Assembly (NCBI GenBank): GCA_026985075.1
Contig: JALSQX010000010.1
Location: 1 to 64,000, forward strand
Reading direction: 5' to 3'
From: Blastocatellia bacterium
Lineage (GTDB): Bacteria; Acidobacteriota; Blastocatellia; HR10; J050
Length of the DNA stretch: 64,000 nucleotides
Shown here: piece by piece, positions 1 to 64,000 of the stretch
Layout: each line of letters starts with the position of its first letter
Position numbering within the stretch: the first letter of the stretch is position 1
Notes under the pieces: model-generated
Database searches by the model: none
Told to the model about the DNA's origin: nothing
The model's input: the letters and a program-made list of their open reading frames with translations, nothing else
Program-made: the position numbers and the translations under genes

Positions 1-405
1 CTGCCGCAACACCTCCCCCCCTCGGGGAAACCGACAGGCCACATTGCCCCGATACACCGTGACCACCCCACGCCCCCCACCACCATAGCCACCAACCAAA
101 TCCTCCACCCCATCCCCATCCACATCGCCCGAAGCCAAAACCCGTGGCCCCACCTGCCCAGCCCTCATCGCCGCCACCACCTCGGCCTCCCCCTCATAGA
201 CCGCCGACAACCACCGCCCTTCCCCCAAATTCACCCACGGCCGCCCTCGCCCCTCAGCCCGAAGAACCACCCCACCGCTCACCTCACCCCCGGTGCCCAT
301 CATGCTGAGAAAAACCCCCACCGTGACCATGACCCCTATCACCCCTGTGATCGCCATATTGATATTGATACTGGAACTGATACTGGAAATGACCCCTCGT
401 TTCAT
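1..405 (-). CDS. FG-GAP/VCBS-type repeat protein, N-terminal part (runs off the window)
   Basis: The first 135 codons of a gene that continues past base 1. ATG at 405 is preceded by GGAGGGAAAGAAG, a good ribosome site. The N-terminus is a short basic start and a serine/isoleucine stretch leading into a hydrophobic segment (about residues 15-38), read as a signal peptide or anchor. Further on, SGDVDGDGVEDLVGGYGGGG is the calcium-binding DxDxDG loop plus glycine-rich turn of an FG-GAP/VCBS beta-propeller blade. Such proteins are exported and often bind ligands or surfaces; the ligand cannot be told. It lies downstream, on the same strand, of the propeller-type sigma-54 activator, and a sigma-54-like element stands before it, so it may be that activator's target (inference). 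Confidence 0.7.
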   Translation of the reverse strand, partial: MKRGVISSISSSININMAITGVIGVMVTVGVFLSMMGTGGEVSGGVVLRAEGRGRPWVNLGEGRWLSAVYEGEAEVVAAMRAGQVGPRVLASGDVDGDGVEDLVGGYGGGGRGVVTVYRGNVACRFPRGGEVLRQ

Positions 406-524
406 CTTCTTTCCCTCCGTTTCGTTGAATTTACCTTGGCTAGCCGCCAGCGCCCTAGCGCGCCACCCTCGCCAGACTGCTGTCATCAGACCCACATCAC
501 GGCCAGAAGGCCACATCTTCCTAT

Positions 525-540
525 GAAATTGGCGTGCCAA
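525..540 (-). promoter_or_regulatory. Possible sigma-54 (-24/-12) promoter of the FG-GAP gene
   Basis: Minus strand reads TTGGCACGCCAATTTC. The -24 half TTGGCACG is a perfect consensus match; the -12 half has TTTC where TTGC is expected, so one of the most conserved positions is wrong. It lies about 120 bases before the start of the FG-GAP gene. No convincing sigma-70 promoter was seen in this gap. Confidence 0.35.
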
Positions 541-607
541 ACCGGGCCAATCGGGATAACGCCCTGAGAGGAGAAGAGTTAGACGAAAAACTGCCGCTAC
601 CGTCTTG

Positions 608-676
608 GTGTGTCACCGACACACTTTGTGTCCCATCGGTGTGTCAATGTGTGTCAAGAGACGTCTCAGGTGAGAC
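608..676. promoter_or_regulatory. Cluster of dyads, candidate upstream activating sequences
   Basis: Within 70 bases lie GTGTGTCACCGACACAC (608-624, 7-base arms), further TGTGTC copies starting at 627, 640 and 650, the palindrome GAGACGTCTC (658-667) and GTCTCAGGTGAGAC (663-676, 6-base arms). They sit 70-150 bases upstream of the sigma-54-like element, where enhancer-binding proteins usually bind. The rest of the gap 406-1161 shows no gene; TCACTGAGACCC occurs twice, at 1105 and 1170. Confidence 0.4.
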
Positions 677-1161
677 ACTTTTGGTGGTCTTGCTGGGGAG
701 TGGGGTGAGAAAATATTGCCCAGCGGGGAAAATTTCTCTGCTCGGCCGGGGTGACCGTCTCGGCTCAGACTCCGGAAGCTGGCCTCCGGGATGAGGCGCG
801 GCGGGATAGTGAAGGAGGGAAGCCGTGGCAAGGAGCCAGCCTGGAAGCCAGCCTCCAGGGAGTGGCGCTCGTCAGCTCGTTGACGCCGCCCTCAACTGAG
901 CCCCCCGCCGACCGAGCCGCGGGGCTGCCATCTCTGCCCATCCTGCATTTGGCCGTGGGGATCGGACCTGAGCCCCTCGAAAATAAGCGTAACGCACATC
1001 GGCAACTTGCGCTACGCATTCTCTCCCCCTCGGTGTGGCCCGCGGCGCGCGGGGCCATGGGTGGCTCCCTGGAAGAACCCGCGAAACCTGCGGGGACATG
1101 CTCATCACTGAGACCCCGGCTTTTGTTGCAGGGGGGAAGGAGCAGACCGAGTGTGCCAATA

Positions 1162-4100
1162 TTACTCGTCACTGAGACCCAGCCGTTTGAGTCGTCGGTA
1201 GAGGGTGGAGCGACTGATGCCCAGCCGCCGGGCGGCGGCAGCACGTTGGCCGCCGCTCTGCTCCAACGCCTCCAGAATGCGTCGACTCTCGTCCCGACGC
1301 CCATCGTCGACGGAAGAGTTTGGAGGGGGCGTGCCACCGAGTTTGGCAGGCAGGTCTCCAATCTGGATGATGGTTCCCTTGCAACGAACGGCCGCCCACT
1401 CGATGGCGCTTTTCAATTCCCGGACATTCCCCGGCCAGGGATAGGTCATCAGGACGTGTATGACCTCCTGACTCACATCCGGCATCCTCTTCCCCGATTC
1501 AGCCCGCAACTGTCCCAGAAACCAGGCTACCAGCAAAGGGATATCCGATGGCCGCTCGCGTAGTGGAGGAAGGTGAATTTCCGCGGCGCTGATTCGATAG
1601 AGCAAATCCGGACGAAATCGCCCTGCGGCCACGTCCTGGTGCAAATTGTGATGGGTAGCAGCGACCACGCGAACATCGATTTGTCGCGGCTTGGACTCAC
1701 CCAGCCGGATGATCTCCTTCTCCTGCAACACCCGCAGCAGCGTCGCCTGCAGGGGGAGCGAGAGATCTCCGATTTCGTCCAGCAGCAGCGTGCCGCCCTC
1801 GGCCGCTTCGAAGACGCCCTGCTGATCGGCCACAGCGCCGGTGAACGCGCCTCGGCGGTGGCCAAACAATTGACTGGCCACCAATGATTCGGTCAACCCG
1901 GCGCAGTTGACGGCAATGAACGGCTTATCTCGGCGCCGGCTGGCGTAATGGACGGCGCGGGCCACCAGTTCCTTTCCCGTTCCCGTCTCGCCGGTGATCA
2001 GGATGATCGTATCCACCCGAGCCAGATCCTGGATCTGCTCGTAGACCAGTTTCATGGCCCGACTCCCTCCAATCAGATCATGAAATTTCGTCTTGTCACC
2101 CAGCAACTGACGCAGGTCGTAGACTTCCGAGACATCGTGGAGGAAGAAGATGCGGTGGTCGGCACGGCGGGGATCGACTACGACCTCAATCTCGATCCAG
2201 TAGCGGCGTCCCGTTCGAGCATGGAACGCAATGGGGATCTTACTGGGCGGGTTCGGGGGCTGATCGAGCAACACTTTCAACTGGTTCCGATCCGGTGCCG
2301 AGAGCGGAAACAATGTCGTCCAGTGCTGACCCAACACCTCGTCCTGTCGCCGCTCCAGCAGCCGCTCGGCCGCCTGACTCACGAATGTCACCCGTCCCTC
2401 GGCGTCGGTGATGACGGCCCCCTGGTGGAACTGATTGAGGATGGAGAGCATATTGGTATTGACTCGTTCTAATTGCCGGTTGGCCGAGGCCAACTGATTC
2501 CTGTGCTGGACCACTTCGGCCGTGCGCGCCGCCACCATGGCCTCCAATTCCCGCGTGCGCTGCTCCAACCGCTTGACCTGCAGCTTGTAGCCGCCCCATC
2601 CGGCCGCCAGTAACATCCCCACAACAAGGGCATAAAACCATCCGGTTTGATAGACGTGAGGCGCCAGGGAGATCTCGATGGCCGCCTCCCGCTCACTCCA
2701 CACGCCGTCATTGTTCATCGCGAGGACGCGGAAGCGGTAGTCTCCGGGTGGAACTTTGGTGTAATAAGCGACCCGACGGGAGCCGGCATCCACCCAGTGG
2801 CCGTCAAATCCTTCCAGCTTATACTTGAAGCGCATTTTCTCCGGCGCCTGGAAACACAATCCCGTGTAGTGAATCTCCACATCTCCCGGGCCCGGCGGTG
2901 CCTTGATCCTCCGACGGCGATCCATCAGCGCGTCATCGATCAAAACCCGCTCGATGTGCACCAGCGGCGGCTGCTCGTTCAGATCACTGGGGTCGATGAT
3001 GACGATCCCACTGATGGTGGGAAACCACAGCCGGCCATCCCGCGTTCTCCATCCGGCGGGCTGGCTGCCTCCGTTGCATTCGCTGACCTCCATGCCATCG
3101 GCCAGACCATAAGAGATGGACGTCACCGAGCCGATGCGGTCATCGGCAAAGTCATTCAGTTGCCGCAGGCTGACCCGGAAGATGCCCCGGTTGCCGCTCA
3201 TCCACAGGTTCCCCCGATCATCTTCCAGAATCCGCGAGACGACATTATCGAACAATCCGTCCCGCCGGGTGATGGCCGTAAACCTCCCCTCCTTGAATCG
3301 GTTCAAGCCACCACCATAGGTGCCGATCCACAGCGCGCCATCAGCTCCCTGATAAATGGCTCGAACGTAGCTGTTGGACAATCCCTGCTCGGTCGTGTAG
3401 TTGGTGAACGTCCCATCCTGGAAGCGACTGAGGCCGCCGAGCGTGCCGATCCACAGCGCACCCTGAGCATCTTCGGTGATGAACCGCACATCATCATGCA
3501 CCAAGCCATCGGCCTTCCGGTAGACGGTGAAGGTTCCGTCGTGGAATTGATTCAACCCGTGCTGGGTCCCAACCCACAGCCTCCCGGCCCGATCCTGATA
3601 CAGGGCCAGGACCACATCGTCCGAGAGGTTGCTGTTTGAGCGGGTATAGGTCGTAAAGTACCCATCCTTGAATCGGGTTACCCCCCCGCCCCAGCTCCCG
3701 ATCCAGAGGCTGCCATCCCGGTCGGCGGCCAGCGACCAGATACATTCTGGCGGCAGGCCTCGACCCGGAGTGTAGGTCGTCAGCTTCCCGGCGGCGAGTC
3801 GAACCAATCCGCCACAGGTGGCGCCGATCCAGATGTTCCCCTCGCCATCTTCCGTGATGGGGACGACTTCTTCATCGGGCAGCCCTTGCTCGGTGGACAA
3901 GACGGTCAGTTTCTGACGCTTCTGTTGGATGAGTCCGCCCCCACTGGTGCCGATCCAGAGATCCCCTTCGCGGTCCTCCATCAGACACCTCACCTCCTCG
4001 CCCGAGAGACCATTGTTGGTTGCCGTGGTCGTCCAGGCTCCTTCGGCCCATCGGTTCAGCCCACCCGCTCGGGTACCCACCCACAGACTCCCCGCTCGAT

Positions 4101-4905
4101 CCTCCAGGAGACATTCGATGAAGTTGTCCGACAGACCATTGGCCGTAGTGTACCGGGTCACTGTTCCATCGCGTAGCCGGAACAGGCCATTGTGGGTACC
4201 CACCCACAGACTCCCGTCCCGCCCCTGCTCAATGGCATGAACCCAATGCCTAACATCACCGGTCGGGGTCAGGATTGTGGTCAGCACGCCATCCCGGAGG
4301 TGGGCTAATCTTCCTCCCCAGAGACCAACCCACAGGGTTCCTTCACGATCCGGACAGAAGGCCGAGACATGCTCGAGCAGCTTCCCTTCACCAGTCGTGC
4401 AGGGGAGAAACGCCCCGTCACGCCAGCGGCCGAGCCCAACGGGGGTGTTGATCCACAGTGCGCCATCTCCATCCTCGACAATGGACAGGATGGTATCAGA
4501 CGGCAGGCCATCATCGACCGTGTATCTCGTCCATGCCCCCCGATCATATTGCGTCAGTCCACCGGCTTCGGTGCCGATCCACAGCGTCCCTCGCCGATCC
4601 TCACACAGCGAAAGGATCCGATTACTCTTCAGAGTTTCCGTGTTTTCCGCATCAAACAGAGTGAACGCGACCCCATCGAAGCGGGCTAAGCCGCCAAGCG
4701 TGCCCAACCAGATGTAGCCATCGTGGGTCTGGACGATGGCAGTGATGGTGTTTTGCGGCAAGCCATCCTCAGTGGTCCAAACGCGACAGATGTATCGTCC
4801 CGAGCGGTCCTCGGGCGGTTGTGCCAAACGGGCCTCGGCGGCGGAGACGAGAGGGGAAAGTCCCAGCAACAAAACGACGAGACCCCTCACACTTTCAAAA
4901 CCCAT
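1162..4905 (-). CDS. Membrane-anchored sigma-54 activator with beta-propeller sensor (Reg_prop/Y_Y_Y/PAS/AAA+/Fis)
   Basis: A 1247-residue one-component regulator. A signal peptide is followed by about 14 'two-component regulator propeller' repeats (core LWIGT/LWVGT with DGLP turns; roughly residues 30-650), a Y_Y_Y domain, a membrane segment near 755-773, a coiled coil, a PAS domain (about 820-925), a sigma-54 AAA+ domain with Walker A GETGTGKE (972-979), GAFTGA loop (1019-1024) and Walker B LLLDEIGD, and a C-terminal Fis-type helix-turn-helix (about 1220-1241). The propeller/Y_Y_Y sensor is known from hybrid two-component systems; here the kinase and receiver are absent and the sensor is joined straight to the sigma-54 activator. 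The start at 4905 has GGAG seven bases upstream and lies downstream of a sigma-70 promoter; a longer frame from 4992 would begin above that promoter. Confidence 0.9.
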   Translation of the reverse strand: MGFESVRGLVVLLLGLSPLVSAAEARLAQPPEDRSGRYICRVWTTEDGLPQNTITAIVQTHDGYIWLGTLGGLARFDGVAFTLFDAENTETLKSNRILSLCEDRRGTLWIGTEAGGLTQYDRGAWTRYTVDDGLPSDTILSIVEDGDGALWINTPVGLGRWRDGAFLPCTTGEGKLLEHVSAFCPDREGTLWVGLWGGRLAHLRDGVLTTILTPTGDVRHWVHAIEQGRDGSLWVGTHNGLFRLRDGTVTRYTTANGLSDNFIECLLEDRAGSLWVGTRAGGLNRWAEGAWTTTATNNGLSGEEVRCLMEDREGDLWIGTSGGGLIQQKRQKLTVLSTEQGLPDEEVVPITEDGEGNIWIGATCGGLVRLAAGKLTTYTPGRGLPPECIWSLAADRDGSLWIGSWGGGVTRFKDGYFTTYTRSNSNLSDDVVLALYQDRAGRLWVGTQHGLNQFHDGTFTVYRKADGLVHDDVRFITEDAQGALWIGTLGGLSRFQDGTFTNYTTEQGLSNSYVRAIYQGADGALWIGTYGGGLNRFKEGRFTAITRRDGLFDNVVSRILEDDRGNLWMSGNRGIFRVSLRQLNDFADDRIGSVTSISYGLADGMEVSECNGGSQPAGWRTRDGRLWFPTISGIVIIDPSDLNEQPPLVHIERVLIDDALMDRRRRIKAPPGPGDVEIHYTGLCFQAPEKMRFKYKLEGFDGHWVDAGSRRVAYYTKVPPGDYRFRVLAMNNDGVWSEREAAIEISLAPHVYQTGWFYALVVGMLLAAGWGGYKLQVKRLEQRTRELEAMVAARTAEVVQHRNQLASANRQLERVNTNMLSILNQFHQGAVITDAEGRVTFVSQAAERLLERRQDEVLGQHWTTLFPLSAPDRNQLKVLLDQPPNPPSKIPIAFHARTGRRYWIEIEVVVDPRRADHRIFFLHDVSEVYDLRQLLGDKTKFHDLIGGSRAMKLVYEQIQDLARVDTIILITGETGTGKELVARAVHYASRRRDKPFIAVNCAGLTESLVASQLFGHRRGAFTGAVADQQGVFEAAEGGTLLLDEIGDLSLPLQATLLRVLQEKEIIRLGESKPRQIDVRVVAATHHNLHQDVAAGRFRPDLLYRISAAEIHLPPLRERPSDIPLLVAWFLGQLRAESGKRMPDVSQEVIHVLMTYPWPGNVRELKSAIEWAAVRCKGTIIQIGDLPAKLGGTPPPNSSVDDGRRDESRRILEALEQSGGQRAAAARRLGISRSTLYRRLKRLGLSDE

Positions 4906-4960
4906 ACCACGCTCCAAGCTATTTTCGGACGACGCCCCAAAGGACCCGAAAATCGACCCC

Positions 4961-4989
4961 AGTATACGCCGTTGAGCGATCGATGGCAA
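4961..4989 (-). promoter_or_regulatory. Sigma-70-type promoter of the propeller/sigma-54 activator
   Basis: Minus strand TTGCCA (4984-4989), 17-base spacer, TATACT (4961-4966). Predicted start near 4954 gives a leader of about 50 bases to the ATG at 4905. Confidence 0.6.
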
Positions 4990-5719
4990 CAATTATTTTC
5001 AAAAATGGAAAGCTCACCAGGAGGAGCGAGCCCCGGATGTGGGCATTGAAGGTTCGAGAAGCCGTGAACCGGCGACTCAGGAGCACGTGTCCCTGAATGC
5101 CGACACGTGAAGGACACGCCCAGCAGGGCGGGCGCGAGCCCGCACGTGAAGCCACGTCGGTATGATGCGGGCCTCTCTGGAGCGAGGACGCTCACGCTCG
5201 TGTCCGGGGGCGCGCTGGGCGCTGATCAGAGAGTCGCGCGCCGGGGACTCCGGAGTTCAGCCTCAATGGCCTTGGGATTCTCACGGCAAAAAGCAGGAAT
5301 GGCCCACGGATCACCCACGGCGAACGGCGGGATTCGCACAGATTTTTTCCTGTGATTGATCCGTGGTGATCCCGCCGTTTTGGTGTTCATCTGTGGGCTA
5401 TTTTTCCCAGGAACACTCTGTTTGGACATCCTGCCACTCAGTCGGCGGAGAGGCGTCACCGTGTGAGCGAGTTCGAGCTGATGAGCGTCACCGCACCCCA
5501 GAGGCCGGCTCCTGGGCCAGTTCTGGGCCATTTGGTTTTCCCTGCGAGGCGAGCCCCCATGACTCCTTCACTGCACCGCTGAGCCTCCGGGACTCCAGCG
5601 GCTGTCGCCGCGACCTTCTCCCTCTCATTCTTCACCGCACTGACGCGCCCTCACACTTCGGTCCGTCGCGGCCCGGGGACAAAAAATGGGTCGGGATGCC
5701 TCTCTCCGAGTCCTCGAAA
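4990..5719. other. Gene-free region with interleaved inverted repeats
   Basis: No convincing gene. CACGTG occurs at 5084, 5104 and 5143, and GCGGGC-GCGA-GCCCGC (5128-5143) could form a tight hairpin. At 5305-5378 two inverted repeats interleave: CACGGATCA (5305) with TGATCCGTG (5357), and ACGGCGGGAT (5324) with ATCCCGCCGT (5369), with a small CACAG/CTGTG hairpin between. The plus-strand open frame from 5363 mainly mirrors the exported-protein gene on the other strand. Confidence 0.5.
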
Positions 5720-6778
5720 TCAGCGCTTGTCAATGCGATTGAGGCGAATGACGCCCGCCGCCAGCCGCTGCCCCGCGGGATCATCGCCCTCTATGATGGC
5801 CAGCGAGTAGAACATTCGGTGAGACCGCACTCGGAGATGGTTCCGACGCACACCGACGACATACGCGCCCGGCGACAGCTCTATCGGCTCAATGTGACCA
5901 TCGAGCGCACCGGTGAGAACGTGGAGTTGCCCATCCCCGGGCTGCATCAGGTACACCGGTACCTGATGGTGGCCATCGCCGGCGAGCGCTTCGAATCTCA
6001 GCCAGCGCGGTGACGTCAATGAGAAGGCATAGAGATCCTGCAATCGGATGATCGATCCATCTTCGGTCTCCACCTCCGCGCCACGAGGCAACGGCTGCAA
6101 CGAGATTGGATCGACCATTGCGCGTTCGCCGGGAGCCTCCACCTGCAGAGGTTGACCGGCGAGGTCGAGCGCGCCAATTCGGAGCAGGTATCGCGAATCG
6201 GTCGTCTCATCGACATCGCCGCCGGCGGCCAGGATGGCCTGTTCGCTGAAATCGGTGATGCCGATGAGGTACTCTCCTGCCGGAAGCGCGCCACCCGAAG
6301 TGATGTCCGACTGCGAAGGAATGATCTCCGATTGTTCGGCGGGGAGTAACGAGGCGTCGATCAGTCGGAGCGGATGCAATCCGATGAGATAAAGGTCCAG
6401 GTCGGCGGGCATATTCACCACTCCGATGCCGGGCACGAATCCACCCGTGCCACCGGCGCCGTATCCTAACGATGCCGTCACCTTGGCCGACTCCGGCAGA
6501 TGGAATCGAAAGAGATCATCCAGATCATCGAACGGACTGATCAGTATTTGCCCTTCATCGGCTCCATTCAGCGCGCCGCGCACCACGGAGGGGAGAGGTA
6601 TCGGTTGCGCTTGGGCCACCGAGTTATTGTCTTCCCGCTCCTCGATAGTGGGACCAAAAATCTGCGCCGACGAGGTGGATAACATCACCAATGTTAAACC
6701 GGCCAGCGCCAGAAGGCGAATGGAACGACCCGGCCCGCACCGGCGATGAGAGATGGGTGGAACCTTTCTTCGCTTCAT
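5720..6778 (-). CDS. Exported protein with pre-peptidase C-terminal (PPC)-like domains
   Basis: 352 residues. A basic N-terminus and the hydrophobic stretch IRLLALAGLTLVML ending before SSAQ make a signal peptide, so the protein is exported. The mature start, EEREDNNSVAQAQPIPLP, followed by DDLDDLFRFHLPESAKVTASL and later PADLDLYLIG and LPAGEYLIGI, has the pattern of PPC-type beta-sandwich domains (a D-N-x-x-A-Q start, then a D-x-D/F-x-F strand). A second similar unit covers the C-terminal half (SPRWLRFEALAG through LSPGAYVVGV). PPC domains usually accompany secreted peptidases, but no catalytic domain is present, so the role is unknown. GGGGGAG stands just before the ATG. It appears to be a single-gene unit with its own promoter. 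Confidence 0.7.
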   Translation of the reverse strand: MKRRKVPPISHRRCGPGRSIRLLALAGLTLVMLSTSSAQIFGPTIEEREDNNSVAQAQPIPLPSVVRGALNGADEGQILISPFDDLDDLFRFHLPESAKVTASLGYGAGGTGGFVPGIGVVNMPADLDLYLIGLHPLRLIDASLLPAEQSEIIPSQSDITSGGALPAGEYLIGITDFSEQAILAAGGDVDETTDSRYLLRIGALDLAGQPLQVEAPGERAMVDPISLQPLPRGAEVETEDGSIIRLQDLYAFSLTSPRWLRFEALAGDGHHQVPVYLMQPGDGQLHVLTGALDGHIEPIELSPGAYVVGVRRNHLRVRSHRMFYSLAIIEGDDPAGQRLAAGVIRLNRIDKR

Positions 6779-6838
6779 CTTCTCCCCCTTTCAGGAAACA
6801 GCCAAGGACAGCGCGTTTCCTCCCGTTAGCTCAGCTTG

Positions 6839-6867
6839 AGTGTACCCCACCATCGCCACCAAGGCAA
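6839..6867 (-). promoter_or_regulatory. Sigma-70-type promoter of the PPC-like gene
   Basis: Minus strand TTGCCT (6862-6867), 17-base spacer, TACACT (6839-6844), about 60 bases before the ATG at 6778. Confidence 0.45.
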
Positions 6868-6880
6868 CGGGCCCCGGTCA

Positions 6881-7056
6881 CACGCGATGAATGATGGCAC
6901 AGGATCAAGTCGTTCGACGGCTACGCGGCTGGCGCGAGACAAGTACGATCACATGCGATGAACGATTTGGGATCATGGTTCCTCCTGGCGGGTGTAGATT
7001 TGGGCGCGAGACAAGTACGATCACATGCGATGAACGATGGCACAGGATCAAGTCGT
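6881..7056. repeat. Short direct repeats in a gene-free region
   Basis: A 36-base unit beginning GGCGCGAGACAAGTACGATC occurs identically at 6931-6966 and 7003-7038. Its 3' part continues into GGCACAGGATCAAGTCGT after the second copy, and that segment also occurs at 6883-6913 with one change (GCGATGAATGATGG). The three partial copies overlap like a shuffled array. The rest of 6868-7241 shows no gene. Confidence 0.75.
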
Positions 7057-7241
7057 CATAGGAGACGGGCGGCTCCCGTCCATTCGCTCTCTCCGCCCGA
7101 GCGACCACCGAGAATGTACTCCCATCGGCGAGCCTCCTCCGGCGACCGGGATGGGCGGAACTGATGAGGATAGCGATGTAGATGGGGCGATGAGCCCCCG
7201 ATTCTCCGGTGACGGAAGGATGGGCGGGGGCTCGCCGCTCC

Positions 7242-8393
7242 TCACACGGCATCCAGCGCCTGCTTCAAGTCTGCGATGAGATCGTCAACGTCTTCCATGC
7301 CCACCGAGAGACGTACCAGCCCATCGGTGATCCCCACGCGCTTCCGCTCGGCCTCATCGACATCGGCATGGGTCATGGTCACCGGGTGGGTGACCAGCGA
7401 TTCCACCGAACCGAGATTCTCTGCCAGACTCCACAACTTCACCGAATCCATCAACTTCTTCCCCGCGGCCACGCCACCTTTGACTTCAAACCACACCATC
7501 GCGCCGAACCCCGTCGCCTGACGCCTAGCCAGCTCATGTTGAGGGAATGACGGTAATCCAGGGTAGCACACGCGCTCCACCTTGGGATGCGATTGGAGGA
7601 ACTCGGCGATGGCCATGGCGTTGGCCGACTGGCGCTCCATGCGCACCGACAGCGTCTTGCAGCCCTGGAGCGTGAGCCAGGCGACCTGTGGCGACATGAT
7701 CGTTCCGGTGGCATTCTGAACGAACCGCAGCGCCTCATCCTGCTCCGGCGTGCGACTGACGACCGCCCCCCCGATAGTGGCATTATGGCCATCCAGATAC
7801 TTGGTCGTGCTGTGAATGACGAGATCGGCGCCCAACTCCAGTGGTCGCTGATAGTAAGGTGTCAGGAAGGTGTTATCCACGGCATGGGGAATGCCCCGCT
7901 CGCGAGCGATGTCTGAAATCGCGGCGATGTCGGTGAGCTTCAACGTCGGGTTGGCCGGCGTCTCGGTGAGGATTAATCGCGTCTCGTCCCGCAGATGGCG
8001 ACGCACATCATCGGGATTCGAGGTGTCGGCGAAGGTGAACGTGACGCCGAAGCGGGCGACGATTTTCGTGCACAAGCGATAGGTTCCTCCATAGGCGACA
8101 TCGGAGACGATGGCATGATCGCCTGCTTTCAAGAACGCCAGCAAGACGGCATGAATCGCCGCCATACCCGAAGAGAAGCAGGTAGCATCGACTCCGCCCT
8201 CCAGAGTGGCCAGCTTTTTCTCCAGAGCGCGCACCGTCGGATTGGCCGTCCGCGAGTAGGAATAGCCTTTGGCCAGGTATCGATCTACGGAGTCTTGAAC
8301 ATAGGTCGTCGATTGGTAAATGGGCGTGAGAATGGCGCCCGTCGCTGGATCGGGCTGGACGCCAGCGTGAATCTGCTTGGTACTGAATCGCAT
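7242..8393 (-). CDS. PLP-dependent trans-sulfuration enzyme (cystathionine gamma-synthase/lyase family)
   Basis: 383 residues, the full family length. It belongs to the Cys/Met-metabolism PLP enzymes, which make or split cystathionine, homocysteine or methionine through a PLP Schiff base. Visible landmarks are SYSRTANPT (45-53, phosphate and dimer contacts), SSGMAA (74-79), DNTFLTP (173-179) and the PLP lysine K198 in HSTTKYLDGHN, with SVGMEDVDDLIADL at the C-terminus. Synthase, lyase and methionine gamma-lyase cannot be separated by eye. A paralogue lies at 59864-61054. An AGGAGGA site precedes the ATG. It stands alone, upstream of nothing obviously related, and a candidate sigma-70 promoter lies about 50-80 bases upstream. 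Confidence 0.92.
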   Translation of the reverse strand: MRFSTKQIHAGVQPDPATGAILTPIYQSTTYVQDSVDRYLAKGYSYSRTANPTVRALEKKLATLEGGVDATCFSSGMAAIHAVLLAFLKAGDHAIVSDVAYGGTYRLCTKIVARFGVTFTFADTSNPDDVRRHLRDETRLILTETPANPTLKLTDIAAISDIARERGIPHAVDNTFLTPYYQRPLELGADLVIHSTTKYLDGHNATIGGAVVSRTPEQDEALRFVQNATGTIMSPQVAWLTLQGCKTLSVRMERQSANAMAIAEFLQSHPKVERVCYPGLPSFPQHELARRQATGFGAMVWFEVKGGVAAGKKLMDSVKLWSLAENLGSVESLVTHPVTMTHADVDEAERKRVGITDGLVRLSVGMEDVDDLIADLKQALDAV

Positions 8394-8444
8394 GCAATGA
8401 TTCCTCCTCAGTCATGAACGTTCACTACGACGAAACGATGACTC

Positions 8445-8473
8445 ATTCTGTCGCAGTCGGCGAAAATGGTCAA
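8445..8473 (-). promoter_or_regulatory. Possible promoter of the trans-sulfuration gene
   Basis: Minus strand TTGACC (8468-8473), 17-base spacer, CAGAAT (8445-8450). The -10 is only a fair match. Apart from this, 8394-8707 shows no gene or clear structure. Confidence 0.4.
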
Positions 8474-8707
8474 GAGAACCATCCTCCGCCCGGGCGCGGG
8501 AGGAGTCGAGGTCCTCTCCAACGACGGGCCGAGAGGCGATAGGAACCTTGAAAGACGGACCCCCGCCGATCGTGCCCGGTCGGAGCGCAATAGAGGCGAG
8601 CGCAGCGGACTCCGTCTCCCGGAGAAAGAGAGACAAGCCGCGCGGCTCCGCGCTTCCACGTTCATCCATGGCGGTGAGAGTGAGCCGGTGAGCGATGACT
8701 GGGGAGA

Positions 8708-9427
8708 TCACTTGCTGGCCGAAGCTTCGGCGCGCAAGCGATCCACATCGTGAATCGTCACCGTGCGCTCTTTCAAGCTGAGAATGCCTTGATCGCGAAA
8801 CCGGCCGAGACTGCGAGAGACGAGTTCGCGAACCGTTCCGATGTGGGCGGCGATCTCTTGATTGGTGGATCGAAGCTCGAAACGAATACCTCGGGGCGTC
8901 GGCTCTCCCCACTTTTCGGCCATCTCCAGCAGATAATGAGCCAGTCGCTGATGAACCTCCTTGAACGCCAGTTCCTCGACCAATTCGACCATCCTGCGCA
9001 GGCGCATGGAGAGCGAACGCACAATGCCCAGAGCGATCTCTGGATGAGCGAAGAACAGTGTGCGGAAATGATCCTTGGGAAGGAACAACAAGGTCGTCTC
9101 TTCGATGGCCATCGCCGAGGCCGGGTAGGGCCCTTCATCGAAGGCTGGCAGTTCGGCCACTGGTCGCCCCGCTCGTTCGACGGCCAGGACTTGTTCGCGA
9201 CCCGTCTCGGAGAGCTTGAAGATCTTCACCGCTCCCTCATGCACGACGAACAGCCCGGGCGACGATTCGCCCTCCAGGAAGATGAATTGTCCGCGATCAT
9301 AGTGCTTGGACACGCAATGCTCGGCGATCTCCCGAAGGACGCCGTCGTCGAGCTCGGAAAAGAACGGGACGCGCCGGAGCGTTTGAAGGAAGGGATGTTT
9401 CGGTTCTCTCTGGGACGGTGGCACCAT
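8708..9427 (-). CDS. Crp/Fnr-family transcription regulator
   Basis: 239 residues: an N-terminal cyclic-nucleotide-binding-like beta-roll (FFSELDDGVLREIAEH through LPKDHFRTLFF), a long dimer helix (ALGIVRSLSMRLRRMVELVEELAFKEV) and a C-terminal winged helix with TNQEIAAHIGTVRELVSRSLGRFRDQGIL, a typical Crp/Fnr recognition region. The N-terminal cysteine cluster of Fnr is missing (one cysteine only), so it is not an Fe-S oxygen sensor of that type; the effector is unknown. The start at 9427 has AAGGAG seven bases upstream; an ATG seven codons earlier lacks such a site. It is divergent from the CopD-like gene, which may be a target (inference). Confidence 0.9.
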   Translation of the reverse strand: MVPPSQREPKHPFLQTLRRVPFFSELDDGVLREIAEHCVSKHYDRGQFIFLEGESSPGLFVVHEGAVKIFKLSETGREQVLAVERAGRPVAELPAFDEGPYPASAMAIEETTLLFLPKDHFRTLFFAHPEIALGIVRSLSMRLRRMVELVEELAFKEVHQRLAHYLLEMAEKWGEPTPRGIRFELRSTNQEIAAHIGTVRELVSRSLGRFRDQGILSLKERTVTIHDVDRLRAEASASK

Positions 9428-9773
9428 GGCTGTGCTCCTTATCCTCATCGCCAGGGGCCGATCCCCCCGATAGCAGCAGGATCGCGTTTCCCCACCAGAG
9501 CGACGCCGATCTCCCGCCCGCGGGAAGACGTGCGGCCCCCAACACTGCCCGGATGACGCTTTTGTATCGCGCCGGTCAACGCCCTGTCAAGGCCCGCTGA
9601 CCTCGGCTGTGATGGCGATGACGACGCGCCGGCGACGAGATCACCTCGCACTCTGAAATGAGGCATCGCCCCTGAGAGTTCACCGTCCGCCTCCCACTTT
9701 ACAATCGCCATGAGACTCGATATAACAATGCTCTCGTGGTCGAGCGGTATCTGATTATCTTTCTGGAGTACGC
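9428..9773. promoter_or_regulatory. Divergent intergenic region with promoters for crp-like and copD-like genes
   Basis: Plus strand: TTTACA (9698-9703), 17-base spacer, TATAAC (9721-9726), about 50 bases before the CopD-like start; a good sigma-70 promoter. Minus strand: TTGACA (9585-9590) with a weak -10 (ATACAA) 17 bases downstream may serve the Crp-like gene. I did not see a clear Crp/Fnr operator dyad. Confidence 0.5.
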
Positions 9774-10283
9774 ATGATGCGCTTGCTTTATCTCGTTTCC
9801 GTCTGGCTTCACATTCTGGCTGCCGGTATCTGGGTGGGCAGTTTGATCCTGGTGGCCGTCGCTCTGGTCCCATTGATTCGACACCCGGAGTACCGGACCA
9901 TCGCCCCTTCGATTCTACAGTGGACGGGCGAACGGGTGCGGTGGGTGGCATGGGCGTGCTTCGGTGTGCTCATCCTCACTGGCATATTCAATCTCGCGTA
10001 TCGAGGATTCGGCTGGGCCGACATCTGGAATGGCCGGTTGTGGCAGGGCCCATTCGGGCGCGCGCTGAGTCACAAATTGATCCTGGTGGCCGTAATCCTC
10101 TCGCTCAGCGCCTGGCACGATTTCATCATCGGGCCGCGGGCGACGCACCTCTGGCAGGACAACCCCGATGCCCAGGAAGCCAAGCGGTTGCGTCGGCGGG
10201 CCGGCTGGATCGGCCGCATCAACCTGGTGCTCACTTTGGCCGTCATCGCCTTCGGCATCATGCTCGTCCGCGGTTGGCCGTGA
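9774..10283 (+). CDS. CopD-like integral membrane protein
   Basis: 169 residues with four predicted membrane helices: about 4-29 (LYLVSVWLHILAAGIWVGSL), 55-75 (VAWACFGVLILTGIFNL), 98-118 (KLILVAVILSLSAWHDFI) and 146-167. The conserved pattern WLHILAAGIWVGSL in helix 1, the TGIFNL motif and the KLILV/HDF helix place it with the CopD/YcnJ-type membrane proteins, in which histidines near the helix ends bind copper or haem. The substrate is not proven. CTGGAG lies just before tandem ATG codons at 9774 and 9777; either could be the start. A strong sigma-70 promoter lies about 50 bases upstream. The gene is convergent with the CxxC thioredoxin-fold gene. Confidence 0.65.
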   Translation: MMRLLYLVSVWLHILAAGIWVGSLILVAVALVPLIRHPEYRTIAPSILQWTGERVRWVAWACFGVLILTGIFNLAYRGFGWADIWNGRLWQGPFGRALSHKLILVAVILSLSAWHDFIIGPRATHLWQDNPDAQEAKRLRRRAGWIGRINLVLTLAVIAFGIMLVRGWP

Positions 10284-10412
10284 TATGGATAATGATGAGC
10301 TCTCTCCGATCCTCGCAACTGCAGGAGGAGAGAATATCGGGACGCCATACATTATCCCTCCTGGCGCAGACGGAGAGGGGGGGGTCGGCCGTCAGGAGGA
10401 GCGATGACTCGC

Positions 10413-10940
10413 TCATCGCTCCTCCGGCCATTCCGGCAGATGGCACTCGGGGCACTGAATCTCGATGAATTGAAGCCAGGCGCGAACTTCCTTTTCCGGG
10501 AGTAGCTTGTCGGCCTCTTGAGCAACCATATGGGCGACGAGCTCTCCCCAGCGGTCGGCGATGAACAACGCCGTGGGCGGCACCTCGTTCTCCGGCCACC
10601 GCAGGTAGCGATGGAATACCTCGCCCTGAGCATCGGCCAGGAGGGGAAACGGCGAAGCCAGCTCCGCGGCCAGTCCTCTGAGCGTTTCAATCCGCTCAGG
10701 AGAGATGGCCAGCACCTCGGCTTCGAGTTCTCTGAATTCAGCATAGCGGGCAATCAGTCCGGTCAATCGCTGGTGGCATGAGGGGCACCGCCCGCCGTGG
10801 AAGAAGAAGAGAACGAGATTCTTCCGTTGCTTGTAATCCCACGGCCCGAGTAGGGTGGGGCGATTGGCGGCCGGGAGCCGAAAAGCGGGAATGAGCTGGC
10901 CAATCGGCAACTCGGATGAGATCCCCTTGGCGCTCACCAT
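10413..10940 (-). CDS. Thioredoxin-fold redoxin (AhpC/TSA-like) with two CxxCH motifs
   Basis: 175 residues. The N-terminus LPIGQLIPAFRLPAANRPTLLGPWDYKQRKNLVLFFFHGG is the usual start of the AhpC/TSA-redoxin fold, followed by RCPSCH, where typical peroxiredoxins have TxxC; the CxxC favours a thiol-disulfide oxidoreductase. The middle (EAEVLAISPERIETLRGLAAEL, FPLLADAQGEVFHRYL, PPTALFIADRWGELV) fits the family. The last 15 residues add CPECHLPEW. Both motifs have the CxxCH form of c-haem sites, but there is no signal peptide, so cytoplasmic thiol or metal chemistry is more likely. The start at 10940 has GAGGTG six bases upstream. Confidence 0.75.
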   Translation of the reverse strand: MVSAKGISSELPIGQLIPAFRLPAANRPTLLGPWDYKQRKNLVLFFFHGGRCPSCHQRLTGLIARYAEFRELEAEVLAISPERIETLRGLAAELASPFPLLADAQGEVFHRYLRWPENEVPPTALFIADRWGELVAHMVAQEADKLLPEKEVRAWLQFIEIQCPECHLPEWPEER

Positions 10941-11333
10941 GTTCACACCTCTATGACGCTCTCTTTTCGGCAAGCATATCCAGCCTCTCAGATAGCGTCA
11001 AGCCGAACGCCGCACCACGGATGCGACAAGCTCATCCCGGGAATCGGTCACGGGCAATGAGTCTCCTCCGACAGATCGCCTTCGCCTCTCCCGGGCGACG
11101 GTATGGGAGGGAACGCATGTCCTGGGACGGGCGGTCCAACCGTCACGGTTCTCCCCTTGAGTGAGATCGCGTCATGAGACGAATGTCCCGGGATGGGCGT
11201 TCCGGGTTCTTTTCCGGCGTCCCCCGGGAGGGGCCTAATATTCAGCTGGTGCATCGGTGAGGCATCCGGGGCTTTCTTTGGACGCATCTGACCAGTAAAA
11301 TAAGAGTTTATCGATCACTCACTATGGAGGCGA
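10941..11333. other. Gene-free region between divergent genes
   Basis: No gene, tRNA or clear terminator seen. The ribosome site GGAGG of the following small gene lies at 11326-11330. Confidence 0.4.
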
Positions 11334-11336
11334 ATG

Positions 11337-11603
11337 ATGAACAAGACCAGGCCACGACAGAGAGAATTCCGGGTCGGCGATGAAATTTGCTATGCCCTGG
11401 CGTCTGGCGTTCGTTATGGAACGGTGATTCGCGTCCTCGGAGACGCTGTGGAAGTCGAATTCGAAGACGGGCAGAAGGAGATGAAGAAGGTGCGCGATGG
11501 GCGGTTGCGGCTCATTCGTCGAGCTCATCAGGAGGAGAGTCCGGTCCGTCAATACAGCGAGGACGTCCGAGAGGTGCGCCGCCGCGACATTCATCGCCGG
11601 TGA
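11337..11603 (+). CDS. Small KOW/SH3-like beta-barrel protein
   Basis: 88 residues. The core REFRVGDEICYALASGVRYGTVIRVLGDAVEVEFEDGQKEMKKV is a small beta-barrel of the KOW/Tudor/SH3 type ('flow into a GD turn, then xGTVIxV, then VEVEFEDG'), and the tail is very basic and arginine-rich, consistent with nucleic-acid or ribosome binding. I do not recognise a named family. Tandem ATGs lie at 11334 and 11337; GGAGG at 11326-11330 gives a proper spacing only for the second, so that one was chosen. It is convergent with sufS. Confidence 0.6.
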   Translation: MNKTRPRQREFRVGDEICYALASGVRYGTVIRVLGDAVEVEFEDGQKEMKKVRDGRLRLIRRAHQEESPVRQYSEDVREVRRRDIHRR

Positions 11604-11727
11604 ATCCGGCTACAGGACGCGACTGAGACACCTCGACATTCCCCAATAGCTTCTCGCTTTGTATCGGGAATAGGAGAGAGCGGGGTCCATATCTCTCTCG
11701 TCAACGAGGCTCTGATGTGTACGACAT

Positions 11728-12963
11728 TCAACTCACCGCGCGACTGAATACGCGCTCCACTTTTCTCACCGCCGCCACCAGTCGATCTACTTCCTCTTCG
11801 GTATTGTAAATATAGAAGCTGGCTCGCGCCGTGGCGCTGACATCCAACCGTTCCATCAACGGTTGACAACAATGATGACCGGCACGAATGGCCACACCCT
11901 CGGCATCCAGAAGTTGACCGATATCGTGCGGATGAATGCCTTCCAGATCGAACGAGATGACACCGCCTCGATGCTCGACATGGCGCGGTCCGAAAATCCG
12001 GATGCCGGGCACGCGACTCAACTGCTCCAGGGCGTAAGCGGTGAGCTCCCGTTCATGCGCCTGGACGGCCTCCATGCCGATCTGCTCCAGATAGTCTAAG
12101 GCAGCTCCAAAGGCGATGACGTCGGCGATATTGGGCGTGCCGGCCTCGTACTTCCAGGGGAGTTTGTTCCAGGTGGCCCGATCGAGCCACACGCGACTGA
12201 TCATATCTCCTCCGCCGAGGAAGGGGGGCATGCGCTCCAACCACTCTCGCTTCCCATAGAGCACCCCGACGCCCGTGGGGCCCAGCATCTTATGCGCGGA
12301 GAAGGCGAGGAAATCACAATCCAGTTCCAGCACCCGGGTCGGCAGGTGAGGTACGCCCTGGGCTCCATCGATCAGACAGACGGCTCCTTTGGCGTGCGCG
12401 CGATCAATGAGCGGCTTGACGGGATTGATGGTTCCCAACACATTGGACATGCGCGTGATGCTGAGGAGCTTGGTGCGTTCGGTGATGATCTCGTCCAGGT
12501 CGTCCAGCGCCAGTCGTCCATCTTCGGTGATGCCTATGTGCCGGAGTCGAGCTCCTTTCTCTTGCGCCAGCAGTTGCCAGGGGACGAGATTGGAGTGATG
12601 CTCCATCTCGGTGAGGACGATCTCATCTCCCGGCTCGATGTACTGTCGCCCCCAGGCATAGGCGACCAGGTTGATGGCTTCAGTGGCATTCCGGGTGAAA
12701 ATGATCGTCGCCGGATCGGGCGCTCCGATGAATCGAGCCGTTTTCTCACGCACGTGTTCGTACTTCTCGGTGGCCAGCTCGCTGAGATAATAAATGCCCC
12801 GGTGAATGTTGGCATTATAATTCTGGTAGTACTCGACCAGAGCCTCGATGACGACGCGCGGTTTCTGGGTGGTCGCCGCGTTGTCCAGGTAGACGAGCGG
12901 CTTGCCTCGCATCTCGCGACCGAGGATATCGAAGTCCTTTCGAATGGCTTGTACGTCCAACAT
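11728..12963 (-). CDS. sufS: Cysteine desulfurase SufS
   Basis: 411 residues. It removes sulfur from cysteine (PLP, persulfide intermediate) to feed Fe-S assembly. Landmarks are YLDNAATTQKP at the N-terminus, the HHSNLVPW histidine region, DGAQGVPH, the PLP lysine K225 in FSAHKMLGPTG, and the persulfide cysteine C365 in RAGHHCCQP, the group II (SufS) form. The start at 12963 follows AAAGGAGGGCG with good spacing. It is the last gene of the suf operon, after sufT and sufU, so sulfur is most likely handed to the SufU homologue, as in Gram-positive bacteria; no SufE gene is present here. Confidence 0.96.
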   Translation of the reverse strand: MLDVQAIRKDFDILGREMRGKPLVYLDNAATTQKPRVVIEALVEYYQNYNANIHRGIYYLSELATEKYEHVREKTARFIGAPDPATIIFTRNATEAINLVAYAWGRQYIEPGDEIVLTEMEHHSNLVPWQLLAQEKGARLRHIGITEDGRLALDDLDEIITERTKLLSITRMSNVLGTINPVKPLIDRAHAKGAVCLIDGAQGVPHLPTRVLELDCDFLAFSAHKMLGPTGVGVLYGKREWLERMPPFLGGGDMISRVWLDRATWNKLPWKYEAGTPNIADVIAFGAALDYLEQIGMEAVQAHERELTAYALEQLSRVPGIRIFGPRHVEHRGGVISFDLEGIHPHDIGQLLDAEGVAIRAGHHCCQPLMERLDVSATARASFYIYNTEEEVDRLVAAVRKVERVFSRAVS

Positions 12964-13024
12964 ACGCCCTCCTTTCCCGAGCACGAACGCGCCCGCCTTG
13001 AGGACCTTCCGACCCGGCCCCCGG

Positions 13025-13351
13025 TTACCAACCGAGCTGCAGCTTGGCCGCTTCGCTCATCCGCTCCGGGGTCCAGGGCGGATCCCAGACGACTTCCACA
13101 TCGACCGAAGTGACCCCGGGAATCTCCCTGAGCTTGGCCTCCACTTCCATAGGCAGCACCTGGGCCGCCGGGCATCCCGGTGCCGTCAACGTCATCTTGA
13201 CCGAGACGGCGCCCGATTCGTCGACGCGGAGGTCGTAGATCAACCCGAGTTCGTAAATATCGACTGGGATCTCCGGATCATAGACGGTATGCAAGGCCTC
13301 GATGACTTTCTCTTTGAGTTCCTCTGTCGAGACATGGGCATCAGTCGTCAT
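13025..13351 (-). CDS. sufT: SufT / MIP18-family Fe-S assembly protein (DUF59)
   Basis: 108 residues, all one DUF59/MIP18 domain: KVIEALHTVYDPEIPVDIYELGLIYDL is the signature (D-P-E-I-P-V-x-I-x-x-L-G-L-I), and TLTAPGCPAAQVLP holds the conserved cysteine. The end, VVWDPPWTPERMSEAAKLQLGW, is the typical SufT tail. These proteins help maturation of Fe-S enzymes. It sits between sufU and sufS in the operon, and GAGGAGGAACTC stands before the ATG. Confidence 0.93.
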   Translation of the reverse strand: MTTDAHVSTEELKEKVIEALHTVYDPEIPVDIYELGLIYDLRVDESGAVSVKMTLTAPGCPAAQVLPMEVEAKLREIPGVTSVDVEVVWDPPWTPERMSEAAKLQLGW

Positions 13352-13390
13352 CGTGAGTTCCTCCTCGGCTAGGGAGTTCCATCCCTCGAT

Positions 13391-13843
13391 CTACTCAGTG
13401 GAGACGGGCTCCCGTTTTTCTTCCAAGGCCGCGCGCAACGTGTGCCACGGAAGCGTGGCGCACTTGACGCGGATGGGATAGTCGCGCACGCCGGCAAAGA
13501 CGGTGAGCTTCCCCAATTCGGGCGCTCCCGGGGGGGCCTCCGCCTCTCCCGTGACGAGTTCGTGGAACCGCTGGAACAGGGCTTCCACTTCGGCTCGCGT
13601 CTTCCCCTTCACACTCTCGGTCATCATGGAGGCCGAAGCCGTCGAGATGGCACAGCCCCGCCCTTGGAATCCGATATCAGTGATCACCTCGCCGTCCATT
13701 TTCAGGTACAGGTTGATGCGATCACCACAGAGCGGATTATTCCCTTCCGCCTGATGATCGGCATCCTCCAGCTTCCGGAAATTGCGCGGATTTTTCCCAT
13801 GATCGAGGATGACTTCTTGATACAAGTCGCGTAAATCGGACAT
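13391..13843 (-). CDS. sufU: SufU-type sulfur acceptor / Fe-S scaffold
   Basis: 150 residues. The IscU/SufU fold starts with LRDLYQEVILDHGKNPRNF, followed by the three conserved cysteines in NPLCGD, GRGCAIS and VKCATLPW. The insert between the second and third cysteines (VTGEAEAPPGAPELGKLTVFAGVRDYPIRVKC) and the R-x-K-C-A-T-L-x-W end mark the SufU subfamily, which binds zinc and accepts persulfide from SufS. It lies 21 bases after sufD and ahead of sufT, inside the operon. Confidence 0.94.
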   Translation of the reverse strand: MSDLRDLYQEVILDHGKNPRNFRKLEDADHQAEGNNPLCGDRINLYLKMDGEVITDIGFQGRGCAISTASASMMTESVKGKTRAEVEALFQRFHELVTGEAEAPPGAPELGKLTVFAGVRDYPIRVKCATLPWHTLRAALEEKREPVSTE

Positions 13844-13864
13844 CGGAACATCTCACCTCACCGG

Positions 13865-15226
13865 TCAGTTGATCGGCGCGCTCTCCGCCGCGGGGGCGTC
13901 GGGTAATTTGGCCCCTAACGCCCGCTCCACTTCGGTTCGAACGGGCGCGATCTCAATGCGACTGATGAGATCGCGGGCGAAAGCATAGATCAGGATCTGT
14001 CGCGCCGCCTCCAGATCGATCCCCCGGGTGCGCAGATAGAAGAGGGCATCGGCGTCCAGTTGGCCGATCGTCGCCCCGTGCGAGCATTTGACGTCATCGG
14101 CATGAATCTCCAACTGGGGATTCGTGTTCACCAGGGCCTGTTTGGACAGCAAGAGGTTCTTATTCTCCTGATGAGCACTGATCTTCTGCGCGCCGGGATG
14201 AACGACGATCCGCCCATTGAATACCCCGCGCCCGCGCTCATCGAGGATGCCTTTATAAAATTCGCGACTGTTGGAATGCGGTGTGACGTGATCGATGCGG
14301 GTGTGATGATCGACGTGTTGGCGATCCTTCACCAGGTAAAAACCGTTGAGGATACACTCGCTCCCCTCTCCATCGAGCACGACGCGAATATCATTACGGA
14401 CGAGAGCTCCGCCCAGGGCCAACGAATACGATAGGTAACGCGCGTCGCGGCCCTGATGAGTGTGTTGGGTGGCGATGTGAAACGCCTGGAGACTCTCGCG
14501 AACGAGTCGGTAATGATCGATGCTGGCATTCTCTTTGACGACGACTTCGGTCACTGGATTGGTGAAACAAGGGCTCTCATTCACGCTCGCATAGTCCTCG
14601 ACGATGCTCACCCGACTGTTCGGCTCCACGATGATCACGTTTCGCGGATGCGAGACCAGAGGAGGCCCCGGCGCCGTGGAGAGAAACAACAGATGAAGGG
14701 GAGCCTCGACGACGACGCCCGGAGGGATATAGACGAAAGCTCCATCGGCGATGAACGCCGTATTGAGCGCCGCGAACGCCTGTTGCTCGATGTCGGCATA
14801 GCGGGCCAGATGGGATTCCAATCGGTCGGGATATCGCTCCAGCGCTTGCTCCAGCCCGGTGACGATCATCCCCTGGGGGATGGACGAGAGCTGAGAGAAC
14901 TCCGGACAGAAGTGACCATTCACGAAAACGAGTCGCTGCCCCTCCGGCTCGCCGAACATCAACGGTCGGATCTGGTCGATGGTCACCGTTTGATCTTCAC
15001 GCTCGGCCAATTGGAAAGGGATCTTCGTGATCGGGGCGACACTGGTGAATCGCCATTCTTCCATACGAGCATGAGGAAATCCCAACTGCGCGAAACGCTC
15101 GATGGCCGACTGGCGGATCGCGCGCAACCAGGACGGATCTTTGCCCGACCGCCTCTCGGCCAGTCTCTCGAAATTCGAGAGGAAGATGTTCTGCGCCTCA
15201 GGCGCATTGACCGCCGCGCCGCTCAT
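13865..15226 (-). CDS. sufD: SufD, SufBCD complex subunit
   Basis: 453 residues. The protein forms the SufB-SufC2-SufD scaffold. Visible features are the N-terminal helical part (SWLRAIRQSAIERFAQLGFPHARMEEWRFTSVAPI), the right-handed beta-helix core and the C-terminal QLDADALFYLRTRGIDLEAARQILIYAFARDLI, the SufB/SufD signature. SHGATIGQLD contains the conserved histidine near the cluster site. The start at 15226 follows AAGGAG with seven bases' spacing and leaves a 12-base gap after sufC; a frame start at 15277 would overlap sufC by 40 bases. It is translated together with sufC. Confidence 0.95.
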   Translation of the reverse strand: MSGAAVNAPEAQNIFLSNFERLAERRSGKDPSWLRAIRQSAIERFAQLGFPHARMEEWRFTSVAPITKIPFQLAEREDQTVTIDQIRPLMFGEPEGQRLVFVNGHFCPEFSQLSSIPQGMIVTGLEQALERYPDRLESHLARYADIEQQAFAALNTAFIADGAFVYIPPGVVVEAPLHLLFLSTAPGPPLVSHPRNVIIVEPNSRVSIVEDYASVNESPCFTNPVTEVVVKENASIDHYRLVRESLQAFHIATQHTHQGRDARYLSYSLALGGALVRNDIRVVLDGEGSECILNGFYLVKDRQHVDHHTRIDHVTPHSNSREFYKGILDERGRGVFNGRIVVHPGAQKISAHQENKNLLLSKQALVNTNPQLEIHADDVKCSHGATIGQLDADALFYLRTRGIDLEAARQILIYAFARDLISRIEIAPVRTEVERALGAKLPDAPAAESAPIN

Positions 15227-15237
15227 GACTTTCTCCT

Positions 15238-16002
15238 TCAACGGACCACTCCCACGTTGGTTTCTTCCTCGAGCCATCCATAGCCCCTCTTCTCCAGTTC
15301 CAGGGCCAATTCCCTCCCGCCGGACTTGACGATGCGTCCATCATAGAGAACGTGGACCCGGTCGGGAACGACGTAATCCAGTAATCGCTGATAATGCGTG
15401 ATCAGGAGAATGGCGCGTTCATCGCTGCGGAGACTGTTGACGCCCCGAGCGACGATCTTCAGGGCATCGATGTCCAACCCCGAGTCCGTCTCATCGAGAA
15501 TGGCCAGCGTCGGCTCGAGCACCGCCATCTGGAGGATTTCATTGCGCTTCTTCTCGCCGCCAGAAAAGCCGTCATTCACTGGACGATGGAGGAGACTCTC
15601 GTCCATCTGGACCAGTTTCATCTTCTCGCGGACCCACGCGAGAAAGTCCATGGCATCGAGTTCGGGCAACCCGCGATGTCGGCGAATGGCATTCAGCGCC
15701 GTCTTGAGAAAGTAGAGATTACTGACGCCGGGAATCTCGACCGGATACTGAAAGGCGAGGAAAATCCCCTCGCGCGCCCGTTCTTCCGGCGTCATGGCCA
15801 ACAAGTTCTTCCCTCGATAGAGGACCTCGCCCGAGATGACCTCGTACGTCTCCCGTCCGGCGAGCACCTGAGCTAATGTGCTCTTGCCCGACCCATTGGG
15901 GCCCATAATGCCATGAACCTCTCCAGCATTGATCTTCAGGCTCACGCCTTTCAGGATCTCCTTGTCCTCAACCTTCACGTGCAAGTTGTTGATCTCCAAC
16001 AT
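15238..16002 (-). CDS. sufC: SufC, ATPase of the SufBCD complex
   Basis: 254 residues. An ABC-type ATPase with Walker [10 protein letters not shown] (34-42), the Q-loop [10 protein letters not shown] typical of SufC, signature [11 protein letters not shown], Walker [17 protein letters not shown] and switch histidine in [13 protein letters not shown]. It powers the SufBD scaffold rather than a transporter. GAGGATGAG lies just before the ATG at 16002. It is the second structural gene of the operon, between sufB and sufD, with gaps of 25 and 11 bases. Confidence 0.97.
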
Positions 16003-16027
16003 ACCTCATCCTCACCTGTCGATGGGC

Positions 16028-17485
16028 TCATCCGACGGCTCCCTCCAGGCTGATGCCCAACAACTTTTGTGCCTCCACGGCGAACTCCATGGGAAGTTCG
16101 CGGATGACCTCCCTGCAGAATCCATTGACGATCATCGACACGGCATCCTCGGCCGAGATCCCCCGCTGCTGGCAGTAGAAGAGCTGGTCCTCGCTGATCT
16201 TGGATGTGGTCGCCTCGTGCTCCATTTGCGCCGTGGGGTTCTGCACGTCAATGTAGGGGAATGTGTGCGCGCCACACTGATCGCCGAGCAACAGGGAGTC
16301 GCACTGCGAGTAGTTCCGCGCATAGTCGGCGCTCCTGGTGATTTTGACCAATCCGCGGTACGTATTCTGCCCGTGGCCAGCCGAGATCCCCTTGGAGATG
16401 ATCGTGCTCCGCGTGTTCTTGCCAATGTGAATCATCTTCGTGCCCGTGTCGGCCTGCTGATAATTATTGGTGATGGCCACCGAGTAGAATTCGCCGACCG
16501 AGTTATCCCCGATGAGAATGCAACTCGGATACTTCCACGTGATGGCCGACCCCGTCTCGACCTGCGTCCAGGAGATCTTGGAATTCCTCCCCAGGCACTT
16601 GCCGCGCTTGGTGACGAAATTGTAAATGCCTCCCTTCCCTTCCTCATCGCCAGGATACCAATTCTGAATCGTGGAATACTTGATCGTCGCATCGTCCAAA
16701 GCGATGAGTTCAACCACCGCCGCGTGCAACTGGTTCTCATCGCGCATGGGCGCCGTGCACCCTTCCAGGTAGCTCACATAGCTCCCCTCATCGGCGATGA
16801 TCAGAGTCCGCTCAAACTGTCCCGTCTGAGCGGCATTGATGCGGAAGTAGGTGGACAACTCCATGGGACAGCGCACGCCCTTGGGAACGTAGACGAAGGA
16901 CCCATCGCTGAACACGGCCGAATTGAGAGCGGCAAAGAAGTTATCCGTGTAGGGCACAACCGAGCCCAGCCACTTGCGCACCAACTCGGGATGCTCCTGA
17001 ACGGCCTCCGAAAACGAGCAGAAGATAATGCCCAATTGGGCTAATTTCTCTTTGAACGTGGTCGCCACCGAGACGCTATCGAACACCGCATCCACGGCGA
17101 CGCCAGCGAGCATCTCCTGTTCCCGGAGGGGAATCCCCAGCTTCTCATAGGTGGCCCGCAGTTGAGGGTCCACCTCATCGAGGCTCCGGGGTCGCTTCTT
17201 CTGCTTGGGCGCCGCATAGTAGCGAATGGCCTGATAATCAATGGGTGGATAGGTGACGTTGGCCCATCGAGGTTCCGCCCCGGCTCGCTCCAACTCTGCC
17301 CAGTATCGATAGGCCTTCAATCGCCATTCGGTCAACCACTCGGGTTCGTTCTTCTTGGCCGAGATCATGCGAACGATCTCTTCATTGAGCCCGCAGGGGA
17401 ACACCTCCTGCTCAATGGGCGTCACGAACCCGTATTCATATTCCTTATCGACAAGCCGCTGGATCTTATCTGATGCCGTGGCCAT
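16028..17485 (-). CDS. sufB: SufB, scaffold of Fe-S assembly
   Basis: 485 residues. Strong match to Suf[28 protein letters not shown] at the N-terminus, [82 protein letters not shown], and [23 protein letters not shown] with the conserved cysteine near the C-terminus. It is the assembly platform of the SufBCD complex. The start at 17485 follows GGGAGGTACC. It is the first structural gene of the operon, 79 bases after the Rrf2 regulator gene. Confidence 0.97.
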
Positions 17486-17527
17486 CTTGGGTACCTCCCT
17501 GCTGCATCAGTCTGGTTGAGTGCGAAA

Positions 17528-17543
17528 ACATAACTAAAAAGTC
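17528..17543. promoter_or_regulatory. Candidate Rrf2 operator before sufB
   Basis: ACATAAC (17528) runs into AACTAAAAAGTC (17532-17543). The order and the (A/G)ACT-N5-GTC core resemble the element before the rrf2-like gene at 18057-18077, and loosely an IscR type 1 site. Weak but repeated signal. Confidence 0.35.
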
Positions 17544-17564
17544 ATAATTATCGAGAAAAAAACC

Positions 17565-18032
17565 TCATACCAGCTCCAGTTGAGCCCGGCTCTTCTTCAT
17601 CAAGCTGTGCTCGACGTCCTTTTCGTCTTCCAACAGTTCGGAGAGCGGGACTTGATCGAGCAGGCTTTGAATATAGAACGCCACTCGCCAGAGGGGCCGG
17701 AGACCACAGTTCTGCATGTGCACACAGGAATCCACATTGCCGGTGAATTGATTACAAATCTCAGCATCGGAGGCAAATCCCCCCAGCGCCCGCACCACTT
17801 CTCCCAGATAAATCTCTTCGGGCGGACGCGCCAGACAATACCCCCCATTGATCCCGCGCACACTCCGCGTCAGTCCCGCCCGGCTGAGCAAGTAGAGGAG
17901 CTTCTCCACGTACGCGACTGACAGGGCCTCGCGACGAGCGATCTCTCGGACCGAGAGCGGGCTTCCTTCTGGTTGCAGCGCGAGCTGCAAGACGCATCGA
18001 AGCCCGTATTCTTCTTGTGCGGTGATTCTCAT
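17565..18032 (-). CDS. Rrf2-family regulator of the suf operon (IscR/SufR-like)
   Basis: 155 residues. The winged helix has the Rrf2 hallmark MRITAQEEYGLRCVLQLA at the start and the recognition part LSVAYVEKLLYLLSRAGLTRSVRGINGGYCLARP. Three cysteines in EICNQ, DSCVH and QNCGL are placed like the Fe-S ligands of IscR and similar sensors, so it most likely reads Fe-S status and adjusts the suf operon. It is the first gene of the cluster on the same strand, 79 bases before sufB, an arrangement known for iscR-type control. Candidate operators lie before it and before sufB. Confidence 0.92.
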   Translation of the reverse strand: MRITAQEEYGLRCVLQLALQPEGSPLSVREIARREALSVAYVEKLLYLLSRAGLTRSVRGINGGYCLARPPEEIYLGEVVRALGGFASDAEICNQFTGNVDSCVHMQNCGLRPLWRVAFYIQSLLDQVPLSELLEDEKDVEHSLMKKSRAQLELV

Positions 18033-18056
18033 AGCTCTTCCAAAGATATTAGTGTG

Positions 18057-18085
18057 ACATAACCTGACTTCTTTGTCAAGTTTTG
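18057..18085. promoter_or_regulatory. Candidate operator and promoter element of the rrf2-suf operon
   Basis: Plus strand ACATAAC (18057-18063) followed by GACTTCTTTGTC (18066-18077), then CAAG, which on the minus strand gives TTGACA. A matching -10 at standard spacing is not clear (TAATAT lies 22 bases downstream), so the TTGACA may belong to an operator. Confidence 0.35.
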
Positions 18086-18206
18086 CGCAGGGGCCCGGAA
18101 TCGCCCACGCAGGGTTGCGTTTCCGGTCGACGCTGCCTCGTCCCGATCGCCGTGATGGTCGGACGCTCGATGCTGATGAGTGCGCTTCACCAACCGCAAC
18201 TCATGC

Positions 18207-18235
18207 TTGCCCTTATCGTCTCTTTGTCATACAAT
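18207..18235 (+). promoter_or_regulatory. Possible promoter of the coiled-coil/TPR gene
   Basis: TTGCCC (18207-18212), 17-base spacer, TACAAT (18230-18235), about 70 bases before the ATG. Confidence 0.45.
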
Positions 18236-18303
18236 TCTTGCTTGAGTTTTATGGCCTTAACGTGTGGTTGCAAAATATACACGGGTGAGGAGGACAGTCT
18301 ATA

Positions 18304-19656
18304 ATGAAGCGAACGGTTATTTTGATGAGCATGGTCCTGGTCGCCGTCTGGAGCGTGTCTGCGGCAGCCCTGAGCTCGGCACAACAGTCAACGTCACAGC
18401 AACAGTACCCCTGGTCCAGAGAGGAAGTGACCGCCTTCAACGAGTTCTTCAGACAACCGGATGTGGCCAAGAAGATCCAATCGCTCGAGAATTTCGTGGC
18501 CAAGTTTCCCGAGAGCGCTCTGGTGCCCATGGCTCAGCGTTTCCTGGTTTTTCTCTACCTTCAAAAGCCGGATCTCAATAAGGCGTTCGACATCGCCGAG
18601 ACCTACCTTCATTCCACCCACGAGAAATACGCCGAGGCTTTCAAACTTCTCTTCGGGCAACAGATTGAGAAAGCGGGAGGGAAGCTCCCCACGTCCCCCA
18701 TGGAGGATTTCCAGATGCTCGCCACTCTGGCCGAATCGGCCAACCGCGTGGCCCGCAGCGGTAAAACGGATCTGGACGAACAGGCCCTGAGATACACCGA
18801 ACGCGCTCTGGCTATGGCCCAAGCCGGCGACGTTCCTCCGACGATGGGTTCGGCCATTTGGGAGCAAAATAAGAATACGATCATCGCGACGCTCTACCAA
18901 ACGATCGGTCTCATCAAGTTCAATCACCAGGCCTACGATGAGGCGTTAGCGGCGTTGACCAAGGCCGGGGAACTGCAGGGCTCCGACCCCACAACCTTTT
19001 ACCTGCAAGGGGAGGCCCTGCGACTGAGTCAGTATGCCGAACAGCGGAAGAAAATCGAAGAGATGCAGAAGCAATTCAACGACCTCACCGAGCAACTCGG
19101 GCAGTTCAACCAGCAACTGGCCGAGATCAACAAGGAGCTGGAGGATCTGAGCAAGCAGCCTCAAACCCGCAAGGTGAAGGAGCGGATTCAGGAGCTTCAG
19201 CAGCAGGGCGAGGAGATCAACCGAAAGGCGGCCGAACTGCTGGCTCCCTATAAGCTCACGGGGAAGGCGTTGGAGACGCTGGCCTCTGAAGGCGTCCCCC
19301 CAGAGGTCGTGGACAAGCTGCGCACCCTGCAGGATCAGGAATTCTCAATCCGGGATGACTTCCTCGCCGCCGTGAAGGCCACTGTTGAAGAGGAGCAGCT
19401 CAAGCCTTACGAACAGACCGTCTTGAAATACGCCAATCGATTGGAACAATTACAGGAGCAGATGGATGAGCAACGGGCGCGCATCGATCAGATCGTCGAT
19501 CAGATGATCCAGGCCTATGCCCGAGCCGTCGCTCTCTCGGACAAGGTCCCTCAGTTGAAGCAAACGGCGCGCCAGCGTCTGGAGACGTACTGGAAGTATC
19601 GCCATAACAATTCCCTGGAGGGATTGGACGAACTGATCCAGAAGCTGAAAGCATAG
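18304..19656 (+). CDS. Exported TPR-like protein with long coiled coil
   Basis: 450 residues. An N-terminal signal peptide (VILMSMVLVAVWSVSAAALSSAQQ) is followed by helical repeats with TPR-like spacing (PESALVPMAQRFLVFLYLQKPDLNKAFDIAETYLHS; TLYQTIGLIKFNHQAYDEALAALTKAGELQG). From about residue 250 a coiled coil runs (RKKIEEMQKQFNDLTEQLGQ onward), and a second helical part reaches a conserved-looking end RLETYWKYRHNNSLEGLDELIQKL. It is likely a periplasmic or envelope-associated scaffold; no known function can be named. GAGGAGG lies about ten bases before the ATG. It precedes rnc-lepB on the same strand. Confidence 0.7.
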   Translation: MKRTVILMSMVLVAVWSVSAAALSSAQQSTSQQQYPWSREEVTAFNEFFRQPDVAKKIQSLENFVAKFPESALVPMAQRFLVFLYLQKPDLNKAFDIAETYLHSTHEKYAEAFKLLFGQQIEKAGGKLPTSPMEDFQMLATLAESANRVARSGKTDLDEQALRYTERALAMAQAGDVPPTMGSAIWEQNKNTIIATLYQTIGLIKFNHQAYDEALAALTKAGELQGSDPTTFYLQGEALRLSQYAEQRKKIEEMQKQFNDLTEQLGQFNQQLAEINKELEDLSKQPQTRKVKERIQELQQQGEEINRKAAELLAPYKLTGKALETLASEGVPPEVVDKLRTLQDQEFSIRDDFLAAVKATVEEEQLKPYEQTVLKYANRLEQLQEQMDEQRARIDQIVDQMIQAYARAVALSDKVPQLKQTARQRLETYWKYRHNNSLEGLDELIQKLKA

Positions 19657-19752
19657 GCCGCGACCCGCCGATAGACCGGGGCGAGCGGTGGCGATCACGC
19701 GCTCCGGGTGAGATGGGATGGACCATCGGCGTCGATCGAGACGGAGAATGGG

Positions 19753-20541
19753 ATGAATGGGCCGCTCCCGTCCGATGATGTGCAGATGAGGCAAGAACAT
19801 TCGGAGAAGCTCCAACACCTGGAAACCCTGATCGGGTATCGATTCACCGATCGACGCCTGCTGGAGCGGGCGTTGACCCACCGCTCGTTCGCCTCCGAGA
19901 GGGCCCACCGCACTGTGCGCCACAATGAGGCGTTGGAGTTCCTCGGCGATGCCGTTCTGGGATTCCTGGTGAGCGACTGGCTTCTGGAACGGTATCCCGA
20001 ACTCTCCGAGGGGAAGCTCTCCAAACTGAAGGCCTATCTGGTCAGTGCGAGGAATCTGGAGGTGCACGCCCAACGGCTTCGCCTGGGCGAGTTCTTGCGC
20101 CTCAATCGTGGCGAGGAGAAAACCGGAGGGCGGACGAAACGCACGCTCCTGGTCGATGCCTTCGAGGCGCTGGTGGCGGCCATCTATCTGGATGGGGGCA
20201 TTGAGGCGGCGAAGCAATTCTTACGAGAGCAATTCGCTCAAGTGATGGACGACCTCGACCCCGATCGAACCGAATTCATGGACTACAAGACGACCCTTCA
20301 GGAGCGACTCCAGGCCCAGGGCTCGCCCCCCCCGGTCTATGAAGTCATCGATGAACGAGGCCCGGCTCACGATCGCATCTTTCACGTGCGGGTCAAGGCC
20401 GATGGGCAAGTGATCGCCTTCGGGCAGGGTCGCACGATCAAAGCGGCTCATCAGTCGGCCGCCCGGATCGCCTTGGAGAAGCTGGATCGCCGGGCGAAAG
20501 CCACCGCGTCCAAGCCGGAGTTGGAGCACCAGACACGATGA
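19753..20541 (+). CDS. rnc: Ribonuclease III
   Basis: 262 residues. It cuts double-stranded RNA in rRNA and mRNA processing. The catalytic domain has NEALEFLGDAVLGFLVSDWL, the family signature with the acidic residues, and TLLVDAFEALVAAIYLDGG as the second metal-ligand helix; the C-terminal dsRNA-binding domain begins at DYKTTLQERLQAQGSPPPVYEV and ends with GRTIKAAHQSAARIALEKL. The start at 19753 has GGAG five bases upstream and gives a length close to the family norm; ATG at 19708 and 19786 are alternatives. It overlaps lepB by four bases (ATGA), so the two are translationally coupled. Confidence 0.95.
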   Translation: MNGPLPSDDVQMRQEHSEKLQHLETLIGYRFTDRRLLERALTHRSFASERAHRTVRHNEALEFLGDAVLGFLVSDWLLERYPELSEGKLSKLKAYLVSARNLEVHAQRLRLGEFLRLNRGEEKTGGRTKRTLLVDAFEALVAAIYLDGGIEAAKQFLREQFAQVMDDLDPDRTEFMDYKTTLQERLQAQGSPPPVYEVIDERGPAHDRIFHVRVKADGQVIAFGQGRTIKAAHQSAARIALEKLDRRAKATASKPELEHQTR

Positions 20542-21365
20542 CGGATCGTGATCCCTCAACATCCATCGACGTCCAGGTCACCGGTTACGAAGAGGCGGGT
20601 TCCTCTCCGGGAACGACCCATCGGGTATCCACTGTTCGCGAGTACTTCGAATCGGCTGTGGTCACGGTGATTATGGCGCTATTCGGGATGACGTTCATCG
20701 TCCAGGCGGTGAAGGTGCCCACCGGGTCCATGGAAAACAGCATTCTCATTGGCGACCATTTCCTGGTCAATAAGTTCATCTTCAACGAGACCCACACCTG
20801 GTTGGATCGACTCCTCCCAGTGAGAAGCGTGCGCCGAGGAGATGTCGTGGTGTTCAAATATCCCGAGGACCCACAGACCAATTACGTCAAACGAGTCATT
20901 GGATTGCCCGGCGAGACGATCGAAGTTCGTGGCACGCGCGTGTTCATCAATGGGAAAGAACTTCCCGAACATCGCGTGTTCGTCAAGTCTCCGGCCTATG
21001 ATGCCCAAGACTCCTCGCTGCAAATCGTCGCCGAGGAACCGGGACCGGAAAATGCCGCCTACACCGTCTTCTGGGAATACTCGGATCAGGACGACTGGTT
21101 TCGCTCTTCATTCCACTCCGGACGCTACGCCGTCAACGAGCCCTATACGATCCCCGAGAAGGCCTACTTCGTGATGGGAGACAACCGCGACGATAGCCAG
21201 GACAGCCGCTACTGGGGGACGGTTCCTCGGGACTATATTGTCGGACGCGCGCTCATCGTCTACTGGTCGTTCGACGAGCGCGCCGCCCAGCACAACGGCA
21301 AGAACTGGTTCGCCGATATGATCCGTTACACCCGTTGGCGCCGGACGGGCACGCTCATTCGCTGA
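20538..21365 (+). CDS. lepB: Signal peptidase I
   Basis: 275 residues. It removes signal peptides at the periplasmic face of the inner membrane. One N-terminal membrane helix (about 41-60) precedes the catalytic serine S64 in PTGSMENSIL and the general-base lysine K118 in NYVKRVIGLPGE; the GDNRDDSQDSRYWG box near the C-terminus is the third signature. An insert between the lysine box and GDNRD is within the family's range. It is coupled to rnc by an ATGA overlap; the rnc-lepB pairing is common in bacteria. Confidence 0.96.
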   Translation: MTDRDPSTSIDVQVTGYEEAGSSPGTTHRVSTVREYFESAVVTVIMALFGMTFIVQAVKVPTGSMENSILIGDHFLVNKFIFNETHTWLDRLLPVRSVRRGDVVVFKYPEDPQTNYVKRVIGLPGETIEVRGTRVFINGKELPEHRVFVKSPAYDAQDSSLQIVAEEPGPENAAYTVFWEYSDQDDWFRSSFHSGRYAVNEPYTIPEKAYFVMGDNRDDSQDSRYWGTVPRDYIVGRALIVYWSFDERAAQHNGKNWFADMIRYTRWRRTGTLIR

Positions 21366-21746
21366 TCCCCACGTTGGCGCTACAGAGCCCTGCACGCGGC
21401 CCCACCGCTGTTCACCCTCAACATCTAGAGACCGGACAAAACCGGCGCTCCTCGCCATCATGCGGCCCTGTGCGCGCTGATGCCATTATCAATGGGGCGT
21501 CCTATGAGACTCGGTCGAGCCCACTCGTCCCGGACCGGTGGGGATGGGGAGTCGATATCATCGGGATGTGGACCTCGGGTTGAGTGACGCTCGCTTCTGG
21601 CTCGGCGCTTCACGTCTTCAACACCCATTCACAGAGCAGCGAGGGCGGCCCGAAGAACACGAGGTCAGCGCCCCGCGTTTTTAACAAATCATTGACAGAG
21701 CCCCTCCTATGACATAGAATGCTCAGGGAATGTAGATAAGGTACTC
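21366..21746 (+). promoter_or_regulatory. Gene-free region with the promoter of the outer-membrane gene
   Basis: TTGACA (21692-21697), 17-base spacer, TAGAAT (21715-21720): a near-consensus sigma-70 promoter starting transcription about 20 bases before the ATG at 21747. No terminator with a T-run was found after lepB, and the remaining bases show nothing recognisable. Confidence 0.7.
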
Positions 21747-22616
21747 ATGCGTTTCATCGATGCCGACAGCGTCATAAGGTGGGGTTTCGTCCTGTGCGCG
21801 TTTTTCATCTCGCCCCTGTTGGCTCAGGCTCAACAACGCCCTCTCCTGACCGAGGAAGTGGACATCATTCGCCCGGGGACCATTCGCCTGGAGGTGGGAT
21901 TCGAATTTTTGCAAGATCAGCGATTCGCACTCTCGGGATTGCGCGGGGATCCGACGGCCATTGGGGTTGTCGGCATCACCGTAGGATTGGCGCCCAACGT
22001 CGAGTTTCAAATTCAAGGGACGGTTCAGAACTTCCTCAGCATTGATCAACGCGGACCGAGTGCGATTCCCCTGAAATTACCGCGGGCTAATAGCACCAAT
22101 GATGTTGGTGATTTCACGCTGTCGGCAAAGTTCCTGTTGCGGCGCGAGAGCGAGCGCGCCCCGGCCATCGGCTTTCGGCTCGGCGTCCAGCTTCCCAATA
22201 CGGATCAATCGCGGGGATTAGGGACCAACCAGACGAATTTCCTGGGCACGATCCTGATGGGCAAGCATCTTGGCCGGCTGCATCTATGGGGGAACATTGG
22301 TTTGGGCATCTTTTCAGCCCCGGTGGAACCGTTCGCCCAGAATGACATGTTGCTCTATGGGCTTGCTGGTCTCTATCGCATCAACGATCAACTCAACCTG
22401 GTCGGCGAAATCAACGGCCGCGCCAATACGCGATCGGGTCCGGCCCCGTTGGGCACAGAATCCCAAGGCCAGGTGCGCCTGGGAGTTCAGTTCCGAGCGG
22501 GAGGGCTGTGGTGGGATGTGGCGGGCATGAAAGGGCTCACCGATCACAGCCCGGATAGTGGCGTGACGTTTGGTGTGAGATACGAGTTCCAGGCATTTCA
22601 TCCAGTAGACCGATGA
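21747..22616 (+). CDS. Outer-membrane beta-barrel protein
   Basis: 289 residues. A signal peptide (WGFVLCAFFISPLLAQAQQ) is followed by alternating hydrophobic strands typical of a porin-like barrel: TIRLEVGFEFLQDQRF, GVVGITVGLAPNVEFQIQGTV, DFTLSAKFLLRRE, AIGFRLGVQLPN, LHLWGNIGLGIF, LYGLAGLYRINDQLNLVGEINGR, GQVRLGVQFRAGGLWWDVAGMKGL, and it ends in VTFGVRYEFQ. It looks like the 'MetA pathway of phenol degradation' / transporter-like barrel group, but the substrate is unknown. It has its own strong promoter and very short leader with a weak AAGG site. Confidence 0.65.
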   Translation: MRFIDADSVIRWGFVLCAFFISPLLAQAQQRPLLTEEVDIIRPGTIRLEVGFEFLQDQRFALSGLRGDPTAIGVVGITVGLAPNVEFQIQGTVQNFLSIDQRGPSAIPLKLPRANSTNDVGDFTLSAKFLLRRESERAPAIGFRLGVQLPNTDQSRGLGTNQTNFLGTILMGKHLGRLHLWGNIGLGIFSAPVEPFAQNDMLLYGLAGLYRINDQLNLVGEINGRANTRSGPAPLGTESQGQVRLGVQFRAGGLWWDVAGMKGLTDHSPDSGVTFGVRYEFQAFHPVDR

Positions 22617-22833
22617 AGGGGGTAGCCACATGTGCGGTGTTCGCCTGGCGGGGAGAAGTGTCAGTGTCCTATTGGCATCTGACAACGCGCCGTCTCCCCT
22701 GTATACGATGGCCAACGGGTCGGATTCTTCGGCGGCCAGAGGATGATTGGGGAGGGGCCATCGCGGGCCCAGGGAGCGGCCGTCAGGGCTCCCATCGTGC
22801 CACTGATGACCCACGATCTCGCGGGAGAGGGAT

Positions 22834-23217
22834 GTGCGTCCAATGATCGGTTCATCTTCGGTCGGGCCATCCTCGCCGAGGCGAGCGAGAAAGAGAGCGT
22901 CACCTCGAGCGGGGCGCTGGTTGTTGCTCTTTCTGGTGCCCGGCTTGTTGTGCATCACCGTTTTGGTCCAGACCATCCGCGAGCGAAAAGCGGCTCAGGC
23001 TGCCTACCGGGCGGCAGAAAGGACGGTGAAGCAACTGGAGTTGGAGAATCAACGGCTTCGCGAGGAGATCGAAGCGCTCCAGCACGATCCTCAGCTCATC
23101 GAGCGCATTGCGCGCGAAGAGTTGAACATGGTGCGGCCGGATGAACTGGTCCTCTCCTTCCCTCAAAATGCCGAACGAGAGGGGAAGACTCCACCTCCTA
23201 AAGAAAAGCCGAAGTAA
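22834..23217 (+). CDS. FtsB/DivIC-like septum formation initiator
   Basis: 127 residues. A basic N-terminus precedes one membrane helix (about 28-46, WLLLFLVPGLLCITVLVQTI) and a periplasmic coiled coil (AERTVKQLELENQRLREEIEALQHDPQLIERIAREELNMVRPDELVLSF). The sequence E-x-L-R-x-E-I-x-x-L-x-x-D-P-x-x-I-E-x-I-A-R-E-E-L-x-M is the FtsB/DivIC signature; these proteins join FtsL and FtsQ in the divisome. The frame opens with GTG at 22834 after GGGAGAGGG; ATG at 22843 is a possible alternative. No ftsL or ftsQ lies nearby. Confidence 0.85.
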   Translation: MRPMIGSSSVGPSSPRRARKRASPRAGRWLLLFLVPGLLCITVLVQTIRERKAAQAAYRAAERTVKQLELENQRLREEIEALQHDPQLIERIAREELNMVRPDELVLSFPQNAEREGKTPPPKEKPK

Positions 23218-23443
23218 TCCCCAGACGGAGATTCAGCATCCTTATTGACGCTGAGGCATGGCTCATGGGGTATCCATCCGCCACCGATGAACATGGACCC
23301 ACAGAGGCTGCCACGGGTGTTCCCCTTCGGCGCCCTTTGTGGATATTCTGGACAGAATTCCCCAGGTGCTCATGCACGTTCCCATCGATAAAAGCAACCG
23401 AGCGCGACCTGGTCGCGTATGTCACTTTCCCTGAGGAGGAACT

Positions 23444-24697
23444 ATGAGCCAAGAGAACCTCAATCCCTTCCATATCGCCCAGACGCAATTCGATCGGGCG
23501 GCCGATATTCTTCGGTTGGAAGACGGGATGCGCGAGTTATTGAAGCATCCCAAGCGCCAGATGATCGTCTCTATCCCGGTGAAGATGGATGATGGCTCCT
23601 TAGCCGTATTCGAGGGATATCGCGTCCAGCATAACATCGCCCGAGGCCCGGCCAAAGGGGGGATTCGTTACCATCCCGACGTCACCTTGGACGAGGTCAA
23701 AGCGTTAGCCGCCTGGATGACCTGGAAGTGCGCCACGGTGAACCTCCCCTATGGGGGAGGCAAAGGCGGCGTGCGCGTCAACCCCAAGACCTTATCGCCC
23801 ACCGAGCTGGAACGGCTGACTCGACGATATGCCACTGAAATCGCCCCTATTATCGGTCCGGATCGGGATATTCCGGCGCCGGATGTGTACACCGACGCCC
23901 AGACCATGGCCTGGATCATGGACACCATGAGTATGTTCAAAGGCCACACAGAGTTGGGCGTGGTCACCGGGAAGCCGGTAGAGCTGGGGGGCTCGCGCGG
24001 GCGTCGAGAGGCGACGGCCCGAGGGTGCCAGTTCACCATCCGCGAAGCCTGTCGCATCAAAGGACTCACCTTGGATGAGGCGCGGGTCGTCGTTCAAGGA
24101 TATGGCAACGCGGGCAGCGCGGTCGCTCGTCTCCTGCATGAAGACGGCGCGCGCCTCATCGCCGTCTCCGATTCTCAAGGAGGCGTTTATAACCCTCGGG
24201 GCCTCGATCCCCTGGCCGTCCTCGCCGTGAAGAGAGAAACGGGGAGCGTGGTGAACTTCTCCGAGGCTGAGCCCATCTCCAATGAGGAATTGCTGGAGCT
24301 GGAGTGCGACATCCTCATCCCGGCGGCATTGGAGAATCAGATCACGCTTCAGAATGCCGATCGCATCAAAGCCCGCATCATTGCGGAAGCCGCCAACGGA
24401 CCCACGACGCCGGGAGCCGATCGCATTCTCTTCGATAAGGGGATCTTCGTCATTCCCGACATCTTGGCCAATGCTGGGGGCGTCACCGTCTCGTATTTTG
24501 AGTGGGTGCAGGATCTTTATGGCTTCTTCTGGGATGAGGCGGAGGTCAACGCCCGATTGGAACAGATCATGACGCGGGCCTTCGCCGACGTCTACCGGGA
24601 GGCCGAGAAACACCGGGTGGACATGAGAACGGGAGCTTATGTCCTCGCCGTGGCACGCGTCGCTGAGGCCACGCGGGTGCGGGGCATTTTCCCATGA
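23444..24697 (+). CDS. gdhA: Glutamate dehydrogenase (Glu/Leu/Phe/Val family)
   Basis: 417 residues. It interconverts glutamate and 2-oxoglutarate plus ammonia. The catalytic half shows GPAKGGIRYHPDVTLDEVKALAAWMTWKCATVNLPYGGGKGG, with the substrate lysines, and DRDIPAPDVYTD, with the catalytic aspartate; the Rossmann half shows VVVQGYGNAGSAVARLL and later AEAANGPTTPGAD. The length is that of the hexameric bacterial/archaeal type. A strong GAGGAGG site precedes the ATG. No neighbour is clearly linked to nitrogen use, so it is probably a single-gene unit. Confidence 0.95.
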   Translation: MSQENLNPFHIAQTQFDRAADILRLEDGMRELLKHPKRQMIVSIPVKMDDGSLAVFEGYRVQHNIARGPAKGGIRYHPDVTLDEVKALAAWMTWKCATVNLPYGGGKGGVRVNPKTLSPTELERLTRRYATEIAPIIGPDRDIPAPDVYTDAQTMAWIMDTMSMFKGHTELGVVTGKPVELGGSRGRREATARGCQFTIREACRIKGLTLDEARVVVQGYGNAGSAVARLLHEDGARLIAVSDSQGGVYNPRGLDPLAVLAVKRETGSVVNFSEAEPISNEELLELECDILIPAALENQITLQNADRIKARIIAEAANGPTTPGADRILFDKGIFVIPDILANAGGVTVSYFEWVQDLYGFFWDEAEVNARLEQIMTRAFADVYREAEKHRVDMRTGAYVLAVARVAEATRVRGIFP

Positions 24698-24853
24698 GGC
24701 CGCGGCTTGATTCGGGCATACACCGCGAACCCCACTGATGAATGACGTGGCCACTTCCTTGCCAGCATCGAGAGGCCACATCGGCGAGGAGCGCCACGGC
24801 GAGAGGGGGTTTTCTGCCGCGATCTTCCCATCTCTGGTGCGCGGCGAGGGTGT

Positions 24854-24882
24854 TTGACACCGAACGGGGTTGAGGTTATGCT
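24854..24882 (+). promoter_or_regulatory. Sigma-70 promoter of the exporter adaptor-ATPase pair
   Basis: TTGACA (24854-24859), 17-base spacer, TATGCT (24877-24882); start about 60 bases before the adaptor ATG at 24952. Confidence 0.65.
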
Positions 24883-24951
24883 AGTTGTTTGTTGAAACAA
24901 AAGGACTTCGGCAACGTATTGATAGATTGAGATGCGTATTCTGGTGAGCTT

Positions 24952-26391
24952 ATGGCAGTGACACGAAAGAAGAAAATCCTTTTGATCGTGGGCATCTTAC
25001 TCCTGCTGGGGGTTGTCGTGGGACTCAGCGTGACCCGGAGTGGACGTGATGTTCCCACCGTGGAAGTCGAAACGGTGAAGCGTCGGCCACTGCTGGAAGC
25101 CCGGGTCACGGCCAACGGCGAGATTCGCCCGCTCAATTTCTATGAACTCACCTCGGAAGTCGCCGGACGGGTCATCGAGATCTATGTTCGGGAAGGCGAT
25201 GTGGTCAAAAAAGGACAACCGCTGTTGAAGGTAGATCCCACTCAGATCGAGGCCAATCTGTCCCGGGACATGGCCACGCTGCGGGCGGCCCAGGCGGAAA
25301 AAGAGAATGCCGAGGTTCAACTGCGCGCAGCGCTGAACAATATCTCCAACGTCGAGGCGATGCTCGCCTCGGCGCGCTACGATCTGGAGCGATCGAAAGC
25401 CGATTTCACGCTGGCCAGGCAGGACTATGAGCGGTCCCAAAAGCTGGTCGAAGAAGAGGTCATCTCCAAAGCCGAATTCGATGCTGCCGAGAGTCGATTT
25501 CGCGCCGCCCAGGCGCTGGTTCGGGCTCAGGAATCCCGCGTTCAACAACTGGAAGCCCAGTTGAGAGAAGCCAAAATCCGGGTCGAAGCGGCTCGCGCCG
25601 CGGTCAGGAGCGCCGATGCGCGCATCGCTCAGGCTCAGGCCAGCTTGCGCGCCACCCAGGATCAATTCTCCAAGACGATCCAGAAAGCCCCCATCGACGG
25701 CGTCATCGCCAGCCTTCCCATTCGCGTGGGCCAGTACGCTCTGACCACTTTTCAGACGACGCCCCTGCTGACCATCGCCGACATGTCAGAGATTCGCGTC
25801 GAGGTACAGGTCGATGAGACGGATGTGACCAGCGTGCATCCCGGCCAGAAAGCCACGATCAAGGTTGACGCCCTGGGCGACAAAGAACTCGCCGGAGTGG
25901 TCAAAGAAGTGGGGCAAGCGCCCATCACTCAAGGGCCGGGAGGGCTGAGCTCTCTCTCCACAACCTCCCAAGAGGCGAAGGACTTCAAAGTGGTCATCAG
26001 TCTGGTCGATTTAACCGACGAGGTCCGCAACGCGCTGCGACCGGGGATGTCGGCCACGGCGACCATTACCACCGACGTCCGGCACAATGTGATCGCCATC
26101 CCGGTTCAGGCCATTGTCGAGCGGGAAGTGCCCAGCCCCTCGAAACCGACGGCGGAGACGGCGGCGACCACCGAATCCGAGAGCAAGAAAGAGGTCCAGG
26201 GCGTGTTCGTCGTAGAGGGAAATCGCGCTCGATTCCGCCCCGTCCAGACGGGCATCTTCGGGGAAACCGATATCGAAATCGTAGATGGCCTGAAGGAAGG
26301 AGAACTCATCGTCGTTGGACCATATCGAGAGTTGCGCAACCTCAAAGACAATACGATCGTCAAAACGGAAAAGAGCATCACGACGCGATAA
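24952..26391 (+). CDS. Periplasmic adaptor (HlyD/MacA-like membrane fusion protein)
   Basis: 479 residues. An N-terminal membrane anchor ([21 protein letters not shown]) leads to the biotinyl/lipoyl-like half-motif [50 protein letters not shown], a long helical hairpin (about 95-235) and the second half ([30 protein letters not shown]), followed by beta-barrel and membrane-proximal domains. Such proteins link an inner-membrane ABC or RND pump to an outer-membrane channel. The ATPase gene follows at 26414 (MacAB-like order), but no permease gene follows, so the pump is incomplete within this window. Confidence 0.9.
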
Positions 26392-26413
26392 ACTTCATGA
26401 GACGAGGGAGACG

Positions 26414-27169
26414 ATGTCGGAGATTCTCACTCACGCCGTACCGGAGCAGGAAGCACAACATCGGCTGACGCGAACCCCTCCACCGGATGGCCTCATTCAC
26501 ATGGAGGGTGTGTGGCGCACCTATCAGATGGGCGAGCAAGTTCTCGTCCACGCCTTGAGAGGAATCGACCTCACCATCAAACCGGGTGAGTATGTGGCCA
26601 TCATCGGGCCGTCGGGATCGGGCAAGTCGACGCTCATGAACTTGATCGGCTGTCTGGACACGCCGACAAAAGGGCGATACTGGCTCAAGGGGAAACTGGT
26701 CAGCGAGATGGACGATGATGAGCTCGCGTACATTCGGAATCAAGAGATCGGTTTCGTCTTCCAGCTTTTCAATCTTCTGCCGCGCGCCACGGCCCTGCAT
26801 AATGTGGAGCTGCCTCTGATTTACGCTGGCGTCCCCGCCGAGGAACGGCTCGAGCGGGCTCGTCGCGCGCTGGAGATCGTCGATCTGGCCGATCGCATGT
26901 ACCACCGACCCAACGAACTCTCCGGCGGACAGCGCCAGCGCGTGGCCATCGCCCGGGCCCTGGTGAACAACCCGTCCATCCTGCTCGCCGATGAGCCCAC
27001 CGGAGCGCTCGACACCAAGACGGGAGCCGAGATCATGAGTCTCTTCGATCAGCTCAACGAACAAGGGAATACGATCATCATCGTGACCCACGAACCGGCG
27101 ATCGCCGCGCATGCCCGTCGCATCATTCACCTTCGAGACGGGCAGATCGAGCGCGAAGAGTATCAGTGA
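26414..27169 (+). CDS. ABC transporter ATPase (LolD/MacB-ATPase type)
   Basis: 251 residues. Walker [11 protein letters not shown]-loop [18 protein letters not shown], signature [15 protein letters not shown], Walker [17 protein letters not shown] and H-loop [20 protein letters not shown] define a LolD/MacB-type ATPase, the class that works with FtsX-like permeases. The start at 26414 has GAGGGAG five bases upstream and lies 22 bases after the adaptor stop, so the two are cotranscribed. The partner permease with an FtsX/MacB fold is not in the downstream gene, which is ftsH. Confidence 0.95.
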
Positions 27170-27260
27170 AGAGATCGTCTCTCCCTTCTCGTCCCCAGCG
27201 AAATCCTCTCGGCGTCCCTCCGCACGAAATGCACTCTACCAGAGACGAGAACGGCGAGCT

Positions 27261-27290
27261 TTGAATAAATCCGGCCGATTGTGGTAAACT
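27261..27290 (+). promoter_or_regulatory. Sigma-70 promoter of ftsH
   Basis: TTGAAT (27261-27266), 18-base spacer, TAAACT (27285-27290), about 30 bases before the ftsH start codon. Confidence 0.55.
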
Positions 27291-27321
27291 AAGATTCTGA
27301 CCATTGAGGAGGAAGGCAGCG

Positions 27322-29247
27322 TTGGATTCGAAAGTGAGACAACTCGTCGTTTGGATCTTCATCATCGGAGCCGCCGTGCTCCTCTATAACTTCGCCCAAA
27401 ACTCCGGGAATGCCGGCATCCAGGACCTCTCGTTTTCGGAGCTCGTCAAGCAGGTGGACCAGGGCAACGTATTGAAGGCCACGTTCGAAGAAGACCAGAT
27501 CACCGGCACGCTCAGCTCGGGTCGATTCAAGACCGATCTGCCCAACGGCGAGATGCAAGCCGAATTGGCCAAGCGCATGCTCGAGCACGGCGTCGAGGTG
27601 AACTGGCGAAGCAGTAGTAGTGGATACTGGGTCTCTTTCCTGACCTGGGGCGTCCCGTTCCTACTCCTCATTGGCGTGTGGATTTTCATGCTCCGGCAAA
27701 TGCAAGTCAGCGGAAACAAGGCATTGAGTTTTGGCAAGAGTCGGGCGCGACTGCTCTCCAACCAGCAGAAACGGGTGACGTTCAAAGATGTGGCCGGCGT
27801 GGACGAGGCCAAGGAAGAATTGGCCGAAATCATCGAATTCCTGAAAGATCCACAGAAATTTCAGAAGCTCGGCGGCCGGATTCCCAAAGGCGTCCTGATG
27901 ATGGGTCCCCCGGGAACGGGAAAGACGCTCCTGGCCAGAGCGGTGGCTGGCGAAGCGGGCGTTCCCTTCTTCTCCATCTCTGGCTCCGAATTCGTGGAGA
28001 TGTTCGTGGGCGTAGGAGCCTCTCGCGTCCGCGATCTCTTCGAACAAGGGAAAAAGAATGCGCCCTGCATCATCTTCATCGATGAGATCGACGCCGTCGG
28101 CCGGCACCGGGGCGCTGGATTGGGTGGAGGGCACGACGAGCGCGAGCAGACGTTGAACCAACTGCTGGTCGAAATGGATGGATTCGAATCCAACGATGGC
28201 GTGATCCTCATCGCTTCGACGAACCGACCGGATGTGCTCGATCCGGCCCTGCTGCGACCGGGGCGCTTCGATCGGCGTATTGTGGTCAATCGACCCGATC
28301 TGAAAGGACGGGAAGAGATTCTGCGCGTGCACGTGCGAAAGATCTCCCTGGCCGATGATGTGGACATCCGGGTCATTGCCCGGAGCACGCCCGGATTCAC
28401 TGGCGCCGATCTGGCCAATCTGGTGAACGAAGCCGCCCTGAACGCCGCGCGCTACGATCGGAAGGCGGTGACCATGGCCGACTTCGAGGTCGCCAAGGAC
28501 AAGGTCCTGATGGGCGCCGAACGCCGCTCGATCGTCATCAGCGAGGAGGAGAAACGGCGGACCGCCTACCACGAATCCGGACATACCATGGTGGCCATGA
28601 AGGTCCCGCACGCCGATCCGGTTCACAAGGTCACCATCATCCCGCGGGGAATGGCTCTGGGCTTGACGCAACAACTGCCCGAAGCCGATCGCTATATGCA
28701 CACCCGCGAGTATCTGGAGAGTCAAATCGCCATTCTCATGGGCGGACGCATCGCCGAAGAAGTGTTCCTCAACAGCATGACCACCGGAGCGAGTAACGAT
28801 CTGGAACGAGCCACGGAACTCGCCCGGAAGATGGTCTGTGAATTCGGCATGTCGAACCTCGGCCCCCTCACCTTCGGGAAGAGCGATGAGCAGATCTTCC
28901 TCGGCAAAGAACTCATTCGACACCAGGATTACAGTCCGGAGACGGCCGTCAAGATCGACCAGGAAGTCAAGCGCATCGTGATGGAGCAGTATGAACGCGC
29001 GCGTTCCATCATCCTGGAAAACAAAGAGATCGTCGAGCGACTGGCCCAAGCCCTGCTCGACCGGGAGACGCTGGAAGCCTGGCAAATCAAGCGCATCGTG
29101 GAGGGGCTGCCACTGGAAGATCTGGAGACGCCTCCCCCTTCACCGAAAGACGAAACTTCCGAGTCCAAGGAAAAGGAAAAGGAATCCGAGGGCGTTCTCA
29201 AACCGATTCTCCCGCCCATTCGTGGCGATAATCCGGCGCCAGCCTGA
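27322..29247 (+). CDS. ftsH: FtsH ATP-dependent zinc metalloprotease
   Basis: 641 residues. A membrane AAA+ protease that degrades damaged or regulatory proteins. Two membrane helices (residues about 8-26 and 107-125) flank the periplasmic part; then come Walker A GPPGTGKT (195-202), Walker [10 protein letters not shown], the SRH with [17 protein letters not shown], and the zinc motif HESGH with the later aspartate. The C-terminal tail is glutamate/lysine-rich. No ATG fits: TTG at 27322 follows GAGGAGGAAGG with proper spacing; an earlier TTG at 27304 lies inside that ribosome site. The gene has its own promoter. Confidence 0.95.
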
Positions 29248-29268
29248 GAATGGATGAGGAGCGCCGTT

Positions 29269-32244
29269 TTAACCACCGCATTCGTCCCCATTGATCAGCG
29301 ACGCCCACCGATCGAGCGTCTTCTGGCAGGCCGGGCGCGGCCTCAGGGATCGAGGAAAAAGATGACTCCCGCTCCGGCTCCCGTTCGGATCACCACCCCG
29401 TCTCATTTCCCTTCGCTGCGGAGGCTCCTCTCGGTTCCCTTTCGCCCTCAGGCCCTCTGAACTCTGGAACTCCCGGGGAACGAACGTGAGCACCTCCAGA
29501 TTGTGACCATCGGTGCGGATGGTGATCGTTCCCCATCGCCCAGTTTGGAGGATCGTGGCCCCCAACGATTGATACCGCGCCACGACCTCCGGGTGCGGAT
29601 GCCCAAATGGGCTGTGTTCGCCCACGGAGATGACAGCATATCGAGGTCGAACGCGGCGAACGAACGCCTCCGTGGAGGACGTGCGACTGCCATGATGAGG
29701 GACTTTGAGCACATCGCTCTTCAGATCCAGCGCGCCAGCCATGAGCGCCCGTTCGACCCGGCCGGAAATATCGCTGGTCAGCAGGAACGTCCGTCGCCCA
29801 TACGTCATCTTCACGACCACCGCCTCGTCGTTCCCCCAGGGCGCGTCGTCCTTCTCTGCGGGCGGAGGCCAAAGAATGTCCACCGTGACGCCCTCAATGC
29901 GAAAACGATCTCCGGCGGCGATGAATTGTACGGGAAGGCGAACGCGCCGACGCACGCGCTCGAATTGCTCAAATTCTGGATCGCTCACGGGAGCGCGCGC
30001 CAGAAGAACGCGACCGACGCTGAAATTGTTCATGACGTCGCCGAACCCCTGGATGTGATCGATGTCGGCATGGGTGGGCAGAATGTAATCGATGCGCTGG
30101 AGCCCTCGTACCCAGAGGAAATTCGATACCACGGCCTCCCCCACGGTGAGCGTATCTTCGACAAAACCGGGCGTCCCACTCCGCTCGCCGGACCGCTGAA
30201 ATGACCATCGCCCGCCACTATCGATGAGCATCGTCGTCCCTCGCGGGAACTGGACCAATGCCGCATCTCCCTGATCGACATCCAGAAACGAGAGAGTCAA
30301 CCATCCATCCCGGTGAACGACGCCGTCTGGATGGGTGACGATGATCGCCAGGCACACCAGAAACATGAGTCCGAACGCGGCAAGGGGCCGCACGGCGAGC
30401 CGATGCTCCCGACATCCGGACGCCCGTTCCGGCATAGACTTCAGATGGGAGAGCCACAGCGGTTGCCACCGATGCGCGGCGCAGGCCAATCCAACGAGCG
30501 CCAGGAGATACATCCCATAGACGGCTCTGGCCCAACCGGTATACTCGGCTACGCGAAAGCTGGCCCACGGAAGCCGGAGCCAAGGCTCCACGCCCGATGG
30601 AATCCATTCGACGAGCCGTTGACCGACGGCGACGACGGGGAGAGCGAGGCGCACACTGAGCCCCGCCATAGCGAACGCGAGCAATGCCGAGATGACGAAC
30701 AGCGCCATGCCCACCGTCACCCAGATATTGAGCACAATGCCTCCCGGCGCGACGCGATGAAAATACAACACCATCGCCGGTAAGACGCCGATCTGTACCG
30801 CCGCCGATACGATCACCGATAGGACGAGGGCGCGAATCATCCATTGTGCGCCGGGCCAGCGATTGAGCCTCAGCGCCCAAGGCGACTTATCGAGTTGAAA
30901 CGTGATCGGCGAGGTCTGCATCTCCCGCTCGAAGGCGCGCTGATCCCAATAGATCAGTTCGGCCAACTGGCGAACCCACTGGGCGCAGCGAGGCAGTTGG
31001 GGTGCCTTCTCGCTGGGCTGCCAGCTCCCGATGGCTCGCAATCGATCGATCACCGGAAAGGCCAGCAGGCTCATCGACAATACGGCCAGGAAGGTGAGTT
31101 GGAAACCGGGGGCGAACACCTGTTCGGGATCGATGACGAGCAAGACGAAGGCGGCCAGCCCAATGGTATTGGCGGCCTGAGCCGATCGAAACAGCAGCGG
31201 GGCGGCCAACGCGGCGGTGATCATCGTCGTCGCCCGAACGACGGGCGCGTGATCCAGACCAATCATCAGCGCATAGACCCAGAGGAGGCCGCTCACGACC
31301 AGAAAGCGCCACCATCGATTTCGCCCGAAGAGAGAGAGCATCCCGAGCAGTATCCCCGCCAGGAACCCCACGTGCATTCCCGAGATGACCAGAACGTGAA
31401 ACGTGCCTCCAGCGCGAAAGCGCTCGGCTATCTGCCGACCGATGAAATGTCGATTGCCGAGGAGGACGGCCTTCAAGAGAGCCGCCGCTCGGCCAGAGAA
31501 GAGTTCATCGATGGCCAGCTCGGCGCGGCGCTTGAGTCGGTAGAGCGTGGTCCAGAGGGGATGTCCTCGTCCCCGAGCCAATACGGTGATGAGTCGGGGA
31601 CTCTTGACGACGCCGGAAACGTCATATCCATGTTGATCGAGATACTCGGTGTAGTTGGGCGAGCCCGGGTTCCGATATCGACTGGCGCGCCTGAGAAACG
31701 TCAAGACCCGAATCCAGTCGCCATACCGGAGATGGCGTCCGGCATACTGCGCTTCCGCCACCTCATCGACGAGGGGGACCATGAGGCGCATCCGCCCGCG
31801 AGCCGGATGAACGCGCTTGAGCGTCTGGATACGCTCCACGTCCACATCCAAATACACCCGTTGAGGGGCATCCTCCGGAGGACGGGAGAGCCGACCCACG
31901 ACGTCTACCGGTTCCGTCGGCCGGATGATCCCCCTCCGATAGAGTTCTCGCAGGCGCTGCGGCTGCCTATCCAGCCGTTCGAGGTGAACGAGTAATGCCC
32001 CAGCACACATCATCCCGGCCAAGAGCACCCAGCTCGCGGGGAGCGAAGATGAAACGCCTTCTCGGTTGCTCTTCAGATAAGAGAAGAGACCGAGAAAGAA
32101 ACATCCTCCCGTCGAAGCGAACCATAACCAGAGGGAAGCGTGCAGATACGGCTCACCGGCAATGCCGAGCGAAAACGCGGCGGCCACAAACAGCATGGGT
32201 TGAAAACGCGGCCGCAGGGGGACGAACCGCTCATTGGAGATCAT
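29269..32244 (-). CDS. comEC: ComEC/Rec2-family DNA uptake channel
   Basis: 991 residues. ComEC carries DNA across the inner membrane during natural transformation. N-terminal membrane helices (FVAAAFSLGIAG and on), the DUF4131-like OB part (DVVGRLSRPPEDAPQRVYLDVDVERIQT), the competence domain with LLKAVLLGNRHFIGRQIAERFRAGGTFHVLVISGMHVGF, many helices, and a C-terminal metallo-beta-lactamase domain with PTHADIDHIQG and PHHGSRTSS are all visible. ATG at 32244 overlaps the end of uvrD by 14 bases, with no strong ribosome site, so it may depend on translational coupling. About 55 residues beyond the hydrolase domain are basic and may be non-essential. No other competence gene is in the window. 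Confidence 0.93.
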   Translation of the reverse strand: MISNERFVPLRPRFQPMLFVAAAFSLGIAGEPYLHASLWLWFASTGGCFFLGLFSYLKSNREGVSSSLPASWVLLAGMMCAGALLVHLERLDRQPQRLRELYRRGIIRPTEPVDVVGRLSRPPEDAPQRVYLDVDVERIQTLKRVHPARGRMRLMVPLVDEVAEAQYAGRHLRYGDWIRVLTFLRRASRYRNPGSPNYTEYLDQHGYDVSGVVKSPRLITVLARGRGHPLWTTLYRLKRRAELAIDELFSGRAAALLKAVLLGNRHFIGRQIAERFRAGGTFHVLVISGMHVGFLAGILLGMLSLFGRNRWWRFLVVSGLLWVYALMIGLDHAPVVRATTMITAALAAPLLFRSAQAANTIGLAAFVLLVIDPEQVFAPGFQLTFLAVLSMSLLAFPVIDRLRAIGSWQPSEKAPQLPRCAQWVRQLAELIYWDQRAFEREMQTSPITFQLDKSPWALRLNRWPGAQWMIRALVLSVIVSAAVQIGVLPAMVLYFHRVAPGGIVLNIWVTVGMALFVISALLAFAMAGLSVRLALPVVAVGQRLVEWIPSGVEPWLRLPWASFRVAEYTGWARAVYGMYLLALVGLACAAHRWQPLWLSHLKSMPERASGCREHRLAVRPLAAFGLMFLVCLAIIVTHPDGVVHRDGWLTLSFLDVDQGDAALVQFPRGTTMLIDSGGRWSFQRSGERSGTPGFVEDTLTVGEAVVSNFLWVRGLQRIDYILPTHADIDHIQGFGDVMNNFSVGRVLLARAPVSDPEFEQFERVRRRVRLPVQFIAAGDRFRIEGVTVDILWPPPAEKDDAPWGNDEAVVVKMTYGRRTFLLTSDISGRVERALMAGALDLKSDVLKVPHHGSRTSSTEAFVRRVRPRYAVISVGEHSPFGHPHPEVVARYQSLGATILQTGRWGTITIRTDGHNLEVLTFVPREFQSSEGLRAKGNREEPPQRREMRRGGDPNGSRSGSHLFPRSLRPRPACQKTLDRWASLINGDECGG

Positions 32245-34252
32245 CGGTTTCTTCGGTGGAGATGATCCACTCTTCCATCAACGAACCATCGAGCTCTTGA
32301 ATGAAGGGCGAAGGTCGGAGAATCACGTGACGGCTTCGCTCGCGCCCCAGTCGCGGATAACAGAGATAGAGCTCATCCTTGGCTCGCGTGGTGGCTACGT
32401 AGAAGAGCCGTCTTTCCTCTTCCAGCGCCTCCTCATCGCGCCAGGCCCGCGCGGTCGGGAAGCGCCCCTCGGCCATCCAGATGAGGAACACGACGCGCCA
32501 CTCCAACCCTTTGGCCTGATGAATCGAAGAGAGGATCAGGTATTCATCCTCATCGTCTTCGCTCAGAGCGTCCTCGCCATAAACGCCGTCCCGCATGGAG
32601 AAGCGCTCCGTCCCGATGAGCGCAACTTCGTTGAGAAAAGTTTCCGTGGAGTCATACCGAGCGGCGAAGCCCGCCAGTTGCCGGAGGTCCTCCAATCGCG
32701 CCTCAGCGTTGGTATAGTTGAGGCGCAGATACTCCACGTAGTCGCTCTCCAACACCGCTCCGATCTGAGCCGATGGAGAATGCGCGACCGGCGGTCGCGT
32801 GAGACTCTCGACGAGCGCGAGAAATCGCTCCCATCCCGCTTCGGCTCGACGAGGGATCAGGCGAGCGCGACTGATGGAGGTGAGCGCCGTCAGGGGATGA
32901 CGCGATCGGCGGATCTCATCCCAGACGCGCTCGGCGGTGCGCTTGCCGATTCCGGGAATGAGCCGCAGGGCCCGCATCCATGCCAATTCGTCATAGGGAT
33001 TATGAACGAGCCGGAGGTGGGCCAGGACATCTTTAATATGCGCCTGCTCGAAAAATCGCACGCCGGACCGCACCAGATACGGGATGCCTCGCCGCAGGAG
33101 TTCCACCTGCAGTTCCATCGAATGGTAGTGCGAGCGATAGAGCACCGCCATCTCGTTGAGCGGGATGCCGTCATCCCGCAGTTCGAGCGCGCGAGTGACG
33201 ACGAATTCCGCCTGCTCGTAGACATCCTGCGCCGGGACGAGCGCGGGCTTCGGTCCACGGCGACGATGAGCGCGCAGCCGCTTGGGAAACTGCTTCCGAT
33301 TGTGCGCAATGGAGGCATTGGCCAATTGGAGCACTTCCGGCGTGCTCCGGTAGTTCACCTCCAGGCGATAGATCCGGGCCTCAGGATACCGCTCGGGGAA
33401 CTCGTAGATGTTGCGGAAATCAGCGCCCCGCCAGCTATAAATCGATTGGGCATCATCGCCGACTACCATCACGCTCCGGTGCTCTTCGGCGAGCAGATCG
33501 ATGATGTCGGCCTGGATGCGGTTCGTGTCCTGATACTCGTCGACCAGAATGTGCTGGAAGCGCTGCGCGTAGTAGCGACGGACGTCCGGATGGTCCTGGA
33601 GCAATCGCTTCCAGTTGAGCAACAGATCATCATAATCCATCATGTTCTCGCGCCGCTTCCGCTGCTCGTAGACCCGGCCGACCAGCGCGATATCGAACGT
33701 GAGCGCCTCGAAATAGGGATACGAACGCGCGATCACCTCTTCGATAGGCGACGCCGTGTTGGCGGCGAGGCTCAAGATATCGCGCACGATCTCGCTCCGC
33801 GGGAACCGGCGCGCCCGGGTATCAATGCCCGCCTCGCGCACGCAGGCGGTGATGAGCTCCTTGCTATCCTCAGTATCAACGATGGTATAGTTCGGCCGAT
33901 ATCCTATGCGCTCAGCGTGCTGGCGAAGCGTACGATTGGCGATGTGATGAAACGTGCCGCCCCACAGTCGACGGACGTCCATCTGTAACAGAGCTTCTAC
34001 CCGCCGGAGCATCTCGCGGGCTGCTTTATTCGTGAAGGTGACCAGTAAGATGCGCGATGGGTCAACGCCCTGCTCGATGAGCCAGGCCACACGATAGGTC
34101 ACCACGCGCGTTTTCCCCGAGCCGGCTCCGGCGATGACGAGTATGGGCCCTCGGTCGGCGGTCACAGCGGCATACTGTTCTTCGTTCAACTCGGCGCGAT
34201 AGTCAATCAAAGATCGCCGACTCGTCGGGCGTTTGAGGACGTATCGTTTCAT
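32231..34252 (-). CDS. uvrD: UvrD/PcrA/Rep-family DNA helicase
   Basis: 673 residues. A superfamily 1A 3'-5' helicase. Motifs in order: LNEEQYAAV (Q motif), Walker A AGAGSGKT (41-48), TFTNKAAREMLRR (Ia), ILVDEYQDTNRIQADI (II), VVGDDAQSIYSWRGAD (III), LEVNYRSTPEVLQLANASI (IV), LSSIHQAKGLEWRVVFLIWM (V) and FYVATTRAKDELYLCYP (VI). It could be PcrA, UvrD or Rep; these cannot be told apart by motif. It lacks the long basic C-terminus of Gram-positive PcrA. comEC starts inside its 3' end. An inverted repeat lies 20-45 bases upstream of the start. Confidence 0.94.
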   Translation of the reverse strand: MKRYVLKRPTSRRSLIDYRAELNEEQYAAVTADRGPILVIAGAGSGKTRVVTYRVAWLIEQGVDPSRILLVTFTNKAAREMLRRVEALLQMDVRRLWGGTFHHIANRTLRQHAERIGYRPNYTIVDTEDSKELITACVREAGIDTRARRFPRSEIVRDILSLAANTASPIEEVIARSYPYFEALTFDIALVGRVYEQRKRRENMMDYDDLLLNWKRLLQDHPDVRRYYAQRFQHILVDEYQDTNRIQADIIDLLAEEHRSVMVVGDDAQSIYSWRGADFRNIYEFPERYPEARIYRLEVNYRSTPEVLQLANASIAHNRKQFPKRLRAHRRRGPKPALVPAQDVYEQAEFVVTRALELRDDGIPLNEMAVLYRSHYHSMELQVELLRRGIPYLVRSGVRFFEQAHIKDVLAHLRLVHNPYDELAWMRALRLIPGIGKRTAERVWDEIRRSRHPLTALTSISRARLIPRRAEAGWERFLALVESLTRPPVAHSPSAQIGAVLESDYVEYLRLNYTNAEARLEDLRQLAGFAARYDSTETFLNEVALIGTERFSMRDGVYGEDALSEDDEDEYLILSSIHQAKGLEWRVVFLIWMAEGRFPTARAWRDEEALEEERRLFYVATTRAKDELYLCYPRLGRERSRHVILRPSPFIQELDGSLMEEWIISTEETDDLQ

Positions 34253-34273
34253 CGGTATCGCGGGCTGTTGATT

Positions 34274-34299
34274 TTATCACGACCTCAACGCCGTGATAA
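34274..34299. promoter_or_regulatory. Inverted repeat before uvrD
   Basis: TTATCACG (34274-34281), 10-base spacer, CGTGATAA (34292-34299). It lies in the leader or promoter of uvrD and could be an operator; no known consensus is matched. The rest of the 34253-34678 gap, downstream of alaS, contains no gene I can support. Confidence 0.45.
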
Positions 34300-34678
34300 G
34301 GGGCGGTCTCCGGTGCGGCCATCAAACGTTCGTCCGGGTCCACTGATAGCCATAGCGTCCGTCGCCTTTTCAGGGCTCGTGGGGATGACTGGTCTCCTCG
34401 GGCGCGCTTCTTCTTTCGTGATCTCTCTGGGAAGCTCCCGATGCCCGATTGACGCACCGAGCGCTCTCCGTTGATCATAGAGTACGCCTTCCACCGACGA
34501 TGAAGATGCTGCGAGACGCTCCAACGGGATACGGGAACCCCCTCCCCGGTGGATGTGATGACGTCTCGCCAGCGAATGGAGAGAGACCCCTGCCATCCTG
34601 CAGAAACCTCCAGCACGTCATCTGGTGGAATCGACGATGCTTCGCCAACCAATGGAGAGCGGCTCCACGAACCCGGAC

Positions 34679-37342
34679 TCACCGGTTCAGGAATCGGGCC
34701 ACGATATCGTAACTCGCCGCTAACGCCTCGTCGAGCTTTTCCGGCGCTCGGCCACCGGCCTCGGCCAGTTCGGGCCGCCCGCCGCCGCCGCCGCCAACGA
34801 TGCGGGCCAGCTCTTTGACGATCTTCCCGGCGTGCAATCGCTCGGTGAGGTCTCGAGAGACGCGCACGACGAGAGCGGCCTTTCCATCCTGGGCTCGACC
34901 GAGGACGACGACGCCCGATGTGAGTTGCTGCAATAACTGGTCGGCCAATTGGCGCATACCCGCGGCATCCAGATCCTCCACGCGCTCGGCGACGACTTTG
35001 ACGCCATTCACCTCGCGAGCGCGAGTCGCCGCCCGGCCCGCCGTGCGACTGGCCAGCTTCAACTGTAACAGCTCGACCTCCCGTTGAGCCGACTTCAATT
35101 CCGCCAGCACGCGCGCGACCTGTCGAGGAACATCCTGCGGAGACGTCTTCAAGAGCTCGGCCAGATGAGCCAGCTCCTCCTCATCCTGTTGAAAGCGCTC
35201 CAGGGCCGCTTTCCCGGCGACCGCCTCGATGCGGCGCACGCCGGCGCCGATGGATTCCTCTCTGATGATCTTGAACAGACCGATATCGCCCGTCCGGCGC
35301 ACGTGCGTTCCGCCACACAACTCCTTGCTGAAGCCGGGTACTTCGACGACGCGAACGCGGTGACCGTATTTCTCGCCAAAGAACGCGATGGCCCCCGATG
35401 CCAGCGCTTCCTCCAATGGCAGGATGTGCGTCTTCACCTCTACATTGCGCAGGATCTGCTCGTTGACCAGATTCTCGATCTCCTCGATCTCCTCGTCAGT
35501 GAGCGGCGCAAAGTGCGTGAAGTCGAATCGCAATCGGTCGGGGGCCACCAGGCTCCCGGCCTGTTTCACGTGTGGTCCGAGCACGGCTCGCAAGGCGGCG
35601 TGAACCAGATGCGTTCCCGTGTGGTGGGGGCGAATTCGCTGGCGCCGTTCAGCATCCACGCGGGCGATCACCTCATCCCCGACGCGAAGGCCTCCTTCCT
35701 CTACGAGGACGCGATGAACGTATTTCACGCTGAGGATCGACCCATTGAGCGCGAAGGTCTTGGACACGGTATCCTTGACCACGGCCCGCACCTGCTCGCC
35801 TTCGATGACGCCGGTATCGCCGATCTGCCCTCCGGATTCGGCGTAAAACGGCGTGCGGTCCAGGACGACCTCAGCCTCCATCCCTTCGGAGACCTCATCG
35901 ACGGGACGATCATCGACGAACAGACGGACCACCGTGGCCTCGGCTTCGAGCGTCTCGTAGCCCAGAAAGGCGCTGTCGATCTCCCGCTGTTCGCCCGCCT
36001 CAGCGCGTTCGCGTCTCTCGCCGAGCGAAGCTTTCCAACTGGCCTGAGCGCGTTGCCGTTGTCTCTCCAGTTCCTCTCGGAAGCCCGTCCAGTCCACTGA
36101 ATAGCCGCGTTGCTCGGCGATGTACTCGATGAGATCCTCGCGCAATCCGAACGTGTCGTAGAGCATGAAGGCGTCTTTCCCGCTGATCACTCGATCGGTG
36201 GTGCGTTCCATGACCTCATCCAGCCTCCGCAATCCGATGGAGAGCGTCGATGAGAACAATTTTTCTTCATGAGTGACCACGCGCTCGATCGTCTTCCGGG
36301 CATCGCTGAGCTCGGGATAAGCCTCGCCCATGAGATCGGCGACGAACCCGGTGACCTTATAGAAGAACGGCGAAGCGATGCCCAATTTGCGCCCATGCCA
36401 GAGCGCCCGTCGCATGATCTTGCGCAGCACATAAGCGCGCCATTCGTTGCCGGGGAACACGCCATCGGTGATGAGGAACGCCGTGGCCCGCGCGTGATCG
36501 GCGATGACCCGCATCGAGATGCCCTCATCGCTCGCGTATACATATTCCCTTCCGGCCAGAGAGGCGATGTAGTCAATGAGAGGTCGAAGAAGATCCGTCT
36601 CATAGTTGGATTTCACGCCCTGTAATACGGCGGCCATGCGCTCCAGTCCCATGCCGGTATCCACAGAGGGTTTGGGGAGCGGCGTCATCCGGCCATGCTC
36701 GTCGCGATTGTATTGCATGAAGACGAGATTCCAGATCTCGATGACATCGTCGCCGGGACCATTGACGAGCTCGGCCCGATTCGCCGTCAGATCATCGCCG
36801 AGGTAATAATGGATCTCGCTGCAGGGACCGCAGGGGCCGGTCTCTCCCATGGCCCAGAAATTCTCCTTCTCGCCAAATCGCAAGATGCGATCCGAGGGAG
36901 CACCGACTTTCTTCCACAGGTTGAAGGCCTCATCATCATCCTCGAAGACGGTGAACCACAACCGCTCGATCGGCAACTGGAACTCTTCGATGAGCAGCTC
37001 CCAGGCGTAGACGATGGCTTCCTCTTTGAAGTAATCGCCGAAGGAGAAGTTCCCCAGCATCTCAAACAGCGTATGATGGCGGGGACTCGGTCCCACTTGC
37101 TCCAGGTCATTGTGCTTCCCCGAGACCCGCAAGCATCTCTGACAAGAGGTGGCGCGCGTGTATGGCCGCTTCTCCAGGCCCAGGAAGACATTCTTGAATT
37201 GCACCATGCCGGCGTTGGTGAACAGCAATGTGGGATCGCCAGCGGGCACGAGCGAAGAAGAGCGAACGACTGTGTGTCCGCGGTCGGCAAAGAATTTCAG
37301 AAAGGCTTTTCTGATCTCGGAACCACTCACCGGTTTCTCCAT
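34679..37342 (-). CDS. alaS: Alanyl-tRNA synthetase
   Basis: 887 residues, usual for the family. It charges tRNA-Ala. The class II catalytic core begins with GSEIRKAFLKFFADRGHTVVRSSSLVP and TLLFTNAGMVQFKNVFLG; later come the editing domain with HTGTHLVHAALR and CGGTHVRRTGDIG, a coiled-coil and the C-terminal C-Ala domain with VLGRAQDGKAALVVRVSRDLTERLHAGKIVKELARIVGGGGGG. The start at 37342 follows AAGGAGGGAG; a frame start 16 codons earlier has no such site. It is a single-gene unit with its own promoter. Confidence 0.97.
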   Translation of the reverse strand: MEKPVSGSEIRKAFLKFFADRGHTVVRSSSLVPAGDPTLLFTNAGMVQFKNVFLGLEKRPYTRATSCQRCLRVSGKHNDLEQVGPSPRHHTLFEMLGNFSFGDYFKEEAIVYAWELLIEEFQLPIERLWFTVFEDDDEAFNLWKKVGAPSDRILRFGEKENFWAMGETGPCGPCSEIHYYLGDDLTANRAELVNGPGDDVIEIWNLVFMQYNRDEHGRMTPLPKPSVDTGMGLERMAAVLQGVKSNYETDLLRPLIDYIASLAGREYVYASDEGISMRVIADHARATAFLITDGVFPGNEWRAYVLRKIMRRALWHGRKLGIASPFFYKVTGFVADLMGEAYPELSDARKTIERVVTHEEKLFSSTLSIGLRRLDEVMERTTDRVISGKDAFMLYDTFGLREDLIEYIAEQRGYSVDWTGFREELERQRQRAQASWKASLGERRERAEAGEQREIDSAFLGYETLEAEATVVRLFVDDRPVDEVSEGMEAEVVLDRTPFYAESGGQIGDTGVIEGEQVRAVVKDTVSKTFALNGSILSVKYVHRVLVEEGGLRVGDEVIARVDAERRQRIRPHHTGTHLVHAALRAVLGPHVKQAGSLVAPDRLRFDFTHFAPLTDEEIEEIENLVNEQILRNVEVKTHILPLEEALASGAIAFFGEKYGHRVRVVEVPGFSKELCGGTHVRRTGDIGLFKIIREESIGAGVRRIEAVAGKAALERFQQDEEELAHLAELLKTSPQDVPRQVARVLAELKSAQREVELLQLKLASRTAGRAATRAREVNGVKVVAERVEDLDAAGMRQLADQLLQQLTSGVVVLGRAQDGKAALVVRVSRDLTERLHAGKIVKELARIVGGGGGGRPELAEAGGRAPEKLDEALAASYDIVARFLNR

Positions 37343-37430
37343 CGGCTCCCTCCTTGGCCCCTCAAGACCACCGGCTCTCGGCTTCCTCATTGCCTCTAGG
37401 GCGATAGTCTTCCTTCATCGCAAACCTTAA

Positions 37431-37459
37431 AAGATATTGCAAAATTCATATCCTGACAA
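37431..37459 (-). promoter_or_regulatory. Sigma-70 promoter of alaS
   Basis: Minus strand TTGTCA (37454-37459), 17-base spacer, TATCTT (37431-37436), about 90 bases before the alaS ATG. Confidence 0.45.
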
Positions 37460-37574
37460 GATAGAAAGACCCGAGGTGTATGAGAAGGGTCCGTTTCAGA
37501 GCGCTTCCCGGCTCCCCTCTCCTTCCGCTCTCGCCCTGGATTCCTCAACGAGCAGGGCCGCGCATCGCGCCCGC

Positions 37575-39095
37575 TCACGGCTCGCTCAATGGGAGATCGA
37601 CGGTCATCGGGTGATGATCAGAGAGCCTCAAACGGGCGTTCAGTTCGCCGAGCGTTCGACCGAAGTGTGGGGCGAAGCGATAACTCCCCAACGAGTCGTG
37701 AGGATCTCGAATATAAGGTTTGACCAGAATCCAATCCAGTTTTCGCCGCCCGATCGGCCCCCACGCTCCTGGGGATTCACTGGTGGGGACGAATCCGCAC
37801 ATCGAGCGCTGATTGGAGTTGGCCAGCCGCCCGGTCATGCGATTCGCCGAACGATCGCCATCCCCACGAAAGTCAAAGCATCGACCATCCCGAAACCGGA
37901 AGTGTTCCACCTCCTGGAAGAGACCATGCTCCTCGTTGTTCCCGAGAACTCCGGGATGAGTGGGGTCTCGCTCGACGAGCCACAAGTGGGAGAATCCCCT
38001 CAAGAGATCATGCACCCATCCGAGCGCTGGTCCCACCTTGGGCGCGACGCGACTCCACCATTCGCCGCTGGCCACGAGTCTCAACAGATAGCGGTGAATC
38101 GCCCCCGGCGTCGCATCCCGCCCCGTAGTATTGAGATCGCCGGCCAGGATGACCGGATGGGTCACGTGGTAGAGTTCGGCGAGGAGTTCGCGCATCTGCA
38201 GGCGGCGAATGAATGGCCGCGCCCGCGTCTCCAGATGAGTGGCGACCACAGTGACTCTGCGCTCGGGAAGGTCGGGGACCTCGATCTCGACGATGAGGGC
38301 CATGCGGCCTCCACGGCGCAACTGACAGTAAGACATCGCCCGCCAGAAGGGGGTCGCAGACTGAGGCGATGGACCGGGGAGAGGGAGACAAGAGAACAGC
38401 TCTTTCTCCTGCGCGTACCAGTCGTACCCTTGATGCGTGAATCGCAGGATGCGAGCGCTCCGGATCGGATACCGGCTCAGGACAGCATTGCCATGTAACG
38501 CACGAAGCTGCCGAGTCTCGGCCTTCAGGCGATCGGTCTGGTGATCGCCAACGCCGTTCGCGATCAAGGGAGACAGAGGTGGGAGAGATGGATGAACGTC
38601 GATTGCCTGGAGAGAGACTTCGACAAACTCCACGCCGAACGCATAATTCATATTGAGCACGCCGGCGAATTCTCGAGCGACGTCCCGACAGCCACTCCGC
38701 GGCAGGCCGAGGTCAACTTCATTGAGAATGAGAAGGTCCACGGCGCGCAGCAGTTGGAGCGCCTCGGCCAATGCTTCCCGCCGGCGTCCAGGAAGACGGT
38801 TTCGCTCCACCCGGCGGATGAACTCCGCGGGTTCGCTGAGCGCCCACCGCATCTCGTCGAATCGCACCCCCTGAGCAATGTTCCAAAAGGCAACGCGAAG
38901 AACGGGTCCCAGCCGGGGATGGGTCGGACGAAGAGGTCGAGCGCCCTGCTGGGAAGCCTCATTGCTGATCACCGGCGTAGTCAGCAGGTTCTCCAATTTC
39001 GCCTGGAGGGCCGGTGATGGCTCATCCACCATTCCCAGTTCGATCAATTCTTCTGCGGTCAGCCACTCTGGCGCCTGATACGTCACGACTCTCAT
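37575..39095 (-). CDS. Endonuclease/exonuclease/phosphatase (EEP) family protein
   Basis: 506 residues. The EEP fold is marked by VLRVAFWNIAQGVRFDEMRW (first strand with N), DLLILNEVDLGLPRSG (the N-E-V-D metal ligand), VVATHLETRARPFIRRLQMREL, HPVILAGDLNTTGRD (G-D-L-N), LDWILVKP and SDHHPMTVDLPL (the S-D-H end). This set is that of a metal-dependent phosphodiesterase/phosphatase or DNase. An N-terminal 60-residue part (TAEELIELGMVDEPSPALQAKLENLLTTPVI) precedes the domain, and there is an insert around residues 170-260. The substrate is not known. No signal peptide. It stands alone between alaS and a divergent transglutaminase-like gene. Confidence 0.8.
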   Translation of the reverse strand: MRVVTYQAPEWLTAEELIELGMVDEPSPALQAKLENLLTTPVISNEASQQGARPLRPTHPRLGPVLRVAFWNIAQGVRFDEMRWALSEPAEFIRRVERNRLPGRRREALAEALQLLRAVDLLILNEVDLGLPRSGCRDVAREFAGVLNMNYAFGVEFVEVSLQAIDVHPSLPPLSPLIANGVGDHQTDRLKAETRQLRALHGNAVLSRYPIRSARILRFTHQGYDWYAQEKELFSCLPLPGPSPQSATPFWRAMSYCQLRRGGRMALIVEIEVPDLPERRVTVVATHLETRARPFIRRLQMRELLAELYHVTHPVILAGDLNTTGRDATPGAIHRYLLRLVASGEWWSRVAPKVGPALGWVHDLLRGFSHLWLVERDPTHPGVLGNNEEHGLFQEVEHFRFRDGRCFDFRGDGDRSANRMTGRLANSNQRSMCGFVPTSESPGAWGPIGRRKLDWILVKPYIRDPHDSLGSYRFAPHFGRTLGELNARLRLSDHHPMTVDLPLSEP

Positions 39096-39348
39096 TCTCC
39101 ATCCTCGCGCGATCGTTGATGGTGACGGTCACGCCTGAACTGACATCCTGCTCCTCCCGTCGATGTATCATAGTGAGTCTGGTCGATGAGGGCCAGTGAA
39201 GTTTTTCGTCAGAAGGACGCCCGCTCGAGTATTCTGTACAGGCCTGCGTTCTGGCCGCCGGATGACCGGGAGGAGCATCGTGGGGTTGATCACAGGCGAG
39301 GTCTCCCGTTAAGCTTTGATTCTAGGCTGGCATATTGAGGGGTGAACC

Positions 39349-40038
39349 ATGAAAAGCTCCAAAGAAGACATGCGCCCGTATCTTGAGCCGACGCGATTCA
39401 TCGATAGTGATTCCAGAGAGGTCATCGCATTCGCGCAACATACCACCAGAGGAGTTCCATCCGATACGGAGAAGGCCGTCGCCCTCTATTATCGGGTGCG
39501 GGATGACATTCGCTATGATCCCTATCACATCGATTTCTCGCCCGAGGCGTTGCGAGCCAGCACAGTGTTGCGGAGGAAATCAGGATTCTGCGTGGAAAAA
39601 GCCATTGTGCTGGCAGCCTCCGCTCGAGCTGTCGGCATTCCCGGCCGTCTGGGATTCGCCATCGTTCGCAACCACTTGACGACCGAGCGTCTGCGACAGC
39701 GCATGAAGACGGACGTGTTCGTTTTTCACGGGTTCACCGAGCTCTTTCTGGAAGGGCGATGGGTGAAAGCCACGCCGGTGTTCAATCTCTCTCTCTGCCA
39801 GCGATTTGGTGTCCCGCCGCTGGAATTCGACGGTCGGCGCGACTCCATCTTTCATCCTTTCGATCGGCACGGGCACAAGTACATGGAATACCTCTACGAC
39901 TACGGGCGATTCGCTGACCTCCCCTACGAGTTGATGGTTCATGAATTCAGAAAGCATTATCCACAATTCTTCGCAGAGGGTGTCGCTCTGGAAGGCGACT
40001 TCGAGGCGGATGCTTCCCGAGCCAGCCTGGAACCATAA
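39349..40038 (+). CDS. Transglutaminase-like cysteine protein
   Basis: 229 residues. The transglutaminase fold is shown by AVALYYRVRDDIRYDPYHIDF, the nucleophile cysteine in LRRKSGFCVEKAIVLAASARAVGIPGRLGFAIV, and the histidine in FVFHGFTELFLEGRWVKATPVFN. The third catalytic residue, usually the Asp of a W-x-x-x-D-P-T motif, is replaced by ATP, as in one sub-branch of the COG1305-like proteins. It has no signal peptide, so it probably acts in the cytoplasm as a peptidase or peptide-modifying enzyme. GGGG lies before the ATG. A small gene follows 23 bases later, so the two probably form an operon. Confidence 0.85.
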   Translation: MKSSKEDMRPYLEPTRFIDSDSREVIAFAQHTTRGVPSDTEKAVALYYRVRDDIRYDPYHIDFSPEALRASTVLRRKSGFCVEKAIVLAASARAVGIPGRLGFAIVRNHLTTERLRQRMKTDVFVFHGFTELFLEGRWVKATPVFNLSLCQRFGVPPLEFDGRRDSIFHPFDRHGHKYMEYLYDYGRFADLPYELMVHEFRKHYPQFFAEGVALEGDFEADASRASLEP

Positions 40039-40061
40039 GACATCTTGTTGAGACCTCTCCG

Positions 40062-40343
40062 ATGAATGAAGAGAACGATAAACCACCGGAAGAGTCCGTC
40101 CCTCGAATGACGCTCGTCCACGAGCAACTGGACGAAGCAATGAAGGCGCACCGGGTGGCCGAGGATCTTCGGGCCAAAGGCTATCGCTTTTACGAAGCGG
40201 ACGATATCTTCGATCCCATTCGCTTCATCATCTATCGTGATGGGCGCTTCCTGCGTCTCGCTCTGCGACCGAGCGAAGAAGCCGATCTCATCGCCATCGT
40301 CACCGAGGATGGTGTTCGCTATGTTCAACGTAGCCAGCGATGA
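40062..40343 (+). CDS. Small conserved-looking protein downstream of the transglutaminase-like gene
   Basis: 93 residues. Acidic N-terminus, then LVHEQLDEAMKAHRVAEDLRAKGYRFYEADDIFDPIRFIIYRDGRFLRLALRPSEEADLIAIVTEDGVRYV. The second half has two beta-rich stretches and may be a small alpha/beta fold. No family recognised. It lies 23 bases after the transglutaminase-like gene on the same strand and probably shares its mRNA. No strong ribosome site is seen before the ATG, so coupling is likely. The gene ends convergent with hyuB. Confidence 0.5.
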   Translation: MNEENDKPPEESVPRMTLVHEQLDEAMKAHRVAEDLRAKGYRFYEADDIFDPIRFIIYRDGRFLRLALRPSEEADLIAIVTEDGVRYVQRSQR

Positions 40344-40457
40344 GGAAGTCGGCTGAGGGATCTTTTATTGAGCCGGGATGGTCATCGGCGACATCATTCC
40401 CCTAACGAGAGAGAGCACAGTTTCATGATCCGTCGATGGGGGGACGCCGTAATTCAA

Positions 40458-40582
40458 CAGAAGACGGAGATCTTTTCATCTGCCAAGCTTGCTTCGCCCG
40501 AGAAGGCGAGCCTTTCAGCGTGCACGCCCAGACGCTTCACGGGCAGTCTCGATGCTCGGAATCAGAAGAACGGAGATCTTTT
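40458..40582. repeat. Direct repeat at the 3' end of hyuB
   Basis: CAGAAGACGGAGATCTTTT (40458-40476) and CAGAAGAACGGAGATCTTTT (40563-40582) are copies about 105 bases apart, differing by one inserted A. The first copy lies just beyond the hyuB stop codon, the second inside its last codons. The gap between also holds GGCTCGCC-like and GCTTCGCC-like stem halves. Confidence 0.5.
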
Positions 40583-42330
40583 TTCCTCTCCCGCCGTTTC
40601 CTCGCCCTCAGAGCAATTGTCGCTTCTGTGTCTATGCTCAGATCGGTTTCGTTAATGATCACGCCATAGATATGGCGAGCCTGCTCTATGGAGATGAGCT
40701 CCTCCCTCACATCCTCAAGCACACGTTGGGGCTCTCTCTCCAGAGGATCACCCCACCCTCCGCCACCTCCCGTCCTGATACTCACGATATCTCCGCGATT
40801 CAGTTTGTGTGCCGCTACTTTTCTCGTTCGGAAAGGCGGTCTTCCTTCGCTCAAGAGCAGCACATAGTTGAGCGTTCCAGATTGTCCTCCCTCCATTCCC
40901 CAAGGGGGGATTCTCGCTCTGTTGATGTCTGTTGTGAGCTCAGCCCGACTATTGAGTATCCGATAATCCTTGATGATGCCCAATCCCCCACGGAATTGAC
41001 CATGCCCAACGCCATCCTCGGTATTCAACGCATACCGCTCGACCAGGATAGGATATCGTGTTTCGAGAACCTCAATGCTCGCCGCGAACGTCTCGCCATC
41101 GGCGAAGCTGACCAAGGCGCTTTCGCCATCCATATCACAACCAGCCCCCCATCCACCGGGATTCGGCTCCACGAGCGCGAAGGCCTCTCCCGTCTCATCA
41201 TGCATTCCAGCGATGATCTCAGCGACGACGCTCAGAAAATGACCCGCAGTCAGTCGATCCTTGGCGTGTGGGGCAAGCGCCTTCCACACCAAGTCGGCCG
41301 CATAGGTTAACGCCTCCCAATACACTGAGACGGGGGCAGGTCGTTGCGCATTGAATACCGTTCCCTCGGGGGCGATGACCTTCAACGGAGCAACAAGACC
41401 TTGGTTATATCGCGCGTGAGGATCGATGAGCGCCATGTAGACGACGCGGACAGCAGCAACCGTTGCCGGATAGGTCGTGTTTAACGAGAAAGGCAGTTGC
41501 GGTGAGTTCCCGCTGAAGTCGACTTTGAATTCATCATCGGTGATCTCAATATCCACATGGATGGGCAATGGTTGATCATCGGGACCACCCTCATCCATGA
41601 AATCCTCTGCTCGGAAGTGACCTTTAGGCAACTCTTTCATCCGAGTCTTGGCGATCTGTTCTCCCGTATGGAGGATTCTTTCGATGGCCGCAAAATATGT
41701 ATGTAACCCATATTTCGCGATGATCTTTTCGACGCGCCTGACGGCGACCCGGAGACCCGCCACCTGAGCTTCCATGTCTCCGAGCACCTGATCAGGGATT
41801 CGGGAATTCACCCTCAGGATATCGAGGATGTCCCGGTTCGGTCTTCCTTGAATGAACACCTTACAGGGAGGAATTTGCAGGCCTTCTTGATAGATCTCCG
41901 TTCGGCCAGGTCCCCAACTCCCAAAGCTGATTCCACCGATGTCGTTCCAGTGCCCCTTGCTGGCAGCAAAGGCGACGAGGCGATCTCCATAAAAAATGGG
42001 AGCGACCAGACCAATATCATTCAGGTGCGTCCCCGAGATATAGGGATCATTGAGAATGACCACATCACCCGGCTCAAAGTCGTCCCCAAACTTGGCCAGG
42101 ACACCTTTGACCGTGAAGTCGAAGATACCGATGAAGAGTGGAATGCCCGTCGCTTGAGCAATGACATCACCTCGTGCATCGGTAATCGCGGTGGAGAAAT
42201 CGAGTACATCATAGATAATGGGACTCTTGGCCGTTCTCGCCGTTACGGCGAACATCTCTTCCGCCGCATAGATTAACGCATTCTGCAGAATGCTGAGCGT
42301 GAACGGATCACTCTCGGCTCTGAAACCCAT
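40537..42330 (-). CDS. hyuB: Hydantoinase/oxoprolinase B-type subunit (HyuB-like)
   Basis: 597 residues. The HyuB family signature is plain: DPFTLSILQNALIYAAEEMFAVTARTAKSPIIYDVLDFSTAITDARGDVIAQATGIPLFIG at the N-terminus, GDVVILNDPYISGTHLNDIGLVAPIFY, AFAASKGHWNDIGGISFGSWG and, near the C-terminus, GGGGGWGDPLEREP. With HyuA it forms ATP-dependent amide-ring-opening enzymes (N-methylhydantoinase, 5-oxoprolinase) or parts of acetone carboxylase; no acetone carboxylase gamma gene is here, so a hydantoinase/oxoprolinase-like role is favoured. It starts two bases after hyuA ends. The C-terminal tail after KRRERKK is poorly conserved-looking. Confidence 0.9.
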   Translation of the reverse strand: MGFRAESDPFTLSILQNALIYAAEEMFAVTARTAKSPIIYDVLDFSTAITDARGDVIAQATGIPLFIGIFDFTVKGVLAKFGDDFEPGDVVILNDPYISGTHLNDIGLVAPIFYGDRLVAFAASKGHWNDIGGISFGSWGPGRTEIYQEGLQIPPCKVFIQGRPNRDILDILRVNSRIPDQVLGDMEAQVAGLRVAVRRVEKIIAKYGLHTYFAAIERILHTGEQIAKTRMKELPKGHFRAEDFMDEGGPDDQPLPIHVDIEITDDEFKVDFSGNSPQLPFSLNTTYPATVAAVRVVYMALIDPHARYNQGLVAPLKVIAPEGTVFNAQRPAPVSVYWEALTYAADLVWKALAPHAKDRLTAGHFLSVVAEIIAGMHDETGEAFALVEPNPGGWGAGCDMDGESALVSFADGETFAASIEVLETRYPILVERYALNTEDGVGHGQFRGGLGIIKDYRILNSRAELTTDINRARIPPWGMEGGQSGTLNYVLLLSEGRPPFRTRKVAAHKLNRGDIVSIRTGGGGGWGDPLEREPQRVLEDVREELISIEQARHIYGVIINETDLSIDTEATIALRARKRRERKKDLRSSDSEHRDCP

Positions 42331-42331
42331 A

Positions 42332-44404
42332 TTATGCCCTCCTGAGGATGAGATGACCGAATGCGTCTATCGAAGCGGTGAATGACTCGGGGATGACTAT
42401 TGTGCTCGTTGGTTCTTCGACAATAGCAGGACCGGTCAATTGGCCCTCTGGCGGAAGGAGGTTTCGTCTATATATTGGCGTTGTGATGCGTCTCTCCCCT
42501 CCCCAATATACATCCCTCTCCTCACGCATCGCTTCCTCTACACTCTTCGTGGTGGTCTCCCATCTCTTCATTCGAGGTTTTCCCACACTGACGACGCCGG
42601 TGACCCGAAGGTTCACCAGTTCGACCGGACTATCCAACCTGAATCCATATTCCCGCTCATGATACTGTTCGAATGTGGATCTCACTTGTACCACATCTCG
42701 CTCCGTGATGTCTCCTCCAGTCACCGGTACCCTTATTGTGTGTTCCTGCCCATAATAACGGAGATCTGCCGTTCTTTGCAGAAGAATCCCTTCGGTGATC
42801 CCTTCATCGCGATATATGCGCATGACCTCATTTTCGAGTGCCTTGTAAGTGCGGCGAATGAGCTCCTCAACCCCAGCCGAATCGAGCCGCGTGACCATCG
42901 TCTGTACGACGTTATGCTTCAAATCGCTCATCAACAAGCCCCACGCCGAGAAGTTTCCGGGAGGAATAGCCGGAATGATCACTTTGGGTATCTCCAATTC
43001 CTCGGCGATAAACGCAGCGAACATGGGACCAGAGCCTCCGTGGGCGATGAGCGTGAAATCCCGAGGGTCATAGCCCCGTTGAACCGAAATCAACCTCAAT
43101 AGCTGAGCGGCATTGTCATTAGCAATCCGGATGATGGCGAAGGCGGCTTCAACGGGATCGATTTTGAAATGTTCGGCGATCGTCCGTAGCGACTGTTCAG
43201 CCAACGATGGCTGCAACCGATACGCCCCACCGAGAAAATACTCGCTGTTGAGAAATCCCACCGTGACGTAGGCATCCGTCAGTGTGGGTTGTGTTCCCCC
43301 CCGACCATAACACGCCGGACCCGGGATGGCCCCCGCGCTCAGAGGGCCGACTCGCAGGTTCCCCACCTCATCGAGCCAGGCGACGCTTCCCCCACCATTC
43401 CCAACCTCAACAATATCTACGACCGGAACTTTCACCGGATAGCCGGGTGAGTACTCATCTCTTTCAATGGCATAATCGGTCGTGAATTTCACGTGTAATC
43501 CTTCCACCAGACTGGCCTTGGTTGTCGTACTCCCCCCATCCAGGGCGATGATATTTTTTTCGCCTAGGAGCTCAGCCAATACCGTTGCTCCCACGACACC
43601 GGCGACGGGACCCGACTCGACAGTCTCGATAGGACGCTTCTTGACATATTCGAATGAGCTCACGCCACCACTTGAGAGCATCATATAAAGCGTTCCCGTC
43701 ATCCCAAGCTGTCGGAATTCGCGCGTGAGTTTATCCAGGTATCCTTCCATCAAGGGCATGACGTAGGCATTGAGCACGCACGTATTGGTTCGTTCGTACT
43801 CCTTCCACTCTCTCGTCACATCGCTCGAAATACTGAGGTAGAGACGAGATTGGGGATGCCTCTCTTTTTGAACTCGAGAGATGAACGCCAGTGCCTTCTT
43901 CTCATTAGTTGGATTCACATAGCTGTTGATGAAGGAAATGGCTATCGCGTCCACGCCTTCGCGCCACAGCCGTTCACACGCCGCCAAGAGCTCCGCCTCA
44001 TTCACGTCTCTCTCGATCTTGCCGTCGGCCAAGGTTCGCTCATCAACTTCAAGCCGCCTGTGTCGGGGCACGAAGCTCCTGGGCTTCTTGTATCGCAGGT
44101 TGAAGATATCCCGGCGATTCGATCTCTGAATGGCCAATACATCACGAAAGCCTTTTGTTGTGATGAGCCCGACTTTCGCTCCTCGTCTCTGCACAATAGC
44201 GTTGATGACGAGCGTTTGACCATGCAAGAGTTGACTCACCTGCCTGGCATCGACCTTGCTGAGTTGGAATACCTCCTTTACGCCCTCAGCAAGATCCTGG
44301 GGAGTGGTCTGTGTCTTCGACCAGATCATTTGACCGGTCTGCTCGTCTATGGCCACGAGGTCGACGAATCCTCCTCCAATATCGATGGCCATTCTGAAGG
44401 GCAT
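42332..44404 (-). CDS. hyuA: Hydantoinase/oxoprolinase A-type subunit (HyuA-like)
   Basis: 690 residues. The ATP-binding fold of hydantoinase A/5-oxoprolinase is seen in FRMAIDIGGGFVDLVAIDEQTGQMIWSKTQTT, LLHGQTLVINAIVQRRGAKVGLITTKGFRDVLAIQRSNR (actin-like region), GPVAGVVGATVLAELLGEKNIIALDGGSTTTKASLVEG and GPLSAGAIPGPACYGRGG. It hydrolyses ATP to open a cyclic amide together with HyuB. The substrate is unknown. AAGGAGGAG precedes the ATG. It lies 212 bases after the TonB receptor gene on the same strand and directly before hyuB. Confidence 0.92.
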   Translation of the reverse strand: MPFRMAIDIGGGFVDLVAIDEQTGQMIWSKTQTTPQDLAEGVKEVFQLSKVDARQVSQLLHGQTLVINAIVQRRGAKVGLITTKGFRDVLAIQRSNRRDIFNLRYKKPRSFVPRHRRLEVDERTLADGKIERDVNEAELLAACERLWREGVDAIAISFINSYVNPTNEKKALAFISRVQKERHPQSRLYLSISSDVTREWKEYERTNTCVLNAYVMPLMEGYLDKLTREFRQLGMTGTLYMMLSSGGVSSFEYVKKRPIETVESGPVAGVVGATVLAELLGEKNIIALDGGSTTTKASLVEGLHVKFTTDYAIERDEYSPGYPVKVPVVDIVEVGNGGGSVAWLDEVGNLRVGPLSAGAIPGPACYGRGGTQPTLTDAYVTVGFLNSEYFLGGAYRLQPSLAEQSLRTIAEHFKIDPVEAAFAIIRIANDNAAQLLRLISVQRGYDPRDFTLIAHGGSGPMFAAFIAEELEIPKVIIPAIPPGNFSAWGLLMSDLKHNVVQTMVTRLDSAGVEELIRRTYKALENEVMRIYRDEGITEGILLQRTADLRYYGQEHTIRVPVTGGDITERDVVQVRSTFEQYHEREYGFRLDSPVELVNLRVTGVVSVGKPRMKRWETTTKSVEEAMREERDVYWGGERRITTPIYRRNLLPPEGQLTGPAIVEEPTSTIVIPESFTASIDAFGHLILRRA

Positions 44405-44616
44405 ATCTCCTCCTTCACGTTTTCGTGACGGGTGATGAGGAATCTTTAAGGATTCCCCTCACCCGGTCGCCTTTTTGATGATCGCTCACTTGGGGAGCGA
44501 TCCAGAAGGCCGAGATCCCCGGAGAACCACTCCGGTCGTACGCTCCCCCCCTTTTGACTCTCACCAATGGGCGTCGCATCTCTCGTGAAGAGAAAGCAGC
44601 CCACCGCTCATCCTTT

Positions 44617-47600
44617 CTAGAATGCGAGCTTCAATCCGAATTGAATTTGACGCGCATTCGTTGAAGTAGAGAGGATCGTTCCGAACAACGGGGAATTGAG
44701 CGTATTCACCGGATTGCCAAAGTTGGTATGATTGAAGATGTTAAAAATCTCGGCGCTGAAATCGAGATGCGCTCGCTCGCCCAATGGGATCCTCTTTTTG
44801 AATGCGACGTCGAAGTTCACGATCCCCGGTCCACGAAATACATTACGCCCCAGAGGGACATCTCCGGTCACCGAGAGCACGCCGCTGGGATCGAGGTATT
44901 GCCGGTTATTGGCTCCCCGACCGGGGACGAGAGCATTGTCGGCTCGAGCTCCGGGTAAGACGCGCGCGCGATCATTGGCCACCCCATCGCCATTATTATC
45001 AATTCCACTCAATACGTCGAAGGGAAGCCCATCATAAAACGATGTGATACCACTGATCGTCCAATCGCCCACCAGTGCTTTCACCCAACCGGGCCACTCC
45101 TTGCCAAATCGACGCCCTCTCCCAAACGGAAGTTCATAGATGTAGTTTATGACCGCCGAGTGGGTGATATCAAAATCCGACACGCCGCGGTTCTCACCGA
45201 GATCGAACTGGTTCGTCGGGATGCTCCCGATTCCTCCCGGTTGAAATGTCGTGATGGCTGAAGAAATATCATCGATCGACTTCGCATACACATAGGTCCC
45301 TTGAATGGCAAACCCATGTATGAATCGTCGGTTCACTTCAATCCTTAACCCGTGATAGATCGAATCCGCCTTTGTCTCAGTCAAGTCGATGACCGAAAAC
45401 GAAGGATTGGGGCGCGGTCCCGTGAATCCCGCATCGAAATTCGGCCTTCGCGTAAACCAGATTTTTGTTCCCTTATTCCCAATGTAGCTGATGCGCAGGA
45501 CGGTGTTTGGCTCAAGCTCTCGCTCGATCGTCAGATTCCAATACTGTACATATGGATTAACATTCGACGGATTAAAAACATTCAGGTTTGGAGGAACCAC
45601 GCTCGTTTCCGGTGTTGCTCTGGTCCCGAACCGCTGCGCCACAATCGTCGTGGATTGGGCGAAAGGAGGATTGAATCGAGAGAGCCGAATGAGCTCCAAG
45701 AACGGGCGAGCATAGCTTATGCCGTAGGCCGCTTTGATGACCACCTTGCTACGTCTGCCGAATGGTAGCCAGGCTATCCCCAGGTTCGGCGCGAAATTGT
45801 TCTTATCGAACTTGGAAAAATCGAACCGATCCACGCCTACCAAGGCGAGTTGGGAGATATTGGCATCGTTGATATCGCCATTTTCGACCGGGCTTCCATT
45901 GACTACCGGATAGGCATTACTCATGAGATCGTTCACCTCATCAATAGGCGTTTGTAGCGAGTACAGGATGCCGTAATTGAGCGTCAACGTTGGCGTCACC
46001 TGGAAACGATCCTGAACGTAAGCCGAGAATTCGGTGAAGCGATAGCCGCGCAATGGCGTGGGAGGACGGATGAAGAGATTCTCGTTCTGAAACAGAAACG
46101 TTCCCGTCGTCAATCCGAACGTACTCTCGTCAAACGGCGGCCCAAAGCCACTAAAGAAGGTGAACGGCCTGATCGTATCCCCATTGAACCAATTGACCTG
46201 GTACCGAGCGATCGTGCCTCCCAGGTTCAATGTGTGTCTCCCTGTGGTGACCGATAATATGTCGTTCCATTCAAACACATTCTGGCTGCGGAATCTGGGG
46301 ATGAAGGGGAGCGCTCCCACAAAGGTCAATCCCGTGCCAAACGGAAAGATGAAGGGAATGCCATTCGGTGAATCGGACGTAGGAGCGAATCCCAACGCCA
46401 CGAGCTCGGGTGGCGTTGGCTCGCCGAAGAAGGCAAAGCGGATGCGATTATAGGTGAAGCGGAATTCGTTGACCTTGGTCGAAGAGAGCGTCGTCGTCAC
46501 GTTCACCAACATATTCTGGAACCGCCAGTTGAAACCGAGATTCCCCGGCCTGACGCCGGTACGGAAGGTCACCCCCGGGAAGCTCTCACCATCGCTGAAG
46601 TTGTATCGAAACGTCGCCTGTGTGTTCTCCGTCATCTGGTGATCTGTCCGCACAAGGAACTGATCCCGGTCTAACCCGAGATTGGTCGTGCTCGTCGCCG
46701 GAGCCACTAAATCATCAGGCCCGAATGTCCCCGGCGTCGGCCTTGGATAGGTGTGCGTGAAAATCTCCCTCAGATATCCGAATTCGGCCCCTCCTGGGAT
46801 GGCATCCAATAATCGCGGTGTGGGAACGACGGGCACAATCGTTTCAATGAGTCGCCGGCGGAATCCCTCATAATTGACGAAGAAGAAATCCTTCTCATTT
46901 CGAATCGGGAGTGGTCCCCCCAATGATCCCCCAAACTGATTGCGCCGGAATGGTGGGGGATCTTCCGGATCGAAGAAATTCCGAGCATCGAAGATGTCGT
47001 TTCTCACATACTCGAACAGGTCGCCATGATATTCGCTGCCCCCACTCCGGGTCGTGATGTTAATCGAATACCCGCCTGAGCCGGCCTGGCCCGGCAAGGG
47101 ATTCCCTTTCACAACGGTAAATTCCTTGACCGCATCATGGCTGATTCCAGATCCCTCCGTCGTGGTCATTGTTCCCCCAGACCACACGGGATCGTTGTAA
47201 TGGCCTCCATCGAGCGTGACGTGAACGAAGAATTGTCTCAAACCGTGGATGAATCCCCCCGTATCGGTGTTCGGAGAGGTCTCGGCCGTTGTGATTTCTG
47301 GAGGAGTTGCTCCCGCCTCAAGTCGCGTCAGCTCGGCCATGGCTTTGTTATTCAAAGGCATCTCTCTCATCTTGATTTCTGAGATGACGCCGCTGACTGT
47401 CGTGTCCGTTGGTCTGAGCACTTCCTCTCGCGCTTCTACGGTGATCTGCTCGGTGATCTCTCCCGGTTCGAGAGTGAAATCAACGACGACTTTGCTCTGC
47501 GTTTCGACAATCACTTCCGGACGTATTTGTGTTTTAAATCCGGGCATCGACGCTCTCAATTCATAGCGGCCAGGATCCACGAGCGTGAGAACATAGTAGC

Positions 47601-47802
47601 CCCGATCATTGGTCACCGTCTTTCGCGTCAAACCGGTTTCTAAATTCCTCGCCTCGATGGTACTCCCAGGAATGACTGCTCCCGTTTCGTCCGTGACCGT
47701 CCCAGAAATCTCACCTTTGTTCGTCGCTTGAGCCAGCACGGACTGAGCTCCCGCGACGACGCCCACTACAATGACGATGATTGACAGGATCCTTTTCATC
47801 AT
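44617..47802 (-). CDS. Oar-like TonB-dependent receptor with N-terminal carboxypeptidase-regulatory domain
   Basis: 1061 residues. A signal peptide (ILSIIVIVVGVVAGAQSVLAQA) precedes a carboxypeptidase-regulatory-like beta-sandwich (GEISGTVTDETGAVIPGSTIEARNLETGLTRKTVTNDRGYYVLTLVDPGRYELRASMPGF), a plug-like segment and a large outer-membrane barrel ending LDFSAEIFNIFNHTNFGNPVNTLNSPLFGTILSTSTNARQIQFGLKLAF with a terminal phenylalanine. This Oar-type architecture is abundant in acidobacteria. It takes up a ligand at the outer membrane with TonB energy. AAGGAGGAG lies before tandem ATGs at 47802 and 47799. It follows the GntR gene after 41 bases and precedes hyuA, so its substrate may feed HyuAB (inference). 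Confidence 0.9.
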   Translation of the reverse strand: MMKRILSIIVIVVGVVAGAQSVLAQATNKGEISGTVTDETGAVIPGSTIEARNLETGLTRKTVTNDRGYYVLTLVDPGRYELRASMPGFKTQIRPEVIVETQSKVVVDFTLEPGEITEQITVEAREEVLRPTDTTVSGVISEIKMREMPLNNKAMAELTRLEAGATPPEITTAETSPNTDTGGFIHGLRQFFVHVTLDGGHYNDPVWSGGTMTTTEGSGISHDAVKEFTVVKGNPLPGQAGSGGYSINITTRSGGSEYHGDLFEYVRNDIFDARNFFDPEDPPPFRRNQFGGSLGGPLPIRNEKDFFFVNYEGFRRRLIETIVPVVPTPRLLDAIPGGAEFGYLREIFTHTYPRPTPGTFGPDDLVAPATSTTNLGLDRDQFLVRTDHQMTENTQATFRYNFSDGESFPGVTFRTGVRPGNLGFNWRFQNMLVNVTTTLSSTKVNEFRFTYNRIRFAFFGEPTPPELVALGFAPTSDSPNGIPFIFPFGTGLTFVGALPFIPRFRSQNVFEWNDILSVTTGRHTLNLGGTIARYQVNWFNGDTIRPFTFFSGFGPPFDESTFGLTTGTFLFQNENLFIRPPTPLRGYRFTEFSAYVQDRFQVTPTLTLNYGILYSLQTPIDEVNDLMSNAYPVVNGSPVENGDINDANISQLALVGVDRFDFSKFDKNNFAPNLGIAWLPFGRRSKVVIKAAYGISYARPFLELIRLSRFNPPFAQSTTIVAQRFGTRATPETSVVPPNLNVFNPSNVNPYVQYWNLTIERELEPNTVLRISYIGNKGTKIWFTRRPNFDAGFTGPRPNPSFSVIDLTETKADSIYHGLRIEVNRRFIHGFAIQGTYVYAKSIDDISSAITTFQPGGIGSIPTNQFDLGENRGVSDFDITHSAVINYIYELPFGRGRRFGKEWPGWVKALVGDWTISGITSFYDGLPFDVLSGIDNNGDGVANDRARVLPGARADNALVPGRGANNRQYLDPSGVLSVTGDVPLGRNVFRGPGIVNFDVAFKKRIPLGERAHLDFSAEIFNIFNHTNFGNPVNTLNSPLFGTILSTSTNARQIQFGLKLAF

Positions 47803-47843
47803 GGCTCTCTCCTCCTTCAAGAGCAGTTGCCGCTAGCGTCGAC

Positions 47844-48806
47844 CTAAACGATGACGCCAGCTTTCACTCTAATGTCCTCCAGGTCGTCTCGATTGATGGT
47901 CAGTGTGGGGTGACTGACCGTGGGGAGTCGCTTCAGTTCCTCGCTGAGCGAATCCCATATGCGATTGCCCACGTAAATACGTTGATACATCCCGGATGAG
48001 ACGAGATCTTTCAACTCTTCTTCGCTGCTCATCGAAGCTGAGGAAAACTCTAACGCACAATCGCTGAGCGTCTCTCTCAGATCATTGATGAAGAGCTCTC
48101 CATACCGCAGTTGATCTTCCTTGCGGAAGAGGAGGAGGACTTTCGATCCCTCAGGGAGGGCCTTGAGCTCATCGAGCATTTCCTGGCTCCAATCGGCGCT
48201 CACCGGAAAGACGGGAACCTCTCGGGACTGAGCAATCTTTTTCACCATATCGAAGCAGTAGTAGCTCGTGATCAGCTTGTTCACTCGGGTGAGGATGGCA
48301 TCATCTCGTATCAGGTCATCCAGGAGAATAGAAACCGTCCGTACATTCCAACACTTACTGATCTGGCGCGCATAGTCTTCGGATAACGTGTGACTATCCT
48401 CGACAACTCCAAAAGGTGACTGTTTGGCCTCGACTTCCATCACGCGATTCGAGAGGTAACGGACGAAAGATGAGAGCACGAACCCATTCCTCTGAATCTC
48501 GCGAATGAATTTGTTGCTCAGACGCTCACACCGGTGAATTTGAGCTTGATTCTCCCGCGAGTTCTCATATCCACGGTTGACGAGAACGCCTCTGCCACGC
48601 TTGAGCTTGAGAATACCCACTTTCTCCAAATCGCGATACGCCGCCCAGATAATGCTCCTTCCAATGCCGAGCTGCTCTTCGAGTTCACGGATGGAAGGGA
48701 GGATATCCCCCTCCCGCAGTCGCCCCATGAGAAGCAGGATCTTGATCTGCTCCTTCAACTGCGTTTGAAGGGGGGTAGGATTACTTTTGTCGACAAAAAA
48801 TTTCAT
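47844..48806 (-). CDS. GntR-family regulator of the receptor-hydantoinase operon
   Basis: 320 residues. The winged helix at residues about 10-75 (TPLQTQLKEQIKILLLMGRLREGDILPSIRELEEQLGIGRSIIWAAYRDLEKVGILKLKRGRGVLVN) is GntR-type. The C-terminal part is not one of the common FadR/HutC/MocR types; it begins with RLSNKFIREIQRNGF and has strand-helix patterns around VRTVSILLDD and RIYVGNRIWDSLSEEL, suggesting an alpha/beta ligand-binding domain similar to periplasmic-binding folds. It is the first gene of the operon and probably controls the receptor and hyuAB in response to their substrate. A strong promoter with TGAC/GTCA repeats lies upstream. Confidence 0.85.
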   Translation of the reverse strand: MKFFVDKSNPTPLQTQLKEQIKILLLMGRLREGDILPSIRELEEQLGIGRSIIWAAYRDLEKVGILKLKRGRGVLVNRGYENSRENQAQIHRCERLSNKFIREIQRNGFVLSSFVRYLSNRVMEVEAKQSPFGVVEDSHTLSEDYARQISKCWNVRTVSILLDDLIRDDAILTRVNKLITSYYCFDMVKKIAQSREVPVFPVSADWSQEMLDELKALPEGSKVLLLFRKEDQLRYGELFINDLRETLSDCALEFSSASMSSEEELKDLVSSGMYQRIYVGNRIWDSLSEELKRLPTVSHPTLTINRDDLEDIRVKAGVIV

Positions 48807-48824
48807 CGTGCCGAATCCGAGCCT

Positions 48825-48884
48825 CCGTCATAAAAATCTGACAATCGTCACTTTTATATAACAATTTTCGGATGCGCTTGTCAA
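48825..48884 (-). promoter_or_regulatory. Sigma-70 promoter with TGAC/GTCA operator for the GntR-receptor-hyuAB operon
   Basis: Minus strand TTGACA (48879-48884), 17-18-base spacer, TTATAT/TATATA (48855-48861). Between it and the ATG, plus strand reads GTCA, 8 bases, then TGACAATCGTCA (48839-48850), i.e. TGAC/GTCA half-sites in alternating orientation across the transcription start. Likely autoregulation by the GntR protein. The gap 48807-49108 otherwise shows no gene. Confidence 0.55.
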
Positions 48885-49108
48885 CCGATTTTTATTCTCT
48901 CGCTGGAGGCTCTTCCATGTCGCCCGAGCGGACTGGAGAATCACCACATGGAACTGAGAAATCTCTACTTCAATCGTGCTCAGCGCCAGAGAGAAACCCT
49001 GATAGGGTGACGCCTCTCCAGTTCAATATTTGGACTCGGTGGTGGAGGCCCACCACGAAATGAGATTCCCGGGCAGCCACCCGGTCGTTTATGCTGATGC
49101 GTATGAGC

Positions 49109-50134
49109 TCACCCTCCTCGGGTATGCATTTCCAGGTGGGGATTCTTGCGCAGATCTTCCGGAGGGAGAGGCGCTCTTTGCTCGCGCAATGCCTTGCGCT
49201 GTTCGGCTCCCCGATCGAGGCGGCGGCGCCACGCCTCCCTGATGACCGTGGCGATGTGCTCCCTGGAGGCGCCGGCGCGTAACAACCGCTTCAAATCAAT
49301 GCCCTCCCGCGCATAAAGGCAGAGGAACCATATACCATCGGAGGTCAGGCGCGCGCGATCGCAGGTCGAGCAGAACGGCTGCGTGATCGACGAGATGACG
49401 CCAAAGACCGTTCCATCCGGCAGCATGAATCGATCCGCCGGCGCCCACTCGCTCTCGTTCAATGGCTCGATTGGCCCCAGTTGTCGCTCCAATCGAGAGA
49501 GGATCTCCGAGCGGGAGACGACCTGCTCCATCGACCAGCGCGTCGCTCCTCCGACGTCCATATATTCGATGAACCGCACCTCAACGCTCATCTCCTTGCC
49601 GAACGCGATGAGATCCACCAGCTCATCATCATTGAAGCCCCGAACGATGACGGCATTGAGCTTGATCCTTTCGAAACCTACGCGACGGGCCACCTCGATG
49701 CCTTCGAGCACCTGCGCATGCGCATTCTTTCGCGTGAGCGCGTGGAAGCGATCCGGTCGCAACGTATCCAGACTGACTGTGAGGCGATGCAACCCGGCCC
49801 GACGCAAGCGCTCGGCCGACTGAGCGAGGAGAATCCCATTAGTGGTGAGAGCCAGATCGCGAAGGCGGGCATTTTGCGCTAACAGGCGAACGAGAATGTC
49901 GAGATCGCGACGCAGAAGCGGTTCCCCGCCAGTGAATCGAATCTTCTCCACGCCCAATTGGGTGAAAATGTCGGCGATTTCGGCAATCTCCTCATAGGTG
50001 AGCAACTCATGGCGATTCAACCACACATACTCTTCTTCTGGCATGCAGTATTGGCAGCGCAGATTGCACCGGTCGGTCACCGAAATGCGCAAGCTCCGCA
50101 ATGGCCGATCCCATCTGTCGATGACGGGGTGCAT
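49109..50134 (-). CDS. moaA: GTP 3',8-cyclase MoaA (molybdenum cofactor biosynthesis)
   Basis: 341 residues. A radical-SAM enzyme that converts GTP to the first Moco precursor intermediate. The N-terminal cluster motif is CNLRCQYC (C23, C27, C30, with SLRISVTDR before it), then FTGGEPLLRRDL, and the C-terminal [4Fe-4S] site is CSTCDRARLTSDGIWFLC. The protein ends in the conserved double glycine. ATG at 50134 lies nine bases after a TATGAT -10 element, so the mRNA may be nearly leaderless; AGGG is the only ribosome-site-like string. No other moa/moe genes are in the window. Confidence 0.95.
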   Translation of the reverse strand: MHPVIDRWDRPLRSLRISVTDRCNLRCQYCMPEEEYVWLNRHELLTYEEIAEIADIFTQLGVEKIRFTGGEPLLRRDLDILVRLLAQNARLRDLALTTNGILLAQSAERLRRAGLHRLTVSLDTLRPDRFHALTRKNAHAQVLEGIEVARRVGFERIKLNAVIVRGFNDDELVDLIAFGKEMSVEVRFIEYMDVGGATRWSMEQVVSRSEILSRLERQLGPIEPLNESEWAPADRFMLPDGTVFGVISSITQPFCSTCDRARLTSDGIWFLCLYAREGIDLKRLLRAGASREHIATVIREAWRRRLDRGAEQRKALREQRAPLPPEDLRKNPHLEMHTRGG

Positions 50135-50143
50135 AGAGCCCTA

Positions 50144-50298
50144 ATCATAGCACGTCCATCGAGGAGGGCAAACGGTCTGGGGACATCTCCAAGAGTGACC
50201 CCATCGAGTCATTGACGAACGCCGCGCCCGCCGGGCGTCAATGGGGGGTCCCCGGATGAGGATCTGACGGGGAGCAGCGCCCTGACGCGAAGGCGCTG
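50144..50298 (-). promoter_or_regulatory. moaA promoter and upstream inverted repeats
   Basis: Minus strand TTGCCC (50166-50171), 16-base spacer, TATGAT (50144-50149) just before moaA. Further upstream are CATTGACG/CGTCAATG (50210-50243, 8-base arms) and CAGCGCC/GGCGCTG (50275-50298, 7-base arms, 10-base loop). These are upstream of the promoter as read, so they would not be a transcribed Moco riboswitch. The rest of 50299-50571 shows nothing I can name. Confidence 0.4.
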
Positions 50299-50571
50299 TT
50301 GTGGATCACTGTCCGTCTCCGAGCCAGCCGCTACCGGCCAATACACCATTCAATCTGGGCCACGCCTGGCTGACAATGGGATAACAGCAACCGAGACCGA
50401 TCCATTCAACTGACCGCCGCTTATCCCTCACCGATTCCTCTCGCCCTGCACGAGAGTCCCTCCCAGAGAGACGCATCAAGTGCCAGATGAAGAGGGCCGC
50501 CATGCGTGCGGGTTGTCCGTCTCGTTCGACATCATGCGCCTCTGTCAATGCCCTTCCGAGATCGAGAGTCC

Positions 50572-51591
50572 TCACCAGCCGAGCGCTAATCCAATCGCCC
50601 CACAAGCGAGTCCGACGACGAAGTTGATGACTTTCACGATGATGAAATCCCGCCGGGAAGAGGCGAGCATCGGGAGCATCCCGTGCCCGTCCTGGACAAT
50701 CGAACTGGCCAAGAGGATACTCAAGGGAAGGCTCCCTTGGGCATAAAGAGTGACGAACAACAGGTGCGGACCAGATTCAGGGATCAACCCGATGAGACAA
50801 GCCCCCACGAGAACGAGCCATCCGGCCTCGCTAATACTCGCCTCCAGGTGAAGCGTATCGATCAGCACGTGGATGACCAGCAGGGCTCCCAGCGTCCACA
50901 AGAAGAGACGAGGGACGTGTCTCCGAGCGACGTGATGCCAGAGGTGCTCTTCCAGAAAATGATCGGGGACGGTAGCGACAATGAAAAGGGAGAGTGCCGC
51001 CACGATCAACATGGTGACGCGCCCCCAGTTCCACGTGGAGGGTCCCACTCGGCCCGAGAGTATGGCGATGATGAATAACCCGAGGGCCACGGCCAAAACC
51101 CCTCGAGCCAGAGAACACTCTCTCCACTGCTGCCGGATGCGACCCCGAGGAAAGCATTGACAGTCTTCAGCGACATGCCATTGAATCTCTTCACAAGTGG
51201 CCGGAACAGGAATGAGTCGTCGGCGAGCCATCATATCAGTGAGCGCTCCCGCAACGGCGCCCACGGCGAAGAGGACGCCGGTGAGGAAAAGCGCCTGGCG
51301 CGGGATCATCGCCAACATCACGAATGCCTCATCACCACTGGTCGCGATCATGGCCGCGACTACGGCACCCAACGTCACAATGCGATGCGTATACATCGTC
51401 ACGACGACGAACGCTCCCAAGCATCCTGGAATGGCGCCCAGGAAGGCCGCCACCAGTAGCTGTCTCCATCGGTATCTGGCGATCCACTGTTGCCATTCAC
51501 CCATGGTGAGCACATTGAGATACTCGATCAAGAGCATCATGGCGAAAACGAATCCGGTGATCATCAGCGCATCATGGAAACTCTGCATCAT
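50572..51591 (-). CDS. Ten-helix membrane protein, putative manganese/arsenite-type transporter (ArsP_2/DUF2899-like)
   Basis: 339 residues, about ten membrane helices in two halves. The first half begins SFHDALMITGFVFAMMLLIEYLNV and contains FLGAIPGCLGAFVVVTMY; the second half contains GLIPESGPHLLFVTLYAQGSLPLSILLASSIVQDGHGMLPMLASSRRDFIIVKVINF. The pairing of G-x-I-P-G-C-x-G and G-x-I-P-E-S-G-P-H motifs in an inverted repeat is what I know from the family annotated as putative manganese transporter or arsenic efflux. The cytoplasmic loop has cysteines (ATCEEIQWHVAEDCQCFPRG). The start at 51591 has GGGAGGAC before tandem ATGs. The substrate is not established. Confidence 0.75.
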   Translation of the reverse strand: MMQSFHDALMITGFVFAMMLLIEYLNVLTMGEWQQWIARYRWRQLLVAAFLGAIPGCLGAFVVVTMYTHRIVTLGAVVAAMIATSGDEAFVMLAMIPRQALFLTGVLFAVGAVAGALTDMMARRRLIPVPATCEEIQWHVAEDCQCFPRGRIRQQWRECSLARGVLAVALGLFIIAILSGRVGPSTWNWGRVTMLIVAALSLFIVATVPDHFLEEHLWHHVARRHVPRLFLWTLGALLVIHVLIDTLHLEASISEAGWLVLVGACLIGLIPESGPHLLFVTLYAQGSLPLSILLASSIVQDGHGMLPMLASSRRDFIIVKVINFVVGLACGAIGLALGW

Positions 51592-52215
51592 AGAGCCGTC
51601 CTCCCGGATGCATACCATATAACAACCGCGCCCTGCCATGTCTCTTGGCGAAGCGTCCCTTCCCCTCATTCCCGTCTCCGCTGTGAGCAAGGTCTCTCGT
51701 CAGAGGATCGCCCAGGGCCGTGGAGGTCAATCACCTCACACCTCCCGCTCGACCATCCCCCCAGGAGCTGATTGCGCAATCCGCGAACGCCCCGCCCTCA
51801 CCACGGCCGTTCGGAGATGCTTTACTATACAGGCTCGCCTCCACTCCAACAACGTTTCCGGAAGCGCGGAACGGTTTTTGTCAAACTCCGCGCCAGAGAC
51901 TTCACTCGAGGAATGGGAGCGACGTCGTGGCGAGGGACAGACCATGGCCGCCTCTCCGCTTGGCGAGGCGATCGAATGCTCCCAGTCTGCCTCGATGATG
52001 AGAGCAGTGAGGCGAAGCCCCTACCAGGTCGCGAACAGATCGATCGACTTTCGAGCAGCCTCCGCTGGGACTGAGCATGGCCGGGCGACCCTCTGTCCGG
52101 TCTTCCCATTGCACTCTGTCAGAATCCCCCGCTGCCGGATGAGGTGATCGTGATGCCCGACAGGCCTCTCCAACGGACGCCGAATCGGATGGCAGAGCCA
52201 GATGAGCACTATGAA
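51592..52215. other. Gene-free region
   Basis: 624 bases between the transporter start and the archaemetzincin stop. Open frames here are mirrored or low-quality and none has a ribosome site. I see no clear promoter, repeat or RNA. Confidence 0.4.
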
Positions 52216-52746
52216 TCAAGGGAGGCGTCGGGCACACGAAGGACAGAAGGTGGACGATTTCAGATCGACCTCGGCGATGGAATTGGAGAAATGCATCACA
52301 CACTCCACACGGCGACAATGAACCAGCCCAAACGTATGTCCCAACTCGTGGAGAGCTTCTTTCTCGCACCGCTCCAGGAAGAGTTTCTCGTCGGGCGGCA
52401 GTCCATAGAACTCTTGACGCAGTCGATGAACCGAAACCACGGCTGCCCGACCGCCCAACTGTGCTTCGCCGAACACGAACGTCAGCACGGGGATGAAGAG
52501 ATCCACGTCGGTCACACCCAAGACCTTGATCTCATCCGCCTCACTCAAGTCCGCCAATTGGATCAGGATCTCTCGCGATCTATACTGCTGTCGCTGATCG
52601 TCGTATGCTCGACGCGTATCGACGAGGCGATGATGAATGGAACAGGGGGCGTCCAGTGTCTCCGGTAAGACGAGCCGGAGGTAGTCCATCACGGTCATCT
52701 CGACGCCTCCCACCGGGACGATATGGATGTGAACCTGAGTCACCAC
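52216..52746 (-). CDS. amzA: Archaemetzincin-type metalloprotease
   Basis: 176 residues. The zinc site HELGHTFGLVH (133-143) is followed by C144, C149 and M151 in the metzincin Met-turn, and by CPSC (168-171), the archaemetzincin pattern HExxHxxGxxHC-x4-CxM...CxxC, with 16 residues between the Met and the CxxC. The cysteines bind a structural zinc. No signal peptide, so it is cytoplasmic; bacterial members have no well-defined substrate. GTG at 52746 begins nine bases after the stop codon of the sigma-54 response regulator, with its ribosome site overlapping, so translation is coupled to that regulator. Confidence 0.9.
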   Translation of the reverse strand: MVTQVHIHIVPVGGVEMTVMDYLRLVLPETLDAPCSIHHRLVDTRRAYDDQRQQYRSREILIQLADLSEADEIKVLGVTDVDLFIPVLTFVFGEAQLGGRAAVVSVHRLRQEFYGLPPDEKLFLERCEKEALHELGHTFGLVHCRRVECVMHFSNSIAEVDLKSSTFCPSCARRLP

Positions 52747-52756
52747 TCCTTCCCCG

Positions 52757-54112
52757 TCACGATGCCTCCCGCTTCAGTTGATATTTCTTGATCTTATTGT
52801 ACAGCGTCACCCGGTCGATACCCAACAACCGAGCGGCGCGCGAGATATTCCATCCCGTCTCTCTCAACACGCGCTCGATGTGTTGGCGTTCCACATCGGC
52901 CAGCGTTCGTCCCGGGGAAAATTCTCGTCCTCCATTGACCTGGAAGGGGAGATCGCCCGGTTGAATCTCCCCGGTCTTACAAACCAGGACAGCGCGTTCG
53001 ATGGCATTTTGCAGCTCGCGCACGTTCCCCGGCCAGTCATAATCGATGAGCAAATCCATGGCGGCCGGTGACACGCCAGCGATGGATTTGTTCATGCTCC
53101 GGGCAAACTTGTGCAGAAAGTGTTCCACCAGCAGGGGAATATCTTCTCGCCGCTCGCGCAGCGGAGGGATGGCAATGGAAAAGACGTTCAATCGATAATA
53201 TAAATCCTCGCGGAATCTCCCCTCGGCGACCATAGCTTCCAGGTCCTTATTGGTCGCGGCGATCAATCGAAAATCCACCGGGATCAGTCTATTCCCACCC
53301 ACACGACAGATCTTTTTCTCCTCCAGTACCCGTAACAGATCGATCTGTGTCTTCAAGCTGATGTCGCCGATTTCGTCCAGGAATAGTGTCCCTCCGTCGG
53401 CCATCTCAAACTTCCCCTTCCGCCGGTACTGGGCTCCGGTGAATGCTCCTTTCTCATGCCCAAAGAGCTCGCTCTCCAGGATGCCCTCAGCCAGCGCGCC
53501 ACAATTGACGACGACAATGGGCATGTAGCGGCGCGGGCTGTTGGCGTGAATTGCTCGAGCGATCAATTCCTTGCCGGTGCCACTCTCACCCCGGATGAGA
53601 ACCGTCGTATCGGACTGGGCGACGAGCCTGACCTGCTCCAGCACGCGTTGGATGGCTGGACTCCGTCCTACGATCTCGTGAAACTGGTTCATCTCGTCGA
53701 TCTTCCGGCGGAGCTGAACATTCTCTGCCATCAACTGCTTCCGCTCAACGGCATTGCGAATCAAGTGCTCCAGGTCATCGGGATCGAACGGTTTGACGAT
53801 GTAGTCATACGCCCCTTGTTTCATCGCCTCCACGGCCGTCTCTACCGAAGCATAGGCCGTCATGATGATAACGGTGGAGCGAGGATGCATCTGCTTGATC
53901 TTGCGCTGAAGCTCGAGGCCATCCATGCCGGGCATCTTGATATCGATCAGAAAAATATCCCATTGTCCCGTAGTCAACTTCTGCAAAGCGTCCTTCCCCG
54001 AGGCGGCCACATCGACGGCGTATCCCTCCTCGCGGAACCAGCTCCCCAGAGAGCGACGAACGATCTCTTCGTCATCGACGATCAAGATGCGGATGTGGTC
54101 TTTCCTCGCCAT
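52757..54112 (-). CDS. Sigma-54-dependent response regulator (NtrC/ZraR type)
   Basis: 451 residues: receiver domain (1-120) with acidic pair DDEE (13-16), phospho-acceptor D57 in FLIDIKMPG and K107 in IVKPFD; AAA+ domain with Walker A GESGTGKE (175-182), GAFTGA (222-227) and Walker B GGTLFLDEIGD; C-terminal Fis helix-turn-helix (GWNISRAARLLGIDRVTLYNKIKKYQL). It activates sigma-54 promoters when phosphorylated. Its start lies 31 bases inside the end of the haem kinase gene, so both are made from one mRNA. Sigma-54 promoters near the GcvH-like genes, the kinase and a cytochrome are probable targets. Confidence 0.95.
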   Translation of the reverse strand: MARKDHIRILIVDDEEIVRRSLGSWFREEGYAVDVAASGKDALQKLTTGQWDIFLIDIKMPGMDGLELQRKIKQMHPRSTVIIMTAYASVETAVEAMKQGAYDYIVKPFDPDDLEHLIRNAVERKQLMAENVQLRRKIDEMNQFHEIVGRSPAIQRVLEQVRLVAQSDTTVLIRGESGTGKELIARAIHANSPRRYMPIVVVNCGALAEGILESELFGHEKGAFTGAQYRRKGKFEMADGGTLFLDEIGDISLKTQIDLLRVLEEKKICRVGGNRLIPVDFRLIAATNKDLEAMVAEGRFREDLYYRLNVFSIAIPPLRERREDIPLLVEHFLHKFARSMNKSIAGVSPAAMDLLIDYDWPGNVRELQNAIERAVLVCKTGEIQPGDLPFQVNGGREFSPGRTLADVERQHIERVLRETGWNISRAARLLGIDRVTLYNKIKKYQLKREAS

Positions 54113-55803
54113 GATGATCCCTCTGGAAAGAGTTTCATATTTACCGGCGTTCGGCCGTCACCGTACTGGTTGGATCGATCTTGACGGTCGTCGGCCGCTG
54201 GTTTCTCTTCCTCCGGTTTTTCGGGCAGCCAGATAGTGAACGTCGTCCCTCGCCCCGGAGTCGAGTCCACCTCAATGTGTCCATGGTGACGGTTGATGAT
54301 TCCGTATACGACGGCCAATCCGAGCCCCACTCCCTTACCCGCTTCTTTCGTGGTGAAGAAGGGCTCGAAGATGTGTTTTTGCGTCTCCTCGTCCATGCCA
54401 ATCCCATTGTCCTGGATCGTGATGGCCACCATGTGTCGGTCGGGACGATAGGATGAACGCACCTGGAGCACTCCTTGACCAGGTGTCATCGCCTCACAGG
54501 CATTGATGAATATCGCCACCAATGCTTGCTTGATTTGTTGCCGGTCACAAATAATGGTGGGGATGCGTTCGTCCAGTTGCACCTGCGTCTGGACATCCAT
54601 GAGGTCGATCTTATGCTGCACGAGGCGAAGGGATTGAGCGATGAGTTCATTCACATCGTGAGGTTGAAAATTGGCCGTCGTCTGGCGCGCAAACTGAAGC
54701 AGACTTTTGACGATCTCACCACAGCGCGCCGATTCATGGGCGATGAATTCCAGATACGGCTCGACGCCCTCGCTCTCATCCAGGAAGACGCTGGCGCCCT
54801 TCAGTTTCTTCAACAACAGCTTGGCATAAGTGAGAATTCCAGCCAATGGATTGTTGATTTCGTGGGCGACAATCGCTGCCAGCCTTCCGATGGACGCCAT
54901 GCGCTCCACATGAAGCATCTGCTCGTGCGCTCGTTTCAACTCGGCCGTCTTCTCCTCGACGCGACACTCCAGCGTCTTGGCCCACTCGGTGAGCTGCTCG
55001 TTTGCCCGTTTGAGTTCTTCCGTCATGCGATTGAAGGACGCGGCGAGCTCTCCGATTTCATCGCCCGAGGAGACGCGGATCTTGTGATCCAGGTCGCCCG
55101 CGGCCACTCGTTGAATCCCAGCAGTCAGTTGCTTCACCGGTTTATGAACCAGGCGCCAAACGAGTCCCCCGACGATCAACGAGATGATCAGAATGGCCAA
55201 CGCGCAGTTGACGATCATTTGCCATTCCCCTTGGGCCATGATGGCATCGACCTGGGCGAGCGACATGGTCACGTCCAGCACGCCGAGCACCTGCTGAGCC
55301 GGCGGATGTACGTGACAGGCGGCATTGTAACAACTGGGCTCATTCTCGATGGGGTTGATCAGTCCGAGAATCCGCTCTCCGCGCGCATCCCGGTAGATGC
55401 GCACGCGATCGGGACGGTTCAATCGCGTCAAAGGTTGACGCCGGGCATGACAGGCGTAACAGGCCTCGGCCTTCTTGTCCACAAACGTTCCCCTCTCCTG
55501 TTCATCGGTGGAGAAACTGATCATGCCCTCCTCGTTGAAAAGACGAATCTTGCTGATCCCCGGCTGGGCTCCAATGGTGTTGATGATGTGGTAGATGGCC
55601 TCTCGATTATTCCTCAACATGAGGTAGCGCGTACTGCGTTTGATGGTCTCGCTGATGCGGTCGGCACTGGCTACGGTCATCTTCTCCAGATGTTGTCGAT
55701 GCAGCCGAATGTTTTGATAGCCCACCACCGTGTAAATGGCGGCCAGGCTGCCCAGGAGGCAGATGACTAATTTGAGGCTCAAACTCGATGTCCAATTCTT
55801 CAC
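54082..55803 (-). CDS. Membrane histidine kinase with periplasmic double-haem (CxxCH, Cx4CH) sensor
   Basis: 573 residues. Membrane helices at about 10-29 and 197-217 enclose a 165-residue periplasmic domain that carries CYACH (115-119) and CYNAACH (158-164): one ordinary and one extended c-type haem motif. A HAMP domain (about 218-270), coiled coil, phospho-acceptor H314 in VAHEINNPLAGILTYAK, and the ATPase boxes (NACEAM, DNGIGMD, FEPFFTTK, GVGLGLAVVYGI) follow. It most likely senses redox state, oxygen, NO or CO in the periplasm through covalent haem and phosphorylates the sigma-54 response regulator, whose gene overlaps its 3' end. Confidence 0.92.
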   Translation of the reverse strand: MKNWTSSLSLKLVICLLGSLAAIYTVVGYQNIRLHRQHLEKMTVASADRISETIKRSTRYLMLRNNREAIYHIINTIGAQPGISKIRLFNEEGMISFSTDEQERGTFVDKKAEACYACHARRQPLTRLNRPDRVRIYRDARGERILGLINPIENEPSCYNAACHVHPPAQQVLGVLDVTMSLAQVDAIMAQGEWQMIVNCALAILIISLIVGGLVWRLVHKPVKQLTAGIQRVAAGDLDHKIRVSSGDEIGELAASFNRMTEELKRANEQLTEWAKTLECRVEEKTAELKRAHEQMLHVERMASIGRLAAIVAHEINNPLAGILTYAKLLLKKLKGASVFLDESEGVEPYLEFIAHESARCGEIVKSLLQFARQTTANFQPHDVNELIAQSLRLVQHKIDLMDVQTQVQLDERIPTIICDRQQIKQALVAIFINACEAMTPGQGVLQVRSSYRPDRHMVAITIQDNGIGMDEETQKHIFEPFFTTKEAGKGVGLGLAVVYGIINRHHGHIEVDSTPGRGTTFTIWLPEKPEEEKPAADDRQDRSNQYGDGRTPVNMKLFPEGSSWRGKTTSAS

Positions 55804-56116
55804 GATGTGCTCCTCGCCCCCTCTCGGTCAGATCAACCTCAAATCCCCTTCATCGCCGCATCTCCACTATCAGCGTGTGCAACTTCCATTCCAAAACGGC
55901 GCTCAGGGTGGACTCACCGCTCGCTCACAAGTCACGCTCATTCAGTACATTACACGATATCGCCGGGGATATGGCATTCACAGAAGCCACGTTGCATAAC
56001 CGTATGGGTCAAACCGCCCAGTGATGCGCCTTGACACCCCCACCGCGGCGCCCATACCGATCTCGGTTGTGGAATGGCTGATGCTGGACCTCGAGTCGCG
56101 GTCGCGTCAGGCATCG
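55804..56116 (-). promoter_or_regulatory. Intergenic region with a sigma-54-like promoter for the kinase-regulator operon
   Basis: Minus strand TTGGAATGGAAGTTGCA (55878-55894): GG and GC with the correct ten-base interval, -12 perfect, -24 TTGGAATG one to two changes from TTGGCACG. It gives a leader of about 65 bases. No GTTGAA/TTCAAC dyads like those before the GcvH-like genes were seen here. No gene in the gap. Confidence 0.45.
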
Positions 56117-56827
56117 TTACGCTCTCGCCCATTCATCGGGATGGAGGAATTCCCGAGTGAACCGAGACCAGGTTTCGTCATCCATCATCTCCAGCACCCC
56201 GTCGGTCAGTCGGCCGCCATCCTGAAGCACCTGACCCCGAGCCATGGCTTTGAAGGGATGGGCGGCGATAAGCTGTCGGAATCGCTCGATCTCCTTATTC
56301 ATCCACGTCGTGGCCTCTCCAGCGACGGCCAATCGCCTCAGATGCTGAGCCAGGTTTCGGGGACGCAGCACACAAACCCATCCTTGCTCATACGGATCAA
56401 TCTTGATGGCGTCCGCATGTCGAGCCAGCCGCTCGTTCACTGCGGCGACCACCCCGTCCACAGGCGCCACGAACGCGGCCGTCCGCTCGCCTTGCCGAAC
56501 GACAAACAGCGTCTCACCGCGACGAACAGGACGACCGACTTCGGGCATCTCGACAGCATCGATGCGACCGATGGCTCTCTGAGCGAAGTCGTCTACTCCC
56601 ACACGCACGCGACCCGAAGAATCGAGGTCAACCCAGGTGTGCCCGACGTCGAAGAACATGCCCTGGGGCACCGAGACGCCCTCCAAAGCCAACACCGATC
56701 CCCGGCGCTCACGCGATGTCAGCGCAGTCGGTTGAGCCCGCCGCTGCTCCCTGGCCTCTGCCCGCTGGACCAGCGCATCAATCGCGATGAAAGCGATGAC
56801 GGTTAAGATGACAAACAATGCCACCAT
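56117..56827 (-). CDS. Membrane-anchored GcvH-fold protein without the lipoyl lysine
   Basis: 236 residues. An N-terminal membrane helix (VALFVILTVIAFIAIDALV) is followed by a linker and a GcvH-like biotinyl/lipoyl fold: GMFFDVGHTWVDLDSSGRVRVGVDDFAQRAIGRIDAVEMPEVGRPVRRGETLFVVRQGERTAAFVAPVDGVVAAVNERL. In GcvH the lipoyl lysine sits in ESVKAASD before APVSG; here the aligned residue is E114, so it cannot carry lipoate at that place. A helical C-terminal domain (WMNKEIERFRQLIAAHPF) follows. The start at 56827 has GGAGGTGA seven bases upstream; it lies four bases after the companion gene. Confidence 0.8.
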   Translation of the reverse strand: MVALFVILTVIAFIAIDALVQRAEAREQRRAQPTALTSRERRGSVLALEGVSVPQGMFFDVGHTWVDLDSSGRVRVGVDDFAQRAIGRIDAVEMPEVGRPVRRGETLFVVRQGERTAAFVAPVDGVVAAVNERLARHADAIKIDPYEQGWVCVLRPRNLAQHLRRLAVAGEATTWMNKEIERFRQLIAAHPFKAMARGQVLQDGGRLTDGVLEMMDDETWSRFTREFLHPDEWARA

Positions 56828-56831
56828 CCTC

Positions 56832-57701
56832 TCACCTCCCTTCGTCACCATCGGCTCTCGCTCGGCTCTCAACGGCGAGGGGCTGACCGATGGCAACGGA
56901 GAAAAATCTATGGACGATGTCTCGCCATTGCGGCGCACGGATGAACTCATCCAGGTCTTCGACTAGTGAACCGCCGTCCTGGAGCGTGCGCCCCAAACGG
57001 GACCCAATATGGGGAGCGAGGGTCACCAAGGTTTCCCAGAGCTTTCTGATCTCATCGTCGAGCCACCGTTTGGCCTGCTGCCCATAGTGGAGGAGCTTCA
57101 GACTCTCGATGAGTTCCGTCGGTCGAATGACCACCGCCCACCCCTGACCATAGGGGTCGAGATTGATCAGGGAGGGGTGCATACTCAATCTCTCGTTGAG
57201 GCAACTGATGATGCCAGTGATGGGAGCAACCAGCATCGTCTCTCCGGCGCGATGCCCGATCCGCCAACAGGGGTGACCAATCATGACCTCGGTTCCCAGC
57301 GGCGGTAACCGCACCGCATGAATGCGGCCCACCAAGCGTTGGCCGAAATCATCCAGCCCGATGCGCACATCGCCCCTCGCTTCCACCCGCACCCAGACGT
57401 GGCCGGGATGATAGAACAATGTGGTCGGCAACCGGAATCCCCTCACGCGCTCGGCCGTCCCCCGTTGGGGAGTAGACCTCGCCGCGCGTCGGTTCGTCAG
57501 CGAAGACCAGCGCGGCGTCCCGGCATCCGCGTGGGCCAACGGAGCCCCTCCTCGGAGAGCACGATCAAATGGGCAACGCTCACACTCGTACTCTCGATCA
57601 CACAACTTGTAATTGACGACTCCGGCCAGCATCCATAGACACTTGAACGCCTCCTCCGGCTTCATGGCCATCTCACGGTGTCGATTCCACTGGTCTCTCA
57701 T
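56832..57701 (-). CDS. Cysteine-rich GcvH-fold protein without the lipoyl lysine
   Basis: 289 residues. The N-terminus carries the motif CLWMLAGVVNYKLCDREYECERCPFDRAL with C21, C34, C40 and C43, a known companion of GcvH-like proteins near redox-sensor genes in other bacteria, as far as I recall. The GcvH fold (LFYHPGHVWVRVEARGDVRIGLDDFGQRLVGRIHAVRLPPLGTEV) follows; at the lipoyl position an alanine stands in GHRAGETMLVAPITG. The C-terminal helical domain (WLDDEIRKLWETLVTLAPHIGSRLGRTLQDGGSLVEDLDEFI) resembles that of the downstream protein. Start at 57701, with AAGGAGG ten bases before; M11 is an alternative. It is the first gene of a two-gene operon under a sigma-54 promoter. Confidence 0.8.
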   Translation of the reverse strand: MRDQWNRHREMAMKPEEAFKCLWMLAGVVNYKLCDREYECERCPFDRALRGGAPLAHADAGTPRWSSLTNRRAARSTPQRGTAERVRGFRLPTTLFYHPGHVWVRVEARGDVRIGLDDFGQRLVGRIHAVRLPPLGTEVMIGHPCWRIGHRAGETMLVAPITGIISCLNERLSMHPSLINLDPYGQGWAVVIRPTELIESLKLLHYGQQAKRWLDDEIRKLWETLVTLAPHIGSRLGRTLQDGGSLVEDLDEFIRAPQWRDIVHRFFSVAIGQPLAVESRARADGDEGR

Positions 57702-57740
57702 CTGAATCGCGCCTCCTTATGTGGTCCCACTTTCTTAGAG

Positions 57741-57757
57741 TGCAACCGGCATGCCAA
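57741..57757 (-). promoter_or_regulatory. Sigma-54 promoter of the GcvH-like operon
   Basis: Minus strand TTGGCATGCCGGTTGCA fits the -24/-12 consensus TGGCAYG-N4-TTGCW throughout, with ten bases between GG and GC. The start would be near 57730, leaving a leader of about 30 bases with AAGGAGG at 57711-57717. Confidence 0.8.
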
Positions 57758-57858
57758 ACCAACCTCTGGAGAGAGCTCGTGGCCCTCTCTATCTGCATGG
57801 ATAATGACGGGGATACAGGACAAGCTGAAGTGACTGCAGAATCTCCCCACACCCCATC

Positions 57859-57966
57859 GTTGAATAATTCAACATCGGATGAGAGAGAGCAGCATAAAAC
57901 CGCTGCAGGCTCCTCTGGTTACGGTCGTTGAACGGCGTGGAATTTTTCAACACCAGATGTTGAAAA
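57859..57966. promoter_or_regulatory. Candidate enhancer dyads for the sigma-54 regulator
   Basis: GTTGAATAATTCAAC (57859-57873) is a perfect 15-base palindrome about 135 bases upstream of the start. TTTTCAACACCAGATGTTGAAAA (57944-57966, 9-base arms with 5-base spacer) lies about 225 upstream. An extra GTTGAA is at 57927. The repeating GTTGAA/TTCAAC half-site and the distance are what an NtrC-type regulator would need. Confidence 0.6.
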
Positions 57967-58044
57967 GCTCCACACTCGATGCGGTGCTCATGGAGGCAGG
58001 AAGGAGGCGCACCGACTGAGACTACTACGGCTTCGGGCCGGTTC

Positions 58045-58157
58045 TCATCGGCGCGCCTTGGCCCGTCGAGCATGAGCATGACTTTCGATTTTCGACGTTC
58101 TCTTCCGTGCCATGCGCTTTCATCGGCGCGCCTTGGCCCATTGAGCATGAGCATGAC
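58045..58157. repeat. 38-base direct repeat, two copies
   Basis: Units starting TCATCGGCGCGCCTTGGCCC and ending GAGCATGAGCATGAC at 58045-58082 and 58120-58157, period 75, differing at two positions. They contain a GGCGCGCC palindrome. No gene overlaps them. Confidence 0.75.
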
Positions 58158-58183
58158 AGGTCTCATGAAAGATGATCTCGGAT

Positions 58184-58212
58184 GAGAGGCTGAGGATGAT
58201 CCTCAGCCTCTC
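58184..58212. repeat. Perfect 29-base inverted repeat
   Basis: Left arm GAGAGGCTGAGGAT (58184-58197), a single central G, and the exact reverse complement (58199-58212). It would form a 14-base-pair hairpin; no T-run follows on either strand, so it is not an ordinary intrinsic terminator. Its place between divergent operons suits an operator or a two-way RNA stop. The remaining bases to 58794 hold no gene I can support. Confidence 0.7.
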
Positions 58213-58794
58213 ACTATAACAGTGCCTCACCGCACGAGGTGACGCTCAGGGGCCAGAAACTTCAGTTGAAGCGCGCAGCCGCGTCCGCTCCCCGGCGAGT
58301 CGATAAACGATCCTCGGAGTCACCGTGCTGGCCATTGACGGCGGTCCTCCGCTCGCCCGAGAGCGGAGCCCTCGATCTTCGCCCGGTGACGCTGCGACTG
58401 GTGTCTCTTTCGACGATGGCGACCGCCGTCCCGGTACACCGCATCGAGAGCAAAACCGCCCGATATCCCATGAGAATGGGTGGCGCGGGCCAAACATGCT
58501 GAGGAGGAGATTGAGGGAACGCGCTCTTCGCCGTCCGTCGAGCTCTCCGGTTCCCTTTCTCCTCGAAGGGGAGATTGGGGGAAAATGGGCCCGCACTGGG
58601 GCATAATCCCCACAGGACGGCTTCGACACGGGAGTGGGTTTCAGGGCCGCCAGAACAACTCTCACCACCGCTTGAGGATATGCGATGATGGGAGCGGTGG
58701 ATCACGTGCCCGCCTCGCGGCACGAGGTTTGCATTTTGGTTCGTGTATGGCGACTGCAAGAGGAAGCCTAACGAATCGCCATCAGGAGGCGATG

Positions 58795-59757
58795 ATGGAG
58801 CGATTGAGAGAAGCCGCTCTGATTGCCGTGCGCGATTGCATGGCGGCGAAAAAAGGAGAAACCGTTCTCGTCATCACTGATGAACCGACGCGCCACATCG
58901 GCACTGTGCTCTGGCAAGTGGCGCGCGACCTGGGAGCCGAGGCCATCCTCGTAGAGATCTTGCCGCGACGGACCAACGGCGAGGAACCGCCGGCACCGGT
59001 TGCCGAACTGATGAAGCACGTCGATGTCATTCTGGCGCCGACGAGTAAATCCCTCTCCCATACGGACGCACGCCGGAAAGCCAGCCAAATGGGCGTGCGC
59101 ATTGCCACGCTACCGGGCATCACCGAAGACATGATGATCCGCACATTGAATGCTGATTATGCCCGGATTGCCGAGCGCAGTACCCGCCTGGCCGCTATTC
59201 TGACCGAGGGGAAGATGGCCCATGTGACCACGCCAGCCGGGACAGACATCACCATGTCCATTGAAGGTCGTAGGGCCGAGCCCGACACGGGACTGGCTCA
59301 TGAACCGGGAGCGTTCATCAATCTCCCGGCGGGCGAAGCGTATCTGGCTCCGGTCGAAGGAACGGCCCGAGGAACGATCGTCGTCGACGGCGCGATGGCG
59401 GGCGTGGGTATGATCACTGACCGACCGATTCGCCTGGTCGTGGAAGACGGTTACGTCGTCGAGATCGACGGTGGCGAGGAAGCCGCGCGGCTCATCGAGT
59501 TGATCGAACCATTCGGGAAGCCGGCACGCAATATCGGCGAACTGGGAATCGGCACCAACGACCGCGCCAGGCTCACCGGCCTCATTCTGGAAGATGAGAA
59601 AGCGATGGGCACGATTCATATTGCTCTTGGCGATAATGTCTCGTTCGGCGGCACAGTCCGAGTACCCAGCCACTTGGATGGACTCTTGAAACAGCCGACG
59701 CTGACCATCGATGATCGGGTCATTATGCGAGACGGTGCGTTGCTCATCGACGCATGA
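58795..59757 (+). CDS. M29-family (aminopeptidase T-like) metallopeptidase or NicX-like enzyme
   Basis: 320 residues. The M29/AmpS fold is seen from GETVLVITDEPTRHIGTVLWQVARDLGAEAILVEILPRRTNGEEPPAPVAELMKHVDVILAPTSKSLSHTDARRKASQMGVRIATLPGITEDMMIRTLNADY, ending in the metal-binding region NIGELGIGTNDRARLTGLILEDEKAMGTIHIALGDNVSFGG and RVPSHLDGLL with E, E, H, H and D ligands. The family contains aminopeptidases and the related dioxygenase NicX; I cannot say which. Tandem ATGs at 58792 and 58795 follow AGGAGG; spacing favours the second. The trans-sulfuration gene follows about 100 bases later. Confidence 0.85.
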   Translation: MERLREAALIAVRDCMAAKKGETVLVITDEPTRHIGTVLWQVARDLGAEAILVEILPRRTNGEEPPAPVAELMKHVDVILAPTSKSLSHTDARRKASQMGVRIATLPGITEDMMIRTLNADYARIAERSTRLAAILTEGKMAHVTTPAGTDITMSIEGRRAEPDTGLAHEPGAFINLPAGEAYLAPVEGTARGTIVVDGAMAGVGMITDRPIRLVVEDGYVVEIDGGEEAARLIELIEPFGKPARNIGELGIGTNDRARLTGLILEDEKAMGTIHIALGDNVSFGGTVRVPSHLDGLLKQPTLTIDDRVIMRDGALLIDA

Positions 59758-59863
59758 CGAGACACAGTGAATGCCCAATCGCGGGACAACGAGATCGGCC
59801 TGGCCGTGGGCTCACGTTTCCCGTGTACACCCGAGCCCGCACCGGGCATAACTGGAGGAGCGT

Positions 59864-61054
59864 ATGGATGAATGTACTGAGAAGATAGGACCTTCCACAC
59901 TGGCCATTCACGGCGGACGCCCCTTCACAGAGGGAGCGCACGCATTGAGCATGCCGCTGTATCTGACCTCCTCTTTCGTGTTCGAGAGCGCTCAGGAAGG
60001 CGCCGAGTTGTTCGCGCACGAGAAAGAAGGATTCATTTACACGCGGATGGGAAATCCCACCGTGGAGGCGACGGCCTCCAAAATTGCGGCCCTGGAGGGA
60101 GCGGAAGAAGCATTGCTCACCAGCTCGGGCATGGCGGCGATTTCGACGACGCTATGTGCGCTGCTTCAACCCGGGCAACGGTTAATCGCCGGACGCGTTC
60201 TCTATGGGAGTACCCTCGCCCTCCTCAAGCGAATGGAACGGCGATGTGGAATGAACATCCGCTACGTCGATGCGACCAACCTCGATGAGGTGCGTGATGC
60301 CCTTCACCCCTCCACGCGCGTCGTGTACATCGAGACGCCGGATAATCCGCTCCTGGGCATCGCCGATATCGTCGGCATCGCTGCCCTGGCCAAGAAGGTC
60401 GGGGCGCTGCTCATCGTCGATAACACCTTCGCCACGCCATTCAATCAACGTCCGCTGGAGTTAGGGGCAGATCTGGTGATTCACAGCGCCACCAAGTATC
60501 TCAGTGGACATGGCGACCTCATCGCCGGAGCGGTAGTGGGCTCACGGCATTTGGTCTCCGCCGTGCGCGAAGAGTTGAAGGAGAAAGGAGCTATCTGCGG
60601 CCCATTCACGGCGTGGTTGCTGCAACGCGGCCTGAAGACGTTTGCTCTACGCATGGAGCGCCACAATGCCAACGGGATGGCTGTGGCTCGGTTTCTTGAG
60701 CAGCATCCTCGCGTGGAGCGAGTCTACTATCCGGGATTGCCGTCGAGCCCGTATCACGCGCTGGCTCGGCAGCAGATGAAAGGCTTCGCGGGCGTGCTCT
60801 CCTTTGAGGTGAGCGGGGGACTGGAAGCCGGAAGGAAACTGGTCGACGCCGTGACATTGTGCACGCGCGCGGTCAGTCTCGGCGATGCCGAGACGTTGAT
60901 CGAACATCCGGCATCGATGACTCACGCCACCGTGCCGCCCGAGCAACGGCGAGCCGCTGGCATAACTGATGGGTTGGTGCGGTTGGCCGTGGGTCTGGAA
61001 GATCCCGAAGACATCATCGCCGATCTGGATCGAGCGTTGGCCGCTTGTCCATGA
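59864..61054 (+). CDS. PLP-dependent cystathionine gamma-lyase/methionine gamma-lyase type enzyme
   Basis: 396 residues, the second copy of this family in the window (the first is at 7242-8393). Landmarks are FIYTRMGNPTVEATASKIAALEGAEEALLTSSGMAAI (57-94), VYIETPDNPLLGIADI, VDNTFATPFNQRPLELGADLVIHSATKYLSGHGDLIAG with the PLP lysine K211, and VRLAVGLEDPEDIIADLDRAL. The residues following the lysine (SGHGD rather than DGHNA) differ from the first copy, so the two probably have different substrates; a lyase acting on cysteine, homocysteine or methionine is the likeliest role. GGAGGAG precedes the ATG. Upstream is an M29 gene, downstream a HAD-like gene. Confidence 0.92.
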   Translation: MDECTEKIGPSTLAIHGGRPFTEGAHALSMPLYLTSSFVFESAQEGAELFAHEKEGFIYTRMGNPTVEATASKIAALEGAEEALLTSSGMAAISTTLCALLQPGQRLIAGRVLYGSTLALLKRMERRCGMNIRYVDATNLDEVRDALHPSTRVVYIETPDNPLLGIADIVGIAALAKKVGALLIVDNTFATPFNQRPLELGADLVIHSATKYLSGHGDLIAGAVVGSRHLVSAVREELKEKGAICGPFTAWLLQRGLKTFALRMERHNANGMAVARFLEQHPRVERVYYPGLPSSPYHALARQQMKGFAGVLSFEVSGGLEAGRKLVDAVTLCTRAVSLGDAETLIEHPASMTHATVPPEQRRAAGITDGLVRLAVGLEDPEDIIADLDRALAACP

Positions 61055-61306
61055 TGGCGGCTCCATCACCCTGGCTGGCCCAGGGGATGATGACCGGGCG
61101 CTACTCGATCGCCGTCCCTCCTCAAAAAAATGAATGGCGCAAGATGGCATCTCGCGTCACTTCACTCTTGGCGGTGGGTGTGGTGTCGTGCCTCGGAGAG
61201 ATTCTCTTCGCCCGCGGTCACGTTCGCCCCGTTCCTCTTTTGCCTTACCTCTGAGTCAGTTTCCCGATATCATGTGGCAGAGGGATTCCCATGGAGGTGA
61301 TGACCG

Positions 61307-61777
61307 ATGATTGAGATCGACATTCCCGGCCTCGGCCGATACACATTCCACCATCTGGTTCTCGATGTGAACGGGACGATTGCGCGAGATGGCCGATTGT
61401 TGAGCGGCGTGGAGGATCGGCTCAAGCGGTTGCGCGATCGCCTCGATGTTCACCTGATTACCGCTGATAGTCATGGCGCTCAGGATCTCATCGATCAACA
61501 ACTCGGCCTCAAGGCGACGCGCATTCCGACAACAGATCAGGCGCAGGCCAAGCTCGCCTACATTCAGGCGCTGGACCCACGCACCGTAGTGGCCATCGGT
61601 AATGGCGCCAATGACATGCTCATGCTCGAGCGAGCCGCGGTGGGCATCCTGGTCATTGGCCACGAAGGCGCGTCCGTCGAAGCCTTGCGGCGCGCCGACG
61701 TGGTGATCGGAGATATTGACGAAGCGCTGGAGTTGCTCATTTATCCCACCCGTCTCATCGCCACGTTGAGGCGGTGA
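61307..61777 (+). CDS. HAD-like soluble P-type-ATPase-like protein (COG4087 type)
   Basis: 156 residues. The HAD fold has motif I VLDVNGTIARDG, in which the nucleophile D20 is followed by N22 where the general acid D usually stands; motif II is the threonine in LITADSHGAQ, and motif IV is VVAIGNGANDMLMLERAAVGI (GNGxND). This is the phosphorylation-domain core of P-type ATPases as a free protein, a small known group of unclear function. With D-x-N it may phosphorylate but hydrolyse slowly. GAGGTGATG precedes the ATG at 61307. It follows the trans-sulfuration gene on the same strand after about 250 bases. Confidence 0.75.
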   Translation: MIEIDIPGLGRYTFHHLVLDVNGTIARDGRLLSGVEDRLKRLRDRLDVHLITADSHGAQDLIDQQLGLKATRIPTTDQAQAKLAYIQALDPRTVVAIGNGANDMLMLERAAVGILVIGHEGASVEALRRADVVIGDIDEALELLIYPTRLIATLRR

Positions 61778-62314
61778 CGGTGGGCACTCACGACGTCCCG
61801 GGAACTGAGGGCGTCGAGCGCTCTGCTCCGTCCCTCTCAGGATAGGGGCGTTTGAACACGATGGGGCTGAGCGACGTGACGAGAGCGGACTTGAGGAACG
61901 CCATCGGAAATCGCACCTGAGCGCGGCAAGGGGAGGCGTCTCACCTGCTCCAGCGCGCTCGCCTGAGACTGATCAACACCGGTTCACGACACCATCGCGT
62001 TCATGTCATTCGACCCACTGTTCACTCGCGCCAATCCACGCGACTGGGCGAAGGTCCCCAGCGCTGGGTCTCTTCACCCATTCGATTGCCCTGGAGGAGC
62101 ATGCCCCATTGATCGAGGGGAGTTCCCGATCACCTTTTGTTGCAAGTAATTAACTTGTGTCGCTCCGAATCTCCACCTCCGCACCGAGCCGTGGCACAGC
62201 AGTTGCTCTCAGCAACCGGGGAGCGCGGGAATGGGGTCATATCAACCTCGTCTCCATGCTCGTCGTTCCTCACCCGTAGTGGGGTGAAATTCGTCTGAAT
62301 AAGGAGGTCAACGT
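61778..62314 (+). promoter_or_regulatory. Gene-free region with sigma-54 promoter of the di-haem cytochrome
   Basis: GTGGCACAGCAGTTGCT (62191-62207): -24 TGGCAC and -12 TTGCT with the correct ten-base gap between GG and GC. GTTGCTCTCAGCAAC (62202-62216, 6-base arms) overlaps the -12 and start. CAAGTAATTAACTTG (62143-62157, 5-base arms) lies 35-50 bases further upstream and is a possible activator site. The predicted start near 62218 gives a leader of about 97 bases. Nothing else is recognisable. Confidence 0.6.
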
Positions 62315-62620
62315 ATGAGCAAGCCGACTGTACGAAAGATCAAGCTCGCAGCGGTCCTGCTCGCCATATTCATCGGTCTTGGTCTCTCCTACTTCAATGC
62401 GCAAGGCTCGGCCAATTCGACTCCTCAACGAACGAAGGTGAGCGCCACGACGGCGAAGTTGGCGCAAACTCAGGGGATGCACGCTCTGACCGCCGGCCCG
62501 CCGCACGGCGATGCGCCCGTGTTGGAATGCTGGGATTGCCACGGAGAACACCCGGATCGAAGCCAAGCGCCCCCGGCCAGTCAGATGTCGTGCTTCAATT
62601 GTCATGAAATCAAGAGCTGA
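62315..62620 (+). CDS. Small exported di-haem c-type cytochrome
   Basis: 101 residues. An N-terminal signal peptide or anchor (IKLAAVLLAIFIGLGLSYFNAQGSA) precedes a short linker and two covalent haem motifs, CWDCH and CFNCH, the second almost at the C-terminus. The sequence LECWDCHGEHPDRSQAPPASQMSCFNCHEIKS resembles the short haem segments of NapC/NrfH-type and multihaem cytochromes. It should act as a periplasmic electron carrier. GGAGG lies eight bases before the ATG. It precedes the penta-haem cytochrome gene, and a sigma-54 promoter lies upstream. Confidence 0.85.
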   Translation: MSKPTVRKIKLAAVLLAIFIGLGLSYFNAQGSANSTPQRTKVSATTAKLAQTQGMHALTAGPPHGDAPVLECWDCHGEHPDRSQAPPASQMSCFNCHEIKS

Positions 62621-62883
62621 GAGGCGGCGATCTTCAGCCCGGCACGCTCTCTGCCGATGCAATGACTGAGCGATGCGGAGTGCTCGAGCCGGAGACGAGA
62701 TGCTCGCCCTCCATGACGAGCTCATCGCGGTTCGGGCGAGATCATATATCGCTTCGATAAGTGGCTGCTCCTTGCCTGCGCCGTTGAGGTGAAGCGACCC
62801 CGCTCCATCGGTCATTCGGTGGTCGCTTCACCTCCGAACAGACACATGTTGATGAGATCCATCTCCATGGGTGGGAGGAAGTC

Positions 62884-63555
62884 ATGGAAAGAGGATGGAA
62901 GAGAAGACAGTTCACCAAGCGCCTCATTGGCGTCCTGGGGTTGCTCGCACTGGTGTGGGCTTCCGTTTCATTGAGCAAAGAGAGGGTGACGGCCGAACGC
63001 GGAGCAATGACGCGGCATCCTGAGGCATCGGTTTTCGATCACCCCGCTGCGTCGTCTCCTCCAACGGTTCAACTCCGAAACGGATTTCAGGAGGACGAAG
63101 ATCCCCACAATCGCGCTCCATCACTTGAGTGTTTGACCTGTCACGGCCCGCATCCGCCCAACAGCGCCGAAGACATTGAGGATCCCAATTTCGAGATCCC
63201 CCCACACCGGCGAGGACCGCAACTCGATTGCTCTCATTGTCACACCTACGACCCCGAGCTCGAAGAGATCGATCCCAACGGCTGCGTGGGCTGTCATGAG
63301 AGGGGAGGATACCCCATCCTGGAGGCCCTGGATACGCTCACCCGGGAAGTCGGCCATCCTTTCATTGCCCCTTTTATCAGGGACGTCCCGAGCGACTGTC
63401 TGTTATGCCATCAGGGGAATTTAGGCTCCCGGTTACATCGACGTCATTTTTTGAAAGACACCACATTCATCCGCCACTTCCAGACGGGCTGCGTTCGATG
63501 TCACGCTCTCACCGAGAGCGGCACATTCGTCGTCACTTCTCAACCGCTCCCCTGA
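62884..63555 (+). CDS. Exported penta-haem c-type cytochrome
   Basis: 223 residues. The N-terminus MERGWKRRQFTKRLIGVLGLLALVW has a twin-arginine-like RRQFTK ahead of a hydrophobic helix. Five CxxCH motifs follow: CLTCH, CSHCH, CVGCH, CLLCH and CVRCH, with histidines in between that could be distal ligands (HRRGP, HPFIAP, HRRHF). It is a multihaem electron carrier of the periplasm or envelope; its electron partners are unknown. GGGAGGAAGTC precedes the ATG. The spacing of 263 bases from the di-haem gene allows one mRNA or two. Confidence 0.88.
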   Translation: MERGWKRRQFTKRLIGVLGLLALVWASVSLSKERVTAERGAMTRHPEASVFDHPAASSPPTVQLRNGFQEDEDPHNRAPSLECLTCHGPHPPNSAEDIEDPNFEIPPHRRGPQLDCSHCHTYDPELEEIDPNGCVGCHERGGYPILEALDTLTREVGHPFIAPFIRDVPSDCLLCHQGNLGSRLHRRHFLKDTTFIRHFQTGCVRCHALTESGTFVVTSQPLP

Positions 63556-64000
63556 AAGAGGACAGCGCGCCGTTCGAGAGGAGCCTCGGGGAGGGACAGA
63601 CGGCTTGCGCGAACATAGACGCCGCCCCCCTGGGTTCGCCGGATGTCCGCTCTTTTCTCCCTCGAACGAGTTCCAGCGCAATGCCCCTTCGACGCGCGGA
63701 AGAGAACGCGTCACGGATGTTCATGCGGCGTTGCGAGACGCCCGGCACATTCGGAGAAGCGACTGGCTATGATGCGCTGTGATCCTCCGCTGCTCCCATG
63801 ACGAAATCCCATCGAAGACGCCCCACCGATGCGCAAGACACGCTTCTTGCCCATGACGAAACCTCACCGAAGAAGAGGCTCGTTCGCTCGATGAGAAAAT
63901 CTTCACGACGTCTCGATAGTCTCCATCGATGAAATGCGAATCGCTCTCATTGGCCTGCTGTGAGAAAGCTTATATAATGCCGGACTCAATCAAAGCGTGA
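63556..64000 (+). promoter_or_regulatory. Gene-free end with a direct repeat and an outward promoter
   Basis: CCCATGACGAAA plus the following CCCATCGAAGA-like part occurs at 63795-63818 and 63850-63873 (period 55). Near the end TTGGCC (63950-63955), 17-base spacer, TATAAT (63973-63978) is a good sigma-70 promoter reading out of the window. Confidence 0.6.

Follow-up and report, generated by a model that had tools for sequence, protein, structure and literature searches.

The segment at positions 524 to 678 is likely to be the enhancer and sigma-54 promoter of an FG-GAP gene, operated by the sensor-activator whose gene adjoins it, and this activator probably switches on its neighbor directly, as judged from sequence comparison. 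The segment lies in a 64-kb stretch (the window) that forms the start of contig C10 in a draft genome of 5.2 Mb. The original prediction had named it as a candidate target region of the activator in front of the FG-GAP gene, a reading that its recurrence in relatives appears to support. What was observed directly comprises the domain make-up of the activator, an rpoN gene, an array of half-sites, its recurrence behind related activators, the spacing, and the uniqueness of two strict array patterns.

The FG-GAP gene (1-405, minus strand; ATG at 405-403) has a signal-like start, is truncated by the contig end and is preceded by a GGAGGG (413-418, minus strand) read from the sequence as Shine-Dalgarno-like. 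Its Pfam FG-GAP match reaches 21 bits against a cut-off of 22.1 (E 3e-4). The start of the gene has four DNA-level paralogues elsewhere in the genome, and CSLREA was found in the three FG-GAP paralogues scanned, above the curated cut-off in two and slightly below it in one. At the paralogous genes (L002-L005), a search for sigma-54 sites agreeing at 15 of 17 positions, including the four free ones, was negative, so the window copy is unlike these four. The start of this contig lies within the FG-GAP gene and the end of contig C63 within a paralogue (L003); FG-GAP-type repeat genes may be breaking the assembly at contig ends. In L003, a TTGACA and a TATTAT with 17 bases between them were seen by eye at approximately 965-1000, about 360 bases 5' of the paralogous FG-GAP gene, and this pair may belong to another frame.

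The activator gene (1162-4992, minus strand) was characterized by Pfam, motifs, and hydropathy. Its product has a signal-like segment and, according to Pfam, a Reg_prop propeller (2.7e-71), Y_Y_Y (4.8e-18), PAS, Sigma54_activat, an AAA lid, and HTH_8. The AAA+ part carries the Walker A motif GETGTGKE and the GAFTGA loop, and the Fis-type HTH (LGISRSTLYRRL) corresponds to HTH_8 (E 1.8e-12). Histidine kinase, receiver, and AraC domains were absent from its Pfam matches at E 0.001, and its score against TIGR02915 (PrsR/PEP-CTERM-box response regulator) was 294.4 bits, below the cut-off of 502.6. By its AAA+ and HTH domains, and with one rpoN match above the cut-off in the same genome, the protein is a probable sigma-54 enhancer-binding protein. 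The PAS-AAA+-Fis HTH output is shared by L010, L011, L012, and L112 (Pfam; PAS unreported for L011).

Translation of the activator likely starts at 4905 (Met30), immediately 5' of the hydrophobic segment, and hydropathy analysis gave one segment above the threshold, at residues 34-52. A hydrophobic N-terminal segment exceeded the threshold in the window activator as well as in L010, L011, L012, L147, L150, and L112. In the window activator, the segment near residue 790, ahead of PAS, is hydrophobic by eye and below the hydropathy threshold; a pre-PAS membrane segment passed it in four of the nine propeller activators (L012, L147, L149, and L150) and stayed below it in the window, L010, L011, and L112, L111 being incomplete. 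The membrane topology of the propeller activators is thus a prediction that hydropathy partly bears out.

The sigma-54-like promoter TTGGCACGCCAATTTCA (524-540, minus strand) has a perfect -24 element with the GG present (TTGGCACG, 533-540, minus strand) and reads TTTC at -12, where the GC expected ten bases after the GG is replaced by TC (TTTCA versus TTGCA). The perfect -24 half with an imperfect -12 half that had been described beforehand is thereby confirmed; the site resembles the -24/-12 class but fails the GC at -12. It has the top sigma-54-like score on the minus strand of 405-1161. Shuffles of 505-1161 attain this score in 1.25% of cases, and in the 64 kb, both strands included, the site shares ranks 5-6. 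Genome-wide, 26 exact sigma-54 sites were found versus 0 for the reversed pattern. Matches to TGGCACG-N4-TTNCW numbered 29, comprising 26 with TTGC and one each with TTTC (the window), TTCC, and TTAC; the TTTC variant stands at background, because the reversed control gave 3 matches. The imperfect -12 element is the main doubt about the promoter, which may be weak or decayed, or may contain a wrong base near the contig end. Two TGGCACGCCAATTGCA sites, differing by one letter from the window site, are present elsewhere in the genome. In nine Nitrospirales loci, the site reads TTGGCAY-N5-TTG followed by A, T, or G, the -12 G being kept and the C lost; an imperfect -12 recurs in the activator family, but the Nitrospirales defect takes another form than that of the window.

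The candidate enhancer array (608-678) is separated from the promoter-like site by 68 bp. It consists of the half-sites TGACACAC (608-615, 639-646, and 649-656, minus strand), TGGGACAC (628-635, minus strand), and TGAGACAC (671-678, plus strand), together with an inverted GACACAC (618-624, plus strand); on the plus strand, TGTGTC starts at 609, 627, 640, and 650, and there is one GACACA at 618. The original prediction had drawn attention to TTGGCACG, to GTGTGTCACCGACACAC (608-624), to four TGTGTC copies, and to GTCTCAGGTGAGAC (663-676), and all of these strings are present. The dyad at 608-624 has perfect arms in a 7-3-7 arrangement (GTGTGTC ACC GACACAC), and a search for GTGTNTCNNNGANACAC matched only there in the 5.2-Mb genome. 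The dyad at 663-676 overlaps the outermost half-site and was also classed as a plus-strand terminator-like stem, of which one was found and 0.7 expected.

Chance was assessed on the 757 bases of 405-1161 against dinucleotide shuffles. The dyads were real but did not by themselves exceed chance: perfect inverted repeats with 7-base arms numbered 1 versus 0.28 expected, a count reached by 21.6% of shuffles and not significant, and those with 6-base arms 4 versus 1.2 expected (reached by 6%). Judging the array by its dyads alone was consequently dropped, the 7-base arms being within chance. TGTGTC/GACACA occurred 5 times versus 0.28 expected, with a maximum of 3 in 1000 shuffles, and a 60-base span holds 5 copies in the array and at most 1 anywhere else in the 64 kb. 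The unit of the array is a directly repeated half-site at intervals of approximately one helical turn, and the dyads are secondary. Five-mer repeats within the window numbered 7, 0, and 5 at lags 10, 11, and 12, an excess reached in 0 of 300 shuffles, although none fell at lag 11 itself, a point against the preferred reading. A test of the commonest 6-mer per region found nothing in the window (p 0.24), and only 5 of 30 regions had a commonest 6-mer that 400 shuffles never matched. Genome-wide uniqueness was assessed with two strict patterns, GTGTNTC-N3-GANACAC and TGRVACA-N4-TGRVACA, each of which has only one match, in the array; because of these single matches, the circuit looks private, with one activator, one array, and one neighbor. 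A DNA search with the array stretch in 98 genomes matched the window's own genome and none of the 97 others.

Relatives were sampled in two ways. A search with the activator C-terminus in 162 genomes of the class gave 10 sequences of at least 478 bits, the window included, and the rest reached at most 298; a search of the genome collection with a PAS-linker alignment gave 20 loci from Acidobacteria/Blastocatellia, Nitrospirales, Nitrospirae/Nitrospira, Binatia, Phycisphaerae, and Hydrogenedentes, and also matched 14 of 396 Acidobacteriota genomes at 1e-15. Loci sampled twice were counted once (L085/L111, L084/L112, L088/L115, L087/L118, and L012/L120), those whose contig ends at the activator were left uncounted (G002:C63 and G030, the latter for L112; the L116 frame runs off its contig), and the nine Nitrospirales loci are interrelated. 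In total, 30 regions 3' of activators were compared, the window included.

Two to eight half-sites followed by a sigma-54-like site were found 3' of the activator gene in 23 of the 30 loci, half-sites and their absence being judged by eye; adding L115, which has no array by eye and an in-frame stop in the activator frame and lies outside the 30 regions, makes the tally 23 of 31. The gap between the array and the sigma-54-like site was 55-100 bp in 21 of these 23 loci and 182-185 bp in L151 and L152, a tabulation that is descriptive and carries no test. With the window set aside, a related half-site and a sigma-54-like site were seen in 22 of the 29 other loci (20 of 22 with a 55-100-bp gap); the comparison with relatives that had been proposed thus supports the target-region reading, with direct repeats as the main unit and the dyads secondary. 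L113, L117, L121, L129, L153, L154, and L155 have no array by eye. In 21 of the 30 regions, no more than 5% of shuffles attained the best sigma-54 score. The ten closest relatives, among which the window is counted, include eight with downstream DNA, and both elements are present in seven of these; in one of the seven, L049, the sigma-54 score was reached by 8% of shuffles. Examples of the arrays are TGAAACAC/TGAGACAC in 11-bp steps in L012, four TGAGACA in 11-bp steps plus GTGGCATGACGCTTGCA in L148, TGTCAC/GTGACA plus TTGGCACGCCTCTTGCT in L147, and GTGTTCAATCTGAACAC and GCGGCACACTGCTTGCA in L011.

The shared motif was tested in 10 related regions picked after inspection, with the window excluded. 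Of the 10, 7 contain TGAGACAC, and in 300 shuffled sets the best shared 8-mer was found in 3 regions (249 sets), 4 (50 sets), or 5 (1 set). A matrix built from the sites with at most one mismatch of TGAGACAC, found in 8 of the 10 regions, scored highest at 670 among all positions of the 64 kb, and its matches were densest in the 100 bases over the array, with 6 sites versus 3 in the next densest stretch at threshold 6, 6 versus 4 at threshold 5, and 9 versus 5 at threshold 4. An unsupervised motif search tried first settled on purine-rich composition and was set aside in favor of the shared 8-mer count. For periodicity, 18 regions, also picked after inspection, gave 90 five-mer repeats at lag 11 versus 9.3 in shuffles, 54 versus 10.1 at lag 22, and 28 versus 8.8 at lag 33. 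Spacings of 10-12 bp accounted for 28 of 38 same-strand neighboring pairs of TGAGACA-like sites, and none of 300 shuffles equaled the surplus of five-mer repeats at lags 10-12 in any of five sets, namely the window by itself, the propeller relatives (once with L012 and once leaving it out), the other Acidobacteriota together with Binatia, and five Nitrospirales.

An alignment of ten HTH domains and further C-termini hints that the recognition helix and the half-site may covary. Where Arg follows the helix Tyr and the Thr is preceded by S or A, the sites are mostly of the GAGACA type. In L011 (LYLW, Leu) and L111 (LYSR, Ser), which are without this Arg, no site with at most one mismatch of TGAGACAC was found, and in L147 and L150, whose helix contains Met, the sites are TGTCAC or GTTACA. 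L151 and L152 keep the Arg, yet have GTTACA-like sites, and the covariation therefore follows no simple rule.

The genes behind the related activators vary between loci. Those of the propeller relatives are repeat proteins with signal-like starts (by eye), often placed after a small gene. Relatives having both an activator and an FG-GAP neighbor had been suggested as a comparison; the equivalent stretch recurs, but an FG-GAP protein occupies the position in only one propeller relative, L012/L042, where two genes without a Pfam match precede an FG-GAP/NHL protein. In L010 and L011, an ankyrin-like gene, which scores below the cut-offs of the NCBIfam ankyrin models, comes before a choice-of-anchor-Q repeat protein (also with HYR in L011); L111 has an ankyrin gene and then a Peptidase_S74 protein; and L147 has a CSLREA, choice-of-anchor-Q, beta-helix, S-layer-homology protein. 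In L149, a second AAA+ frame, lacking a preceding sensor domain, is followed by a large frame whose start is signal-like, and L150 has two frames (both loci by eye). Among non-propeller members, the neighbor is a DUF4394 protein in L118 and a receiver gene in L122 (and, by eye, in other Nitrospirales), and frames resembling glycosyltransferases were seen by eye behind L148. The window lacks the small gene, ankyrin-repeat or ankyrin-like, that separates the array from the repeat-protein gene in L010, L011, and L111. L119, L122-L128, and L130 (Nitrospirales) share the order of activator, TGAGACA-like array, TTGGCAY site with imperfect -12, and start of a CheY-type-receiver-like gene, with Response_reg confirmed among them in L122 only.

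Other explanations of the segment differ in how they treat its two elements. The array could be a true binding site of the activator beside a sigma-54 promoter that has decayed, the FG-GAP gene no longer being activated in this strain; we consider this unlikely, although the background frequency of TTTC at -12 and the two one-letter neighbors of the site elsewhere in the genome speak for it, since the array and its 68-bp gap are retained and other members (the nine Nitrospirales loci) also have an imperfect -12, albeit with another form of defect. It is considerably less probable that the repeats are bound by a different regulator or an IHF-like protein and that the activator acts elsewhere: similar arrays lie behind the activator family in several phyla, before different genes, several members with a different recognition helix also have a different half-site, and the tested patterns have no second match in the genome, against which can be set the dispersed genomic repeats in the same intergenic region (888-1050). 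We find it hardly credible that the gene relies on a different promoter and that the cluster arose as a chance repeat or as remains of a terminator; such an origin would suit the 7-base-arm dyads, which are within chance, and the terminator-like classification of 663-676, but the half-site cluster and the motif of the relatives are far beyond shuffles, and a simple consensus scan found no sigma-70-type site at 380-1250.

If 524-678 is the control region of the FG-GAP gene, as we prefer, the propeller, presumably periplasmic, would sense a signal at the cell surface, and the resulting change would be relayed to the AAA+ ring by way of a predicted membrane helix and the PAS domain. The Fis-type domains would hold the activator on the half-sites at 608-678, from which the ring could reach across approximately 70 bp to remodel RNA polymerase-sigma-54 at 524-540. 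The FG-GAP transcript would then start near 513, with a leader of about 108 bases.

In Bacteroidetes hybrid two-component systems, one chain joins a sensor made of a Reg_prop propeller and Y_Y_Y to a cytoplasmic output with histidine kinase, receiver, and AraC domains. The window activator resembles them in this joining of propeller, Y_Y_Y, and output; unlike theirs, its output consists of PAS, sigma-54 AAA+, and Fis HTH. Enhancer-binding proteins that control a neighbor from an upstream array are already known: in a study of Clostridiales sigma-54 regulons, most predicted target operons are co-localized with the activator gene and, as in the window, an AAA+ activator is matched with a motif upstream of a sigma-54 promoter (PMC6615313). 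Most sensor domains there are described as lacking transmembrane regions, whereas a periplasmic sensor is predicted for the window-type propeller members; for fifteen groups in that study the motif is an inverted TGT/ACA repeat with a 10-12-bp spacer, whereas the window has mostly direct repeats at 10-12 bp (PMC6615313). The PrsR/PEP-CTERM system, as described, is similar to the window in having an activator motif, sometimes repeated, a sigma-54 motif about 63 nucleotides further on, and exported-protein genes (PMC1569441). PrsR, however, belongs to the receiver-type response regulators and has a transmembrane kinase as its partner, whereas the window protein scores below the TIGR02915 cut-off, and motif 1 of that system, 17 nucleotides long with TTTACA at its end, lies in front of 99 of 167 genes, whereas the window patterns match once in the genome (PMC1569441). 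The propeller-to-sigma-54 layout on one chain and the head-to-tail arrays at approximately one helical turn differ from what is known; among the matches listed from the openly licensed PMC literature, none concerned propeller sigma-54 activators or such direct-repeat arrays.

We put at somewhat below even chances the broader reading that the family (Acidobacteria, Nitrospirales, Binatia) reads tandem direct repeats on one face of the DNA, with a pitch of about 11 bp, and not classical dyads, its propeller branch being a single-chain transmembrane sensor that switches one private neighbor, usually an exported repeat protein, without kinase or phosphotransfer; it is held at that level because the membrane segment passes in only four of nine activators. 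An anonymous intergenic stretch becomes a testable circuit, together with a rule for finding targets, namely 3' of the activator gene, with half-sites approximately one helical turn apart and a sigma-54 site 55-100 bp further on. If the propeller members are transmembrane, a surface signal would be carried straight to sigma-54 within one protein. DNA-binding domains of hexameric AAA+ activators are described as binding in pairs (PMC7175178), and the direct-repeat arrays raise the question of how such a hexamer sits on head-to-tail sites. The proposed circuit would also fit the suggestion that sigma-54 governs the bacterial exterior (PMC3162934).

Several minor features of the window were recorded. 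An Rfam scan of 1-1400 gave a single match (18.9 bits versus a gathering score of 45) and none at the repeats of 888-1050. These are dispersed repeat pieces at approximately 974-1050 (five other places) and 888-963 (four other places), with 69-96% identity to their genomic copies. At the far end of the window, another sigma-54 AAA+ gene lies at 52775-53728 (minus strand), and high-scoring sigma-54-like sites are located at 55894 and 57757 (minus strand) and at 58717 and 62191 (plus strand).

Follow-up and report, generated by a model that had tools for sequence, protein, structure and literature searches.

A gene pair beside a haem two-component system

The window (the whole stretch of DNA that we analysed, 64,000 nucleotides from a Blastocatellia bacterium) has two related open reading frames on its minus strand, GHA and GHB. 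Both encode a domain that resembles GcvH, the H-protein of glycine cleavage. The features that we refer to are:

52216-52746, minus strand: archaemetzincin (M54), with its zinc motif HELGHTFGLVH intact; matches PF07998 and NF033823
52757-54112, minus strand: NtrC-type response regulator with receiver, sigma-54 AAA+ and Fis HTH domains (domain matches)
54082-55803, minus strand: membrane histidine kinase with N-terminal haem motifs, followed by HAMP, HisKA and HATPase_c (domain matches and motifs)
55804-56116, minus strand: gap where relatives have HybA-like and NrfD/HybB-cytochrome genes, which are missing in the window
55878-55893: weaker -24/-12-like site within this gap
56117-56827, minus strand: GHA (236 aa), with a membrane helix, a lipoate-less GcvH-like domain and a C-terminal DGG domain
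56486-56488, minus strand: codon of Glu114 of GHA, at the lipoyl-lysine position (from alignment to H-proteins; numbered from the likely start)
56765-56827, minus strand: N-terminal membrane helix of GHA, about residues 1-21 (from hydropathy and an AlphaFold2 helix)
56832-57701, minus strand: GHB (289 aa), with a four-cysteine N-terminal module, a lipoate-less GcvH-like domain and a C-terminal DGG domain
57246-57248, minus strand: codon of Ala152 of GHB, at the lipoyl-lysine position (from alignment to H-proteins)
57573-57641, minus strand: Cys module of GHB, C21-x12-C34-x5-C40-x2-C43 (from alignment)
57741-57756, minus strand: near-consensus sigma-54 type -24/-12 promoter, TGGCATGCCGGTTGCA, about 54 bp before the start of GHB (sequence match)
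62192-62207, plus strand: second strong -24/-12 site, TGGCACAGCAGTTGCT, ahead of c-type cytochrome genes (sequence match)
62315-62620 and 62884-63555: c-type cytochrome genes behind TGGCACAGCAGTTGCT, with two and five CxxCH motifs, respectively

As listed, the open reading frame of GHA reaches 56950. The start is probably at 56827 instead (Met42 of the listed frame), because that methionine is where every close homologue starts and because a good ribosome-binding site, GGGAGGTGAGAGG, lies upstream of its ATG. The original prediction for this locus, which was made from the sequence alone, had given one of the two proteins a membrane helix. This is GHA: the mean KD hydropathy is 2.88 across 19 residues from residue 2, and AlphaFold2 places a helix at residues 2-30. 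The charges that follow the helix suggest that the GcvH domain of GHA faces the cytoplasm, but this topology is inferred.

The neighbouring kinase had been described as haem-sensing. It does have two haem motifs, CYACH and CYNAACH, both in the N-terminal sensor region. It also has an HEINNP H-box (at 314) along with the HisKA and HATPase_c domains, and a receiver is encoded in the operon. All 22 of the kinase homologues that we examined have CxxCH and a second motif, which is mostly Cx4CH.

Both proteins have the GcvH fold but lack the lipoyl lysine

Both GHA and GHB match PF01597 (GCV_H) from Pfam (E = 1.9e-22 and 2.3e-20, respectively), and by sequence, their best matches in the PDB are solved glycine-cleavage H-proteins. 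Our AlphaFold2 model of GHA, built with a 17-sequence input, has a mean pLDDT of 84.7. When this model was compared to the PDB with Foldseek, H-proteins were at the top (1onl, TM = 0.92 by target length). For GHB, pLDDT is above 90 over most of the GcvH domain, and the TM scores to solved H-proteins, including the E. coli H-protein, are 0.93-0.94 (by target length). So the GcvH fold that had been proposed for both proteins is confirmed. The two proteins also share a C-terminal domain, as had been noticed: the pair is 35% identical, and this domain has a long helix and a DGG motif that is invariant in both of our alignments (A3 and A4).

The lipoyl lysine of H-proteins aligns with Glu114 of GHA and Ala152 of GHB, which are the replacements that the original prediction had named. 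It had also proposed a search for homologues that lack the lysine, and we found it missing at this site in 53 of 54 aligned family members. The site is mostly glycine or alanine; aspartate, glutamate, serine, asparagine and other residues also occur. The lone lysine (locus L140, 7678-8403) is without the ES-x-K context, and the ES-x-K motif is absent from all of the family members that we aligned. The canonical H-proteins in the same alignment keep the lipoyl lysine (5 of 5). In a phylogenetic tree, the family is monophyletic and stands apart from canonical GcvH on a long branch (length 1.02, support 0.91). GHA and GHB also score under the NCBIfam cut-offs for gcvH. Because the defining lysine was tested for and is absent, we do not class these proteins as GcvH.

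A role in glycine cleavage, which had been considered unlikely, can be rejected: family members lack the lysine, a canonical GcvH is encoded elsewhere in the genome (the only other one, on contig C67), and the neighbouring genes that we read are of other kinds. The original prediction would have been refuted by a lysine at the lipoyl position or by homologues that always sit in glycine-cleavage operons. No lysine aligns there in GHA or GHB, and the genes that we read at the loci are those for HybA/NrfD, the haem kinase, the sigma-54 regulator and the archaemetzincin rather than a recognisable glycine-cleavage operon.

The four-cysteine motif that had been reported near the N terminus of the other protein proved to be part of a full module, C21-x12-C34-x5-C40-x2-C43, in GHB. 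All four cysteines are invariant in 15 of 15 full-length homologues (alignment A3). The module was modelled at low confidence (pLDDT below 50). We infer that it is a Cys4 metal site, for zinc or FeS, but we have no metal data. The module is doubled in the GHB-like proteins of two loci, L134 and L156. We also saw Cys modules apart from the GcvH domain; these keep the DGG motif and adjoin GHA (L067, 339-554; L064, 10433-10948).

A conserved neighbourhood with HybA and NrfD

Close relatives of the GHA-GHB pair are found in the same order. By scanning genome contigs with the GHB alignment, we found further members of the family in Acidobacteriota, Gemmatimonadota, Candidatus Eisenbacteria and Ignavibacteria (phyla were taken from the record titles). 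As the pair recurs across phyla, it is not a chance arrangement. About 75 of 297 Acidobacteriota genomes, or roughly a quarter of the sample, have family-type matches. (This count is from a survey table and includes matches that reach into the C-terminal domain or have a long frame; the members were not each checked.)

In relatives, the operon runs GHB, GHA, a HybA-like ferredoxin, a fusion of NrfD/HybB with cytochrome c7, the haem kinase, the NtrC-type regulator and the archaemetzincin. We examined 43 loci that were picked solely for having a GH protein (GHA- or GHB-like). Many of these came from high-scoring matches, and several are cut by contig ends. The HybA-like FeS protein is present at 35 loci and NrfD/HybB at 34, which makes HybA/NrfD the most constant partner, and their genes are often directly adjacent to the GH genes. 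The di-haem kinase is present at 29 loci and the sigma-54 regulator at 26. Whether this kinase and regulator are always next to the pair had been left as a question; they are common neighbours, but not invariable ones. The archaemetzincin is a conserved partner of the haem two-component system as well (24 of the 43 loci).

The HybA-like protein of the relatives is a four-cluster ferredoxin, and it occurs with the NrfD membrane subunit. NrfD is fused or linked to cytochrome c7, and we saw no catalytic subunit in the conserved operon. HybA occurs as two subtypes, only one of which has a Tat signal, and the two may therefore lie on different sides of the membrane. At L148 (1-3209), a single frame of 1069 aa joins NrfD to a long multihaem cytochrome region with matches to PF11783 and to cytochrome c7/c3.

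A few relatives (4 of the 43 loci) have HypA next to the operon. We rejected a role as a hydrogenase accessory: the gene for the large subunit was not seen at the locus, and in the window genome the [NiFe] subunit genes are on other contigs. A viral or mobile origin was rejected as well, as there is no relative among viral contigs.

HybA/NrfD has been lost at the window's locus. Using tblastn, we found no remnant of either gene in the roughly 300 bp between GHA and the kinase, and the sole HybA/HybB elsewhere in the genome is a hydrogenase-linked pair (on contig G000:C36; 50% and 42% identity). The most constant partner was not visible from the window sequence alone.

HybA/NrfD are also missing from L134 and L156, where a GHB-like protein lies beside a kinase, a sigma-54 regulator and an archaemetzincin. 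Because the window and these two loci keep the GcvH-like proteins without HybA/NrfD, these proteins remain with the two-component system in the absence of the redox module. (The kinases of L134, 2328-4358, and L156, 2630-4660, have a sensor region that resembles the large subunit of [FeFe]-hydrogenase, with ferredoxin and Fe-S domains.) At four other loci (L135, L137, L138 and L150), GH proteins occur with HybA/NrfD and there is no kinase on the same strand of the stretch examined. The kinase set of L135 sits on the opposite strand.

Sigma-54 promoter sites

Three -24/-12 sites of this quality were observed in the window, versus 0.06 expected. Similar sites are found in 7 of 25 homologous upstream regions, whereas 200 shuffled controls gave 0.27 on average and never more than 2. 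Because these sites precede GHB and its homologues, the regulator that the operon encodes probably controls the operon itself. Promoter activity is inferred from sequence. The c-type cytochrome genes at 62.3 kb may be a target of the sigma-54 regulator too. No copy of the larger gene (62884-63555) turned up in the 11 nearest genomes, so this is only a candidate target, and we rejected this operon as a conserved member of the regulon. We also noticed an inverted repeat, GTGGAATTTTTCAACA/TGTTGAAAAGCTCCAC, upstream of the GHB promoter (57937-57973); it is a possible site for an activator or regulator.

Receiver domains fused to the GcvH-like domain

In four families of Acidobacteriota, a receiver domain is fused to the GcvH-like domain. 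We found nine such proteins at eight loci:

L131, 7248-8585
L145, 6576-7697
L146, 6922-8049
L147, 153-1538
L148, 4244-5431
L149, 1779-2615 and 2670-3779
L151, 6927-8048
L152, 7431-9077

PF00072 and PF01597 were both matched in all five of the fusions that we scanned with Pfam. The phospho-acceptor aspartate, the acidic pair, the threonine and the lysine of the receiver are intact in all nine, and eight have a membrane helix (one has none). In the tree, the fusions nest within the GHA clade. Where the contig allows, the fused gene adjoins the haem kinase or lies close to it (the L147 locus is truncated by the end of its contig). Neither a sigma-54 regulator nor an archaemetzincin was seen at these loci, within the stretches examined. 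The window's GHA and GHB do not have a receiver domain themselves.

Because the GcvH-like fold is fused to an intact receiver beside a haem kinase, it appears to be tied to a phosphorelay. Fusions of this kind are a classic argument for a functional link, and we consider this the strongest link in our analysis, but it is drawn from predicted proteins: phosphorylation is inferred, and we have no data on it. The original prediction held that the pair works with the adjacent kinase, and the fusions beside the same type of kinase support this directly. Whether the proteins act as a scaffold or as a regulator is a matter of inference.

What do GHA and GHB do?

We propose that GHA and GHB are lipoate-independent, membrane-associated signalling adaptors that link a quinone/cytochrome redox module to the haem two-component system. 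We put the probability of this at roughly 0.55. In relatives, the HybA-like FeS protein and NrfD/HybB-cytochrome c7 would pass electrons between quinone and periplasmic haems. The di-haem membrane kinase would respond on the periplasmic side, either to the redox state or to a ligand of haem such as NO, and the response regulator would be the output. Without a swinging lipoyl arm, the GcvH fold could serve as a docking domain, with GHA tethered to the membrane by its N-terminal helix and GHB bearing the putative Cys4 metal site. Together, they would connect the redox module or the kinase to the output. In the lineages with fused receivers, phosphorylation might act directly on the GcvH domain. 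Physical contact, the direction of signalling, the biochemical action of the proteins and the process that is controlled are all inferred, and we have no interaction or phenotype data. As HybA/NrfD were lost from the window's species, the set of GHB, GHA, kinase, regulator and archaemetzincin would work there alone or with another redox partner.

A bolder form of this proposal is that the lipoate-free GcvH fold is a dedicated output or adaptor of the phosphorelay. The di-haem kinase would then control a membrane quinone-cytochrome module via the membrane-anchored receiver-GcvH protein, which would be an undescribed class of response regulator that acts on respiration and not on DNA. We hold this only tentatively, and would bet slightly against it.

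The main rival to the adaptor proposal gives the GcvH-like proteins a structural or assembly role as subunits of the HybA/NrfD complex, where they would form a cytoplasmic cap; the two-component system would then do no more than regulate the operon. Such a cap would be comparable to the barrel-sandwich domains of NqrA, and the GcvH domains do have NQRA_N matches, although these are weak and under Pfam's cut-off. The constancy and the frequent adjacency of HybA/NrfD favour this rival. So do the few loci with GH proteins and HybA/NrfD but no kinase in the stretch examined; they are just as compatible with a structural role in the redox module and count against the adaptor proposal. Two further points against that proposal are the low-confidence model of the Cys module and the inferred topology: the Tat-type HybA should be periplasmic and the GcvH domain is probably cytoplasmic, so direct contact between the two cannot be general. 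Nevertheless, the GcvH-like proteins persist beside a kinase and a regulator without HybA/NrfD (in the window genome and at L134 and L156), and the receiver fusions are hard to square with a purely structural cap. We consider a structural role unlikely, but it deserves to be taken seriously.

Another possibility is that the window's pair is a decaying remnant that lost its function along with HybA/NrfD. Those genes are gone from the locus and, except for the hydrogenase set, from the genome, and a genome from the same genus lacks the pair. But the reading frames, the key cysteines, the DGG motifs, the kinase, the regulator and the zinc motif are all intact, and there are clear ribosome-binding sites and the near-consensus promoter, so decay seems improbable. 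Least plausible of all, and very doubtful, is that GHA and GHB are mobile redox or acyl carriers (like LbpA in sulfur oxidation) with another covalent group or with lipoyl elsewhere: they have a carrier-protein fold and the L140 protein has an aligned lysine, but that lysine is out of its sequence context, the ES-x-K motif is absent from every member, and the hairpin has no conserved lysine or other attachment residue.

If the adaptor proposal is correct, then a domain from a metabolic carrier became a part of a signalling system. Our results suggest that evolution reused an old metabolic carrier fold as a signalling adaptor. This would be a widespread redox unit, given that GH proteins occur in other phyla and in about a quarter of the Acidobacteriota genomes that we sampled. 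It would also imply that the label glycine cleavage system protein H has been given to many proteins that do not carry lipoyl groups. With the receiver-GcvH fusions, one can test directly if a respiratory complex can come under the control of a two-component system while transcription stays the same.

Comparison with known systems

We found no description of such GcvH-like proteins or of this operon in the open-access papers that we searched, a set that lacks most subscription journals. GHA and GHB resemble GcvH (PF01597, TIGR00527) in their fold (TM of about 0.92-0.94) and in the GHxW and APxxG landmarks. They differ from it in lacking the lipoyl lysine, in their additional parts (a membrane helix or a Cys module, and the C-terminal DGG domain), and in their operon. 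Other homologues of GcvH have been recruited outside of glycine cleavage. GcvH-L of Streptococcus is an example. LbpA of the sHdr sulfur-oxidation system is another (PMC10332631). LbpA is lipoylated on its own lysine, whereas GHA and GHB cannot be lipoylated at that site. Among the neighbouring genes that we read, we noticed no sHdr, sLpl(AB) or LipS1/S2 gene.

The four-cluster ferredoxin and the NrfD subunit of the relatives are similar to HybA/HybB of group-2 [NiFe] hydrogenase and to other NrfD-type complexes (PMC8076601). In contrast to those complexes, the conserved operon has no catalytic subunit that we could see, its NrfD is joined to cytochrome c7, and GcvH-like proteins are present. 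The terms glycine and histidine kinase are absent from the review of NrfD complexes (PMC8076601).

The kinase resembles the c-haem Cache sensors (sCache_heme; GSU0582/GSU0935) in being a membrane signalling protein with a periplasmic CxxCH (preprint PMC12889525). When fused to signalling modules, c-haem Cache sensors broadly like this one bind NO (preprint PMC12889525). The window kinase has a weak match to PF21563, and no match to PF11845 in our Pfam scan. Unlike these sensors, its homologues have the second haem motif (22 of 22).

Finally, the architecture of a kinase with a sigma-54 receiver regulator is that of AtoSC, ZraSR and other NtrC-type systems. This locus differs in having a haem sensor, GcvH-like partners and an archaemetzincin, and in the use of a receiver-GcvH fusion as the output in some lineages. 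Two-component signalling, NrfD modules and the GcvH fold are each of a kind that is already known.
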